A DNA stretch of 50,502 nt, taken from NCBI RefSeq assembly GCF_013388945.1, contig NZ_JACAEH010000031.1, positions 1 through 50,502 on the forward strand. Direction: 5' to 3'. The DNA comes from Nitrososphaera sp. (GTDB lineage: Archaea > Thermoproteota > Nitrososphaeria > Nitrososphaerales > Nitrososphaeraceae). A program made the translations under genes and the position numbers. The notes under the pieces were generated by a model, which saw only the letters and a program-made list of their open reading frames with translations, ran no database searches and had not been told where the DNA came from. Shown in pieces: positions 1 through 50,502 of the stretch. How positions within the stretch are numbered: the stretch's first letter is position 1; every line of letters starts with the position of its first letter.

Positions 1-29
1 ATGCAAAATTGTATCATTTTTTCGTGCTC

Positions 30-54
30 AAAATGTTACACAATGTAACATTTT
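30..54. repeat. AT-rich inverted repeat followed by T-run
   Basis: Ten-base arms AAAATGTTAC and GTAACATTTT are perfect complements around a 5-base loop, and the right arm runs into six T. It could be a terminator-like hairpin for a gene left of the window or a protein-binding palindrome. The sequence alone does not decide. Confidence 0.5.
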
Positions 55-112
55 TTCTGCTGGGTAGAAAAGGGGTCGGGACCTGTCCGGATTGGGTACA
101 GGGTCCAAGCCT

Positions 113-165
113 GGCTTTGTAAATGTGCAGGCAGAGGCATCTAGAGGCGGCTTTTTTACAAAGCC
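113..165. repeat. 11-bp inverted repeat with 31-base spacer
   Basis: GGCTTTGTAAA (113-123) and TTTACAAAGCC (155-165) are perfect complements. They lie in the 5' non-coding region just ahead of the TATA box at 181-189. The pair could form a stem in an upstream transcript or be an operator. No gene is supported in 1-211. Confidence 0.4.
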
Positions 166-180
166 GGCGCCTTCGTGACG

Positions 181-189
181 TTATTATAA
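181..189 (+). promoter_or_regulatory. TATA box for the 212 gene
   Basis: TTATTATAA is centred about 27 bases before the GTG at 212, the spacing expected for an archaeal leaderless transcript. The same arrangement recurs before most genes here and was used to choose starts. Confidence 0.6.
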
Positions 190-211
190 TGCCCCGGGTC
201 ATTGATGCCCT

Positions 212-673
212 GTGCGCGTAAGGTACTGGCGTCTTGGCATCACCGACTTTCTGGATTCAGCGTATCCTGCGGAGAAGGCCAACCACTGGGACATAAAGTG
301 CATGCAGGGCGAGTACGAGCACTTTGGGGTGTTCTGGTACCGCTATGGCACGCCCTTTGACAAGGAGCCGGTGCACGGCATCTGCTTTTACTTTAACGAC
401 GTTCCGAAAAAGACCGTCGACGAGCTGGCGTCATTCTTGCAGGGCAAGTTCGGCGGGCAGCTTCTTTACAGGCAGAACAGGGGTTTCTTGCAGGGCTCCA
501 AAGAATTTGCAGACGGCAAGTCCGTAGGCATGCTTGCAAACGAGATCTCGCTCAAGTTCAACGCGCCCGTCGAGTTGACAATAGAGTTTGAGAAGGCCAC
601 CAAGGAGGACATCGACTCCGAGGCGTGGAAGCTCCCCTCCGGCAAGGCGCTCCCGATACCGGGCCCCGACTAG
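212..673 (+). CDS. Conserved hypothetical protein, 153 aa
   Basis: A soluble 153-aa protein that I do not recognise. It is rich in aromatic residues in the first half (WYRYGTPF, ICFYFNDVP) and mixed alpha/beta in character, with no signal peptide or membrane segment. The GTG start is supported by a TATA box about 27 bases upstream, giving a leaderless transcript. It lies 31 bases ahead of tatC in the same direction, but tatC has its own TATA-like element (AATATATCC), so they need not be co-transcribed. Codon use matches the neighbours. Function unknown. Confidence 0.75.
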   Translation: MRVRYWRLGITDFLDSAYPAEKANHWDIKCMQGEYEHFGVFWYRYGTPFDKEPVHGICFYFNDVPKKTVDELASFLQGKFGGQLLYRQNRGFLQGSKEFADGKSVGMLANEISLKFNAPVELTIEFEKATKEDIDSEAWKLPSGKALPIPGPD

Positions 674-704
674 AATATATCCAGCATTTGACTAACATAC
701 CCTG

Positions 705-1499
705 ATGGCCGCAGAGATGTCGCTTGGCGAGCACCTCGACGAGCTGAGGGTGCGGGTCATCAGGGTCGTCGTAGCAGTCATCGTCATCACAATATTCTGC
801 ATGATGTTTGACCTGCGGCCTGTCGAGTACGCCGGCGTGCAGCTTGCATACCCGTATCCTGACCCTGTGCACAACGTCTCTGCAAGGATAATGATCTACA
901 TGCAGGAAACGCTCCTGCCTGAAAACGTGACCCTTGTCCAGATAGCCCCGGGCCAGGCGTTCTTTTCGCAGGTCTACGTCGCAATTCTTGCAGGCATCAT
1001 AGGCTCGATGCCGATAATAGTCAAGGAGATATCCGGCTTTATCTCGCCGGCGATAAGCCCGGGCGCAAGGAAGGGGATAGCCAGGATGACTGCGCCGGCG
1101 ATAGCGCTGTTTGTGGCCGGCATCGTGTTCTCGTACCTGGTCGTCGTGCCGTACGTGCTGGTGTTCCTGTACCAGTTTGGAGAGGCGATAAACGTCGTCC
1201 CGCTTTTCAACATCACCGACTTTATCTCGTTCGTGCTCCAGTTCCTGCTTGCATTTGGCATATCGTTCGAGCTGCCGGTCCTGATGTACGGCATATCTCT
1301 GACCGGCGCCATATCGCCCAAGTTCTGGCGCGACAACCTGCGCTACGCAGTCATCATCCTAGTTGTTTTCGGGGCGATAATCACGCCTGACGGGAGCGGG
1401 GTCACGATGTGGTTTGTGGCTCTGCCCATGCTCGGCCTGTACCTCATAGGCATGCTTGCCGTCGAGAGCAGGGCGAAAAAGTTGGCCGCCCTTACCTAA
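705..1499 (+). CDS. tatC: Sec-independent protein translocase TatC
   Basis: TatC is the multi-spanning receptor of the twin-arginine system, which exports folded, often cofactor-containing proteins. The 264-aa product starts with the family signature SLGEHLDELRVR and has six hydrophobic segments. The conserved FELP motif lies in FGISFELPVLM. The loop after the first helix is longer than in bacterial TatC. The ATG lies about 27 bases after AATATATCC, so the message is probably leaderless. tatA follows after 33 bases, and together they could form a minimal TatAC translocase. Confidence 0.95.
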   Translation: MAAEMSLGEHLDELRVRVIRVVVAVIVITIFCMMFDLRPVEYAGVQLAYPYPDPVHNVSARIMIYMQETLLPENVTLVQIAPGQAFFSQVYVAILAGIIGSMPIIVKEISGFISPAISPGARKGIARMTAPAIALFVAGIVFSYLVVVPYVLVFLYQFGEAINVVPLFNITDFISFVLQFLLAFGISFELPVLMYGISLTGAISPKFWRDNLRYAVIILVVFGAIITPDGSGVTMWFVALPMLGLYLIGMLAVESRAKKLAALT

Positions 1500-1532
1500 C
1501 ACTTAAATCCCAAGGCAGACAAGTTACCCTAA

Positions 1533-1853
1533 ATGGCCGCGGGACTGCATAACCTGCTCATGCAGATACCTACTGGAATGGAATGGATTTTCATCATAGT
1601 CATCGTGGTGGTGGTGTTCTTTGGGGTCAAAAAGATACCCGAGCTTGCGCGCACGTTTGGCAAGGCCGGCGCCGAGTACGAGAAGGCCCGGATGGAGGCA
1701 AAGCGCGAGCTCCAGCAGTTAAAGAGCTCCGGGACTGTCGGCAGGGAAAAGCTCGAGGAGATAGCCGAGTCCCTTGGCATCAACTACACCAACAAGAACG
1801 ACGACGAGCTCAGGGCGGCAATTGAAGTCGAGCTCAACAAGACCAAAAAGTAG
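1533..1853 (+). CDS. tatA: Twin-arginine translocase subunit TatA
   Basis: TatA oligomerises to form the Tat translocation path. The 106-aa protein has one transmembrane helix (MEWIFIIVIVVVVFFGVKK), the FGVKKIPEL hinge and a charged amphipathic helix, then an acidic/basic C-terminal tail. About 17 residues precede the helix, more than in typical bacterial TatA. A TATA-like ACTTAAATCC lies 27 bases before the ATG. It pairs with tatC immediately upstream. Confidence 0.92.
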   Translation: MAAGLHNLLMQIPTGMEWIFIIVIVVVVFFGVKKIPELARTFGKAGAEYEKARMEAKRELQQLKSSGTVGREKLEEIAESLGINYTNKNDDELRAAIEVELNKTKK

Positions 1854-1883
1854 GCTTTTTATTACAACCTCCTTTTCTCTTTC

Positions 1884-2984
1884 ATGTTGCTAGGCCACCA
1901 GCAGATAGCAGGCATTGTCAACAGATACGATGCAAAGAACATAACCATCGGCACCATAGGCAGCCACTCTGCCCTTGAGGTGATGGACGGCGCTAAGGAC
2001 GAGGGCATGAGGACGGTGTGCATCTGCCAGAAGGGCCGCGACCTTCCCTACAGGCGGTTTGGGCGCCTTGCGGACGAGATAATCGTGCTTGACAAGTTCT
2101 CCGACGTCTTGAACCGGGAGAACCAGGAAAGACTTCGCGACATGAACTGCGTGATGGTGGCGCACAGGGCGTTTACCGCGTACCTGGGCTACGACAACAT
2201 CGAAAATAACTTTAAAGTTCCGGTGTTCGGCAACAGGTCGCTTTTGCGCGCAGAAGAGCGCACAGCCGCGCGCAACCAGTACTACCTTCTTGAAAAAGCA
2301 GGCCTGCGCCACCCGAAGATCTACCGCAAGCCTTCCGACATCGCCGGCCCGGCGATGGTAAAGGTGCAGGAGGCAAAGCGCAAGCTCGAGCGCGCGTTTT
2401 TCATCGTGACTTCGTACGAGGACTACAAGAAAAAGTCAAAGCAAAAGATAGAACAGGGCATGGTCAGCAAGAAGGACCTTGACAACGCCGTAATCGAGGA
2501 GTACGTGCTTGGAACATACTTTAACCTCAACTTCTTCCACTCGCCTTTGACAGACGAGACAGAGTTTTTAGGCATAGAGAGGCGCCTGCAGACCAACCTC
2601 CACGACTTTGTCTCAATCCCGGCAAAGCAGCAGATGGAGCTGGACGTGCAGACGCAGAACATCGAAGTCGGCCACACGCCAGCGAGCATCCGCGAGTCGC
2701 TTTTAGAAAAGGTGTTTGAGATGGGCGACAAGTTTGCAGGCGCGGTGAAAAAAGAGTACCCTCCGGGCATAATAGGCCCCATTTCACTGCAGAGCGTGGT
2801 AACCACCGACCTTGACTTTGTCGTCTACGACGTCTCGCTGAGAGTGCCCGGGAATCCCATAATGGCGACCACGAGCCCTTACACGAAATACTACTTCGGC
2901 CACACGATGGGCGTCGGGCGCAGGATTGCGATGGAGATAAAGAACGCTGCAAAAGAGCGGCGGCTGGCAGACATCGTTACTTGA
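1884..2984 (+). CDS. purP: PurP, formate-dependent AICAR-to-FAICAR synthetase
   Basis: PurP is the archaeal ATP-grasp enzyme that formylates AICAR with formate and ATP, the penultimate step of IMP synthesis, replacing the folate-dependent PurH transformylase. The 366-aa protein has the expected length and two-domain order. The N-terminal part includes IGTIGSHSALEVMDGAKDEG, and the C-terminal ATP-grasp part includes IEEYVLGTYFNLNFFHSPL and ISLQSVVT. A TATA-like TTTTTATTAC precedes the ATG at 1884. The 3' end overlaps the convergent BFN-domain gene by 8 bases. Confidence 0.93.
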   Translation: MLLGHQQIAGIVNRYDAKNITIGTIGSHSALEVMDGAKDEGMRTVCICQKGRDLPYRRFGRLADEIIVLDKFSDVLNRENQERLRDMNCVMVAHRAFTAYLGYDNIENNFKVPVFGNRSLLRAEERTAARNQYYLLEKAGLRHPKIYRKPSDIAGPAMVKVQEAKRKLERAFFIVTSYEDYKKKSKQKIEQGMVSKKDLDNAVIEEYVLGTYFNLNFFHSPLTDETEFLGIERRLQTNLHDFVSIPAKQQMELDVQTQNIEVGHTPASIRESLLEKVFEMGDKFAGAVKKEYPPGIIGPISLQSVVTTDLDFVVYDVSLRVPGNPIMATTSPYTKYYFGHTMGVGRRIAMEIKNAAKERRLADIVT

Positions 2985-3402
2985 CGTCTATTGCCTCTTC
3001 AAACAGGCTCTTTCTGACCTTTATCGGGATGTCATAGTAGGCCGCAAGCGCAATAGAATCTGACGCGCGGTAGTTGCGCAGGATGAGCTCGCCCTTGCGG
3101 GTCTTGAAGTAGAGGTTTGCCCGAAGAACGGTCCCGCTCTGGTAGACGCGCACTTCCGTCAGGAGCAGGTCGCCCATGGCCGCAAGCTCCTCCACCAGGT
3201 TGTAGATGGTAGGTATGGCGCCCTTGTCGCCTTCCTGAAAGCGCGAGATGTGCCTTGCGACCTCGCCTGAAAAAGCCCGCATCGGGAACTCCTTGCCATC
3301 CTCGGATTTCAGGATGACAACGCCTTCAAGTCCGACCTGGTCCACAAACCCCACGTAGCTTATCCGGGCGTTGACATAGTCGTCAGGAGCTTCCTCTGAC
3401 AT
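2977..3402 (-). CDS. Bifunctional nuclease (BFN/DUF151) domain protein
   Basis: A 141-aa protein matching the BFN (DUF151) family: VVILKSEDGKEFPMRAFSGEVA at the start of the domain, an acidic middle, then ASDSIALAAYYDIPIKV, typical of the family's SDAIALALR segment. Family members have been reported with DNase/RNase activity, but the archaeal role is not established. The gene is convergent with purP and overlaps it by 8 bases. A TATA-like CCTTAATTC lies about 27 bases before the ATG. Confidence 0.8.
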   Translation of the reverse strand: MSEEAPDDYVNARISYVGFVDQVGLEGVVILKSEDGKEFPMRAFSGEVARHISRFQEGDKGAIPTIYNLVEELAAMGDLLLTEVRVYQSGTVLRANLYFKTRKGELILRNYRASDSIALAAYYDIPIKVRKSLFEEAIDVK

Positions 3403-3481
3403 CTGACGCTAAATCCGCACTACTCCGAATTAAGGGTTTGCCGGCGATACGATTTAATCCCAAACCCGCATATACGCACGC

Positions 3482-4309
3482 ATGGCCTGGAAGGCAGGCC
3501 GCGAAAGCGGCTTCAGGACGCTCTTTGTAGGCGCCTTCTCACTTGCGATTGCGTTTATCATATACTCCAGCCTCTCGGGCACCTCCGGCACGGTGCAGCC
3601 GCAGGACCTGACGGGCATGGCGTACGCCACGCTTGCCATTACGGCAGCCTCTATGGCTGCTGCCACCTACGGCGCGTACAGGATATTTCGCGCAGAGCAG
3701 GCGCGCCTTGCAGGTGGCTCAAGCCTGATGTCGTTTGTCACCGGCGCGTTTTCTGACAAAAGATACTGGAAGATGATGGCAGTCTCTGCGATAGGCTACG
3801 GCATATTCTTTGGCTTTCTTTCGCAGATACTTGTATTGAGGCCCGACGTGTCTTTTTCGGAGCAAGGCATAGCAGTCCCGTCGGCAGAGATGATCCCGTG
3901 CTGCGGCGCGCCGGGATACATGCCCATGTTCACGGTCTACTTCACCGACCACTTTTTGCTCCTCGTGATACCTGTAAACGTGATTCTTGCAGCCGTGGTC
4001 TCGATGATGGTCGGCTTCAACATCGCCTTGAGCGCCTACGCGTACAGGCTGAGGAAAACGGTTCAAACCAACATGTCGATTGTGGGCGGGCTTGGCGCCA
4101 CGACCGGCCTGTTTGTTGGGTGCCCTACCTGCGCCGGCAGCCTGCTTTCTGCGGTGCTCGGCTTTGGCGTGATAGGGGCGGGGGCCAGCGCAAGTGCCCT
4201 TGCGCCGTTTCAGACCCTGTTCATAGCAGCAAGCCTGCCTGCGCTTGCGATAGCGCCATTACTTCTTGCAAGGAGCATAAGGTCGATTTCAAGGTGCAGC
4301 GTCAAGTAA
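3482..4309 (+). CDS. Polytopic membrane protein with CCG and CPTC cysteine motifs
   Basis: A 275-aa protein with about seven hydrophobic segments. Two cysteine motifs stand out: IPCCGAPGY in a loop between membrane segments and GCPTCAGSLL at the start of a late helix. Spacing and placement would allow metal binding or thiol chemistry. I recognise no characterised family, though such proteins are common in ammonia-oxidising archaea. The TATA-like GATTTAATCC lies 27 bases before the ATG. The 3' end overlaps the convergent HAD phosphatase by 21 bases. Confidence 0.8.
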   Translation: MAWKAGRESGFRTLFVGAFSLAIAFIIYSSLSGTSGTVQPQDLTGMAYATLAITAASMAAATYGAYRIFRAEQARLAGGSSLMSFVTGAFSDKRYWKMMAVSAIGYGIFFGFLSQILVLRPDVSFSEQGIAVPSAEMIPCCGAPGYMPMFTVYFTDHFLLLVIPVNVILAAVVSMMVGFNIALSAYAYRLRKTVQTNMSIVGGLGATTGLFVGCPTCAGSLLSAVLGFGVIGAGASASALAPFQTLFIAASLPALAIAPLLLARSIRSISRCSVK

Positions 4310-4942
4310 TCTTATGACCTGCATCATGTCCGGCGTCGCCACCACGTTTTCGCTTGCGTTTCTCACGTCGTCGTCTTTAGGCATGAACGCCACGCCAAAG
4401 CCGGCGCGCCTTATCATGCAGATGTCCGCACGGGTGTCGCCCACGGCAAGGGTGTCCACAAGCTGGACGCCAAACATGTCCGCGTATTTTTCCAGGTGGT
4501 AGCGCTTGCACACAGACAGATGGCAAAAGCAGCCTATCTTTTCCCAGCCCATCGGCATGTTCACCCTGCCCGTTGCGACGCTGTTTTCAAAGACAAGGTC
4601 GTTTGCCGCGACAAAGTCCATGCCAAGGCGCGACGCGACGACGCCAGCTGCAGCGGTGTAGCTGTCGCTTATTATGCCTGTCTTGTAGTCGCGCCCCTTT
4701 AGCGCCGATACTGCCTGTTCGGCGTTTTTTGAAAGCGGTATGGACTCTACTGCAGACTCGACGTCGCGTCTTGTCACGCCCGCAAACAGGCCGGCTATCA
4801 TGGCAGTCTTTTCATGAGAGGCAAGCTTTTCGTCGGACTGGATGGCCCTGACCCTGCCGTCAAGCCCCATCCTTTCAGAGAGCGCGAACACCAGCCGGCC
4901 GTCAAGGAGCGTGCCGTCCATGTCAAACGCCGCAAGCTTCAC
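4289..4942 (-). CDS. HAD-family phosphatase, SerB-like
   Basis: A haloacid dehalogenase superfamily hydrolase of the phosphoserine-phosphatase type, 217 aa. Motif I is FDMDGTLLDG with nucleophile Asp near residue 7. The Ser of motif II is in GIISDSYTAAA, and motif III/IV is VAVGDTRADICMI. The open frame continues about 50 codons upstream, but that stretch is not protein-like, so I chose the GTG at 4942, directly before the first beta-strand. Substrate cannot be read from the sequence; phosphoserine is one candidate. It overlaps the convergent membrane-protein gene. Confidence 0.8.
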   Translation of the reverse strand: MKLAAFDMDGTLLDGRLVFALSERMGLDGRVRAIQSDEKLASHEKTAMIAGLFAGVTRRDVESAVESIPLSKNAEQAVSALKGRDYKTGIISDSYTAAAGVVASRLGMDFVAANDLVFENSVATGRVNMPMGWEKIGCFCHLSVCKRYHLEKYADMFGVQLVDTLAVGDTRADICMIRRAGFGVAFMPKDDDVRNASENVVATPDMMQVIRLLDAAP

Positions 4943-5014
4943 AGAAGGTATTCTGCGCAGACGGCACAAAACTGTTGCGGATTGTTTATTTGGCAATGCG
5001 CGCAGCCAGAACCG

Positions 5015-5176
5015 GTGCAGGACCGCAAGTACCAGAAAAAAAAGGCGGCAGTCGACAAGTTCATCAGGAAGAACCACACGACAGACCACGCGGTCATCCT
5101 GAACAACGTGGACGTAGACTACGAAACCCTCATGCAGATCCTCGACGAGCTGCGCAGGGAAGGCCGGATCTCCTGA
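5015..5176 (+). CDS. Small conserved protein, 53 aa
   Basis: The frame ends in a clearly protein-like stretch (DKFIRKNHTTDHAVILNN, then VDYETLMQILDELRREGR). It runs upstream into antisense sequence of the HAD gene, so the GTG at 5015 is chosen. A TATA-like TTTATTTGG lies about 27 bases before it, as expected for a leaderless message. The protein is basic at the N-terminus and helical at the C-terminus, with no recognised domain. Function unknown. Confidence 0.55.
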   Translation: MQDRKYQKKKAAVDKFIRKNHTTDHAVILNNVDVDYETLMQILDELRREGRIS

Positions 5177-5229
5177 TCCGGTATCAAACTGGAAAAAGGC
5201 TTAATTTCCCATCCTGTGCAAGTCAGTGC

Positions 5230-5685
5230 ATGAAGGCCACATTTGGGATGGGATGTTTCTGGTGCTCCGAGGACGTTTTCATGAAGATAAAGGGGGTCAG
5301 GTCGACTGCCGTCGGCTACATGGGAGGCAGGCTCGAGAACCCCACGTACGAGCAGGTCTGCACCGACAGGACCGGCCACGCGGAAGTGGTGCAGGTGGAC
5401 TATGACCCGGAAGCTGTCTCGTTTGAAGAGCTGCTCATGGTCTTTTTCGCAAACCACGACCCGACGACTCCAAACAGGCAGGGGCCGGACATGGGCACGC
5501 AGTACAGGTCGGCGGTATTCTTCCACTCGCCCGAGCAAGAGTCTGCCGCAAAGGCTATGATAGAGCGACTGCAGCCACGCGTGAGCAGAAAGATAGTGAC
5601 TGAAATAACGCCCGCGTCGGCTTTCTGGAAGGCAGAAGAGTACCACCAGAAATACTATGTAAAGTGCGGGCTTCGGATGCACTAG
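5230..5685 (+). CDS. msrA: Peptide-methionine (S)-S-oxide reductase MsrA
   Basis: MsrA reduces the S-epimer of methionine sulfoxide in proteins and is part of oxidative-damage repair. The 151-aa protein carries the catalytic signature GCFWCSED near the N-terminus, with the nucleophilic cysteine at residue 9. It also has GYMGGRLENPTYEQVC, DPTTPNRQGPDMGTQYRS and FWKAEEYHQKYY, all family hallmarks. The same frame is open further upstream, but the ATG at 5230 follows GCTTAATTTCC by about 27 bases and starts exactly where the fold starts. Confidence 0.95.
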   Translation: MKATFGMGCFWCSEDVFMKIKGVRSTAVGYMGGRLENPTYEQVCTDRTGHAEVVQVDYDPEAVSFEELLMVFFANHDPTTPNRQGPDMGTQYRSAVFFHSPEQESAAKAMIERLQPRVSRKIVTEITPASAFWKAEEYHQKYYVKCGLRMH

Positions 5686-5814
5686 GTGGTTTTGCAAAGT
5701 TGCCACATTAGGAGCCAGATTGTACCCCTAAACGGCTACATCTGATTACCCGTATCCAAAAGTGTGCGACACTCTTTTATCTTCATCAAACCTACCGTAT
5801 GGCGGAGCCGGCTG

Positions 5815-7368
5815 GTGCGGGAGACCACTTTTGTAGTCAGCGGAGGCGAGGAGACCACCAAGACAATACTGGGCTTTCTGTCCGACGCCAGGACCATCGA
5901 CGTCGTCGCAAGCTCTGAAGCGCCAAGCGTCGCCATGAAGGTAGAGCAGATAAGCATGGGCCTTGTCAACGCAGTCAGCAAGGGCGCCAAGATAAGGTTC
6001 CTGACGGAGATAACCCCGGACAACGTCGAAGTTGCAAAGGAGCTTGCCAAGATAGCCGAAGTCAGGCACCTTGACAATATCAAGGGCGGCAGCGCGATTT
6101 CGGAAAACGCGTTCATGTCAACGACGCTTCTTGTCAAGGAAAAGCCGGTGCCACAGCTCATCTACAGCAGCGCAAAAGAGATCGTCGAGCAGCAGCGCTA
6201 CACGTTTGAGATGCTCTGGGCAATGTCAAGGCCGGCGCAGCAGAGGTTCTCGGAGATACACGACGGAAGAGAGCGCGAATTTATGGAATTGATAACCGAC
6301 CACGCGGAGGCAAGCAAGACCTTTGCCGAGCTTGTAAGGTCTGCGGAGAAGAAGGTGTCGCTCCTCCTGCCGCACAGGACGTCGTTTGCAAAGTCAAGGG
6401 CAGCCGGCGTCATAGAGGCGCTTGCAGACAAGGCCCGGATAAAGCACGCAGAAGTCAGGATAATATCGCCCCTGGGCGACGAGGACAGGGAGTACCTGGC
6501 GTCCGTGGCGCCCAAGCTGAAGGTGGTGAGCGGCCAGGAATCAAGCATGAGCCTGCTCATCGTCGACGACAAAAAGTGCATCGTGGTTGAAGAAAGCGAG
6601 GGCGACGAGCAGGCAAGGGGGTTCATACTTTACACAAACAGCCCGCCTGCAGTCAGGTCGTTCCGCACGCTTTTTGACATCCAGTGGCGCGAGCTAGCGC
6701 TAATAGACAGCCTGCTCTCGACTGGCAGGCAGAGGGACGAGTTCATAAGCGTGGCCGCGCACGAGCTTCGAAACCCCATAACCCCCATCATGCTTTTCGT
6801 GGACGGCCTGCGGGAAGAGATGGGCGAGAGGCCCGAGATAGCAGGCATTGTCAGGAACACGAGGCGACTGCAGAGGCTCATACAGGACATACTCGACGTG
6901 GCAAAGGTGGACAACAAGAATCTGATACTAAGAAAGGCCGAGTTTGACATGAACGCGCTGCTCAAGGAGGCGTGCGCGGACGCGCAGAACCAGGTAAGGA
7001 GCAAAAACGTCAGGGTGGTGTTCGAGCCTGCAGGCAAGTTAGTGGTTAACGCCGACGAGGCAAGGGTCTCGCAGGTGGTCTACAACCTGCTTGACAACGC
7101 GCTCAAGTTCACCCAGAAAGGCACGATAAAAGTAGCCACAAAGAAATCTGGCGGAGAGGTCGAGGTGAGCGTGCGCGACGAGGGCACCGGCATAAGCCCC
7201 AAGGTGATGCCCCGGCTCTTTGAAAAGTTTGTCACAGCTTCAGATTCCGGCACAGGGATCGGGCTCTACCTTTCAAAGGCGATAATGGAGGCCCACGACG
7301 GCAGGATATGGGCCGAGAACAACAAGAGCAAGGGCGCGACTTTCTACTTCTCGATACCTGCTACCTGA
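5815..7368 (+). CDS. Sensor histidine kinase without membrane segments
   Basis: A two-component histidine kinase of about 517 aa. The first 290 residues form an unrecognised sensor region with no hydrophobic helix, so it is probably cytoplasmic. The kinase core is complete: H-box FISVAAHELRNPITP (phospho-accepting His near residue 315), N-box NLLDNALKFT, G1 RDEGTGISP, F-box FEKFV and G2 GTGIGLYLSKAI. The frame opens at GTG 5764, but a TATA-like CTTTTAT near 5777 would put transcription past that codon, so GTG 5815 is preferred. No response regulator is adjacent. It overlaps the convergent secreted-protein gene by 8 bases. Confidence 0.88.
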   Translation: MRETTFVVSGGEETTKTILGFLSDARTIDVVASSEAPSVAMKVEQISMGLVNAVSKGAKIRFLTEITPDNVEVAKELAKIAEVRHLDNIKGGSAISENAFMSTTLLVKEKPVPQLIYSSAKEIVEQQRYTFEMLWAMSRPAQQRFSEIHDGREREFMELITDHAEASKTFAELVRSAEKKVSLLLPHRTSFAKSRAAGVIEALADKARIKHAEVRIISPLGDEDREYLASVAPKLKVVSGQESSMSLLIVDDKKCIVVEESEGDEQARGFILYTNSPPAVRSFRTLFDIQWRELALIDSLLSTGRQRDEFISVAAHELRNPITPIMLFVDGLREEMGERPEIAGIVRNTRRLQRLIQDILDVAKVDNKNLILRKAEFDMNALLKEACADAQNQVRSKNVRVVFEPAGKLVVNADEARVSQVVYNLLDNALKFTQKGTIKVATKKSGGEVEVSVRDEGTGISPKVMPRLFEKFVTASDSGTGIGLYLSKAIMEAHDGRIWAENNKSKGATFYFSIPAT

Positions 7369-7846
7369 AAAGGAGCGACAGCGCGACTGCAAAGGGCACG
7401 TGTATCGTGACCTTGTCCGTGGCGGCGTTGTAGACGCCGTAAATGCCGTCGACATCGACGTTGCTGTATGTCTTTGTAAATATGCCGTTTATCTCGACCA
7501 TCCTGCCCTGTACGTCTACGTCGATTCGCGTGGTGGACTGGTCCAGCTTTGACGGGCTAAGCTTCATCAGGACGTCCTGCGCGCTCACCTTGAAACCCGC
7601 TATCTCCCGCTCTATCTCTGCTATAGCAAATTGGCTCGGCTCGCTTTTCGCAATCAGATCGTCTTTGACCTGCTCGCTTGGGAACAGCTCAGAAGAGTCC
7701 ACGTCAAGTTTGTACTCGAAAAAGCCCATAAAGCCCGTGGCAAGGTCCCCTGGCCCTGCCGCGTAGGCCGGCCGTACAGCAAAGGCGCTTGCTGCAAGGA
7801 GCGAAACGGCGACTGCAACCCAAGCTTTACCACCTCTCAAGAGCAT
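7361..7846 (-). CDS. Secreted hypothetical protein, 161 aa
   Basis: Starts with a classic signal peptide: MLLRGGKAW, a hydrophobic stretch, then VRPAYAAGPG with an AxA-type cleavage site near residue 29. The mature part has acidic/hydrophobic beta-like segments (FFEYKLDVDSSELF, TRIDVDVQGRMVEING) and ends in a hydrophobic tail (VPFAVALSLLFR). I do not recognise a family. The 3' end overlaps the histidine kinase gene by 8 bases, tail to tail. Confidence 0.75.
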   Translation of the reverse strand: MLLRGGKAWVAVAVSLLAASAFAVRPAYAAGPGDLATGFMGFFEYKLDVDSSELFPSEQVKDDLIAKSEPSQFAIAEIEREIAGFKVSAQDVLMKLSPSKLDQSTTRIDVDVQGRMVEINGIFTKTYSNVDVDGIYGVYNAATDKVTIHVPFAVALSLLFR

Positions 7847-7907
7847 TAGGCGATTGGCGAACTCGATGGGCGGGGCAGGTCTAAAACTGTTATGGATCCT
7901 TCATACA

Positions 7908-8069
7908 TCATGCGGCGTCAGGCACGCTTACAGCAGTTACCGCCTGCCTTAAAATGCCGCAATAGTGTACGGCCTCGCCGTCGTCGTTGCAGGTCATGCT
8001 GTCCTTTCGGTAGTACTCGCAGTAGCGAGAGAACCTGCACGGCTCTGTCAGGCGGAAGAACCTCCGCAT
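7908..8069 (-). CDS. Small four-cysteine protein, 53 aa
   Basis: This short gene occupies what would otherwise be a 347-base gap. Reading from the ATG at 8069 gives MRRFFRLTEPCRFSRYCEYY, then RKDSMTCNDDG and EAVHYCGILRQ, ending at TGA. Cysteines fall at residues 11, 17, 27 and 37, a spacing that suggests a small zinc-binding or disulfide-bonded module. The frame stays open upstream to a TGA near 8166, but no ATG, GTG or TTG occurs there. No characterised family is known to me; similar short Cys proteins occur in Nitrososphaera-like genomes (recollection, not checked). Confidence 0.6.
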   Translation of the reverse strand: MRRFFRLTEPCRFSRYCEYYRKDSMTCNDDGEAVHYCGILRQAVTAVSVPDAA

Positions 8070-8157
8070 TGCCTCAATATGTGCGAGGGCCAGCCCGATA
8101 AGCAGGCAGGTGTAGAGATTGTTACATACGCTGCCTGTCTGTCTAAAAAAGGCCGTG

Positions 8158-8172
8158 CTTTTTCATATAAGG
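8158..8172 (+). promoter_or_regulatory. TATA box for the 8194 gene
   Basis: TTTTTCATATAAGG, centred about 26 bases before the ATG at 8194, supports that start over the longer open frame beginning at 8119. Confidence 0.55.
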
Positions 8173-8193
8173 CCGGCCGCGCGATTTTTGCAC

Positions 8194-8559
8194 ATGGTCG
8201 GCCCGGCAAAGGCGATGGGTATGGGGATAACGATGTTTGTCATACTCATAATGAGCGTAGTTGGGATGGGAATGGCGCCCAAGATCCCCGGCATCGCAGG
8301 GGGAGCCGCGCCGTTTCTTTCAAGCAACGGCTCTGGCAACGCGACCGAGTCCGCGCAGGGCTTGAAATCGCTTGCCGCAAAGAACAACGAGATGAAGGAC
8401 ACCATGCGCCAAGAGATCGACAAAGAAGCAAGTGCGATGCTGCAGAAATGCGCCGAATCTGGCGAGTGCGAAGACCTGGAGTTGCTAAAAGAAATGTGCT
8501 CAAACAACATACTGAAGCTGGAATCGTGCAGTGACCCGAGGCTGTGGCAGCTGGGCTGA
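8194..8559 (+). CDS. Membrane-anchored Cys-containing protein, 121 aa
   Basis: The frame opens at 8119, but a TATA box at 8158-8172 points to the ATG at 8194. The product has one N-terminal hydrophobic helix (MGITMFVILIMSVVGMGM), a polar linker, then a helical C-terminal half with four cysteines (MLQKCAESGECEDLELL, EMCSNNILKLESCSD). These could form two disulfides outside the membrane. Family unknown. The end overlaps the next gene by 29 bases, suggesting an operon. Confidence 0.65.
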   Translation: MVGPAKAMGMGITMFVILIMSVVGMGMAPKIPGIAGGAAPFLSSNGSGNATESAQGLKSLAAKNNEMKDTMRQEIDKEASAMLQKCAESGECEDLELLKEMCSNNILKLESCSDPRLWQLG

Positions 8560-8974
8560 ATTTCGAATAGAGGCGCCGCTGAAACGCTTTTCTAGCAGGC
8601 TCTTGTTCAAGCCCCCAGTGGACTATACCGACTTTTGCAAGAAGGTGGTAGAGGACGACCCGAGCGTGATTCTTGCAGGCGTGATTTCCATAAACAAAGT
8701 CCTGGGCCTGTACATCAGGCCCGGCGGCTGGGCGCCTGACGAGAAGGACATACCCAGATTCATCACCCAGGTCCAGATGGCAGTAGGCATACCGCAGACG
8801 AATGAAAAGTACTTTGGGCCGGTGGGGTACGTGATGATCAATTTCCGGGACCTCGACAACTTTAACTTCCCGATGGGACAGCAGCTGATGCTTGTAATCC
8901 TTGCAAAAGACCCTTACGACCACAGGGCGCTTGTCAGGAAAATAAGGAACAGCATTATGACTGCGTCAGCATAG
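8531..8974 (+). CDS. Thaumarchaeal hypothetical protein related to the 34.3-kb protein
   Basis: A 147-aa soluble protein resembling the product at 34299-34709. Both share FCxKxVxxDP near the start, GYxxxFxDLDNF- or GYACSFYAKL-like centre segments, and a late strand (LMLVILAKD / AYVVLMSFD) followed by a basic helix. They look like members of one lineage-specific family, perhaps roadblock/LC7-like in fold (inference). The GTG at 8531 overlaps the upstream gene. A shorter form from TTG 8603 or GTG 8618 is possible because the first 25 residues are not obviously conserved. Confidence 0.65.
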   Translation: MTRGCGSWAEFRIEAPLKRFSSRLLFKPPVDYTDFCKKVVEDDPSVILAGVISINKVLGLYIRPGGWAPDEKDIPRFITQVQMAVGIPQTNEKYFGPVGYVMINFRDLDNFNFPMGQQLMLVILAKDPYDHRALVRKIRNSIMTASA

Positions 8975-9078
8975 TATCAGACACGGCGAGCGGAAAAGAC
9001 GTTAAAGGAGACGATGTAGAGGCGGCATCTGTACAAACTTATAATTAGATTTAAGTATGAATTGAGAGTGGTTCCGGT

Positions 9079-10167
9079 ATGAAAAGAACGTTGATTATAG
9101 CAGGGCTTCTGGTCCTGATACTGACAGTTTCAGTTGCGGGAACATTGACTCCTGCAATCATAGCAAACGCGCAGGAGGACGACCAGACCGATGAGTCGAG
9201 AGACGATGAGCGCGGGCAGGAAGACGATTCCTCTGATTCTGAAGATGACGGAGCAAGCGACGATGAAGAGGATGACGACAGAGGAGCATCAGCTGACAGG
9301 AGAAACGACCAGAGCACAGACAGTGAACGTGATAGGGAACATGACAGAGACCAGTCTGAATCCAAGACCAAGATTGCTGTCGAAGACGATGGCCTTGAAA
9401 TCGAGCTAAAGATCCAAGGTCTTGACTTGGAGTACGGCACCTACAGCGCCCTGCTGTCATGCACTAACCCTGCAGTCAACCTTAACCTGGAAGACGCTTT
9501 CAAGGTGGAAGGCGGCAAAGGAGAGCTTGAATCCGACATAGAATTGGATGCTGGTACTTACTCCGACTGCAAGCTTCAGCTTGAGCAGACAGACATGACC
9601 CTGAACATCGGCTCGTTTACCATAGTCGGCGAAGAGGACGACCAGGACAGAGAAAGGCGCGAGGACAGGGACAGAGAGATTGTCGAAAACCATGACGCAA
9701 GAGAGATACACGACAGGCACACGAGCGCGCAGCCGGCAAGTCCGGGTGAATACGAGCCCGGCGCACGATACATGCTCTCGGCAACAGGCTTGGCTGACAA
9801 TAGCACGTCAACAGCAAACGCCAGCGTCAATGCAACGCTGGGAGTATGGAAGTCCGTCAGGTCGCTTGTACTGTTTGACGTCTTGGGCGGCAATGTGACC
9901 ATAGGCGACAAGGCATACACAATCCAGATTGGATATGCCATATACTCCGACAATGGCGATGTCCTCAGGATGCGCGCTCTTGCGACAGATGACGCCACGG
10001 GAGACATAGTCAAGCTGTCCTTGAGGGGCAATGCAGACGAGACTGCGGAACTTCCAAAAGACAGCGGAGAGAACATCGCCCTGGCGTTTGAAGGAAACAG
10101 CGGCATGTTCAGGAACGAGGTCAACGGATGGGAGCTGACGATGGAAGGATACGTGGAAGCGGCGTAG
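9079..10167 (+). CDS. Secreted acidic protein with Asp/Glu-rich low-complexity regions
   Basis: A 362-aa exported protein. Residues 1-31 form a signal peptide ending near IIANAQ. Residues 32-95 are almost entirely Asp, Glu, Ser, Arg and Gln. A beta-rich domain follows with two cysteines (LLSCTNPAV, TYSDCKLQL). A second charged stretch (EEDDQDRERREDRDREIVEN) leads to a C-terminal beta-rich domain (VLFDVLGGNVTIGDKAYTIQ). The acidic regions may bind cations or hydrate the surface layer. CTTATAAT near 9041 gives a leader of about 12 bases. Confidence 0.75.
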   Translation: MKRTLIIAGLLVLILTVSVAGTLTPAIIANAQEDDQTDESRDDERGQEDDSSDSEDDGASDDEEDDDRGASADRRNDQSTDSERDREHDRDQSESKTKIAVEDDGLEIELKIQGLDLEYGTYSALLSCTNPAVNLNLEDAFKVEGGKGELESDIELDAGTYSDCKLQLEQTDMTLNIGSFTIVGEEDDQDRERREDRDREIVENHDAREIHDRHTSAQPASPGEYEPGARYMLSATGLADNSTSTANASVNATLGVWKSVRSLVLFDVLGGNVTIGDKAYTIQIGYAIYSDNGDVLRMRALATDDATGDIVKLSLRGNADETAELPKDSGENIALAFEGNSGMFRNEVNGWELTMEGYVEAA

Positions 10168-10240
10168 CTCCTTCTCACCTTTTCTTAATTTTTTAAAATT
10201 CCAATTGTTACCGGCGTACTACGCCATGTACACAAGTCCC

Positions 10241-10615
10241 TTAACTAAAGAGCCACGCCCACCACGGAGCTGCAAACGGAACGTCACCGTGTACCTTTAT
10301 CCTGGCGTCAGAGCCGTACTTGCGGAGCTGGCCTTGCAGCACGCTTGCAATTCCAAGAGTCGCGCCTCTCATGTTGTGCATCTCTTGCGGTAGGACCGTC
10401 TCAAACATCTTTTTTGCAAAATCCTGCGTGACAAAGACATCGTAGAACCACCAGCCTGCGGCAAGCTGCGCACTTTCGCTGAACCTAAAGCCGTCCTTGG
10501 TATGGGTCATTTCTTGAAGACCTGCGAACATGACCTTTATGATTTGCAGGTCCTTTTCAAAGTCATTCGAGGCTATTGTAAAGGTAGGGTACATCTGCTG
10601 TGTGTTTTCTGACAC
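10241..10615 (-). CDS. Hypothetical protein, 124 aa
   Basis: A soluble protein with FTIASNDFEKDLQIIKVMF in the N-terminal half and a Trp-rich C-terminus (FAAPWWAWLF). The pattern (short strand, helix, QLAAGWWFYDVFVTQDFAKK) resembles small regulatory or sensor domains of ammonia-oxidising archaea, but I assign no family. The GTG start is about 26 bases after a TATA-like CATAAG; an internal ATG at 10594 is the alternative. Confidence 0.6.
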   Translation of the reverse strand: MSENTQQMYPTFTIASNDFEKDLQIIKVMFAGLQEMTHTKDGFRFSESAQLAAGWWFYDVFVTQDFAKKMFETVLPQEMHNMRGATLGIASVLQGQLRKYGSDARIKVHGDVPFAAPWWAWLFS

Positions 10616-10873
10616 GACTGTTATTCGCAGAACGCGCTCTTATGCCAATCGCAACAGTGTTACCCATCACATTTCTGTTGTAAAAAAAGCGGCACAAAAG
10701 TGTGGAAAAAAAGGTTTCTCTTTTTATGGAATGTCTAGATTCGTTTGATTGTTGCAAGAGGACAATAATCGGGCCGGAATAGTCAAATGTCTAACCATGT
10801 TTTTGGGATTATTATGGTGGGATATCGAATCTGCTTGCAGAATGCTTAAAAACACCTTATATGGACAAAGGCT
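10616..10873. other. Intergenic region with divergent promoters
   Basis: I see no gene in these 258 bases. They contain a TATA-like CATAAG for the minus-strand gene near 10641 and TTAAAA at 10846-10851 for the plus-strand gene. An orphan CTTTTTATGG near 10720-10729 has no ORF downstream at the right distance and might start a short non-coding RNA (speculative). Confidence 0.4.
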
Positions 10874-12796
10874 GTGTCTTTAACTAGTAATTGTGACATT
10901 TATGCAGCAATTCAGGACGCTGGAATCAACAGGTTTGTCAGGCACATAATGCGCCAGCGGCCGTCTCTCTTTAACTATGGAACCCCACTTGTGGCGTCCA
11001 ACCCGCAGCTGCTCTGCGAGCCGATAGACGTAGCGCCAGAGGTAGGCGCAAACCATAACCCCGTCGTCACGAGCCTTGACCCGCTCCCTGTCATCGGGCT
11101 GACAGGCTTTCCCCCTGGCTCGATAGGCTCGTCCGGTCTGGCGCTTAATTTCGGAGTCCAGCTTTCCAAGGGCGAAATAGACTTTTTCAGGGGTAATGTC
11201 TTTACGCTTCCTCCAGAGCTCAGCCCACTTGCCAGCCAGCGCATGGCAGTGCATTTCCGGGTCTGCGCGGGCATCGGATGCCCCTCGAGGGACATCGTTC
11301 TGCCCGGGAGGCTTTCGACTTTTGATACAAGCATTGTCAAAGAACGTGTGTTGCATTCCGCGTCATCGCTGCGCGACGCCCTGCCGGCCAACGTCATCCT
11401 TCCTGGCCGCGAGAGCACCACGACCCTGCCCACCACAAAGCTGGAATGCTTCTGCCTTGACCTGTTCGCTACCGCCGGCTGCAAGATAACGGGTGTGCCC
11501 GGGAGCCAGAGGATAGATCCCCGCGTCGACGGCATAGAGATAGTGGACCTGAAACCGGAGGGGCTGGAAAATTCGATCGAGTGCTATGCCCGGCTGGTCC
11601 TCAACCATGGAATCCTTCCTCCCGTTATGGATTATGCGTCAAGGCTGGCGTTTGGCCTGTTCAACTTTGCCACCAGCACGCCTGACGTGCAGGTTTCAGG
11701 CGGCATCCAAGTCTCGGCTTCGACGACTGTCCCGAACAACCCCGCCATCGAAGACGACCAGCTCAAGGTGTTCGTCAAGCTGGACAAGGTGGACCTGAAA
11801 ATACAGGTCTCGCCGAGCGGCTCGGGTGGCGGCGGAGGGGGAGGGGGCGGAGGCACGATAACCAGGACTGTGCGCCCGCGCACCCGCACGGGGACATTTG
11901 ACCTGACAGCCGCAATATCTGAAGGCGCGTTCAAAAAGATCTACGGCGCCGTGCTGAAAGGCTTCAGTTTTTCCAAGTCAGGCTCTGGCAGCGCCGGCAT
12001 CTTTACCGCGTCGTACTCTGTGGCCGCGCACCTGGAAGGCGGCACCATCGACCTGCGTAGCAACGGCTCGATAGTGGTGAGCGAGCTTGACGTAAAGTGG
12101 GACACTCTGCAGCTGACCGTCGGCATAGACATCCCGACAACAACTATAGGCGGCTTTTGCATCATCCCCAACCCGCTTGGAGGATGCCTAGTCTCGGCGC
12201 CTTCAATAGACCTGTTCACGGGCAGCCCGGACATCTCGATTCCCATCAACCTGAGCGGCGTTATCACGTCTGAAATCACGTTCAGCGCGATCCCTAAGGC
12301 GTTCTACGGGGTTGGCACCGGCGTACCAAACAGGTGGCAGATAGCCCTCGTGCCGACGCTCCCTATAGACCTGGACATAATCGACATCGCCGACACGATC
12401 GGAGACCTCTTCCACAACATGATAGTGGACGCCATAGACAGCCTGCTGGGTTCCCTGGGACTTGATCAGTGGGCGATTGACTTTATCGACTTTGTCCTGG
12501 GCGGGATAGAAGGGATAATCCGGACCGTGCTTGACATACCCGACGACGTCGGCGAGTTCCTGCTGGATCTGATAGGCAACTTGGGCATATTCCAGGCGCT
12601 CATTGACGCGATAAGCCAGTACATCGCCATAACGCTGTTTGAGCTTGAGGATCCGCTTGAAATCCTGCCGGCCAACCCGGCGCCGACGCCTTCAAACCCG
12701 GTCGCCCCCCTTATCCCGGTAAAGATACCGATAGAGTTCCTCGGCATCAGGGTTAATACAAACGAGATGGTAGTGGAAGGAGACGTGGGGAGCTAG
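10874..12796 (+). CDS. 640-aa beta-rich protein, possibly TULIP-like; first gene of a pair
   Basis: I do not recognise a firm family. The protein has no signal peptide. Its N-terminus (INRFVRHIMRQRPSLFNYGT) looks like a docking segment. A ten-glycine linker (SGSGGGGGGGGGG, near residue 320) separates two halves. The second half alternates amphipathic strands (GIFTASYSVAAHLEGGTIDL) with a helical, hydrophobic, Asp-rich region (VDAIDSLLGSLGLDQWAIDF), as in lipid-binding TULIP/BPI-type proteins; this is an inference from pattern only. TTAAAA is centred 26 bases before the GTG, so it is leaderless. The next gene follows after 2 bases. Confidence 0.7.
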   Translation: MSLTSNCDIYAAIQDAGINRFVRHIMRQRPSLFNYGTPLVASNPQLLCEPIDVAPEVGANHNPVVTSLDPLPVIGLTGFPPGSIGSSGLALNFGVQLSKGEIDFFRGNVFTLPPELSPLASQRMAVHFRVCAGIGCPSRDIVLPGRLSTFDTSIVKERVLHSASSLRDALPANVILPGRESTTTLPTTKLECFCLDLFATAGCKITGVPGSQRIDPRVDGIEIVDLKPEGLENSIECYARLVLNHGILPPVMDYASRLAFGLFNFATSTPDVQVSGGIQVSASTTVPNNPAIEDDQLKVFVKLDKVDLKIQVSPSGSGGGGGGGGGGTITRTVRPRTRTGTFDLTAAISEGAFKKIYGAVLKGFSFSKSGSGSAGIFTASYSVAAHLEGGTIDLRSNGSIVVSELDVKWDTLQLTVGIDIPTTTIGGFCIIPNPLGGCLVSAPSIDLFTGSPDISIPINLSGVITSEITFSAIPKAFYGVGTGVPNRWQIALVPTLPIDLDIIDIADTIGDLFHNMIVDAIDSLLGSLGLDQWAIDFIDFVLGGIEGIIRTVLDIPDDVGEFLLDLIGNLGIFQALIDAISQYIAITLFELEDPLEILPANPAPTPSNPVAPLIPVKIPIEFLGIRVNTNEMVVEGDVGS

Positions 12797-12798
12797 GC

Positions 12799-13548
12799 AT
12801 GAACCTGAACATAAACCGCAACCTGTTTGCCCAAGTAAACATCGACAGCGGGTCGCTTTCCATGATGACCACAGTCGTCCACAGGTTCGACAGGCCGGGC
12901 AATTACGAGTGTGCAGTCACGCAGCGGGATGTCACGTCGCGCAGGTTTGCAATCATGGTGGCAGAAGGCGGACCGAGTGCGGCCATGCAGTCCCAGGCGC
13001 CGCAGCCTTTTCAGCCGGCGCAGGTCAGCATCAACCTGAAAGACACGGCTCCTGACCTTTACACCCTAAAGGCAGGCGGATACGCGGTGTTCCACGTCTC
13101 GGCAGGATCCGGCTACGCGGTCGAGGTATACAGGTCCGAGAAGGGCGTCCAGGCAAAGGTGTTTGACAGCCGCGAGTTGAAAGACGGTGACGTGCTGTCT
13201 GCACTGGTCATCCGGCCCGGCACCTATTCTGTTACAAACACGATAAACAATACTAAGGCGGAGCTTGTGGTGAATTATCCTGAGCTGGGCAAGGCGCGCA
13301 GGAACCTGCCTCCAGTCAACGTCGAGTGCACCGCGCAGGGAATAGGACAAGGCAGGATTCAGATAGACCCGACTCAGGGGCTGGTGTTCACCTGCAGGGT
13401 GCCGTCCAGAATAAAGATAGAGCTGGCCCGGCCCGAGGACAGGCCTTCCAGATTATTCAAGGGTCGCGTCCTTGCCCGTCGGGAAAAGGCCGGAAGGAAG
13501 ATCGTCCGCAAGTACAGGCTGATGCCGAGCGGCGGTACCCAACCCTGA
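12799..13548 (+). CDS. Beta-rich partner protein, 249 aa
   Basis: Starts two bases after the 640-aa gene, so the pair is almost certainly co-transcribed. No signal peptide or membrane helix. Residues 1-60 and 75-155 look like two beta-sandwich modules (VVHRFDRPGNYECAVTQRD; LKAGGYAVFHVSAGSGYAVE). A third cysteine-containing segment follows (NVECTAQGIGQ, LVFTCRVPSRIK), ending in a strongly basic tail. Function unknown; tight coupling suggests it works with the upstream protein. Before casposon insertion it would have faced the 3' end of aEF-2. Confidence 0.7.
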   Translation: MNLNINRNLFAQVNIDSGSLSMMTTVVHRFDRPGNYECAVTQRDVTSRRFAIMVAEGGPSAAMQSQAPQPFQPAQVSINLKDTAPDLYTLKAGGYAVFHVSAGSGYAVEVYRSEKGVQAKVFDSRELKDGDVLSALVIRPGTYSVTNTINNTKAELVVNYPELGKARRNLPPVNVECTAQGIGQGRIQIDPTQGLVFTCRVPSRIKIELARPEDRPSRLFKGRVLARREKAGRKIVRKYRLMPSGGTQP

Positions 13549-13605
13549 CCTGCATCATAACGTAGACACTGCGTGCAAAACCCTGAAGAAAAGGGTGAGA
13601 CAGGA

Positions 13606-13622
13606 TTTTACTCCTTGTCTAT
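13606..13622. repeat. Left target-site duplication of the casposon
   Basis: TTTTACTCCTTGTCTAT recurs exactly at 19198-19214 in the same orientation. Read on the minus strand it is the end of aEF-2 (Ile-Asp-Lys-Glu-stop). Up to four of the T bases may belong to the terminal repeat, so the true duplication is 13-17 bp, with 14 bp fitting known casposons. Confidence 0.85.
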
Positions 13623-13766
13623 AAAAATAGCCATCCCCCGTCCCACGCTCGCAAATCCGCGTGCTGTCGTAAAGTACTTTGTCTGCGGGGCCCCTTAACG
13701 GGCCCAGAGCATGACGCTGAAGGGAAAGAAGAATCATTACGGGGTAAAGCTGCTGAGGGGGTACGG
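13623..13766 (+). repeat. Left terminal inverted repeat of the casposon
   Basis: 144 bases matching the reverse complement of 19058-19201 with one difference at 13674 (G here, A in the right repeat). It includes AAAGTACTTT (13671-13680), palindromic only in this copy, and a G/C-rich palindrome around TTAA (GGGGCCCCTTAACGGGCCC, near 13687-13705). Its inner 56 bases (13711-13766) are also the first codons of cas1, so the transposase start lies inside the terminal repeat. Confidence 0.88.
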
Positions 13767-14226
13767 CGTTTCAATCAACCTAAAGGACAACCGGATATGC
13801 TTGAAAGGTGGAAGAGACCCTTTTACCGGCGAACAGGGGACAGAGGAATGGTTTGTAACTCAGATACCGTATGAGAGGATTGTAATTTCTGGCAAGGGCT
13901 ACTTGTCAACGGAAGCAGTCAAGCTGCTGACAGACCACAACATCAACATCATCCTGACAGACACTTACGGAAACCTGATAACGGCAATGCACAAGGTCAT
14001 GTCAAGCCCTACTGCTACAAATTACCGTATAGCGCAATATGACACTTTTCGCAATCCTGAAAAAGTCGCGTACCTGCAAAAGCAGACATTGAAAGCGAAA
14101 TTAGAAAGCCAGATTCAGTTCTTGCAGTCAATCCATCGGCCAGAGGTGCAGGAGGCAATTGATGGACTATCTTCGTATATTACGAAAATTGAGTGCAAAA
14201 GACAAGCGCGACCTTTTGACAATTGA
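13711..14226 (+). CDS. cas1: Cas1 (casposase), N-terminal part before a frameshift
   Basis: Encodes the Cas1 N-terminal beta domain and the start of the helical domain. Typical segments are LLRGYGVSINLKDNRICLKG, IPYERIVISGKGYLSTEAV, HNINIILTDTYGNLITAM and YRIAQYDTFRNPEKVAYLQ. Cas1-like sequence continues to about 14190 (SSYITKIE), then the frame runs into unrelated residues and stops at 14226. Homology resumes in the +1 frame, so one +1 shift near 14187-14193 would restore a protein of about 359 aa. Cas1 in casposons integrates the excised element; no Cas2 or CRISPR is nearby. The first 18 codons lie in the left terminal repeat. Confidence 0.85.
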   Translation: MTLKGKKNHYGVKLLRGYGVSINLKDNRICLKGGRDPFTGEQGTEEWFVTQIPYERIVISGKGYLSTEAVKLLTDHNINIILTDTYGNLITAMHKVMSSPTATNYRIAQYDTFRNPEKVAYLQKQTLKAKLESQIQFLQSIHRPEVQEAIDGLSSYITKIECKRQARPFDN

Positions 14227-14791
14227 AGCAAGGGCAGGACACCTTTACTTTAGGAATTATGCCAAGTTGTTTGACAAGAAGTATGGCTTTGTCTCACGCA
14301 ATGGCGGCGGGATAAAGACAGGAAACCGGTACGCGTCTGACCCTATCAACGGATTGCTAAACTATGGCTATACAGTGCTTGCCGGAGAGATTGCCAAGTA
14401 CGTCAACGGCCTTGGCCTTGACCCTTACTATGGCTTTTTCCACACCATGCATAATTCCTTTCAGGCGCTAGTGTATGACCTGATAGAGCCTTTTCGGTGG
14501 TTGGTAGAGTACGCTGCTTACAAAATTGCATCTGACACTAACCACAACTATCGCATAACCAAGAAAGACTATGTATGGACAAGGGAAGGAAGGATCGTAC
14601 TGGATGACGGCTTGATAAGGCGATTCTTGGAACTATTGGAAAGGAAATTCCAGTCAGAAAGGCCGTACAAATTCAAGCATGGTATAAAGCGGCGCGATGG
14701 ATTGTCAATGTGTCAGGAAATTACGATAGCCAAAATATTCAGTCAGGATATGGCCGATTATTGTGTGAATTCTCTGCCTATTTTATTGTGA
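14162..14791 (+). CDS. cas1: Cas1 (casposase), C-terminal catalytic part
   Basis: Carries the catalytic half of Cas1 in the frame +1 to the upstream part. The three metal-binding residues are present: Glu in LLTIEARAGHLYF (codon 14225), His in GFFHTMHNSFQALV (codon 14441) and Glu in YDLIEPFRW (codon 14486). True homology starts around 14190 (SAKDKRDLL). The ATG at 14162, or TTG at 14159, is the first possible independent start. The last 25 residues are less canonical. It is either the second half of one frameshifted or recoded protein, or a separate chain. It overlaps the convergent 14783 gene by 9 bases. Confidence 0.85.
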   Translation: MDYLRILRKLSAKDKRDLLTIEARAGHLYFRNYAKLFDKKYGFVSRNGGGIKTGNRYASDPINGLLNYGYTVLAGEIAKYVNGLGLDPYYGFFHTMHNSFQALVYDLIEPFRWLVEYAAYKIASDTNHNYRITKKDYVWTREGRIVLDDGLIRRFLELLERKFQSERPYKFKHGIKRRDGLSMCQEITIAKIFSQDMADYCVNSLPILL

Positions 14792-16078
14792 AGGAGAGGC
14801 AGGTAAGGAATATTTTTGGCTGAAATCATAGATAGTAGCGATGTATCTCTTGTTGAGTAGTTTGGCTATGCGTTCCCCAAGACCCTTCCCTTCAAAATAC
14901 TGATCAGCGACGTTCACTCCTAGAGCAGCCAATAATCCAACCGGGCTTGCAGCGGGTGGGAGAACCATTGAACTCAATCCAAGCCCCGCTAATCCAAGCG
15001 CTATTCTAAACCCACCTTGGATGACCTTGCTTGCTTTGCCAATCCGCTGAGCAGTACTCCATATGTTATTCATTATGTCTTCAAGCTCCCTTACGTCGCT
15101 TACGACATTATCCATCATCTGTTCCTTTACCCCCTTGTCTAGCGACTGAAGAACCTTGTACAATTGTTCTTTATCGTAATGCTCTATGACATCAAGGCAA
15201 CCATAGTAGCTAGAAGGATTGATGGCTATCTTTTGCATTAAGAATTTGCCGATCTCTATGGGGTACTTTATCGAGCTGGTCTGAGGTAAACCCAATGCGT
15301 CAAGTCCGAATGCCTTAACTCTTTTGAGGCTAAAGTTTGTATTTCCTCTAAGACCACTAAATAGCGGATCTGTCGCTTGGGCTATTGCGCCAAGACCAAT
15401 GTCGGCTATCTCAGGCTCATCAATCATTAGGGCACTAAGCCATTCAAGGAGGTCGTCTTGACGAAGGACTTTTAGCCTGACATAGGTCGATTGCCTGTTA
15501 AGCATAGTTACCTGAAACGCGTTATCATAGCTGTCTCCCACTTGCTTTCGCACTGAATCTTCTACGTGCTTGGCGAATGAAATACTTGCCAACGCTCGGA
15601 ATTCTTCTTGCCAACGGATTACATCACCATCTTTGGTATATGCTGAGTAGGGTACAGTCTGCATGAGCGGAGGATTCAGCTGCTCGAAAATTGGATCCAA
15701 GTAATCAAGGCCCTCATAAAAAAGTGGGTCAGCTGCCAACATGAATTGGACTCGCCCGGTTTCTTTTGCAAGGTCTATCAATTTGTTTATATCGCTTTTG
15801 TCGAAAGCGGTTGCGGTTAGAAGGTCTTTTTCAGGTACTGGGTGCAGTGGAATAATGAGTGTTCCTGCAAATGGGATTTGAGACCATATCTTCTCATTAT
15901 CAAAGTAGAAGACTCGTCGATCTGCAATCACAATTGGCTCGATGAGTCTAGTGCTAAACCTACTTGGCTCCGGAAATCTATCACTTTCTGACAGTCCACT
16001 GGTTTGGACTTTCTTAAAATACCTGTCAAGTTCTTGGAGCTCTTTCTGACTATAATCTTGCAACCACTCTCGTTTCAT
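14783..16078 (-). CDS. Casposon cargo protein, 431 aa, unrecognised
   Basis: A large protein with no family I can name. The N-terminal two thirds is soluble, alpha/beta and rich in charged residues (KREWLQDYSQKELQELDRYF). A helical region (YDKEQLYKVLQSLDKGVKEQ) leads to a hydrophobic Gly/Ala segment (IALGLAGLGLSSMVLPPAAS) that could insert in a membrane, and a basic C-terminus. The frame opens at 16114; I prefer the ATG at 16078 because the extra 12 residues look random. Codon use is AT-richer than host genes, in line with transfer. It is convergent with cas1. Confidence 0.65.
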   Translation of the reverse strand: MKREWLQDYSQKELQELDRYFKKVQTSGLSESDRFPEPSRFSTRLIEPIVIADRRVFYFDNEKIWSQIPFAGTLIIPLHPVPEKDLLTATAFDKSDINKLIDLAKETGRVQFMLAADPLFYEGLDYLDPIFEQLNPPLMQTVPYSAYTKDGDVIRWQEEFRALASISFAKHVEDSVRKQVGDSYDNAFQVTMLNRQSTYVRLKVLRQDDLLEWLSALMIDEPEIADIGLGAIAQATDPLFSGLRGNTNFSLKRVKAFGLDALGLPQTSSIKYPIEIGKFLMQKIAINPSSYYGCLDVIEHYDKEQLYKVLQSLDKGVKEQMMDNVVSDVRELEDIMNNIWSTAQRIGKASKVIQGGFRIALGLAGLGLSSMVLPPAASPVGLLAALGVNVADQYFEGKGLGERIAKLLNKRYIATIYDFSQKYSLPASPSQ

Positions 16079-16308
16079 TGCAACAGGCTCAGAGCCATAT
16101 CGGAATCTGTGCAATTAATACTTACTTTGCTAAGTGTGTGGCATGCGAATCTGTTTAGTGGCGACTTGCCCTTCCTGTTCGGGGTGATAATTCTCGTCAT
16201 GCTCATCCTTCCATTCAATATCGCTCTCCTTTGCAATTATGTCAGCAACTTAATTGGCGTTAATAGGGGGGGGGACTTGTCATAGCAATTTCAATACAAG
16301 AAATGACT

Positions 16309-17040
16309 TCATGAGCTCTTATGAAGGTCGTGACTCATCAACCTTGTCAGCTTTCGAAGCCTACCATATGTCACATTCTCCTTTTTCACTACATCGAATT
16401 GCTTAAGCAGTTTTCTTTGCCATAAATACAGGCGTAAATCGATTCCAAACAATATCATAGCAGAGATTGCCGAGCCCATTACTGCTAAACCGCCAAAGGA
16501 GATAAGAATGCCGAAAAAAGTAAAGCCACTCGGATCTATTGCATTCAACAAAGTATAACCGAGCATGATTGCTGAAAATATTGCTGACAGAACTGCAGCT
16601 ATCTGTGTAACTGACCTCTTATGCCGAGATTTAGGGAAACGCCTCCTATACTGTTCAGCAAAATTCTTGATAGAGGTGATTTCATTGTCGACCCCACCTT
16701 TGAATAGAGCGTAATCGTCCAAGACGCTAATGACATTATCAAGGAAAGCATTCACTCTATTTCTTGACCTTTGCTTGTTGTACTCGGACAATTTTAGGAG
16801 TTGTTGATCGGGATACGCTACCATGAATAATAAAGTCTGTTTCCACTTGCTTGATCCAGCTTTTTGAAAGAAGAAGTCGTTGATGCTCCACTCATTCATT
16901 CCGACTACTAATTTTTGGTGGGCTTCATACGTTGCTTCAAGACTCTTTCGAATTTCCTTTATCAATAATGATGTCTCGGCAGGCAATGTCTCTACTTTCT
17001 TTATTTCCGAACCGGAATCTCGACCGAGATTATCTACCAA
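16309..17040 (-). CDS. Casposon cargo protein with two membrane helices, 243 aa
   Basis: A helical N-terminal half (LLIKEIRKSLEATYEAHQKL, FLDNVISVLDDYALF) is followed by two transmembrane helices (AVLSAIFSAIMLGYTLL; FGILISFGGLAVMGSAISAM) and a basic cytoplasmic tail. I do not recognise it. The TTG start is 27 bases after ATATATCG, giving a leaderless message. It lies upstream of the 431-aa gene in the same direction with a gap of about 230 bases. Both are AT-rich and may form a unit. A membrane-acting defence role is conceivable but unsupported. Confidence 0.65.
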   Translation of the reverse strand: MVDNLGRDSGSEIKKVETLPAETSLLIKEIRKSLEATYEAHQKLVVGMNEWSINDFFFQKAGSSKWKQTLLFMVAYPDQQLLKLSEYNKQRSRNRVNAFLDNVISVLDDYALFKGGVDNEITSIKNFAEQYRRRFPKSRHKRSVTQIAAVLSAIFSAIMLGYTLLNAIDPSGFTFFGILISFGGLAVMGSAISAMILFGIDLRLYLWQRKLLKQFDVVKKENVTYGRLRKLTRLMSHDLHKSS

Positions 17041-17129
17041 TTAATAGTGATTAACAAAATGACGATATATAGTTGATCTATATGCATGCTGGCTGAGCTA
17101 CTACGAGGACTTGGCACGATCTAGTGGGT

Positions 17130-17285
17130 TCACTTGTAAACGTCATCAATAAGCTTGTCTACAGCTTTCCGGACTGGTTCGAGCTCCTTTGCTGCAGCCG
17201 GTACTAGCTGGTGCGCCATGCCGGCGCCACTGTCTGACTTTTCGTCGTCGTGCTTCTTGCCCAGAATGACTACTTCTCTAGGCAA
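17130..17285 (-). CDS. Small protein downstream of the antitoxin-like gene
   Basis: A 51-aa product from TTG 17285, overlapping the stop of the antitoxin-like gene by 8 bases, an arrangement typical of translationally coupled pairs. The sequence is charged, with a helical end (LVPAAAKELEPVRKAVDKLI). It has none of the acidic residues of a PIN-domain toxin and is too short for VapC. The frame is open up to 17336, but the upstream part shadows the neighbouring gene. It may be a truncated partner or spurious. Confidence 0.35.
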   Translation of the reverse strand: MPREVVILGKKHDDEKSDSGAGMAHQLVPAAAKELEPVRKAVDKLIDDVYK

Positions 17286-17496
17286 AGAGGTCACTCCCGT
17301 AAAAGTCCCTGACAGATGACTGTACTGGCTTGACAACCGACCAGTCGATGTCCCTGCCGGCTGCGTTCCTGACTAGTCTGCGGACGACGTCCGTGAAAGA
17401 CTCCAAGGGCCCCTTGGCACTTTTCAGCGCCCTGTATACGTCCAAGGCCACCATGATTGGTTTGAACCTTGTCTTGTCGTAGGTTATGCGTTTCAT
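17278..17496 (-). CDS. DUF217/VapB-like antitoxin
   Basis: A 72-aa protein with the layout of archaeal VapB-type (DUF217) antitoxins: short N-terminal strand, then MVALDVYRALKSAKGPLESF and TDVVRRLVRNA, the usual 'DVYxxLKxxKxxxESFxDVVRRL' pattern. TTTTTATGG is centred about 27-29 bases before the ATG at 17496, so I prefer this over ATG 17508. A 17-bp palindrome lies between TATA box and start, as expected for autorepression. No PIN-domain toxin follows; only a 51-aa ORF overlaps its end. It may stabilise the casposon or be a remnant. Confidence 0.65.
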   Translation of the reverse strand: MKRITYDKTRFKPIMVALDVYRALKSAKGPLESFTDVVRRLVRNAAGRDIDWSVVKPVQSSVRDFYGSDLFA

Positions 17497-17502
17497 TGGC
17501 GA

Positions 17503-17519
17503 GAACATATTATATGTTC
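17503..17519. promoter_or_regulatory. 17-bp palindromic operator
   Basis: GAACATATTATATGTTC is a perfect palindrome around one central base. It sits between the minus-strand TATA box (about 17520-17528) and the ATG at 17496, where a bound antitoxin dimer would block transcription. Confidence 0.6.
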
Positions 17520-17580
17520 CATAAAAAGAGCCCTAAGATTTTGTGAATTTTGCAAACAATTCAATGAATTTGAATTTGGG

Positions 17581-17598
17581 CCCCTATCGCGATAAGGG
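17581..17598. promoter_or_regulatory. Imperfect 18-bp palindrome upstream of the 17632 gene
   Basis: CCCCTATCGCGATAAGGG has 9-base arms with one mismatched pair and lies just ahead of the TATA-like CATATATC near 17604-17612. Probably an operator for the nucleotidyltransferase-like gene; no regulator is identified. Confidence 0.45.
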
Positions 17599-17631
17599 CA
17601 TATTCATATATCATCAAAGTTTGGCTAGCCG

Positions 17632-18156
17632 GTGAAGAAGCGGTCAAACAAGAAAGTAAACAGGCTCTTCTCCAAACTCGACAAGAGGCAGCTGCGAGCC
17701 TTGCAGCGTATGAGCCTAGAGGAGCACAATGACTATTTTGATAGAAATGATCATTTGAAAGACTTCAAAGACAAGCTTGTCGGCATATGCCTATGCCAAG
17801 GTGCCGCTACGCATTACCTTAATCCAGAATGGGGGATAAACGACTTTGACATCTGGCACTTCTACCTTGAAGACGGCAGTAAGCGATTTCCATATCGCGG
17901 TCACAAGAAGGACAGGAAAGTCTACAAAGAGCGCCATGTTGACTTTTTGAAGACGGGCATACCTCTTGAGATCTTTCAAGCTATGGGCAGGGACAAGGGT
18001 TCAACGATAATGGCTTTTCTTCTAAAGAAGAAGAGTGTCCTACTGGAGCAGCCCATTGTGGGCCTCTACCCGGAATCCCTCTTTGGCAAGGTTTTCTGGG
18101 CTGGCGAGAGACGGACCCTGAAGAACCTCCTACCGGCACTACGTGGAAAGCTATGA
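17632..18156 (+). CDS. Casposon cargo: nucleotidyltransferase-like protein, 174 aa
   Basis: Contains GAATHYLNPEWGINDFDIWHF, which resembles the G(S/A)xxH...DxD active site of Pol-beta-type nucleotidyltransferases, with Asp residues in NDFDIW as likely metal ligands. A basic N-terminus (MKKRSNKKVNRLFSKLDKRQ) and a basic, Lys-rich middle suggest nucleic acid contact. The GTG is about 26 bases after CATATATC, hence leaderless. As a minimal nucleotidyltransferase it could be part of a toxin/antitoxin or modification system. Family assignment is tentative. Confidence 0.6.
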   Translation: MKKRSNKKVNRLFSKLDKRQLRALQRMSLEEHNDYFDRNDHLKDFKDKLVGICLCQGAATHYLNPEWGINDFDIWHFYLEDGSKRFPYRGHKKDRKVYKERHVDFLKTGIPLEIFQAMGRDKGSTIMAFLLKKKSVLLEQPIVGLYPESLFGKVFWAGERRTLKNLLPALRGKL

Positions 18157-18230
18157 CCAGAGACCTAACCCACTATACTCGATTCTAATTCGTCACAAGC
18201 CATAAATTCATTGACGCTCTGTCCGGTTCT

Positions 18231-19007
18231 GTGACCGATCTTATCTCCAGCGTCCAGCTGGAGAAGGCAATTGAAAAAGATGTAAAAGAATTGTTATCTT
18301 CCCTGGGACTGCAGGGGCATCGCATTTCAAGGGGCCCCGGTAGGACGCCAGACTATGGTGCCAAGGACGTAGCCTTTGAAGTGACGGCTGTACACGTGTA
18401 TTCACCTGAGATTCAGGAGCTAGTTGAGATTCGTTCATTCCTATCTGAAAACATGGGCCATGATTGGCTCGTATACATGTACGCCAACGACAAGGACCGA
18501 CCATCGATACAGGTTCTACGGAAGCAGAAGAGTAGAGGAAACTATTCGCTTCTAAGGACAAGACAACATGTATCTTGTTACCGAGCAAAGATAATATCAA
18601 AACTCGAAGACAAATACCAACAAAGCAGCGAATACCACAGGCAGGTTGTAGTCATGGATTTCAGAGCTGCGCCATTTGATCCGGCTGCATTAGCGGCGGA
18701 ATTGGCACACATTATGAAAGAAAGGGGAGAGATGTACCCCAGTCTGCTAGGTGTAATCTTCGCCTTGCCTAGCACGCCGGAGGCCCCTATGTTATCAAAA
18801 CCCGATTACTTTTTCGTTTCCAACTCTCAGGCAAAGGAAGTGCTAGCAGAACTTGATAGCATTGCCAAGATTCCTGTCAGCGTTATCCGTATCGCGCCCA
18901 TACAGCATGAGATATGTGCAAAGGCCCTTTCTGGGCCCCTTGAGGTCGAATTCTCGCCCATCCAAGTGCCTGAAGAGGAGCTCAAAGCACTGGGACTACC
19001 TATCTAG
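18231..19007 (+). CDS. Casposon cargo: PD-(D/E)XK-like nuclease candidate, 258 aa
   Basis: Near residue 38, RTPDYGAKDVAFEVTAVH fits the PD-x10-ExT variant of the PD-(D/E)XK nuclease core, preceded by a helix containing a conserved-looking Glu (LEKAIEKDVKELLSSLG). The C-terminal half has alpha/beta segments (QVVVMDFRAAPFD, LLGVIFALPS). No second catalytic domain is seen. Casposons often carry extra nucleases, so a role in element defence or processing is plausible. GTG 18231 lies 27 bases after CATAAATTC. The stop codon lies inside the antisense cas1 remnant of the right end. Confidence 0.6.
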   Translation: MTDLISSVQLEKAIEKDVKELLSSLGLQGHRISRGPGRTPDYGAKDVAFEVTAVHVYSPEIQELVEIRSFLSENMGHDWLVYMYANDKDRPSIQVLRKQKSRGNYSLLRTRQHVSCYRAKIISKLEDKYQQSSEYHRQVVVMDFRAAPFDPAALAAELAHIMKERGEMYPSLLGVIFALPSTPEAPMLSKPDYFFVSNSQAKEVLAELDSIAKIPVSVIRIAPIQHEICAKALSGPLEVEFSPIQVPEEELKALGLPI

Positions 19008-19113
19008 GAAAGGCGCCTCTCAATACAACCCTGTTATCCTTCAGCCGAATTGAGGCCCCGTACCCCCTCAGCAGCTTTACCCCGTAATGATTCTTCTTTC
19101 CCTTCAGCGTCAT
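19000..19113 (-). pseudogene. Truncated, diverged cas1 start at the right casposon end
   Basis: Reading inward from ATG 19113 gives the same first 18 codons as cas1 (inside the terminal repeat), then GASIRLKDNRVVLRGAFPR and TAG at 19000-19002. Beyond the repeat the DNA matches cas1 at only 27 of 45 positions, yet the protein matches at 10 of 15 residues (GASIRLKDNRVVLRG against GVSINLKDNRICLKG). The right end therefore derives from a different, diverged cas1 gene rather than from a simple copy of the left one. Confidence 0.75.
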
Positions 19114-19201
19114 GCTCTGGGCCCGTTAAGGGGCCCCGCAGACAAAGTATTTTACGACAGCACGCGGATTTGCGAGCGTGGGACGGGGGATGGCTATTTT
19201 T
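19058..19201 (-). repeat. Right terminal inverted repeat of the casposon
   Basis: Reverse complement of 13623-13766 with one difference out of 144 (opposite 13674). It abuts the aEF-2 stop codon and contains a copy of the cas1 start codon region pointing into the element. Identity ends sharply at 19058. Confidence 0.88.
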
Positions 19202-19214
19202 ACTCCTTGTCTAT
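19198..19214. repeat. Right target-site duplication of the casposon
   Basis: Exact copy of 13606-13622. It contains the last codons and stop of aEF-2, showing that the element entered just at the end of that gene and kept its coding sequence. Confidence 0.85.
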
Positions 19215-21401
19215 GAACTCGTCCGGGCTTGACGGCTCGGGGCTCAGTCCCTTCCTCTTCCTCACGTCAGCCACCAAGGTCCTGAAGATCGAGTTTGGCA
19301 CAGGAGACCACGACTTGAAGAACGTGGTCCACATCGCCTTGCCTGCAGTCCCGCCCCTCATGGATTCCGACAGGTCGAATGTCTCAGAGGCAGGCACCTC
19401 GCCCTGTATGATGGCGATGATGCCCTTCTGTTCGACGTTAAGGAGTTTTCCGCGCTTGCCAGACAGTATGCCTGCGACTACGCCTATCTGCTCCTGCGGG
19501 CACTTGACCTCGATGCCAAGGATTGGCTCAAGCAGGACAGGGTCTGCAATCAGTATCGATCCGAGCATGGCGCGCCTTGTCGCTGGCATCAGCTGCGCAA
19601 GGCCCCTGTGAGCAGGGTCCTCGTGCGGGACAAAGTGGTGCAAGACAAATTTCACGCCTCTGACCTGCTCCTTTGCAATCGGCCCGTTCTTTATCACGTC
19701 GTCAAAGCCTGACCTGATAGAGTCCATCGACTCCTGGATGAACTGGACGCCCTTGGTCTCGTCGACTAGCATGTTGCCTGATACGTCGATGGCCTGGACG
19801 CTCCTTGACTCGTCGGTGCCCCAGCCCTTTTCTCTGAGGATCTTTGCCATCTCCTTCTTGTCCATGTCTTCCTTGAGCTTGCCAGTCCTGATAAGATCGA
19901 CAATGTCCTCCGGCAGCGGCTCGACGCGCAGGAATATCTTGTTGTGCTTGTTCGGCGACTTGCTCATTATTGGCCCAGCCTTTGCGCGGATGGTCTCGCG
20001 GTAGTTGATCAACGGCTGGGTTGTAACAATGTCAAGCCCCATTTCCTGCAGCAAGGATGTAGCGATTTCAAGGTGCAGGACGCCCATGCCTGCCATGAGA
20101 GTCTCGCCTGTTTCCTCGTTTATCTTGACTATGAGGTTGGGATCCTCGACGGTTATCCTGCGCAGGCCTTCTACAAGCTTGGGCAGGTCCTTGGGGTGCT
20201 TGGGCTCTACTGCTATCGTGACCACCGGTTCAGATACGTACTTGATCGACTCAAACGCTGTCGCGGTCTTGACCGTCGATATCGACTCGCCAGACACCGC
20301 GTAGTCAAGCCCGAGAAGCGCAGGTATGTTTCCTGCAGGGAGCACGCTGACCACTTCGCGCGTGTTGCCCATGTAGATGTTCACTGATTGAACTTTGCCG
20401 GGCCTCTTGGCGTCTATAAGGTAGACCTCGTCGCCGTCCTTTATGGTGCCCGAATACAGACGGCCTGTCGCGACCCTGCCTGCCTGCGGGTCGACGTTGA
20501 TGGTCGTCACCATCATCATGGCCGGCCCCTTCTCGTCGCAGTTCAGCAGTGCCTGCCCTATCTCGGAGTTGAGGTCGCCAGGCCAGATTTTCGGGATACG
20601 GTATTTCTGCGCCACGTGGGGCGGCGGGTGGTGCTCGACCACCATGCCAAGGACCGCGTCGTGCAGCGGTGATTTTTCTGCAAGCGCCTTTATCTTGTCC
20701 GTGCCTTCTGCTGTGTAGGCTTCGTAAACGTCCTTGAAGCTGACGCCCTTTTTCTGGGCCATCTTGAAGTTGAATCCCCACCTGTCCTTTGCAGACCCAA
20801 ACGCCACAGTATTACTTTGGATGCTAACCTTCCACTTGTCCTTGTACTCGGGCTCTGCATAGAGGTCGACGAGCCTGTTGAAATCGGCAATGATGTTTTA
20901 CAGCCACTTTTGCATGGCCGGCGCGTCCAGCCTCAGCTCTTTCACGAGCCTGTCTATCTTGTTGATGTAAAGCACCGGCCTGACGCGCTCCTCAAGCGCC
21001 TGCCTCGTGACTGTCTCTGTCTGGGTCATGATGCCTTCTACAGAGTCTGAGACGACGACCACGCCGTCGATTGCGCGAAGTGCGCGTGTAACCCTGCCGG
21101 TAAAGTCGATGTGGCCGGGTGTGTCTATCATGTTGATGACATAGTCCTTGCCCTCGCTTTCGTACAGCAGCGTGACGTTGGCGCCCCTGATGGTCATCTG
21201 CCTGTTCTGCTCTAGCTTCATCGAGTCGAGTGCAAGTGCCTGCCCGGCAACAGAGGGCGCGATGATGCCCGAGGCGGCAAGGAGACTGTCTGACATGGTA
21301 GTCTTGCCGTGGTCAACGTGGGCAATGACTCCGAAATTGCGTATCTGATCCTTGTTACCAATGATTTTGAGTATCTCTTGGGTCGACTTGAACTTGGGCA
21401 T
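19200..21401 (-). CDS. fusA: Translation elongation factor aEF-2, interrupted by an in-frame TAA
   Basis: aEF-2 is the GTPase that drives ribosomal translocation. The full frame of 733 codons matches the family length. Domain I has [17 protein letters not shown] and NKIDRL. The C-terminal region has the diphthamide loop [12 protein letters not shown]. Codon 168 (20898-20900), between AMQKWL and [13 protein letters not shown], is TAA; homology continues in the same frame on both sides, so a single Gln or Lys codon seems replaced. Re-initiation at GTG 20807 would give only the C-terminal part. An essential gene should not be broken, so sequence error, a second copy or readthrough must be considered. 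The casposon abuts the 3' end. Confidence 0.9.
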
Positions 21402-21497
21402 CTCTCTTTTAGAAAAAATTTGATTGGGGACTATAAACGTTTACTATATTTTTCACCGTGCATCATTTAATAGTGCCCCACGCCCGCTTTCTCCCGC

Positions 21498-22331
21498 ATG
21501 GAGATAACCCTCGGGCACACGCCGGACGCCGACGACGCGTTCATGTTCTACGGGTTTGCCTCCGGCAAGGTCTCGTCTAGCAATTTCACGATAAAGCACG
21601 TGATTGAAGATATTGAAACGTTGAACAGGCGCGCGCTTGCGCACGAGCTTGACGTTACTGCGGTGTCTGCCCACGCGTACGCCTATCTTTCAGACTATGT
21701 CATTTTGCGGGGCGGCGGGAGCTTTGGGCTGAACTACGGGCCGGTGGTGATTGCGAAAAAGGGCAGCGGCATCACAGCCGACAGGCTGAAAAACGCCAGG
21801 GTAGCCATACCGGGCAGGATGACTTCTGCCAACCTTTTGTTAAAGCTTGCAGTCGGCGACTTTAAGGAGGTCGAGGTGTCGTTTGAGACCATACCCGATG
21901 CTGTGCTTTCGGGCAAGGTTGACGCCGGCCTTGTCATTCACGAGGCGCAGATAACCTACGACAGGACAAAGTTTGACGGCGTGTTGGAATTAGGTCCCTG
22001 GTGGGACTCGCAGACAGGCGGTCTTCCCGTGCCGCTTGGAATCAATGTCGCAAGCAAGCGCACGATGACTGCGAATCAATTAAAAGAGTTCAGCGATCTT
22101 TTTGTGCAGTCAATTGAATTCGGTCTGGAAAACATGGACGCCGCCGTAGATTACGCAATGCAGTACGCCCGCGGCCAGCCCCGGGAAACGATTGCAAGGT
22201 TTGTCAGGATGTACGTAAACGACATCACCCGCGACATGGGGCCGTCGGGCAGAAAGGCAATCGAGAAAATGTTTTTGATGGCAAAAGAAAAAGGGTTTGT
22301 CCACTCCGACGTGCAAGTCGAAGTGGTCTAG
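21498..22331 (+). CDS. mqnD: MqnD-like 1,4-dihydroxy-6-naphthoate synthase
   Basis: MqnD converts cyclic dehypoxanthine futalosine to 1,4-dihydroxy-6-naphthoate in the futalosine route to menaquinone. The 277-aa protein has the family's periplasmic-binding-protein-like fold: LGHTPDADDAFMFYGFASGK at the start, TAVSAHAYAYLSDY, GRMTSANLLLKLA, AGLVIHEAQITYD and GLPVPLGINVASKR. TTTAATAG lies about 27 bases before the ATG. mqnE, mqnC and a ubiD homologue lie 8-13 kb away in the same window, supporting the assignment. Confidence 0.85.
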   Translation: MEITLGHTPDADDAFMFYGFASGKVSSSNFTIKHVIEDIETLNRRALAHELDVTAVSAHAYAYLSDYVILRGGGSFGLNYGPVVIAKKGSGITADRLKNARVAIPGRMTSANLLLKLAVGDFKEVEVSFETIPDAVLSGKVDAGLVIHEAQITYDRTKFDGVLELGPWWDSQTGGLPVPLGINVASKRTMTANQLKEFSDLFVQSIEFGLENMDAAVDYAMQYARGQPRETIARFVRMYVNDITRDMGPSGRKAIEKMFLMAKEKGFVHSDVQVEVV

Positions 22332-22714
22332 ACCTGCTTTTTCATCACTACCTTTGATTCCATTGCAAGTATCGCTGCGGCAAGGCCGATGAACGCTACC
22401 TGCAGCGCTTCTACTGCCATTCCCATCTCGTTCACGTTGAGGCCCCTGCCGGTTATCGGGTTGCCTTCCATCCTGGTGATGACCCATATTGCGATGAGCA
22501 CTGCCGTTCCGCCGATTCCTCCGGCATACCACGGCCTGCCCCAGCGCCTTACCATGGGCACGACCCAGAACAGCTGCGCTATCCCTCCCACCAGGAACAG
22601 TATTGCGCCGTTTGGGTTGAAGTTCAGAAAGTTCGGGACCAGCGTCAGGTGCAGTATCCCGGCTATGGCCGTCGCGCCTGCTGCAGCATAGTACAGCCCT
22701 CTCTGCGTAGCCAT
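22328..22714 (-). CDS. Four-helix membrane protein, 128 aa
   Basis: Four hydrophobic segments (GLYYAAAGATAIAGILHLTL; AILFLVGGIAQLFWVVPMV; AGGIGGTAVLIAIWVI; ALQVAFIGLAAAILAM) and short polar loops. A histidine in the first helix (ILHLTLVPNF) is typical of small thaumarchaeal membrane proteins near copper or redox genes, but no function can be assigned. GCTTAAAAGC lies 27 bases before the ATG. The gene is convergent with mqnD, overlapping by 4 bases. Confidence 0.75.
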   Translation of the reverse strand: MATQRGLYYAAAGATAIAGILHLTLVPNFLNFNPNGAILFLVGGIAQLFWVVPMVRRWGRPWYAGGIGGTAVLIAIWVITRMEGNPITGRGLNVNEMGMAVEALQVAFIGLAAAILAMESKVVMKKQV

Positions 22715-22810
22715 TGTCCTCTAGAACGCAGTTATCGCTTTTAAGCAAATCCCACGTACTTCATTTTCTAGAACGTGACTGCCCATTTTTTATACAAGAG
22801 ACACTCACCG

Positions 22811-23110
22811 GTGCCGTTGCTAGATGAGAGGCCTGAGCAGATAGGCGACTACATGGAAAGCATTACAGGCAGCTTGGTGCCGGCGGCGATATCCGCCTGG
22901 CTCCAAAAGGTCGCTGAGCGCGCAAAAGAGCTCTGTCCCGACAGTGGCGTCGAGTTTGTGCCGGGAGGTGACTTTGGCGAGATCTCTATCCCTACAAAAG
23001 AGGGCGCCAGGTGCGTCATAGATTCTCTAAAACACCATGAAAAGGACGCGCCCGATCTTGTAAAGGCGATCCTTGCTGCCTACAGGGCAAGACTTGAGCG
23101 ACAGGCATGA
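22811..23110 (+). CDS. Hypothetical protein, 99 aa
   Basis: The frame opens at GTG 22775, but TTTTTATAC at 22786-22794 points to GTG 22811 as a leaderless start (MPLLDERPEQIGDYMESITG). The protein is soluble with a helical body (AAISAWLQKVAERAKELCPD), a beta segment (VEFVPGGDFGEISIPTKEG) and a C-terminal helix. No family recognised. The next gene starts 41 bases further on with its own TATA box. Confidence 0.65.
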   Translation: MPLLDERPEQIGDYMESITGSLVPAAISAWLQKVAERAKELCPDSGVEFVPGGDFGEISIPTKEGARCVIDSLKHHEKDAPDLVKAILAAYRARLERQA

Positions 23111-23150
23111 CCAGAATCCCTTATACGATTGCGATGGCAATCAATCTCTG

Positions 23151-23483
23151 ATGGCCAGCATCGTCGTTTCGCAGGAGGCGATGGACTATATCAATGGGAA
23201 AAAGATGAGGAGGCCAAACCTGATCCTGTACCGCGACGTATCAGGGATAGTGATGAGCTACACCACAAGGAGGCTCAAATTCGAGCCGAAGGTGAAACTT
23301 GTAGAAAAAGAGCCAAACGAGCTTTTCGTGGTAAAGGACAACAGCTATGGCTTTCCCATCTGGGTAGAGAGAGGACTGCTTCCCAGTCTGGCCAGATGCA
23401 ACACGGTGTTCATCACCTTGAAAAAGGGCTTCAGGAAAAGCCTCGAGCTCAGGCTCGGGCCGGAGCTTGCCGGCAGCCCCTAG
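23151..23483 (+). CDS. Hypothetical protein, 110 aa
   Basis: The open frame extends upstream to 23073, but TTATAC at 23120-23126 supports ATG 23151 (MASIVVSQEAMDYINGKKM). A basic, beta-rich protein (NLILYRDVSGIVMSYTTRRL; KEPNELFVVKDNSYGFPIWV). It resembles the short cytoplasmic NifX/HesB-scale proteins in size only, with no diagnostic motif. The end overlaps the convergent FAH-family gene by 4 bases. Confidence 0.65.
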   Translation: MASIVVSQEAMDYINGKKMRRPNLILYRDVSGIVMSYTTRRLKFEPKVKLVEKEPNELFVVKDNSYGFPIWVERGLLPSLARCNTVFITLKKGFRKSLELRLGPELAGSP

Positions 23484-24358
23484 TCCGTGAAAACGACGCG
23501 GTTTCTTATCTTCCCCAGCTTTTCTATTTCCACTTCCACCACGTCGCCGTGTTGCAGATACTTGACGTGCGACGAGAGCGAAAGCACGGTACCTGAAGGT
23601 GTGCCGGTGGAAATGATGTCTCCCGGCTCCAGCGTCATCACCCTGCTCAGGCTGCTTATTATCCTGCCTATTTTCAGGACGAGGTTGCTGGTCGACGAGT
23701 CCTGTCGCAACTCGCCGTTCACCCTGGTAGTGAGTCGCAGGTTGCACGGGTCTGAAATCTCGTCTGGAGTCGTGAGCCACGGGCCGCACGGACCAAAAGT
23801 GTCAAAGCCCTTTGCGCGCGTGTACTGCTTGTCTATGAACTGAATGTCACGCGCAGACACGTCGTTTATGACAAAGTAGCCGGCCACGTAGCCGGCCGCG
23901 GCTGCCTCCGGGACCTTGCGGCACTCTTTGCCGATAACAAGCGCAAGCTCGCCTTCGTAGTCAAGCTGCGTGACAAAGCGCGGGCAGGCGATGTCGCTGT
24001 ATGGCCCACACAGGCTCGTCCTTGGCTTCAGCTACACGACAGGATCTTTTGGCGGGCTCTTGCCAAAACGCACCCAGCTTGCCTGATCAGAGTAGTTGAA
24101 CGAGAGGCAGATGATCTTGAAGGTTCTCGCTATCGGCTGCAGGAGGCTGAGCGAGGCAAGGTCGCGCTTGAAGGATATCCTGTGCGACGCCAGTTTCTGG
24201 GCGTGTCCGGCAAAGACAAAATCTTCAAGTGAGGCCGGAAGCTTCAGGCCAGACTGCTTTTCAAGCTCGGCCCTTGTGGCGGCCATCATGCCGTCGGGGC
24301 TGACAAGGGCGTAGGTCTCCTTGCCTTCGTTGACCACTCGCGCTATCTTCGTAAGCAA
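23480..24358 (-). CDS. Fumarylacetoacetate hydrolase-family protein with in-frame TAG
   Basis: An FAH-superfamily hydrolase or decarboxylase acting on beta-diketo acids. The family core is clear: DYEGELALVIGKE (metal ligands), GYFVINDVSARDIQ, KGFDTFGPCGPWL and PGDIISTGTPSGT. About 110 residues lie before a TAG that separates SPPKDPVV from LKPRTSLCGPYSD; this is exactly where the family reads through (VV-hydrophobic-LKPRTSL), so one codon has become a stop. Both sides are otherwise intact and in frame. It may be a nonsense allele or a sequence error. Substrate unknown. Confidence 0.82.
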
Positions 24359-24405
24359 CCATCCCCCGCTTTTTCAGTAATGTACGCCAAGTACGTAATA
24401 TCCTT

Positions 24406-25635
24406 TCATTTGGCCTGCTGTTCAACCGCTGCCGCCGGCTCGGGTGGGTCCTTCCGGTAGGCAATCTTGAGCCAGACAGGCGTGATTATCGTGCTGACTG
24501 CAACCATGATTACTACTGTGGTGTACAGGTTGCCCGAAAGCACGCCGGCAGACGCGCCTGCAGCTGCAACAATGAGGCCTACCTCGCCCCGCGAGATCAT
24601 GCCGATGCCGACTTTCATAGCCTTGTTCCTATTTTTCAGGAAAAGCATGGACGGGAGGCCGCAGCCTGCAAGCTTTGTGACGACGGCTATTGCTATCACG
24701 ACGCCTGCAAGTACCATCACCTCCTGGTTCACGCCGCGAAGGTCGACCTGCGCGCCGATTATTGCAAAGAACAGCGGCGCAAAGACTATCTCCAGTTTTT
24801 CTGCAAACTCGCGGATCTTGTGGAACACTTTAGACGCAGTCACTGCCATGCCGGCGGCAAATGCGCCGACAATGGGTGAAAGTCCGGCCGCGGCTGCTGC
24901 GCCTGATATGGCAAAGCACGCCGCGGTTGCAGCCGCTTCGGCGCTTCCGTGCGGCTTCCAGAGGCGCGAGTTGAGAAACCGGGGCACGACGTAGACCGAC
25001 GCAACCAAGATGGCAGCGTATATCCCGAGGACCTGCAACAGCAGAAAAACGACGTTGCCAATGTCGGCGCTGACCTCCCCGGTGTTTACCATGGTAAGGA
25101 CGACGGAGAGCACAGCTATGCCAAGCACGTCGTCTGCAACGGCCGCGCCAAGTATCAGCCGGCCTTCCCGCGACTGCAGCCTGCCGAGCTCGTTTAGCAC
25201 CTGCACAGAGATGGCTATGCTTGTTGCAGTGAGCGCGGTTGCGACAATGATGGCAGGGAGAACTGCTACGCCGAGCGCCACGAACACAAAGTAGCCCACA
25301 AAGAATGGCGCTATCACGCCGAGCGCTCCCACCGTGAAAGAGGGCGCGCCAAGCCTCATGAACTCGCGGGGTGTGGTGTTCATGCCTGCCACGAAAAGTA
25401 TGACAATGGCCGCTATCTCGCCTATCTGGAGCACCGTCTCATCGAGAACTACAAGCGGCTGGCCGTCAAAGACCGGTATGCCGCCCAGAGCAAACGGGCT
25501 TATTATGATGCCTGCGATTATCTCTCCCAGGACCACAGGCTGGCCTATCTTGCGCATCAGGCTTGCAAGCAGCTTGGCGGCAAAGAGCAGCATCGCCAGC
25601 GTTATCAGCAGGTGCAGTATCGCAGATTCCGCCAA
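24406..25635 (-). CDS. Monovalent cation:proton antiporter (CPA2/KefB-type membrane domain)
   Basis: A 409-aa polytopic protein with about 12 membrane helices. The opening LAMLLFAAKLLASLMRKIGQ and GEIIAGIIISPFALG are characteristic of CPA2 exchangers, as are the paired acidic residues in AVADDVLGIAVLSVVL and SPIVGAFAAGMAV. No TrkA-N regulatory domain follows. It would exchange Na+ or K+ for H+ for pH and ion balance. The TTG start is preceded by GGCTATATAGC at leaderless spacing. Confidence 0.88.
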   Translation of the reverse strand: MAESAILHLLITLAMLLFAAKLLASLMRKIGQPVVLGEIIAGIIISPFALGGIPVFDGQPLVVLDETVLQIGEIAAIVILFVAGMNTTPREFMRLGAPSFTVGALGVIAPFFVGYFVFVALGVAVLPAIIVATALTATSIAISVQVLNELGRLQSREGRLILGAAVADDVLGIAVLSVVLTMVNTGEVSADIGNVVFLLLQVLGIYAAILVASVYVVPRFLNSRLWKPHGSAEAAATAACFAISGAAAAAGLSPIVGAFAAGMAVTASKVFHKIREFAEKLEIVFAPLFFAIIGAQVDLRGVNQEVMVLAGVVIAIAVVTKLAGCGLPSMLFLKNRNKAMKVGIGMISRGEVGLIVAAAGASAGVLSGNLYTTVVIMVAVSTIITPVWLKIAYRKDPPEPAAAVEQQAK

Positions 25636-25704
25636 GCCCGTTCCCCTCTAGCCGAAACAGTGTTCCGCTATATAGCCATGATCAGCCGGTGCGTAGTTTA
25701 CAGA

Positions 25705-26583
25705 TTACTTGAACGCGGTCATGACGCCGTCGATGAACCGCTTCGAGTCCGAGACCCAGCCAAACACGCCGCCCTGCATCTTGATCTGCTTTAACGCCGC
25801 CTGGTAGTTGCCAAAGTCCGTCGCGCCGGTCCCGTCCTTCAGGAGCAGGCACCAGTAGCCATAATCGTTGGCTTCCCGCATTATTGTGTGGACGCACACG
25901 TCTGTAGTTATGCCCGTTATAACAAGGTGCGTGATGCCCAGGTTCTTGAGCAAGAGGGGCATGTTGCTCTGCCCAAACGCCCCCTTGCCGGCCTTGTCCA
26001 CGACGTACTCGCCCGGTATCGGATAGAGGTCGTCGATGATGTCCCAGTTCTTCTCGCCCCTGACAAGCAGCTTGCCGAGGCCGCCCTTGGGCTGGTCGCC
26101 TATCCCCACACCGTTTCCGATTATCTTGCTGCGTAGCACCTTGTTGTACGGCGCGTCTGAAAGATCCGGAAGGTGGCCCTCGCGCGTGTGAATGACCTTG
26201 ATGTCCGTGCGGTTGCGTATGTTGTGCAGGACATAATGGATGGGCTTTATCGGGGCAGACGTGAGCCCGAGGTCGTAGCCCATCACGTCGACGTAGCCCT
26301 TGGGCCCGCAAAAGTCGATCTGCATGTCGATGCTGACAAAGGCTGTCCGCGCAGAATCAAACTCGACCCAGGCCCTGTCGCCCATGCGCGGGCAGTCCTC
26401 CACCTCAACCTTGAACAGCCTGCCCCGGGGCGGGCCGTAGAGCCACGTGGGGAACTTGAAGGTCTTGGTCTTCTTGAACTCCTCGTAGTCCTGCTCGACT
26501 CGCCGGAGGATCTCTTCTCTTGCAGCCGCGGTAAAGTCCTTGTTCGGCACAGAGGTCTCTGGCACGCTGCCTTTTGCAGTCAC
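25705..26583 (-). CDS. Isochorismatase-superfamily amidohydrolase, biuret hydrolase-like
   Basis: A 292-aa cysteine hydrolase with the full catalytic triad: Asp86 in SIDMQIDFCG, Lys197 in VVDKAGKGAF and Cys230 in GITTDVCVHTIMREAND. The extra N-terminal 75 residues and segments such as GYVDVMGYDLGLTSAPI, IHTREGHLPDLSDAP and KMQGGVFG are those of biuret/triuret and related ureide amidohydrolases rather than of plain isochorismatases. The GTG start directly follows the stop of the NCS1 permease gene, so the two are one operon and likely form an uptake-and-hydrolysis pair for a ureide or related nitrogen compound. The exact substrate is inference. Confidence 0.82.
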   Translation of the reverse strand: MTAKGSVPETSVPNKDFTAAAREEILRRVEQDYEEFKKTKTFKFPTWLYGPPRGRLFKVEVEDCPRMGDRAWVEFDSARTAFVSIDMQIDFCGPKGYVDVMGYDLGLTSAPIKPIHYVLHNIRNRTDIKVIHTREGHLPDLSDAPYNKVLRSKIIGNGVGIGDQPKGGLGKLLVRGEKNWDIIDDLYPIPGEYVVDKAGKGAFGQSNMPLLLKNLGITHLVITGITTDVCVHTIMREANDYGYWCLLLKDGTGATDFGNYQAALKQIKMQGGVFGWVSDSKRFIDGVMTAFK

Positions 26584-28092
26584 CTAGACCCCTCCCTTCT
26601 GCGACGAGAACCACGGCATGAGGAACTCGGCTATTTTGTCCACCCTGCTGGCCCGCATGCCCGAGGTGCCGCCCGGGGCCTCTGGCGTGTGCGGCTGGCC
26701 CCTGGCGCCAGAAGTGCCAGAAGACGCTTCCGTGCCAAGCCCCTTTGGAGTGAGCCGGCCGTTCTTGCAATACCCTGTCGCGTATGCCACTGCGGGATAT
26801 ACGCCTACTCCGCCTATAAGGCCTCCCAGGACGGCGGGCAGATCCGGCACATACACCTGGATTGCAACCGCTATGGCAAGTCCCACCATAAAGCCCGCCA
26901 CGGCAGGTCCGTTTATCTTCTTGTCAGCTGCAAGTAGGATCTCTTCAGGGGTGCTCTTGCGGGCGACTATCCAAAAGTGCCCTATCAAGATACCTCCGAC
27001 AAGCGGCACCACCGTACCGAGCAAAAGCAGCCACGGCACGATGCTTGTGAGAAGGTTTGCAGCGGCGACTGCAGTCCCGGCTATCATGACGACGTACGCG
27101 ACCTTCTTCCAAGTGATAGAGACTTTCTTGCCGGAAAGGTAGTAGGCCACGTTTTTGAAGCCCTGCGTCGCGTTGTACATGCACCCGTCGCACGTCGAGC
27201 CGTTGCTTGCCCACTGGATTATCATGATGGGTATGCCAAGCGCAAGCGTACTGAGCCCGAAGAAAAAGTCCAGCTCGCCGGCAACTGCGGTGAATATCGC
27301 CCCTGTCATGAGCATCAGCAGGTTTGCTATCGGGAATGCCACCATGGTGACGCCCCATGACTGCTTGGCGCTTTTGGTCCACCGGGTAAAGTCGCTTGTC
27401 ATGGTCGCGCTTACTATGAACGTGCCAACCGACGCCGTGAATCCAAGCGCAAACGTCCAGGGCTCGCCTATGGGCGATGAGCTCAGCCAGTTGCCTCCTG
27501 TCTCGGCCGCCACGACATTGAGGATAGAGTAGATCATCCACCCGGCAAGGATGGTGACCGACACCACGGCGAACCGGCCCATCCATGCCATGGCCCTTAT
27601 GCCATATACTGCAAACATGCCAAACACTATCGCAAAGACGCCGGCCCAAAATCCGGTCGTCGCAAATATGCCGTCTCCGAGCGCGCCGTTGCCGACGCCC
27701 GCGTTAAAGGACTGGCCGCCGTACAACCCGACCATCAGGTCTGCCGCAAGCCAAGCCTGGAATGCATACCAGCCGGTCACAAGTCCTGCAATCATCAGCA
27801 CCGGGAGCGCGTACGCGTACCTTCCAAACGCGGCTTTTGACATCATGGAAAAGTTCAATCCAAGTGTCGAGCCCTTGTGGCCGATAAATCCGGCGTACAC
27901 GAACAGGAACAGCTGGCCCGCAATTATCGCGGCGTATCCCATCGGCGCGCCAAGGCCGCCCATTATCTGGCTGCCTATGAAAATGCAGATGTACGCGTAT
28001 GTGAATCCGGCCCACACCAGCGCGGGTTTCACAAATCCGAGCCGGGCGTGTTCAGGGACAGGACGTTCAGCATATTCTTCCTGCTCAACCAT
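26584..28092 (-). CDS. NCS1-family permease (purine/pyrimidine/ureide type)
   Basis: A 502-aa permease with about 12 helices matching nucleobase:cation symporter-1 proteins, which import cytosine, purines, hydantoin or allantoin. Family-typical stretches are IFIGSQIMGGLGAPMGYAA, GLNFSMMSKAAFGRYAYA, TSDFTRWTKSAKQSWG and MIIQWASNGSTCDG. The last 60 residues are a Gly/Ser/Thr-rich tail. The stop abuts the amidohydrolase gene. TTATATC at about 28118-28127 lies at promoter distance. It probably supplies the substrate of the hydrolase next door. Confidence 0.87.
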   Translation of the reverse strand: MVEQEEYAERPVPEHARLGFVKPALVWAGFTYAYICIFIGSQIMGGLGAPMGYAAIIAGQLFLFVYAGFIGHKGSTLGLNFSMMSKAAFGRYAYALPVLMIAGLVTGWYAFQAWLAADLMVGLYGGQSFNAGVGNGALGDGIFATTGFWAGVFAIVFGMFAVYGIRAMAWMGRFAVVSVTILAGWMIYSILNVVAAETGGNWLSSSPIGEPWTFALGFTASVGTFIVSATMTSDFTRWTKSAKQSWGVTMVAFPIANLLMLMTGAIFTAVAGELDFFFGLSTLALGIPIMIIQWASNGSTCDGCMYNATQGFKNVAYYLSGKKVSITWKKVAYVVMIAGTAVAAANLLTSIVPWLLLLGTVVPLVGGILIGHFWIVARKSTPEEILLAADKKINGPAVAGFMVGLAIAVAIQVYVPDLPAVLGGLIGGVGVYPAVAYATGYCKNGRLTPKGLGTEASSGTSGARGQPHTPEAPGGTSGMRASRVDKIAEFLMPWFSSQKGGV

Positions 28093-28260
28093 CTCAAAGA
28101 TTTTGAACTGAACGAATGATATAAGCCTGTTTCTTGTAATTTTGCCTTCAAATTATAAATAAAGAAATGCAAGAATCAACATTTATGTCAATTTTTGCAT
28201 TTTATGATATACTGCGTAAAGGACGAATGAAGCCGCTTTTTTGGAAAATACCTGCAGAAT

Positions 28261-28806
28261 CTACGTGCTCGGGATGGATTTCTTTACGCGTGCGTCTTCT
28301 GACTCGACCACTTCTTCCATCGACTGCTTGTGCCGCGCCAACCTGTCGCGAAGCGACGGGTATTTCAGCGCAAGTATCTGGCAGGCAAACACGCCTGCAT
28401 TAAAGGCCGAATTTATCGCCATCGTGCCGACCGGCACGCCCCGGGGCATCTGGACTATTGACAAAAGCGAGTCCATGCCGTCAAGCGCGTCGTTGCTCAG
28501 AGGCACGCCTATCACCGGTATGCTGGTGAGAGAAGCTATCATACCAGGCAGATGGGCCGATCCGTCGGCGGCTGCTATTATCACTTCATACCCCTTGGAC
28601 TCTATCTCTGCGATAAAGCGCAATGTTTTCTTGGGCGCCCAGTGCGCGGCAACTATGCACACGTCGCTTTCCACCCCGAACGAGTCGAGCGCGCTCTTGG
28701 CGTCCTTGAGTTTTTCATAGAGCCGAAGCGACGGAACCGCGATGCACACTGTGGCGTTTTTGGGCCTGTCCACCTTGGAGTTGCCCTTCTTGTCCAGCCT
28801 TTCCAA
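28261..28806 (-). CDS. PurE-like protein with altered active-site motifs
   Basis: The fold of PurE (N5-CAIR mutase / AIR carboxylase) is clear from ALDGMDSLLSIVQMPRGVPV, SAHLPGMIASLTSIPVIGVP and YEVIIAAADG. The catalytic entries differ. The usual (M)GSxSD loop is VPSLRLYE, SAHRTP is AAHWAP, and GAGGAAHLPG is AADGSAHLPG. The family His is kept but the Ser-Asp and Arg contacts to the nucleotide phosphate are lost. It may be a paralogue with another substrate. The TTG start follows CTTATAAG at leaderless spacing. Confidence 0.75.
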   Translation of the reverse strand: MERLDKKGNSKVDRPKNATVCIAVPSLRLYEKLKDAKSALDSFGVESDVCIVAAHWAPKKTLRFIAEIESKGYEVIIAAADGSAHLPGMIASLTSIPVIGVPLSNDALDGMDSLLSIVQMPRGVPVGTMAINSAFNAGVFACQILALKYPSLRDRLARHKQSMEEVVESEDARVKKSIPST

Positions 28807-28922
28807 TTTTGGAAAAGGGTGCCTTTGAAAACTTATAAGCGTATTTCATTTCGACACAAAAACACTTCATATATCATAGAAAAGTTGAATTTCATATATA
28901 TGCAGGCGCAGAAAAGTATAGA

Positions 28923-29108
28923 CTAGCTGTTCGCAGGTTTTCCCGAGAGCTTGCGCTTTTCCCTCACAGAATACACCGCAAGTGCCACGATAAAGACCGT
29001 GGCGGCTGCCAGAACCCAGACCTCCCGAAACACGATGAGGTTCAGCACGCCAACGAGCATTGCAGCAAGCGCTGCAACATTTACTATTGCAAGTGTGCGC
29101 TTGCTCAC
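28923..29108 (-). CDS. Small two-helix membrane protein, 61 aa
   Basis: Starts at GTG 29108, overlapping the stop of the creatininase-family gene (GTGA, 4 bases), so it is translationally coupled. Two hydrophobic helices (LAIVNVAALAAMLVGVLNLI; VWVLAAATVFIVALAVYSV) and a basic C-terminus (REKRKLSGKPANS). Function unknown. The longer open frame upstream is a shadow of the neighbouring gene. Confidence 0.65.
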   Translation of the reverse strand: MSKRTLAIVNVAALAAMLVGVLNLIVFREVWVLAAATVFIVALAVYSVREKRKLSGKPANS

Positions 29109-29914
29109 CTCTTTCTCCTCCGCGGGTTCCCTTCGGCAAGCGCCTTTTCGACCATCGGCACGAGCGCGTCTACGACCATTGAAAAGATCTTTTCGCCAAG
29201 CTCGGCTGTTGCCTTTGTCGCGCCTCGGCCCACCACGCCTGTCTTTGAATAATCGTCCATCCTGTACTCGAAAAACGTGGGATAGTCGTCCTCGTCGACT
29301 GCCTGCTTCATGTCCACGAGGTCCGGCCTTGCCGCCAGAACACAGGCAGTCTCGGCTATGTTGGCGTGGATGTACGACGGAAACGCGGGACAGTCTTCCA
29401 CAAGTTTTGCCATCGTCTGCGGCGTCGTCTCCCACCAGTTGAGCACGCGCACCTGCATGTCTGGCAGGTCGTAGCGCAGGTTCTCCCTAGCAGAGTATAT
29501 CGGGCCCCAGTTCCACATGTGGCCGTTCAGTATCAGGACCTTCCTTATCCTGCTCCGGTACAGCCACTCGGCAATCTCGCATATCATGCACATCATGGTG
29601 TCGGGCCTGATTGAAAGCGTGCCGGGAAAGTCGCCGTGGCTCTGCGAACATCCGTAAATGAGAGGCGGCACAACTGGCACCCCGGTCCTTGCAGACACGC
29701 GCTTGGCAACTTCGTAGAAGTCAATCGTGTCGACGGCAAGCGGCAGGTGGGGCCCGTGCTGCTCGCATGCTGCTGTCGGGATTATCGCCATCTTCATGGT
29801 CTTTGTAAGCTTGTCGACATCCTTCCAAGAAAGCTCCTCCCACAGAACTGGTCTGCCCTTGCGCGGGACCAACGACTACGCGATGCCGCCGAGCGCTTTA
29901 AGTTTAGTTGACAT
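29105..29914 (-). CDS. Creatininase-family amidohydrolase with in-frame TAG near the N-terminus
   Basis: Metal-dependent creatinine amidohydrolase family, also including FAPy deformylases and mycofactocin-type peptidases. Motifs: TAACEQHGPHLPLAVDT, SQSHGDFPGTLSI, VLILNGHMWNWG and HANIAETACVLA, all metal-binding or catalytic. The first start usable without readthrough is TTG 29872. However, ATG 29914 lies 24-27 bases after TTTTTAATATATG and opens MSTKLKALGGIA, then TAG at codon 13 (29876-29878), then SLVPRKG. That upstream ATG is probably the ancestral start, so the gene carries an early nonsense codon. Substrate unknown; the small membrane gene downstream is coupled to it. Confidence 0.8.
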
Positions 29915-29961
29915 TGCACGGGCAAAATTGCATATATTAAAAATCGCGGAAAATCCCGGGC

Positions 29962-31077
29962 TCAGTCCAACCTTCGGATGATGTTGAAAAACGTGTCACG
30001 CTGGGCCGGCACGCGCTTTATCTCCCTCACCATGCTTGCCAGCTCCTGCAGCGAGGTGCCGGACTCCTTGCCTGCGGCCTTGAATATCTCCTCAGAATAC
30101 GCCGTTCCAACCATGTCGTTTCCGCCGTACGAGAGAGCGACCTGCGCTATCTTTTTTCCAAGCGCCACCCAGTACACAGACAGGTTCTTGAGCACGTTGC
30201 CAAGAAGCAGGCGCGACACTGCAATCACGCGGAGGTCGTAGGTGGATGGGCTCTCTGCAGTTATCAGCCCCTTCTGCTCCAGCTCTGTGTTTTCAAGGCT
30301 GAACTTTAGCGGGATAAAGGTGGTAAAGCCGCCGGTCTTTTTGTGGAGCTCGCGTATCCTGATGACGTGGTCGACTATGTGCTCTGGCTTTTCGACGTGC
30401 CCAAAGAGCATCGTGCAGTTGCTCCTTATTCCAAGCTCGTGCGCCTGCCTTGCGGTGTCGAGCCACTCGTCGCCGGAGCACTTGCCAACGACTATCTTCT
30501 TGCGCGTCTCTGGGTGGAATATCTCGGCGCCGCCTCCCGGCAGCGCGTCCAAGCCCGCGCTTTTCAGGCGTATGAGAACTTCCTTGACAGAGTTGTGCGT
30601 CAGGCGTGCTATGAAAAATATCTCTGCCGGCGTGAACGCCTTTATCGTCACTTTCGGGTACGCTGATTTTATGGCCCTCATCATGTCCTCGTAATAGTCA
30701 AGTCCGAGCTTGGGGTGAAAGCCTCCTACTATGTGGAGCTCTGTCGCGCCCATCTGCTCAATCGCTATCTTTGCCCTTGCGACTATTTGATCTGTAGAGA
30801 GTGTGTACGCGTCGTCCTCGTTGCCCTTGCGGTAGAACGCGCACAGCGGACAGCTTGCCGCGCACACGTTTGTGTAATTCAGGTAGTATGATGAAACAAA
30901 AGTGACTGTGTTGCCGCACAGGTCGCGCCTAAGTTTGTCTGCTGCTGCGCCCAGCAAAAAGAGGTTCTCCTCCTTCATGAGCTGGACGCCGTCGTCGTAG
31001 GTCAGCTCCTCTCCAGTTAGTGCCTTTTCAAGCGCGGCCGTCCCGCCCTCTTTGCCGGCGGCGTCTACTGACTGCAA
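29962..31077 (-). CDS. mqnE: MqnE, aminofutalosine synthase (radical SAM)
   Basis: The first radical-SAM step of the futalosine menaquinone route joins chorismate-derived enolpyruvyl-benzoate with SAM. The 371-aa protein has the CxxxCxxC cluster motif in NYTNVCAASCPLCAFYRKG, then HIVGGFHPKLGLDYYEDMMR, TIKAFTPAEI, GLDALPGGGAEIF and MLFGHVEKPEHIVDH. These fit MqnE better than CofH, though the two are close. The TTG start follows a TATA-like TTTATAAC, and an imperfect palindrome GGGGTTACTACCCC lies at the start site. It is divergent from the universal stress protein gene. Confidence 0.85.
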   Translation of the reverse strand: MQSVDAAGKEGGTAALEKALTGEELTYDDGVQLMKEENLFLLGAAADKLRRDLCGNTVTFVSSYYLNYTNVCAASCPLCAFYRKGNEDDAYTLSTDQIVARAKIAIEQMGATELHIVGGFHPKLGLDYYEDMMRAIKSAYPKVTIKAFTPAEIFFIARLTHNSVKEVLIRLKSAGLDALPGGGAEIFHPETRKKIVVGKCSGDEWLDTARQAHELGIRSNCTMLFGHVEKPEHIVDHVIRIRELHKKTGGFTTFIPLKFSLENTELEQKGLITAESPSTYDLRVIAVSRLLLGNVLKNLSVYWVALGKKIAQVALSYGGNDMVGTAYSEEIFKAAGKESGTSLQELASMVREIKRVPAQRDTFFNIIRRLD

Positions 31078-31165
31078 CGGGGTTACTACCCCCTATGGTG
31101 TTATAAATTTAGGTTTGGATCTGCAGTCCTTGATTTTTATGATATATGCACCTGTTGCAGATATA

Positions 31166-31195
31166 CCTGAAATAGGGTTATATCGCAATTTCAGG
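31166..31195. promoter_or_regulatory. Inverted repeat flanking the TATA box of the usp gene
   Basis: CCTGAAAT (31166-31173) and ATTTCAGG (31188-31195) are perfect complements around GTTATATC (31178-31184). The ATG lies at 31206. The layout suggests a regulator dimer that covers the promoter. Confidence 0.5.
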
Positions 31196-31205
31196 ACTCT
31201 TGTTC

Positions 31206-31655
31206 ATGGCTCAAGGCAGGCCGTTTTCAAATATCCTGGTCGCGTACGACGGCTCGGCGTCGGCGCAAGGGGCGCTTGATGTCGCAATAGAGATGGCAAA
31301 AAGCGACAGGGCAAGACTGACAGCTGTCAGCGTCAGCACGGTGCCAACCGCGCTTCCTCTCGGACCTGGCGGGGGCGGCTTCGACAAGATAGTGTCTGAA
31401 AGCAGGAAGGAGGCAAAGGACCTGCTCGAGAAGGTCAAGGAGAGGGCGGCCAAAAGTGACATCAAGATAAGCACAGAGGTGCTCAACGGCTCGCACGGGG
31501 TTGCGGCAGCAATCGTAAATTACGCAGAAGACAAAAAGTCAGACCTCATAGTGATGGGCACGAGGGGCAGGACAAGGCTGAAAAAGATGCTGCTTGGGAG
31601 CGTGGCCCAAGGCGTAGTCACTTATGCGTCCTGCACCGTCATGGTAGTAAGATAA
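31206..31655 (+). CDS. Universal stress protein (UspA family)
   Basis: A single UspA domain of 149 aa. ILVAYDGSASAQGALDVAI forms the first strand and nucleotide loop. The ATP-binding signature GTRGRTRLKKMLLGSVAQGV ends in the strand CTVMVVR. A Gly-rich insert (LPLGPGGGGFD) follows strand 2. GGTTATATCGC lies about 26 bases before the ATG; the frame also starts at TTG 31200. The gene lies between mqnE and mqnC, and its role there is not known. It probably binds ATP and responds to stress. Confidence 0.9.
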   Translation: MAQGRPFSNILVAYDGSASAQGALDVAIEMAKSDRARLTAVSVSTVPTALPLGPGGGGFDKIVSESRKEAKDLLEKVKERAAKSDIKISTEVLNGSHGVAAAIVNYAEDKKSDLIVMGTRGRTRLKKMLLGSVAQGVVTYASCTVMVVR

Positions 31656-31697
31656 CTCGAGAATGATTAAATATCATTAAAATCCCACGAACCTTGC

Positions 31698-32822
31698 TTG
31701 CAGGAAAGGCTGCTCCAGCAGTTCATGAAACAGTCTGACATATCAGATGTCTTGGACAGCGCACTTGCCGGCAAGAGGCTTGGCCTTGACGACTGCATCC
31801 GGCTCGTGAAATCGGACGACGTGTATTCCATGGGGCTTGCAGCAAGCATCCTGCGCCAGAGGCTTTTCGGCGACACTGTGACTTTTATCAACAACATCAT
31901 ACTAAACTACACCAACGTCTGCGTCACGTACTGCAAGTTCTGCGCCTTTTACAGGCCGCCCGGCCACGAAGAATCGTACACTGTTCCAAAGGAAGAGATT
32001 GTGAGGCGCGTCGCGACTTCGAGGGAGATGTTTGGCATAACGCAGGTGCTCTTCCAGGGAGGCCACAACCCCAACTTAAAGATAGAATACTATGAAGACG
32101 CGTTCAGGGCCATAAAGCAAAAGACGCCGCAAGTCGCAATCCACGGGCTGTCGCCGTCTGAAGTCGACATGATAGCCAAGGTTGAAAGGAGCAGCACACG
32201 CGAAGTATTGTCAAGGCTAAAGGCAGCCGGCATGGACACCTTTGCCGGCGCAGGCGCCGAGATACTTGAAGACAGGGTCAAGGACGTGATAAGCCCGCTC
32301 AAGATAAGGAGCGACGAGTGGCTCAGGATTATGGAAGAAGCCCACCAGGTCGGGCTGAAGTCTGTTGCGACTATGATGTACGGAACAGTCGAGACCGAGG
32401 AAGAGCGCGCAAGGCACATAATCAAGATAATGAGGCTGCAGGAAAAGACCGGCGGGTTTTTGTGCTTCATCCCGTGGAGCTTTGAGCCTGACAAAACAGA
32501 GATGCAGTCTGACGGTCTGATAAAATACCCGTCCGGCGGCCTGCAACTGCTAAAGATGATTGCGATCTCAAGGATAATGCTCAGCGGGCTGATTGATCAT
32601 TTGCAGTCGTCGTGGCTGACAAACGGAATAGGCATGGCGCAGCTGGCATTGAACCACGGAGCCGACGACTTTGGAGGCACCCTGATAGGAGAAGAGGTGG
32701 TGAGCGCAACAGGCGCGCGCTCTACCGAATTGACGTCAGACAGGATAGTCGCTGCTGTCAAGCAGGCAGGCTACAGGGTTGCAGAGCGGGACAACAACTA
32801 CCAGATAATCAGGTACCACTAA
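31698..32822 (+). CDS. mqnC: MqnC, cyclic dehypoxanthine futalosine synthase (radical SAM)
   Basis: The second radical-SAM enzyme of the futalosine pathway, 374 aa. Cluster motif: NYTNVCVTYCKFCAFYRPPG. MqnC-specific features are VLFQGGHNPNLKIEYYED, IHGLSPSEVDMIAK, MDTFAGAGAEIL and SSWLTNGIGMAQLALNHGA. TTAAATATC is about 27 bases before the TTG at 31698, so I keep that start; ATG 31725 is the alternative. The end overlaps the convergent ubiD homologue by 14 bases. Confidence 0.9.
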   Translation: MQERLLQQFMKQSDISDVLDSALAGKRLGLDDCIRLVKSDDVYSMGLAASILRQRLFGDTVTFINNIILNYTNVCVTYCKFCAFYRPPGHEESYTVPKEEIVRRVATSREMFGITQVLFQGGHNPNLKIEYYEDAFRAIKQKTPQVAIHGLSPSEVDMIAKVERSSTREVLSRLKAAGMDTFAGAGAEILEDRVKDVISPLKIRSDEWLRIMEEAHQVGLKSVATMMYGTVETEEERARHIIKIMRLQEKTGGFLCFIPWSFEPDKTEMQSDGLIKYPSGGLQLLKMIAISRIMLSGLIDHLQSSWLTNGIGMAQLALNHGADDFGGTLIGEEVVSATGARSTELTSDRIVAAVKQAGYRVAERDNNYQIIRYH

Positions 32823-34263
32823 AGTATTCTTTCCAGCGCCTGTCTACAAGCGCCTTTGTCTCTTCGTCGACTATTGCAAGCTGCTGGATCTCTCTCATGT
32901 AGCCTTCCTCCCTCGTCTTTTGGGTCGCGTCTATGCCCATCTTTGAGCCGAGGTTGACAAGGGGCGACGCGGGGTCAAGCGTGTCAGTCGGCGCGTTGTC
33001 GATTATCACCGTGTCCCGCGCCGGGTCTGCGCGCGTCGTGACCGCCCAGATAACGTCGTCCATGTCGTGCACGTTCACGTCGCTGTCGACTACGACAAAC
33101 ATTTTCGTAAGCGCAAGCTGGCCCATGCCCCACAGGCCCATCATCACCTTCTTTGCCTGGCCGGGGTACGTCTTTTTTATCGATATTATTGCAAGCCCCT
33201 GGAACCAGCCGGCGCCCGGCATCGAAAAGTCGACAACCTCCGGGTGGAACATCTGGATGAGTGGCAGAAATGATCGCTCGATGACCTTGCCGATGTACGC
33301 GTCTTCGAGCACCGGCTTGCCCACGACTGTCGTGAGGTAGATGGGGTTTTTGCGCCTCATGATGCCTGTGAGCGTGAACGTGGGGAAGGGCTCTGCCGGC
33401 GTGTAGTAGCCGGTGTGGTCGCCAAAGGGGCCTTCCATGCGCATGTCGTTTGGGTCGACGAATCCTTCAAGGACAATCTCTGCGTTTGCAGGCACCTCCA
33501 GGTCGACGGTCTTGCATTTCACAAGCTTGACTCCTTTTTTCCGGGCGATGCCGGCAAAAAGGTACTTGTCCATGCCTTCCGGCACCGGCGCGACTGCAGA
33601 AAACACGGTTGCAGGGTCGGCGCCGATGACAATTGCCACTTCAATTTTCTTGTTCTGCTCCTTTAGCATCTTGAAGTGCTGGGCGCCGCGCTTGTGGGTC
33701 TGCCAGTGCATTATCGCATGTTTATCGTCGATTATCTGGATTCTGTAGACGCCCAGGTTGCGTATCTCGGTCTCGGGGTGCTTTGTGACAGTCATGCCAA
33801 AGGTGATGAACCTGCCGGCGTCGCCTGCAAACGATTTCAGCACGGGCATAGAATTGAGGGACGCCCTGTCTGTTTCCACGATTTCTGTGACGGGCCCGCT
33901 GTCGACGTACTTGGGGCCGTACTCGCCGATCTCCGACAGCTTGGGCAGCATCTTTAGCTTGTTTAGCATCCCCGACGGCATCTTCATGCGAGTAAGTTCC
34001 GTGATGCGGGTGCCTATCTCGGTAAAGTCGTCGGATTCTAGCGCAATCTGCAGGCGCCTCATGGTGCCAAACGCGTTGCCGAGGATCTGCATGCTTGTGC
34101 CTTCGACGTTTTCAAAGAGCACCGCCGGCTGGTCTTTCTGGTACATGAGCCGGCGCATTATCTCGGCGACTTCGAGGTCGGCGCTTACCTTTGCCCTGAC
34201 GCGCCTGAGCTCGCCTGCTTTCTCGAGCGCCTGAACGTACTCGCCGAGGTCCTCAAAAGGCAT
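32809..34263 (-). CDS. UbiD-family decarboxylase, MqnL-like
   Basis: A prenylated-FMN-dependent decarboxylase of 484 aa. The catalytic segment is MEGPFGDHTGYYTPAEPFP and the cofactor-side motif is NLGVYRIQIIDDKHAIMHW. Other hallmarks are QMFHPEVVDFSMPGAGWFQG and VDSDVNVHDMDDVIWA. UbiD-type enzymes decarboxylate the naphthoate in the late futalosine pathway (MqnL). The position beside mqnC supports that role, but an archaeal UbiD paralogue with another substrate is possible. UbiX/MqnM is not in the window. Confidence 0.88.
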   Translation of the reverse strand: MPFEDLGEYVQALEKAGELRRVRAKVSADLEVAEIMRRLMYQKDQPAVLFENVEGTSMQILGNAFGTMRRLQIALESDDFTEIGTRITELTRMKMPSGMLNKLKMLPKLSEIGEYGPKYVDSGPVTEIVETDRASLNSMPVLKSFAGDAGRFITFGMTVTKHPETEIRNLGVYRIQIIDDKHAIMHWQTHKRGAQHFKMLKEQNKKIEVAIVIGADPATVFSAVAPVPEGMDKYLFAGIARKKGVKLVKCKTVDLEVPANAEIVLEGFVDPNDMRMEGPFGDHTGYYTPAEPFPTFTLTGIMRRKNPIYLTTVVGKPVLEDAYIGKVIERSFLPLIQMFHPEVVDFSMPGAGWFQGLAIISIKKTYPGQAKKVMMGLWGMGQLALTKMFVVVDSDVNVHDMDDVIWAVTTRADPARDTVIIDNAPTDTLDPASPLVNLGSKMGIDATQKTREEGYMREIQQLAIVDEETKALVDRRWKEYFSGT

Positions 34264-34298
34264 GGAGCAGTGTCGCCTTTGACATTAGATAAGCGTTC

Positions 34299-34709
34299 CT
34301 AGGCGCGCTTCATAAAGCTGGCCTTGTTCTTCTTTACGAGCGGCAGGACCTTTTTCGTGATGATGCCGTGCACCTTGTCGCCGTGCTTGACGTCAAAGGA
34401 CATCAGGACGACGTATGCCAGCCGGCCGTTTTCGTGCGATATCGGTATGGTGGCGCGGACAAGTTTAGCATAGAACGAGCAGGCGTAGCCTATCTTGCCA
34501 AGGAGGTATTCCCAGCGCAGGCGCGTGTACTGGCGCGTGGCGGCGGTTATGGCGTACTGGGCGCGCTCTTCCGGCGTCATGATGGGCTTGAGGCCCTTTC
34601 TCTCGGCAGTCGCCACCAGGTTGCCGTCGCCGTCGGCAATCCCCACAAAGCGTATGGCAGGGTCAAGCGATACGGCTTTGTCGCAAAAGTTCTGGAAAGG
34701 TGTCTTCAT
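34299..34709 (-). CDS. Thaumarchaeal hypothetical protein, paralogue of the 8531 protein
   Basis: A 136-aa soluble protein (MKTPFQNFCDKAVSLDPAIR) with strands (GIADGDGNLVATA; LAYVVLMSFD) and a helical centre (RAQYAITAATRQYTRLRWEY). It resembles the product at 8531-8974 in order and spacing of segments. The frame opens at 34757, but AATATACC near 34735 puts a leaderless start at ATG 34709. The transposon inserted just upstream (target copy 34759-34766), within the divergent promoter region it shared with rpS24e. Confidence 0.7.
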   Translation of the reverse strand: MKTPFQNFCDKAVSLDPAIRFVGIADGDGNLVATAERKGLKPIMTPEERAQYAITAATRQYTRLRWEYLLGKIGYACSFYAKLVRATIPISHENGRLAYVVLMSFDVKHGDKVHGIITKKVLPLVKKNKASFMKRA

Positions 34710-34758
34710 TTGTTCGCTATTGCAAGCGAGCGTGAGGTATATTTGATTTTCCCGCACC

Positions 34759-34766
34759 TTCCAAGC
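34759..34766. repeat. Left 8-bp target duplication of the IS6-like transposon
   Basis: TTCCAAGC occurs directly outside both inverted repeats (here and 37536-37543) in the same orientation. Eight base pairs is the duplication length known for IS6-family elements. Confidence 0.82.
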
Positions 34767-34792
34767 GATACTGTTCGATTAAGGTACATGGC
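34767..34792 (+). repeat. Left terminal inverted repeat of the IS6-like transposon
   Basis: 26 bases starting GATACTGTTCGATTAAGGTA and ending CATGGC. The reverse complement is at 37510-37535 without mismatch. Confidence 0.85.
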
Positions 34793-34807
34793 AAACAGCT
34801 CTCGTAG

Positions 34808-35017
34808 ATGACTTCCCTCCCAAATTCCATAATCTATGGAGCGTTAGGAATGACTCTATTTGCATTGGGTTATGTCGTAGCGCTTGGATTTGGCAGCCAA
34901 TCCATTACAAGAATCGTGCTTGGAATAACCATCGGCGCAGTAATAATGGCAGGAATAGCAGGTTTGGTATTCAGGTTAAGGAAAGCATTAGCGGTCAAGA
35001 ATAATCCAGATGATTGA
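34808..35017 (+). CDS. Transposon passenger: two-helix membrane protein, 69 aa
   Basis: MTSLPNSIIYGALGMTLFAL begins the first helix; the second is ITRIVLGITIGAVIMAGIAG, followed by a basic tail (FRLRKALAVKN). A TAG immediately precedes the ATG, so no longer form is possible. No family recognised. It overlaps the opposite-strand 61-aa gene by 30 bases at the 3' end. Confidence 0.6.
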   Translation: MTSLPNSIIYGALGMTLFALGYVVALGFGSQSITRIVLGITIGAVIMAGIAGLVFRLRKALAVKNNPDD

Positions 35018-35173
35018 TCCAACGATGGCTATTATTCCAACGATAAAGGCAGTCTGCGGCAATCCTAGGTCATTTTCAAGACCGATGAAATCTGCAGTAC
35101 CTGCGGTAATGAAAGAAATGACTACAAGAACGATTCCCGCAAGCAGCAATGCGAATTTCTCGTGCAAAGTCAC
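34988..35173 (-). CDS. Transposon passenger: two-helix membrane protein, 61 aa
   Basis: A short protein with two hydrophobic helices (FALLLAGIVLVVISFITAG; AFIVGIIAIVGSIIWIIL) and a loop FIGLENDLGLPQ. Convergent with the 69-aa gene. Size and topology fit a small DUF-type membrane protein, but no function can be assigned. Confidence 0.55.
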   Translation of the reverse strand: MTLHEKFALLLAGIVLVVISFITAGTADFIGLENDLGLPQTAFIVGIIAIVGSIIWIILDR

Positions 35174-35207
35174 CTCTAGCTATGCCCGGCCTTTTTTAAG
35201 GCTATTT

Positions 35208-35272
35208 GATATAGTTCTGATATAGAACCGATAGAGCTATATAGGGTGATATACATATGATATATGATAGAT
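35208..35272. repeat. 11-bp periodic GATATAG-like repeats upstream of the transposase
   Basis: GATATAG at 35208 and 35219, GATAGAG at 35230, GATATAC at 35248, GATATAT at 35259 and GATAGAT at 35266 recur. Steps are mostly 11 bases (35208/35219/35230 and 35248/35259), one DNA turn. The array covers the region just before and around the transposase start at 35264. It could bind the RHH partner or the transposase, or include the TATA element. Confidence 0.55.
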
Positions 35273-36145
35273 ATGGAGTGTAAGTTTTGTCACTCAAGCC
35301 AAGTAGTCAAGCATGGCAAGCGCTTCGGGCTTCAGCGCTGGCAATGCAAGGACTGCAAACACCACTTTAACGAGACAGACAGCCTTCCAAGAATGAGGAT
35401 AAACACTCACGCAATCGTGACCGCGCTCGACCTTTACTATGGCGGTCTTTCCATGCGCAAGACTGCAGAGCAGCTGGAAAACATCTTTGGCGAATCAGTA
35501 TCGCAATCCACGATACACTATTGGGTCCACCGTTTCGCGACAATTGCAAAAGAGTACGTGGAAACATTGAAGCCCGCGCTTTCAGGCAAGTACCACCACG
35601 ACGAAACAGAAATCAAGGTTGGTGGTGACGGCAAATACTTCTGGGAAACGATAGACGAAGATACCCGCTTTATTGTGGCAAGCCTGTTGAGTGAGGGCAG
35701 AACAAGCGCAGACGCTCGCAAGGTCTTTACGATGGCCCTCAAGAAGCAGAGGCCAACCGCCTTTTTCACCGATGGCAGCTTTGCATACGACGATGCAGTC
35801 AAGGTCTTTTACAGTCGTTACAAGGTTGATCAGGTAGAATGGGTTAGGCGCGTAGGCATAAGGGCAAGAGAAACAAACAACATAGTTGAGCGCTTACACG
35901 GCACTCTGAAAGACCGCACTTATCCGATGCGCGGACTAAAGAACTTTGAAAGCGCGCAGAGCTTGCTTGACGGCTATATCATCAACTACAACTTTTGCAG
36001 AAAGCACCAGTCTATCAAAATGACGCCCGCGCAGGCAGCGGGCTTGGAAATAAAGGGCTGGAAACAGATTATCGAAAAGGCAACCGAGCAAAAGACAAAG
36101 AAAGAGATAGAAGCAAGCGCTATGCAGGTAAAGGTAAAGGCATGA
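35264..36145 (+). CDS. IS6-like DDE transposase with N-terminal zinc ribbon
   Basis: A 293-aa transposase. The zinc ribbon is CKFCHSSQVVKHGK then QCKDCKHHF, followed by an HTH-like segment (GGLSMRKTAEQLENIFG). The catalytic DDE triad is HHDETEIKV, FTDGSFAYDD and NNIVERLHGTLKDR, with the KHQSIKMTPAQAAG C-terminal helix of the family. It mobilises the element by cutting the inverted repeats. The TGA stop overlaps the start of the RHH gene (ATGA), so the two are translationally coupled. Confidence 0.9.
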   Translation: MIDMECKFCHSSQVVKHGKRFGLQRWQCKDCKHHFNETDSLPRMRINTHAIVTALDLYYGGLSMRKTAEQLENIFGESVSQSTIHYWVHRFATIAKEYVETLKPALSGKYHHDETEIKVGGDGKYFWETIDEDTRFIVASLLSEGRTSADARKVFTMALKKQRPTAFFTDGSFAYDDAVKVFYSRYKVDQVEWVRRVGIRARETNNIVERLHGTLKDRTYPMRGLKNFESAQSLLDGYIINYNFCRKHQSIKMTPAQAAGLEIKGWKQIIEKATEQKTKKEIEASAMQVKVKA

Positions 36146-36453
36146 GGCGGGCGCTTGTTTCCCTACCTGATGGGGTCTGGAATGTCATAGACAAGGAGCT
36201 TAGGGGGCAGGTCGGAGATGGTGACTCAGAGGTTATTCGCAACATCGTTATCGCGTACCTGACAGAAAGGGGATATCTGGTAAAGCCAAAAACACACATC
36301 AGCAAGACTGGAACGGTTGATCAAGTGGCTGGTGAACTTGACATCCACGACAACATGATAACCGCGCTTGCAGAAATCCTAGAGGAGCATGGACAGCTTG
36401 ACCAGAACGAATGGGAAAAGCGCGTTCAGAAAAAACTTCATCAGAAAAAGTAA
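36142..36453 (+). CDS. Ribbon-helix-helix-like partner of the transposase, 103 aa
   Basis: The frame extends upstream inside the transposase gene, but ATG 36142 overlaps the transposase stop by four bases. The product starts with a strand and helices (MRRALVSLPDGVWNVIDKEL; SEVIRNIVIAYLTERGYL) typical of MetJ/Arc/CopG RHH proteins. The basic and acidic C-terminal half (QLDQNEWEKRVQKKLHQKK) is unassigned. It probably binds DNA as a regulator or transposition accessory. Confidence 0.7.
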   Translation: MRRALVSLPDGVWNVIDKELRGQVGDGDSEVIRNIVIAYLTERGYLVKPKTHISKTGTVDQVAGELDIHDNMITALAEILEEHGQLDQNEWEKRVQKKLHQKK

Positions 36454-36659
36454 CTCAACAAATTTTGCAGAAGCAATCGCGGGATATACTGGTAATATTA
36501 TCGTGCATAGTATTGATGTTCCTCGGACCCATTGGAATGTTATTTGCTGTTCAAGATGCAGTTTCAGGTAGGAACAGCATAGTGCCATTCATTATGATGG
36601 CAATAGGATTAGCGGCGGGGCTGGCGTTTCTTCGCTTTGTAGAAGCCTTTGTTCCGTAA
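36411..36659 (+). CDS. Transposon passenger: two-helix membrane protein, 82 aa
   Basis: Starts with a polar segment (MGKARSEKTSSEKVTQQILQ), then two helices (ILVILSCIVLMFLGPIGMLF; IVPFIMMAIGLAAGLAFLRF). It overlaps the RHH gene by 43 bases and the convergent 36609 gene by about 50 bases. TTG 36462 is an alternative start. The overlap lowers confidence, but the hydrophobic pattern is not that of a random frame. Confidence 0.5.
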   Translation: MGKARSEKTSSEKVTQQILQKQSRDILVILSCIVLMFLGPIGMLFAVQDAVSGRNSIVPFIMMAIGLAAGLAFLRFVEAFVP

Positions 36660-37430
36660 GTACTTGAGACCCGGTATGTATATGGTAAGGAAACTCGTTG
36701 CAAACGCAAGACTCGCAATACCCAAGGTAGCTTGACTCATAGACAGAGTATTCCTGCCAAGAATGAAACTATTGGTACTTTCGATACCCTCTACATGTAT
36801 GAAAGGCTGACCCATTTTGATTCTATCCTCTTCGTCTGTGGGACCAGCTCCTAGGGCTATATCGAATACGCCACTAGTTGCATAGGTAAGCGTATGATTT
36901 CCGCGATACATGACATCAGTCCAAGTCGCATTATCGGAACTCTTTGTCAAGTCAAAAAAGCAAGATGGAATATGCTCGTACAAGTCTGCACCACGACGGC
37001 AAAAAGTGCCATCCATCCATAAGCGATAGAAATCAGGCAAGGGAATGTTGTTTGCATCATTGTATAGTGCATCATCAGGATCAGGTTTGATGCTGGCAAG
37101 AACAGTTATGCCACTTCCTGCGGCCAGAGTAGTGGAATTGAGATTTATCGTAAGTGACAACATCTGTGTACTATCCACTGGATTGGCTATTTCGTTAAGA
37201 TGGCTTTGATAGAATTGGGGTGCTGTAGGAAGAGGATTTGTCAGGATAGTGTATCCTGTGAGAACGAAGGTGATTACTATAATGAGACCGAGGAGGGCAT
37301 ATGTTACTTCAACAGCCATCATTCCAAGGTCTTTCAGAGTCAGATCTTCAAGACCCAATGCCTTAAGAAAGGCCTGCCTTCGGGAATTTGGCCCATCTAC
37401 CGGCTTACCCTCATTGGTGTATACTACCAA
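36609..37430 (-). CDS. Transposon passenger: membrane protein with extracellular domain, 273 aa
   Basis: One helix near residues 40-64 (YALLGLIIVITFVLTGYTIL), a long beta-rich outer domain (MLSLTINLNSTTLAAGSGIT; FDIALGAGPTDEEDRIKMG) with two cysteines, then a second helix (ASLAFATSFLTIYIPGL) and a basic tail. The start TTG 37430 is uncertain: the frame stays open upstream with protein-like residues (PRYSFPSANDNSYPIKLGAG) to TGA 37500-37502. Four codons before that is ATG 37514 in the terminal repeat (MARS-stop). A nonsense codon in the true N-terminus is possible. Function unknown. Confidence 0.65.
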   Translation of the reverse strand: MVVYTNEGKPVDGPNSRRQAFLKALGLEDLTLKDLGMMAVEVTYALLGLIIVITFVLTGYTILTNPLPTAPQFYQSHLNEIANPVDSTQMLSLTINLNSTTLAAGSGITVLASIKPDPDDALYNDANNIPLPDFYRLWMDGTFCRRGADLYEHIPSCFFDLTKSSDNATWTDVMYRGNHTLTYATSGVFDIALGAGPTDEEDRIKMGQPFIHVEGIESTNSFILGRNTLSMSQATLGIASLAFATSFLTIYIPGLKYLRNKGFYKAKKRQPRR

Positions 37431-37509
37431 CTTGCCAGCTCCAAGCTTTATGGGGTAGCTATTATCATTTGCGCTTGGAAATGAATAACGGGGAAGGTCT
37501 CACGAACGG

Positions 37510-37535
37510 GCCATGTACCTTAATCGAACAGTATC
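37510..37535 (-). repeat. Right terminal inverted repeat of the IS6-like transposon
   Basis: Exact reverse complement of 34767-34792 (26 of 26). The target copy TTCCAAGC follows at 37536-37543. Confidence 0.85.
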
Positions 37536-37543
37536 TTCCAAGC
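37536..37543. repeat. Right 8-bp target duplication of the IS6-like transposon
   Basis: Second copy of TTCCAAGC, immediately right of the inverted repeat. The rpS24e promoter (ACTTAAATGG, about 37547-37556) begins 4 bases later, so the insertion just spares it. Confidence 0.82.
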
Positions 37544-37582
37544 AAATACTTAAATGGGTTTCAGGGGGCGATACAGTCCGCT

Positions 37583-37954
37583 TTGTCGCAAGAACTAGTA
37601 ATGGTCGAGGACCGCAAGAACTCGCTCCTTGGAAGGAGGGAGGTAAAGGCAGTCTTCAAGGGCGCGGCCGGCAAGCTGAAAAAGACCGAGGCTGCAGAGC
37701 AGCTGGCGGGCCAGCTTGGGGTCGACGCGAAAAACGTCATACCGATAAACCTGCTGTGCGAGACCGGCATGGTCGACGTGCACGCAACATTTTACATCTA
37801 TGACAGCGAGGAAGAGGCAAAGAAGCAGCTTCCGCGCTACAGGCTGCTCCGCAAGATGCCAAAAGCCGACAGGAAGAAACTGCTGGACGAGGAGAAGGCA
37901 GAAAAGCTGAAGGCAAAACAGGCAGCAACAGCTGAAAAGGGAGGCAAGAAGTAA
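37583..37954 (+). CDS. rps24e: Ribosomal protein S24e
   Basis: A small-subunit protein of archaea and eukaryotes. The 123-aa product has the S24e core ([59 protein letters not shown]) and a Lys/Ala-rich tail. The frame opens far upstream, but ACTTAAATGG near 37551 limits the message, leaving TTG 37583 or ATG 37601. I prefer TTG 37583, giving [13 protein letters not shown]. The stop overlaps the next gene's ATG (TAATG), making an S24e-S27ae operon. Confidence 0.9.
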
Positions 37955-38163
37955 TGGCAGACAAGAAGGCTCCGGCAAAAGGCGAGGTCCAGGTATACAA
38001 GTTCTATAAAGTTGAGAAGGACAAGGTCACGAGGAACAGGCGCGAGTGCCTGAAGTGCGGCAAGGGCGTGTTCATGGCCGAGCACAAGGACAGGTTCACC
38101 TGCGGCAAGTGCGGCTACACCGAGTTTGCCCGCAAAGAGCCGGCAAAGAAAGGCAAAAAGTAG
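37954..38163 (+). CDS. rps27ae: Ribosomal protein S27ae (zinc ribbon)
   Basis: A 69-aa ribosomal protein with a C4 zinc ribbon ([19 protein letters not shown], then GKCGYTEF) and Lys-rich ends. It has no ubiquitin domain, as usual in archaea. The ATG overlaps the stop of S24e, so the genes are coupled. Confidence 0.95.
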
Positions 38164-39771
38164 TCAGGCCATCTCTTTTCTTATCGCCTGCGCGACCTGC
38201 GGCGAGAGCACGGGGTAAAAGGTCTGGATGTAGCGCCTTGACTTTGCGAGCCTTTTCACGACATCAGGATTGTCGTAGCCTTCCAGGAACTCTTTTGTTA
38301 TTCTGGCTGCACCTTCCGTGTTGCCCGTGCCCTTTAGACCCCAGCACAGAAACTGCGCCACGTCCCACGCGGGGTCGCCTTTTTCAAAGACAAACTGCTC
38401 AAGGTCGGTGAACCAGAGCCCGTCTGCAGCTATGACGTTCTTGGGCTTGATGTTGCCAAAGCACGCGCCTGTCTTGTGGACCCGAGCAATCTGCCGGCCC
38501 GCCTCGCGAATTTCCGGACTGTCCGGACCTTTCAGGGCGCCCCTCATTATCTGGGCAAGGCTTGGACCCTCCACGTATCTGGTGACAAGGAGCCTTTCGT
38601 CAAGCACGACTGTCTCTATTGCAGGCGTCTTTAGCCCGAGCGCGCGCAGATGGCGCAGCGCCCTGTATTCGGTGCCGAGCCTGAGGAGCGGATCCGTCTG
38701 GAACTTTTTCAGGTAAGCAGTCCAGACTCCGAGCGCGGCCCACTTCATCCCCTTGGTTTTGGCAAGTTTCTTGACTGCCAGCTTTAGGTCGCCTAGCGCG
38801 TACAGTATCGTCCTGCTGTTCTGGTTCCCGAGCCTGCGCTTTGACACCGAATAGTCGCTGATGCCGTTCTGCCTTGCAACTTTATCAAGCCAGTCCTGCC
38901 TGCGGCTGTCCGCTATAATCAAACCCTCTGGCAGCTTCCAGTAGGCGCATGCGGGGCACGACATGAACAGTGGCAGCTCGACCGGCTGCCTCAGGTGGCG
39001 CCGTATCTTTGACTGCGCCTCGTTGACTGCGAGGTGGTACATCTTGCGGCCAGCGTACGAGTGGACGAAATAGGATTCAAACTCGTGAAGCCTCCTTGCA
39101 AGCCTGAGCGACGGCTCGCCCCTTGCAAACCGCAGGCGCTTTTCAGACACCCGGAGCATGCCGTTGTCGCTGACAAGCAGCTCAGGGTCGTGGGCCACGA
39201 TGTCGGCAAGCGCGTCCCTGTAGCCCTGCATGGCAAGCTCTAGGTTCCTGCCGCCTGCGGCGTACGTCCTGTAATAGCTGTATGTCGCATTTGGGTAGAG
39301 CGACATCCTGCGCCGTATCTTTGAAAACGCGATGTATTCCAGCGGAAACGAAATGTCAGGCGCAAGGAACCCGGCGGACCTGACCAGCTCTTGCAGCTCT
39401 TCAAGCACCACCCGGCGCTTGTAGGTTTTCTCGACCTCTCGCAAAAACTCGGGATTTTCCACAGGCTCGTAGACGTGCAAGAGCCTGCCTGCCACGAACT
39501 CGCCCAGGTAAGCGCCTCTGGCGTCGCGCTCTAGCGCCTCTTTGTCGACTACAAGCGCTGAGACTTGCAAGCCGGATTCTTGCATGTAGGCGTACTTTAC
39601 CTTGTACGGGTAGTTTTCAAGCACGAGTAAAAGATCGATGTCGCTGTCAGGCCTTGCATAGCCTGCGACTTTTGAGCCATAGACGCAGGCCGCTGAAATC
39701 TTGCGACCTTTAGCCGCCTTTTGCATGCAGTCTTGAAGGACCTGTCTTTCCCTGTCAGGCAGGCTAGACAT
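38164..39771 (-). CDS. Nucleotidyltransferase / Bud32-like pseudokinase fusion
   Basis: A 535-aa fusion. Residues 27-52 form a Pol-beta-type nucleotidyltransferase site (VYGSKVAGYARPDSDIDLLL, Asp44 and Asp46). The middle has a Cys pair (FMSCPACAYWKLP). From about residue 360 it resembles a Bud32/piD261 small kinase: LGTEYRALRHLRALGLKTPA, VTRYVEGPSLAQIM, CFGNIKPKNVI and LWFTDLEQFVFEKGDPAWDV. In Bud32 the catalytic loop is HGD...N; here it is FGN...N, so the catalytic base is Asn. The metal-binding Asp in FTDLEQ is kept. Partner and substrate unknown. The start overlaps the metalloprotease-like gene by 8 bases. Confidence 0.8.
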   Translation of the reverse strand: MSSLPDRERQVLQDCMQKAAKGRKISAACVYGSKVAGYARPDSDIDLLLVLENYPYKVKYAYMQESGLQVSALVVDKEALERDARGAYLGEFVAGRLLHVYEPVENPEFLREVEKTYKRRVVLEELQELVRSAGFLAPDISFPLEYIAFSKIRRRMSLYPNATYSYYRTYAAGGRNLELAMQGYRDALADIVAHDPELLVSDNGMLRVSEKRLRFARGEPSLRLARRLHEFESYFVHSYAGRKMYHLAVNEAQSKIRRHLRQPVELPLFMSCPACAYWKLPEGLIIADSRRQDWLDKVARQNGISDYSVSKRRLGNQNSRTILYALGDLKLAVKKLAKTKGMKWAALGVWTAYLKKFQTDPLLRLGTEYRALRHLRALGLKTPAIETVVLDERLLVTRYVEGPSLAQIMRGALKGPDSPEIREAGRQIARVHKTGACFGNIKPKNVIAADGLWFTDLEQFVFEKGDPAWDVAQFLCWGLKGTGNTEGAARITKEFLEGYDNPDVVKRLAKSRRYIQTFYPVLSPQVAQAIRKEMA

Positions 39772-40489
39772 AGCCGGGCTGGCCCTTTCTCTTGCGCAGC
39801 TTTACGCTCTCGTACTGCGCTATCTTGTCCTTTACCACCTGCTCGACCTGCAGGCGGGCCATTGCCTCGACGGGTATCTTGATGACGTTAGAGTCTATGG
39901 GGACCTTTGTCATGGGGAGCCCCTTGTCCATCCACAGCTTTATCGCCTTGTCCTCCAGTTTTAAATCACGGAATCCCTCTGGGAAGCGGCTCGTGATGTG
40001 TCGAATAAGCGTCTGGTCGGATTTGAAGACTGCCCGCTCTTCGAGAAGCCTGCCGGCGTCCGCGTAGGTGCCCTCAAAAAGCGTGCCTGACAGTTCATCA
40101 GATACGACGTTCATCTTGACTATCCTGCTCACAAGTTCCAGGTAGTGCATGAACTCGTGCGCCAGGATCGCATGTATGGTTCCCTTCAGCCCGAACGCGA
40201 CTAGCGGCGCCGTTAATTGAACAACAACACGGAGCAAGTTGTCGTCGCCCACCACCGGGATGGTGCGGGCAAAGAATATTCCAAACTGCGTAAACTCTAC
40301 TGCAGACGTGGAGACGACCATCGAGGGCTCGACGTAGTAGTACGGGTAGCTCAGGCCCGACGCCTGCTCGACCCGGCTTATTCCCTCGGTGACGAGCGGG
40401 AACCTTTCTGCAACAAGGTCGTGCATCTTTTGAGGTATCTGCCCTGCGGCTAGCGCATCGTGGACCTTGTAGAGCGGGTCAAAGCTCAT
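39764..40489 (-). CDS. HExxH-type putative metalloprotease, 241 aa
   Basis: Contains AHEFMHYLELV, a zinc-metalloprotease HExxH motif near residue 127, with other acidic residues downstream (SGTLFEGTYADAGRLLEERA). No signal peptide or membrane helix. Family unclear. The frame opens at 40516, but MSFDPLYKVHDAL from ATG 40489 is the first protein-like start. It overlaps the next gene (the nucleotidyltransferase/pseudokinase) by 8 bases, so both are co-transcribed. Confidence 0.7.
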   Translation of the reverse strand: MSFDPLYKVHDALAAGQIPQKMHDLVAERFPLVTEGISRVEQASGLSYPYYYVEPSMVVSTSAVEFTQFGIFFARTIPVVGDDNLLRVVVQLTAPLVAFGLKGTIHAILAHEFMHYLELVSRIVKMNVVSDELSGTLFEGTYADAGRLLEERAVFKSDQTLIRHITSRFPEGFRDLKLEDKAIKLWMDKGLPMTKVPIDSNVIKIPVEAMARLQVEQVVKDKIAQYESVKLRKRKGQPGYV

Positions 40490-40522
40490 CCAGCATCGAA
40501 AAGGTAGTGTGGGCAAAAAACA

Positions 40523-41623
40523 TTACTGAAATTGTACAGATAAAATGTCAAAGGTCGCGCACTCGCACTTTGCGCCGAGCAGGCCGGACACGTTTGGCTC
40601 CATGTACTCGACGCCTCCAACAAACTGCTTTATCGGCAAACCCCCGTCGGCTTTTATTGTCAGCTCGAATTCCCTGTCGCCGGTCTTTTTTGCCTGCGCA
40701 GAGTAGACCTTCTTTGAAGCGACCTTTGCCCTGCTTTCAAATTTCACCTCTGCTCCTGCAAGCGACTTTAGCTTGGAAATGTCCTCGCCCGTTACAGGGC
40801 GCTCACAGGTGCACGCAATTTTCGTCCTGACTGTAAAGCGCGCCTGCGTGTCAGGCACGTCGTCAAGGACGCCTGTTATCGTGGCAGTAATGCCGGCCTC
40901 TGAAAACCGCCTCTTTTTGGGCTTTCTCACGTGCGGGTCTGACACCTTGACGTAGAAAGGCCTGCCCTTTCCAAGCACGAGGCTGCTCTGGTCCTCGCTT
41001 CCAACCCACGAAAAGCGCGGGGCCTGGCCGCCTGTTGCCTTGGCGATGTGCCTTGCCAGGATGGCCTCGACGCTTCCGTCGCCGTAAAACCCGGTGTTGT
41101 CGCACAGGTTGCAGCCCTTGCCCTGACACATCGGGCAGCGTTCCTGCTTTTGCGGCAAGCCCCTTGCCTTTTTCGTGTACCGCCCTTCAAGCGCGATGGG
41201 CCTTGCATGCGCTGTAGCCTCGGCGTTGCCGTCCTTGTCTATCATCACGTTCACGGCCAAGTCTGGCCTTGAAAAATCGACGCGCCTGCCAGTCATCCTG
41301 GCAAGCCTCTGCCCGAGCTCCCGTGTTAGCTGGCCCTTGACGCTCTCTTTTCCGCGAATCTTGAGCCGCGCCCTCAGCGAGTCTTCCCGCTCAAAGAACT
41401 GCGTGGCAAGGGTCGCGCCCACAAGGAATGTGTCGAATTGGTATTGCTCTGCAGCTGCAAGCGCCTTTTCCGCTATCGGGTCAAGGTTGTCAAACAGCCC
41501 GCGGCAGATGTGGCATTTTTCCACATGTTTCTTGCTTGCCTGGCCCGTCTGCCTTGCAAGGCAGTACCTGCACAGCCCGTATTCTTTCAGCTGGACAAGG
41601 GCGCTTTTGCGAGAATCAACCAA
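40523..41623 (-). CDS. pus10: tRNA pseudouridine synthase Pus10
   Basis: Archaeal Pus10 makes pseudouridine-55 and -54 in the T-arm of tRNA. The 366-aa protein has an N-terminal zinc site (CRYCLARQTGQ, EKCHICRGLFD), a central THUMP-like region (ARLKIRGKESVKGQLTRELG), and a second Cys cluster (CPMCQGKGCNLCDN). The catalytic site is in WVGSEDQSSLVLGKGRPFYV, where the usual RED-x-D-x-R is SEDQSS. The catalytic Asp is kept but the preceding Arg is not. The TTG start overlaps the SRP54 stop by 8 bases. Confidence 0.85.
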   Translation of the reverse strand: MVDSRKSALVQLKEYGLCRYCLARQTGQASKKHVEKCHICRGLFDNLDPIAEKALAAAEQYQFDTFLVGATLATQFFEREDSLRARLKIRGKESVKGQLTRELGQRLARMTGRRVDFSRPDLAVNVMIDKDGNAEATAHARPIALEGRYTKKARGLPQKQERCPMCQGKGCNLCDNTGFYGDGSVEAILARHIAKATGGQAPRFSWVGSEDQSSLVLGKGRPFYVKVSDPHVRKPKKRRFSEAGITATITGVLDDVPDTQARFTVRTKIACTCERPVTGEDISKLKSLAGAEVKFESRAKVASKKVYSAQAKKTGDREFELTIKADGGLPIKQFVGGVEYMEPNVSGLLGAKCECATFDILSVQFQ

Positions 41624-42989
41624 GTCCGAACCTCCTCATGAGGCCCTGCATCTGCCGGCCCTTTGACTGCTTCATCATGGCCTTGGAGTTGTTGTACTGC
41701 TGTATCATGTGCTTTATCTCGCTCTCTGGCATGCCAGAGCCCCGCGCTATGCGCTTGCGCCTTGACTCGTTTACAAGGTCCGGGTCCTTCTTTTCGTCAG
41801 CCGTCATGGACTGGATGATAAAGCGCCACTTTTCCATGCGCTCCTGCATGGCGTCCAGCTGGTCCTCCTTTACCATGCCGGAAAGCCCTGGCATGTTCTC
41901 TATGACGTTTCGGAAGCCCATCTTGCCCACCTGTTCCATCTGGGCGTAGAAATCTTCGATTGTCATCTTGCCTGACAATACGCGCTTTGCCTGGTTCTCG
42001 TCAGCCTGCATCTCGAGACCCTTTGCCATCTCCAAAAGCGCCTTGATGTCGCCCATGCCAAGCAGCCGGCCAACAAAGCGCGTCGGCGAGAACTGCTCCA
42101 GGTCGTCGATGCGCTCGCCGGTCCCGATGAACATCACCTTGGCGCCGGTAGCTGCAGACGCCGCAAGCGCGCCGCCTCCCTTTGCGGTGCCGTCAAGCTT
42201 TGTGACTATTATGCCGCCAAGCGGCGCTGTCTTGTGGAACGCCTCGGCCTGGCTGTACGCCTGCTGGCCGATGGTGCCGTCCAGGACGAGCAGCGCAAGG
42301 TCTGGCGTCGACACCTTGTGCATCTCGGCCATTTCCTGCAGGAGGCCCGCCTCTTCCTTGTGCCTGCCGGCAGTGTCTATGATTATCACGTCAAGATTCT
42401 GGGGCTTGAAATGCTCGAGGCCGTGCCTTGCTATGCCGACCGCGTCCTTGCTTTCCTCTTCGCCGTAGACTTCGACGTTTATCTTGGCGCAGTTCATTTT
42501 CAGCTGCGTCAGCGCGCCGGGGCGCCAGGTGTCAGTGCCAATGACTCCGACCCTGTAGCCGTGCTTTGTGAGCCACCTTGCAAGCTTGGCAGTGACGGTG
42601 GTCTTCCCGGAGCCCTGGATGCCGAGAAGTAGCACGATGTTCTGTTTGCCGGGCTTGAAAAATGCTGTCACGCCGGGGTCGTCGTCTATGCCCTTTTTGT
42701 CTACGGTAGTTATCACCTCGCCAGAATAGCCAAGCATCCTTGCCAGCTCTCCGTACAGGATGGTGACGATGTGATCCTTTCGCGAGAGGCCTTTTGGCGG
42801 CTGCTCGTTCATTGCGCGCTGCTTCAGGTTGTCGGTAATCGTCTTGACAAGCGCTGCCTTTACGTCTGACAGCAAGAGCGAGCGCTGGATGTCCTTGCAC
42901 AATGAATCAATGAGCTCCTCGTTGATGTCCGAGGCGCCCACTATTTTTTTGAGCGCGCTACGCAGGCCGTCACGGAGGTTGTCAAACAT
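41616..42989 (-). CDS. srp54: Signal recognition particle protein SRP54
   Basis: The GTPase that binds signal sequences together with SRP RNA and targets ribosomes to the membrane. The 457-aa protein has an NG domain (LLGIQGSGKTTVTAKLARWL; IDTAGRHKEEAGLL; TKLDGTAKGGGAL) and a Met-rich M domain (MEQVGKMGFRNVIENMPGLS; MTADEKKDPDLVNESRRKRI; ARGSGMPESEIKHMIQQYN). Length is as expected. The ATG overlaps the dph6 stop by 8 bases, in a dph6-srp54-pus10 operon. Confidence 0.96.
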   Translation of the reverse strand: MFDNLRDGLRSALKKIVGASDINEELIDSLCKDIQRSLLLSDVKAALVKTITDNLKQRAMNEQPPKGLSRKDHIVTILYGELARMLGYSGEVITTVDKKGIDDDPGVTAFFKPGKQNIVLLLGIQGSGKTTVTAKLARWLTKHGYRVGVIGTDTWRPGALTQLKMNCAKINVEVYGEEESKDAVGIARHGLEHFKPQNLDVIIIDTAGRHKEEAGLLQEMAEMHKVSTPDLALLVLDGTIGQQAYSQAEAFHKTAPLGGIIVTKLDGTAKGGGALAASAATGAKVMFIGTGERIDDLEQFSPTRFVGRLLGMGDIKALLEMAKGLEMQADENQAKRVLSGKMTIEDFYAQMEQVGKMGFRNVIENMPGLSGMVKEDQLDAMQERMEKWRFIIQSMTADEKKDPDLVNESRRKRIARGSGMPESEIKHMIQQYNNSKAMMKQSKGRQMQGLMRRFGLG

Positions 42990-43674
42990 CCCGGTGTACT
43001 AGCTCCGCATCCAGTATTTCAAATATTCCCCGCTGGCCGTCCCAGTGCGTCCTTGCCTTTCTCACGCTCAGCCTCTTTGAGTAGAGGGGGCAATCCAAAA
43101 CGAGTGTCTCTGCCTCGCCCCCTTCAAACGCGAGGTTGAACCCGTGCTTTCTTGAAAGCGCTGAAAGGCGCGCAAGCGACTCCCTGTCTATCATCCTGCC
43201 GAGCCACTCTTTTTCAAGCCCCATCGCGGAAATGCCCACTATCATTACCGAAAAATTGCTGTCCAAAAGCTCGCGCATGTACTTTTCTTGGTCAACGCCC
43301 CACAGCGGCGCAAAGACTTTCAAGTTGTGCTTTTTGCACACCGCTTCAAAGGCCTGCTTTTGAAAGTTGCTTGCAATGCCACCGTGGACAATGCCCTCTA
43401 TCCTGTAGCGCTTCTTTGCCTCTGACACTGCCAGGTCGAGCGCCTCTGCCTCCTCTTCTTTACTCCTGCCCGGGGCAGGCACGCTTACAAGCGGCGTCTG
43501 CATTGCCTCGGCAAGGTATTCCGTCATGGCGCTGTTGGGGTAATGGAAGAGCAGGCTGTCGTCTGCTCCGGGCCACATCGATATCAGGCACTCTATCCTG
43601 TGGCCGGCCTTTTTTGCCAGGTAGATGGCGTAGGTGCTGTCCTTGCCGCCAGAAAAGAGCGCCCCCAGTCTCAC
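42982..43674 (-). CDS. dph6: Diphthine-ammonia ligase (Dph6-type ATP pyrophosphatase)
   Basis: Adds the final amide of diphthamide on aEF-2, using ATP. The 230-aa PP-loop enzyme has GALFSGGKDSTYAIYLAKK at the N-terminus, then SAMTEYLAEAM, IVHGGIASNFQKQAFE, FAPLWGVDQEKYMRELL and GFNLAFEGGEAETLVLDCPL, all family motifs. The GTG start begins at the PP-loop strand. Its client aEF-2 (HEDPAHRG loop) is encoded 21 kb away in this window. Confidence 0.9.
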   Translation of the reverse strand: MRLGALFSGGKDSTYAIYLAKKAGHRIECLISMWPGADDSLLFHYPNSAMTEYLAEAMQTPLVSVPAPGRSKEEEAEALDLAVSEAKKRYRIEGIVHGGIASNFQKQAFEAVCKKHNLKVFAPLWGVDQEKYMRELLDSNFSVMIVGISAMGLEKEWLGRMIDRESLARLSALSRKHGFNLAFEGGEAETLVLDCPLYSKRLSVRKARTHWDGQRGIFEILDAELVHRDV

Positions 43675-43749
43675 AGGCTAGCGACGGCGCCGGCAAATAT
43701 CAACCGTCCGCAATTGTTTATATCTGAAAGGGTGGCAAGCGCACATGTT

Positions 43750-44568
43750 TTGGGCGCTCTGCTTGAGGCACGGGGGCTGGTCAAGTACTTTGCGGTGAAA
43801 AAGGGCATCAGGCAGATGTTCCAGAAGGGCCAGCAGTTTGTCAAGGCAGTAGACGGCGTCAGCTTCTCCCTCGAGCGCGCAAAGGTGCTTGTGCTGGCCG
43901 GCGAGTCCGGCTCGGGCAAGACCACAGTTGCAAGGCTGGTGCTCAGAGCCGAAGACCCTGACGAGGGCTCGATAATATTTGACGGCGAGGACATCACGCG
44001 CTATACAGGCAGCCAGCTGAAAAAGTTCCGCACGCAGGTTCACATGGTCTACCAGGACCCCTACGCATCTTTGAACCCGCGTATGAAGATCCGCGACATT
44101 GTCATGGAGCCTCTTTCAATCCACGACAGAACAAGCTCGCGCGAGCAAAAAGAGGAGAAGGTGCTAAAGGCGCTTGAAGAAGTCCGGCTCCCTTCCGACA
44201 TTGCCATGCGGCTTCCGCACATGCTCTCCGGCGGCCAGCGCCAGAGGGTTGCGCTTGCAAGGGCGCTTGTGATGAGGCCGGCGCTCATCGTCGCCGACGA
44301 GCCGGTATCGATGCTCGACGTGTCGGTGAGGGGCGAGATACTGGGGCTGATGCACGAGCTGCGCCAAAAGTTCGGCATCGCCTACATCTACATCACCCAC
44401 GACCTTTCCACTGCACGGTACGTGGGCGACGACCTTGCCGTCATGAACGCCGGCAGGATAGTCGAGATGGGCCCCATAGACCGCGTGCTCTCGTCGCCTG
44501 CCCACCCCTACACGCAGGCGCTTATATCGGCGATCCCCGATCCAGACTCCCGTCTAAAGAGTGCTTGA
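43750..44568 (+). CDS. Oligopeptide/dipeptide ABC transporter ATP-binding protein (OppF-type)
   Basis: An ATPase with Walker A GESGSGKTTVARLVL, Q-loop VYQDPYASLNPR, signature LSGGQRQRVALARAL, Walker B LIVADEPVSMLD and switch His YITHDLSTARYVG, ending in AHPYTQALISAIPDP, typical of OppF/DppF. The frame is open far upstream. A TATA box TTTATAT (43717-43723) places transcription near 43745, so TTG 43750 is preferred over GTG 43732. Only one ATPase gene lies here. The substrate-binding protein and two permeases follow. Confidence 0.9.
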   Translation: MGALLEARGLVKYFAVKKGIRQMFQKGQQFVKAVDGVSFSLERAKVLVLAGESGSGKTTVARLVLRAEDPDEGSIIFDGEDITRYTGSQLKKFRTQVHMVYQDPYASLNPRMKIRDIVMEPLSIHDRTSSREQKEEKVLKALEEVRLPSDIAMRLPHMLSGGQRQRVALARALVMRPALIVADEPVSMLDVSVRGEILGLMHELRQKFGIAYIYITHDLSTARYVGDDLAVMNAGRIVEMGPIDRVLSSPAHPYTQALISAIPDPDSRLKSA

Positions 44569-44602
44569 AAAATATATTAGTGAACCCCGCATGCAAGAGG
44601 TA

Positions 44603-47587
44603 ATGCGAAAGGCGGCTGCGCTCTCGATTGCAGTGGCTGTATTGCTTGTTTCAGGTTTTGCCCCGGCGTTTGCGCAGCCCGCAAAGGGACCTTACGTCGA
44701 CCAGGTGCGCTTTATCCACTACGAAGATGAAAATGTAGCATTGGAGCAGGTCAGGTCTGGCGGCCTTGACGCCTACTACTTCAAGATACCACTCGAAGCG
44801 GCTGCCGACGCCAAGGACGACCCGAGGATAAAGATCTATGACAGGCTTTCCGGCTCTAACGTGATGATGCTCAATCCCGCCCCGTACAAGGACGACAGGC
44901 TCAACCCGTTCCAGTTCAGGGACGTCAGGTATGCAATGAACTACCTGATAGACCGCGACCTTGTGGTAAACGAGTTCCACAAGGGCTACGGCAGCCCGCT
45001 GGTGGAGCCGTTTGGCATCTACTCGCCAGAGTACCTCAACATCATCGAGACAGTCGAGTCGATGGGGCTGCGCTACAACCCGCAGCTGGCAGACAGCATG
45101 ATAACAAAGGCGCTCACGCAGGCCGGCGCGGCCAAAGAAGACGGCAGGTGGATGTACGGCGGCAAGCAGGTAGAGGTGAAGGTGCTGATAAGGTCCGACG
45201 ACACGGTTCGCAGGCTGATAGGCGACGACTTTGCGGCAAAACTCGAGAGCGTCGGGTTTTCTGTCCAGAAGGACTATGGCGACCTGAGCAAGGCAAACAC
45301 GGTAGTTTATGGCACGGACCCGCAGGACCACCAGTGGGACGCCTACACCGAAGGCTTTGCAGGCACGTCCGTGTTTGTGAAATACAACCCGGTGATACCG
45401 GCGCAGATGTACGCGCCGTGGTACGGCAGGATGCCGGGCTTCCAGAACCCGAGCTTTTGGCAGTACGAGAACGCGACGCTTGACGAGGTGACTCAGCGCA
45501 TATTCTTTGCAGACTTTAAATCCGAGGAGGAGCGCAACGAGCTAGTCAACGAGGCAGTCACCATGGGCATGCAGGAGGCTGTCAGGGTGTTTGTCAACCA
45601 AAAGACCGACCCGCACGTGGCAAAGGCCGACCTGCAAGGGTTGGTCAACGACTTTGGCGCAGGGATTACGAGCAAGTACTCGCTCATAAACGCAAGGCCA
45701 GCGCAGGGGAGCTCGCTTGACGTGGGCGTCAAGCAGATCCACCAGGGGCCCTGGAACAGCGTCGGCGGGCTGTCTGACATTTACAGCCGCGACATTTACT
45801 TCCTAGTGATTGACAGCGGCACATTCCGCGACCCGTACACGGGCGAGATAGTGCCCATAAGGACGGACTGGACTGACATCAAGACTGAAGGCCCCGACGG
45901 CAAGCTTGCGGTGCCTGAGGAGGCCGTGACGTGGGACCCTGCAACCCAGGAGTGGGCCAACCCGGCTGGCGAGGCGACCAGCGCCGTCACGTTTGACCTC
46001 GTGTTTTCCAACTGGCACAACGGCCAGCCCATGAGTGCGGCCGACGTCATGTACGCCCAGTATTTCACGTTTGAGTGGGGCACGGACCTCGGGCCCGGCG
46101 ACATGACAGTCGACCCCGAGTTCACGTCGCTTGCAGGGCCAGCGCTTGAGCGCATAAAGGGCCTCAGGTTCATCGACAGCGACACCGCGGTCTCGTACGT
46201 TGACTTTTGGCATTATGACCCAAGCGAGATAGCCGACTTTGCTACCGCGTGGGCTACAGAGCCGTGGGAGATAACGGCGGCGACTGAAAGGCTTGTGACG
46301 TCGGGCAAGATAGCGTACTCGAGGGCGGAGGCCACAGTCAAGAACGTGGACTGGCTGGACATGGTAGTACCTGACCACGCCAAGCTTATACGCGACGAGC
46401 TTGTAAAAATGAGAAACGAGAGGTTCGTCCCCGCGCCGCTGCAAGGGATGGTGAGCGAGAGCGAGGCCATTTCGCGCTACAATGCAAGCATCGACTGGAT
46501 TGACGAGCACGACCACGCAGTCATCGGCAACGGCGCGTTCTACTTTGACAGCTACAACGTGGCAGGCAGGACCATAACTGTAAAGGCGTTCCGCGACCCG
46601 ACGTACCCGTTTGAGGTGGGCCACTGGTCAGGCTACGAAACCCCGCGGCTTGCCAAGATAGCAAGCTCCAACATTGCAAGGACCATAACTATAGGCCAGC
46701 CGGCGCAGGCCACTCTTAACATAGAGGTGGGTGGCGAGCCTAGCAGCGAGGCCCAGGTGGACTATTTCATTTCAAACAAGGACGGCAGGGTAGTCGTCAG
46801 GGGCAGCGCGCAGGCGACTGACACCGGCAGGTTTGTCATAGACATACCGGCAGAAGAGACATCGAAACTGTCTGCAGGCCCCAACCAGCTAAAGATATTT
46901 GCAAACAGTGACTTTGCGTTCAGCCCCGACATCTCGACTACAACCATCCTCGCATCCTCTACGGGCTCGACCGGCGGGCAGACCGGAGGCAACCAGACAG
47001 GCGGCACCACGCCTGAAACGGCGCCGTCAGGATGCCTGATAGCGACCGCGGCGTTCGGGTCGGAGCTGACTCCTCAGGTGCAGTATTTGCGCAGCTTCAG
47101 GCAGGACTATATCCTCTCGACTGCGTCGGGCTCGGCCTTCATGAATGCGTTCAATGCAGTCTATTACTCGTTCAGCCCGCAGGTTGCAGACTATGAAAGA
47201 GATCAGCCATGGCTTCAGGCCACGGTAAAGGCTGCAATCTACCCGCTCTTTGGCATCCTTGGGGCGGCTGAAAGGGTCCATGCGATTGCTGCCGGCGGGG
47301 AGGCAGGCGCGGTGGCGGCCGGCGCGGTGGCAAGCTCGCTCATCGGCGCGGTATACCTCTGGCCCGCAGGCCTTGCAAGGCCCGTGCAAAAACGTTCGTC
47401 GCTTGCGATAAAGATGGCCCTTGCGGTGCTTGCAGCGTCTGCAATCGCGATAGCAATTGGTATTGCCACCGCAAACACGCCGGCGCTTGTTGCAGGCACC
47501 TCGCTGTTCGTGCTCTCTGCGGCAGGCGCCTCGGCCATGGCCGCAGGCAGGCTTGTCGGCAGGGCAATCGGGCGCAAAGTCAGATAA
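44603..47587 (+). CDS. Opp/Dpp-type substrate-binding protein with C-terminal membrane anchor
   Basis: A very long (994 aa) binding protein. Signal peptide 1-24 (RKAAALSIAVAVLLVSGF, cleaved after FAQ). Then SBP_bac_5-type domains (FRDVRYAMNYLIDRDLVVNE; WHNGQPMSAADVMYAQYFT), an Ig-like beta domain (ATLNIEVGGEPSSEAQVDYF), and a Gly/Thr linker (GSTGGQTGGNQTGGTTPE). A CFI-box-like segment (SGCLIATAAFGSELTPQVQY) follows, then about three membrane helices. The frame opens at 44561 with ATG 44591, but TATATT at 44571-44576 favours ATG 44603, directly before the basic signal-peptide start. Confidence 0.85.
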   Translation: MRKAAALSIAVAVLLVSGFAPAFAQPAKGPYVDQVRFIHYEDENVALEQVRSGGLDAYYFKIPLEAAADAKDDPRIKIYDRLSGSNVMMLNPAPYKDDRLNPFQFRDVRYAMNYLIDRDLVVNEFHKGYGSPLVEPFGIYSPEYLNIIETVESMGLRYNPQLADSMITKALTQAGAAKEDGRWMYGGKQVEVKVLIRSDDTVRRLIGDDFAAKLESVGFSVQKDYGDLSKANTVVYGTDPQDHQWDAYTEGFAGTSVFVKYNPVIPAQMYAPWYGRMPGFQNPSFWQYENATLDEVTQRIFFADFKSEEERNELVNEAVTMGMQEAVRVFVNQKTDPHVAKADLQGLVNDFGAGITSKYSLINARPAQGSSLDVGVKQIHQGPWNSVGGLSDIYSRDIYFLVIDSGTFRDPYTGEIVPIRTDWTDIKTEGPDGKLAVPEEAVTWDPATQEWANPAGEATSAVTFDLVFSNWHNGQPMSAADVMYAQYFTFEWGTDLGPGDMTVDPEFTSLAGPALERIKGLRFIDSDTAVSYVDFWHYDPSEIADFATAWATEPWEITAATERLVTSGKIAYSRAEATVKNVDWLDMVVPDHAKLIRDELVKMRNERFVPAPLQGMVSESEAISRYNASIDWIDEHDHAVIGNGAFYFDSYNVAGRTITVKAFRDPTYPFEVGHWSGYETPRLAKIASSNIARTITIGQPAQATLNIEVGGEPSSEAQVDYFISNKDGRVVVRGSAQATDTGRFVIDIPAEETSKLSAGPNQLKIFANSDFAFSPDISTTTILASSTGSTGGQTGGNQTGGTTPETAPSGCLIATAAFGSELTPQVQYLRSFRQDYILSTASGSAFMNAFNAVYYSFSPQVADYERDQPWLQATVKAAIYPLFGILGAAERVHAIAAGGEAGAVAAGAVASSLIGAVYLWPAGLARPVQKRSSLAIKMALAVLAASAIAIAIGIATANTPALVAGTSLFVLSAAGASAMAAGRLVGRAIGRKVR

Positions 47588-47622
47588 TATTAAAAGAAAG
47601 CCAGCCCCTCTGGTCTAGCGAG

Positions 47623-48669
47623 TTGGGTGGATTCTACCGCTTTGTGCTGGTCCGCTCCATAAACACGCTGGTCGTGCTCTTTGCGACGCTCGTGCTTACA
47701 ATAGCGCTCCTCGGCCCAACGATGGACAGGATACTGCTTGACGGGATAAAATTCTACGTCGTAGAGGAGATAAACCTGCGCGAGTTGAAATTTGACAACG
47801 CGCAGGAGCGCCAGCAGTTCATCGATGAGCGGGTGGAGCAGCAGGTCAAGACCATAGGGCTTGACGAGCCGTGGTACTCGCCCAAGCGCTTCTTCAACAC
47901 TGTGCTCAGGGTGATGGTGCTTGACCTTGGCAAGTCCAACTTTCTGACAAGCGAGAGCGGCTCGTCAAACGTCCGGGACATAATCCTGGAAAAGGTGCCC
48001 AAGACGGTGCTTCTGTTCACCACGTCGACTCTTGTGGTGACCGTCATCGGCCTGTACCTGGGGGCTTTTGTCGCAAACAAGGCCGGTTCTGTGTGGGACA
48101 GGCTCAACTCTGCCTTTGCCGTGTTCTCGGGCTCTTTTCCCACCTGGTGGGTCGGCATGCTCATGATCTTTGCGTTTGCGTTTGCCTACCACATCTTTCC
48201 GGCCCGCGCGACACCGCTGACGCCGCCCGACGACCCGGCTTATGCGCTCGACCTGCTGTACCACATGCTGCTTCCACTCATCACGATAGTCCTGGTCGGG
48301 TTTGGTGCATGGGCCTACATCGTGAGGTATTTCGTCGTCGGGATTCTGGGCGAGGACTATATCGCGGCCAAAAGGGCGGCCGGAATTCCTGAAAGAAGAA
48401 TAGTCTACTCGCACGCGCTCAAAAACGCCGCGCCGCCCATAGTGACGGTGGTCGCGCTCAGCCTTGCTGGCTCGTTTGGCGGCGCAATCACAGTCGAGGC
48501 CGTGTTTGACTGGCCCGGCATGGGTCAGCTGTACTACCACGCAATCGGCATGTTTGACATACCGGTCATCATCGGGCTCACCTACGTTTCCACGGTCATC
48601 TTTGTAATCACCGTGTTTTTGACTGACATCATCTACGCCTACTTTGACCCGAGGGTGAAGGTGGCCTGA
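47623..48669 (+). CDS. Opp/Dpp-type ABC transporter permease 1
   Basis: A 348-aa permease with six helices and an extended loop after the first one (DEPWYSPKRFFNTVLRVMV). The BPD_transp_1 signature is YIAAKRAAGIPERRIVYSHA. AGSFGGAITVEAVFDWPGMG and a C-terminal helix complete the OppB pattern. The TTG at 47623 lies about 30 bases after AATATTAAAAG. The stop TGA overlaps a CTG (48666) that probably starts the second permease. Confidence 0.9.
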   Translation: MGGFYRFVLVRSINTLVVLFATLVLTIALLGPTMDRILLDGIKFYVVEEINLRELKFDNAQERQQFIDERVEQQVKTIGLDEPWYSPKRFFNTVLRVMVLDLGKSNFLTSESGSSNVRDIILEKVPKTVLLFTTSTLVVTVIGLYLGAFVANKAGSVWDRLNSAFAVFSGSFPTWWVGMLMIFAFAFAYHIFPARATPLTPPDDPAYALDLLYHMLLPLITIVLVGFGAWAYIVRYFVVGILGEDYIAAKRAAGIPERRIVYSHALKNAAPPIVTVVALSLAGSFGGAITVEAVFDWPGMGQLYYHAIGMFDIPVIIGLTYVSTVIFVITVFLTDIIYAYFDPRVKVA

Positions 48670-50057
48670 GCGCGAGTTCGACAGTCCTCTCAAGGTCCGA
48701 GATAGTCCGCGAGTTTAGGCGCTCAAAAAGTGGCCTTGCCGGCGTAGCGATACTGCTTGGGCTCATCGTCATGACTATCTACTCTGTGGTCGCAATACCG
48801 CTTGAATCGTACAGGCAGTGGAACAACCCCAACTTTTGGATAGACCTGCCCAAGTCGGCGGCGCCGGCTTGGACCAACGCCTTTGGCGCAAGGGCGCCCG
48901 AGCACATCGTCATGCACTCGCCGAGCGCGCAGGTGGCAGAGTCAGGTGACGGCGGAGTAAGGACGGTGACTCATTCCTATACGGTGCGGTTCAACTACGA
49001 CCAGTACCCCGCAGATTTCATGCTGCTATACTCTGCGCGCTATGGCTCGACGCAGCCTGCCCTGCAGGTCGACGTGGTCAGGCCCGACGGCAAGGAGTTC
49101 AGGGTGTACTTTGCGTCGCTCCCGCCGTCGCAGGGAGGGCAGAACGTCTTCTCGTCTCGCGTGTTTTCGACAGACAGGGCTATTGCCGAGTCGCTCCGGG
49201 GAGACACCGGCGCGTTTTCGTACCCCCAGGACCCTGCAAGGCCGCATGTGATGATCTTTTCAGACGCTACCCAGAGCAAGGTGCTCAAAGGCACGTACGT
49301 GTTCAGGGAGACGTTCTACCTTTTCGACCCTGCCGACTCTGTGGAGGATTCCGGCGTAATCCTCGGCGGCAAGGTGTACGGTGTTATGGGCACGGACGAG
49401 CTCAGGCGCGACCTTGCAACAGGCATACTGTGGGCGGCGCCGGTCGCGCTTTTCATCGGGCTGACAGTGTCAATCGTGTCCATACTGATAGGCCTTGTCT
49501 ATGGAGTAGTGGCCGGCTACAAGGGCCGCAGGACCGACGAGGGGCTCATGAGGATAAACGACATTTTCTACTCGCTCCCGACGCTCCCGCTGCTTGTCAT
49601 TCTCTCAGTCACAGTCGGAAGGAGCATCTTTCTCATCACAGGGTTTTTGGTGATATTCGGCTGGGTGGGCATGGCAAAGATAAGCAGGAGCCTTGCGCTC
49701 CAGATAAAGAACCTGCAGTACGTCGAGGCCGCAAAGCTGATGGGCCAGTCAGACGTGCGGATAATATTCAGGCACATAATCCCGCAACTGCTGCCGCTGA
49801 CTTTTGCAAGCATCGCCATTGCTGTTCCGTCCGCAATCCTTGGAGAAGCCGCGCTGTCTTTCCTTGGCCTTGGCGACCCGTCGATTCCGACCTGGGGCCA
49901 GATACTGCACGACGCAAATTCCGCCGGCGCGGCCGTCCGGGGGCTGTGGTGGTGGATTGTCCCGCCGGGCCTTATGATAGCCATAACGGGCCTTGCGTTT
50001 GCGCTTGTCGGCAACGCGCTTGATGCAATTGTCAACCCGCGGTCAAAGAAGGTGTAG
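48666..50057 (+). CDS. Opp/Dpp-type ABC transporter permease 2, probable CTG start
   Basis: A permease of about 463 aa, OppC-type. The first ATG (48771) lies inside helix 1. The frame upstream encodes the family's basic N-terminus (EIVREFRRSKSGLAGVAILL) back to a stop, without ATG, GTG or TTG. CTG 48666 overlaps the stop of the previous gene (CTGA) and is the best candidate. A large outer domain of about 180 residues lies between helices 1 and 2. The EAA signature is YVEAAKLMGQSDVRIIFRHI, with ILGEAALSFLGLGDPSIPTW at the end. Confidence 0.85.
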   Translation: MSASSTVLSRSEIVREFRRSKSGLAGVAILLGLIVMTIYSVVAIPLESYRQWNNPNFWIDLPKSAAPAWTNAFGARAPEHIVMHSPSAQVAESGDGGVRTVTHSYTVRFNYDQYPADFMLLYSARYGSTQPALQVDVVRPDGKEFRVYFASLPPSQGGQNVFSSRVFSTDRAIAESLRGDTGAFSYPQDPARPHVMIFSDATQSKVLKGTYVFRETFYLFDPADSVEDSGVILGGKVYGVMGTDELRRDLATGILWAAPVALFIGLTVSIVSILIGLVYGVVAGYKGRRTDEGLMRINDIFYSLPTLPLLVILSVTVGRSIFLITGFLVIFGWVGMAKISRSLALQIKNLQYVEAAKLMGQSDVRIIFRHIIPQLLPLTFASIAIAVPSAILGEAALSFLGLGDPSIPTWGQILHDANSAGAAVRGLWWWIVPPGLMIAITGLAFALVGNALDAIVNPRSKKV

Positions 50058-50165
50058 CGGATGCCTCAGGACTCATAATCCTCGTCACAAATCAGACGGC
50101 TCTTCCTTCACGTCATCAGCATCCGCTGGCGATAATCAATTTGCAAGGGTATTGAACGTAGCGCG

Positions 50166-50502
50166 CTAGCCCTTGACGCGGACTATTTTTACCCTGTCAA
50201 GCACCTTCCAGTACTCGACTTCCTGGCCCTGGACGTTGTCCTGCAGCTTTTCTCGGATCTCGTCCTCTACAGACGACGTCTCGAATGTCTCAAAGGTCTC
50301 GAGGTCCATTATCTGCAGCGTGTCGCCCTGCTTTGAGATTATCTGGCCGTTGCGCTTGTCAATGAGCGGGACCTCGACCCTCGTGGTGACAGGCCCTACG
50401 AACGGGTGGGTGCTGCCGTCAAAGACGCCGACGGCGTTGATCCTGGCCTTTGCAGAGCCGTGCTTGCCCGGCTTGCTGTGGTCGTACGAGACTATCCTGC
50501 AC
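50166..50502 (-). CDS. Translation factor aIF5A, C-terminal part
   Basis: The gene enters from the right edge; only the last 111 codons are seen. They encode CRIVSYDHSKPGKHGSAKAR, just after the hypusine site, then INAVGVFDGSTHPFVGPV and the OB-fold part (GQIISKQGDTLQIMDLETFE). The hypusine lysine region (STGKHG-like) is represented here by SKPGKHGSAK. aIF5A helps ribosomes translate difficult peptides. It ends at TAG 50166-50168, tail to tail with the permease gene after 108 bases in which I see no gene. Confidence 0.9.
   Translation of the reverse strand, partial: CRIVSYDHSKPGKHGSAKARINAVGVFDGSTHPFVGPVTTRVEVPLIDKRNGQIISKQGDTLQIMDLETFETFETSSVEDEIREKLQDNVQGQEVEYWKVLDRVKIVRVKG

Follow-up and report, generated by a model that had tools for sequence, protein, structure and literature searches.

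Positions 34,759 to 37,543 of the window (the whole 50,502-nucleotide stretch of Nitrososphaera sp. contig NZ_JACAEH010000031.1 that was analysed) very probably hold a complete, fairly recent unit transposon that belongs to a group of archaeal elements which as a rule carry cargo; the membrane-protein cargo of the unit has been swapped between elements. That it is a transposon we have little doubt. The unit comprised the following features:

34759 to 34766, unstranded: left target-site copy TTCCAAGC, identical to the right copy and present singly in the empty sites of relatives
34767 to 34792, forward strand: left terminal inverted repeat GATACTGTTCGATTAAGGTACATGGC, complementary to the right end
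34808 to 35017, forward strand: 69-aa two-TM membrane protein, with a homologue in another element
34988 to 35173, reverse strand: 61-aa membrane protein with two TM segments, whose gene runs convergently into the 69-aa gene and overlaps it
35208 to 35273, forward strand: GATATA iteron array in 11-bp phase around a TATA-like CTATATAG, predicted to serve as RHH operator at the transposase promoter and identified by pattern count and by phasing in relatives
35264 to 36145, forward strand: 293-aa transposase, with an N-terminal C4 zinc ribbon and an IS6-type DDE domain
36142 to 36453, forward strand: 103-aa RHH-like partner, overlapping the transposase stop by ATGA
36411 to 36659, forward strand: 82-aa two-TM membrane protein, whose real start may lie later
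36609 to 37430, reverse strand: 273-aa membrane protein in which two TM segments enclose an ectodomain of ~170 aa (beta strands predicted, Cys pair conserved); its gene runs convergently into the 82-aa gene and overlaps it
37510 to 37535, reverse strand: right terminal inverted repeat, complementary to the left end
37536 to 37543, unstranded: right target-site copy TTCCAAGC, an exact match to the left copy

The terminal inverted repeats (TIRs) were complementary at 26 of 26 positions and each was flanked by an exact 8-bp target copy, confirming the bounded 2.77-kb unit described in an earlier note on this sequence. Its listing of a transposase, an RHH partner and four membrane proteins, one with an outer domain, likewise agreed with what we found: the ends enclosed 2,769 bp and six genes. 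When flanks were shuffled and searched with the same finder, a TIR of at least 11 bp with an exact 8-bp copy occurred in 0 of 369 controls. The element was AT-richer than its surroundings (44-49% GC versus 55-59% in the flanks). At least nine Nitrososphaera relatives have the empty site that the earlier note had proposed to look for: in them the DUF6659-like gene (34299) and rpS24e lie close together with nothing inserted. As the conserved blocks tatatttgattttc and CAAATACTTAAATGGG adjoin in these relatives, and the window insertion falls between them, the unit was inserted in the window genome, where it sits between two divergent promoters and destroys neither. The note would have taken relatives that have the same passengers here but lack the inverted repeats as refuting its reading; between the 34299 gene and rpS24e the relatives had neither, and elsewhere the passengers occurred only beside such transposases. 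The genome of the host, an ammonia-oxidizing archaeon of the soil type, comprises 2.0 Mb in 31 contigs and contained one copy of the element, which gives no direct sign of current activity. To move, the IS6-type transposase would act on the 26-bp ends, carry the whole 2.77 kb and duplicate 8 bp of target, and the element is presumably still mobile. Transposition in the IS6 family is assumed to proceed through cointegrates, yet this element encodes no resolvase that would yield a clean unit insertion, a point against reading it as a unit transposon.

The transposase scored 139.4 bits against NCBIfam IS6 (cut-off 125) and matched Pfam DDE_Tnp_IS240 at 1e-19. Its catalytic domain was intact, with D113, D170, E209 and the following K216 invariant across 10 relatives. 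Similar transposases (E ≤ 1e-10) were found in 100 of 300 Nitrososphaeria genomes. Type A transposases share the zinc ribbon and DDE layout of the window protein (~295 aa) and are followed by an RHH-like gene, whereas those of type B (~370-400 aa) possess a further cysteine-rich N-terminal part, which we read as SWIM-like, and are usually accompanied at short distance by a small AbrB-like or RHH-like gene, which in many cases lies upstream and is divergently oriented. Three other type A transposases scored 133-148 bits against NCBIfam IS6, and the six type B transposases tested scored 92-118 bits, under the cut-off. In a tree of 101 transposases the window protein fell firmly inside the type A group, its nearest set having a support of 100/99. 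Transposases from Bathyarchaeota and Methanolobus vulcani belonged to the type A group as well. An origin from viruses or plasmids was without support, since no relatives were found in viral contigs and the sole plasmid match was an IS6 transposase of 26% identity on one plasmid.

In one inspected set, the RHH-like gene lay directly after the transposase in 11 of 11 type A elements, and further inspected type A elements agreed; in many of them the start of the RHH-like gene overlapped the transposase stop by the same ATGA. AlphaFold placed a strand region, two helices and a helical tail in the RHH-like protein at low confidence (pLDDT 54), a model compatible with an RHH fold, and searches of the protein against Pfam and PDB returned no match. 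Upstream of the transposase, the GATATA repeats flanked the TATA-like CTATATAG on both sides, and the pattern GATATA-N5-GATA occurred four times in the array but was absent from the rest of the window and from all shuffled sequences. The 11-bp phasing recurred upstream of the transposase in L130, G192, G039b, G039a, L132, G241 and other relatives, fading in more distant ones, and from this pattern the array is probably the RHH operator. A scan for sigma-70-type promoters gave no excess, but sigma-70 is the wrong model for archaea. Translationally coupled to the transposase by the ATGA overlap, and so presumably on one transcript with it, the RHH-like protein most likely binds the 11-bp iterons around the promoter. 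Bound there, it would keep transposase expression down, a form of autorepression that we infer from this predicted binding.

IS6 elements are known to move resistance genes solely as two copies that bracket other DNA, and hardly any single unit with cargo of its own is known. Textbook members measure 789-880 bp and hold one gene (Varani 2021, PMC7986276). In the broad ISfinder sense, the window element resembles IS6/IS26 in a DDE domain above the NCBIfam cut-off with a lysine after the DDE triad, in CTGTT near the TIR tip and in its 8-bp copies. Together with the empty site, these likenesses bear out the earlier description of an IS6-like transposon with passengers. It differs in its 2.77-kb length, its second, regulatory gene, its four cargo genes and its N-terminal zinc ribbon. 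The TIR tip starts with GA rather than the GG of IS6, so that GATACTGTT contains CTGTT but lacks the second G; in many relatives the repeat begins GGTTCTGT. Target duplications are 8 bp in IS6 and in the window element, and 9 bp in some relatives of the latter. Harmer and Hall (2019, PMC6807381) would place archaeal elements and long zinc-finger elements outside the IS6/IS26 family, and by their strict definition, which has no N-terminal zinc domain, the ribbon at residues 6-38 excludes the window element. With 2,769 bp and six genes it also departs from the short, single-gene form, and we therefore term it IS6-related and not an IS6 element.

Cargo-bearing relatives of insertion sequences offer a closer comparison. 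Like a tIS or cargo transposon, the window element has defined ends, a target duplication, an empty site and exchangeable cargo that, judged from sequence, is probably dispensable. ISDsp3, the one IS6 member named as a passenger-carrying tIS (Varani 2021, PMC7986276), similarly combines IS-type ends and a transposase with genes inside that are not for transposition; it is an isolated example from bacteria and has one passenger, whereas in the archaeal group such cargo is general and spans several genes. The Clostridial long IS6 clades are also alike in part, with the N-terminal zinc finger of clade h resembling type A and the zinc finger and further extension of clade i resembling type B, but they are ~1.2-1.8 kb, occur in Firmicutes and Halanaerobia, and their description mentions no RHH or AbrB partner. 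The IS-like transposons reported from Thaumarchaeota share hosts and DDE transposases with the group, but were described as having one or two genes (Krupovic 2019, PMC6563490). No description of this archaeal cargo group was found in the open-licence literature, and the group, which we set against IS6 by published descriptions rather than by ISfinder sequences, is apparently both widespread and undescribed.

To delimit the group we used 123 transposase places in fetched loci, picked as the best transposase matches. A TIR of at least 11 bp with an exact 8-bp target duplication was found at 46 of the 123, compared with none of the 369 controls, and allowing 9-bp duplications raised this to 57 places against one control. 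Five of the 57 were discarded, namely L068 and L128, whose AT-rich ends were judged to be chance matches, L135 and L136, which lay on the same contigs as L071 and L072, and the doubtful L147, leaving at least 52 unique bounded elements of 1,870 to 6,928 bp (median ~3.25 kb) with exact 8- or 9-bp duplications. No bare insertion sequence was among these 52, the shortest being 1.87 kb, though the 66 of 123 places without recognizable ends under this test could include bare or decayed forms. The passenger load, which the earlier note called unusual, is so by comparison with textbook IS6 but ordinary within the archaeal group, where all 52 bounded elements were at least 1.87 kb. Hosts were Nitrososphaeria, Bathyarchaeota, Methanomethylicus and Methanolobus, with type A elements bearing exact 9-bp copies in Bathyarchaeota-labelled genomes, Methanomethylicus and Methanolobus vulcani; the carrier M. 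vulcani B1d is apparently a cultured organism. Many type B ends were 50-60 bp long, with a repeated inner motif.

Pfam searches of 90 passenger proteins identified four proteasome-fold hydrolases, N4 and N6 DNA methylases, a ThaI-type restriction enzyme, a type I specificity subunit, two HEPN-AbiV proteins, a Fic protein, an AAA_15/21 ATPase and a ParA-type ATPase. PADLOC added matches to an NsnB-like ATPase and to IetS among the cargo of sister elements, the IetS-like gene lying in a unit with matching TIRs and no exact target duplication (L060). Beyond Thaumarchaeota, L142 carried a type I-like methylase with a specificity subunit and L138 carried GmrSD. Methylases by themselves are no proof of defence, and many further passengers were membrane proteins without a family match. 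The wider archaeal group, with cargo as the rule and defence-type genes frequent, is well supported.

The four membrane-protein genes of the window element formed two convergent, overlapping pairs. That the small ORFs are genes is supported, at the level of sequence, by their homologues inside other elements. Substitutions at the three codon positions were of a coding type, clearest for the 61-aa ORF (0.37/0.25/0.69) and the RHH-like gene (0.25/0.15/0.68), with third positions varying most. The 61-aa and 69-aa genes recurred as the same convergent pair in element G014c (L055), the 61-aa proteins being 53% identical. The 82-aa ORF resembled a 65-aa ORF that occupies the corresponding place in element G014a (equalled by 0 of 500 shuffles), showed a weak likeness to a small ORF of G014g (23 of 500) and had no significant likeness to that of G008 (344 of 500). 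Five credible members of the 273-aa family were found in the 300 sampled genomes (the window, two in G014, one each in G008 and G007), with 29-34% identity to the window protein in G014a and G014g and more distant sequences in G008 and G007. In all four intact cases a small two-TM ORF followed the transposase and converged on the ectodomain gene, although sequence likeness among these small ORFs was shown only between the window and G014a. G297a, G183 and G073 encode two-TM proteins of ~255 aa that share the layout of the 273-aa protein at 13-16% identity to the window's, a likeness that does not establish homology, and a six-row membrane-protein alignment (A1) was abandoned as a search query because its sequences were too diverse.

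The earlier note had asked whether passengers always travel with such elements, and they did so in the 300 genomes for both families traced: all five 273-aa genes lay beside an IS6-type transposase (the G007 case as a decayed remnant), and both 61-aa genes lay in elements (window and G014c), with no convincing match elsewhere. The 273-aa carriers comprised the type A transposase of the window and three type B transposases with different partners in the tree, on well separated branches. Because the membrane genes occurred only in such elements, yet on unrelated transposase branches, the cargo must have moved between elements, and the four genes would thus be exchangeable passengers.

Nothing upheld the earlier suggestion of a transporter- or signalling-type module, as the membrane proteins had no significant match to transporter, signalling, phage or defence families. 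The three small proteins had no match in Pfam, NCBIfam or PHROGs, the 273-aa protein matched no PADLOC defence family and PDB sequence searches gave nothing usable. AlphaFold predicted the beta-strand ectodomain at low confidence (pLDDT 47); its conserved Cys pair fits an outside location. Points against the cargo-transposon reading are its single copy, the low-confidence models behind the RHH family and the ectodomain fold, and the lack of a defence match for the membrane proteins. A possible role for the cargo, which we offer tentatively, is that of an accessory module acting at the envelope, either in exclusion of viruses or mobile elements or as an addiction pair, and it may benefit its carrier.

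Alternatively, the membrane pairs might not serve host benefit or defence at all and be a toxin-antitoxin-like addiction module that makes the element persist in the population. Such a module would be in keeping with small, hydrophobic proteins of two TM segments that are encoded in convergent, overlapping pairs and found only in mobile elements, but no toxin family was matched and, to our knowledge, known small toxins do not typically have an ectodomain with conserved paired cysteines; we consider this unlikely. A part in transposition or spread, such as a conjugation-like or target-membrane function, might be suspected from the abundance of membrane proteins among the extra genes and from the two-TM small ORFs often found right after the transposase, but is highly improbable given that many bounded elements lack membrane proteins and carry soluble cargo instead, their sole constant companions being the transposase and a small DNA-binding-type gene. 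Chance capture of neighbouring host genes by an ordinary short IS6-type element, making the load an accident of the locus, would accord with the one-gene, sub-0.9-kb textbook form (PMC7986276) and with passengers lacking known domains, but was already weakened by the same passenger pairs recurring in independently inserted elements and, with extra DNA in all 52 bounded relatives and none of these genes at the locus in relatives, is scarcely credible. We therefore favour a unit transposon whose four membrane genes would be cargo rather than transposition machinery.

It would be speculative, and is on balance doubtful, to propose both that archaeal IS6-type unit transposons are a main vehicle shuffling compact immune modules among archaea and that the membrane pairs of the window form a new envelope-level defence or exclusion system. 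Passenger-carrying composite transposons have been reported as undetected in archaea (Krupovic 2019, PMC6563490); in contrast, a group spanning several archaeal phyla in which cargo is the rule, often with restriction systems, HEPN proteins and other defence-type genes, would be a vehicle for archaeal gene exchange. Annotation pipelines now divide such elements into 'IS6 transposase' and 'hypothetical proteins'. As their fixed ends make the boundaries of the cargo readable, each element would provide a ready list of candidate defence modules.

The gap between the DUF6659-like gene and rpS24e, where the window's element lies, was also occupied in a relative, G014, by an insertion sequence of approximately 0.7 kb (locus L111, G014:C1 near 1369300), flanked by 8-bp copies of ACAGGAGC. 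This insertion was independent and lay just a few bases away from where the window's element is inserted; the gap is possibly an insertion hotspot. The DUF6659-like gene itself (window 34299-34757) had many paralogues in all Nitrososphaera genomes searched, with a maximum of ten per genome.

The window's own genome (G000) contained a second element of 5,078 bp (L065:3594-8671, G000:C9), which encoded the longer type-B transposase with its further cysteine-rich N-terminal part, carried a proteasome-fold hydrolase and had a transposase of another family (DDE_Tnp_1) nested within it. Terminal inverted repeats of type-B elements (L058, L057, L080 and others) spanned 50-60 bp and contained the outer motif twice, suggesting two transposase binding sites per end. 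At L104:4143-10945, two unlike elements were arranged head to tail, sharing the target copy TGTTTCGA between them.

Some cargo recurred between elements. Proteasome-fold (Ntn hydrolase) proteins were carried by four (L065, L087, L165 and L191) from different genera. L061:6093-8347 and L132:2801-4939 shared a three-gene cargo in which a GHKL-type ATPase accompanied a Cys-rich protein of 108 aa and one further small gene. A C39-like cysteine protease and its ~320-aa partner, a two-gene cargo common to L072, L080, L129 and L146 and carried with both type-A and type-B transposases, represent a candidate module of their own.
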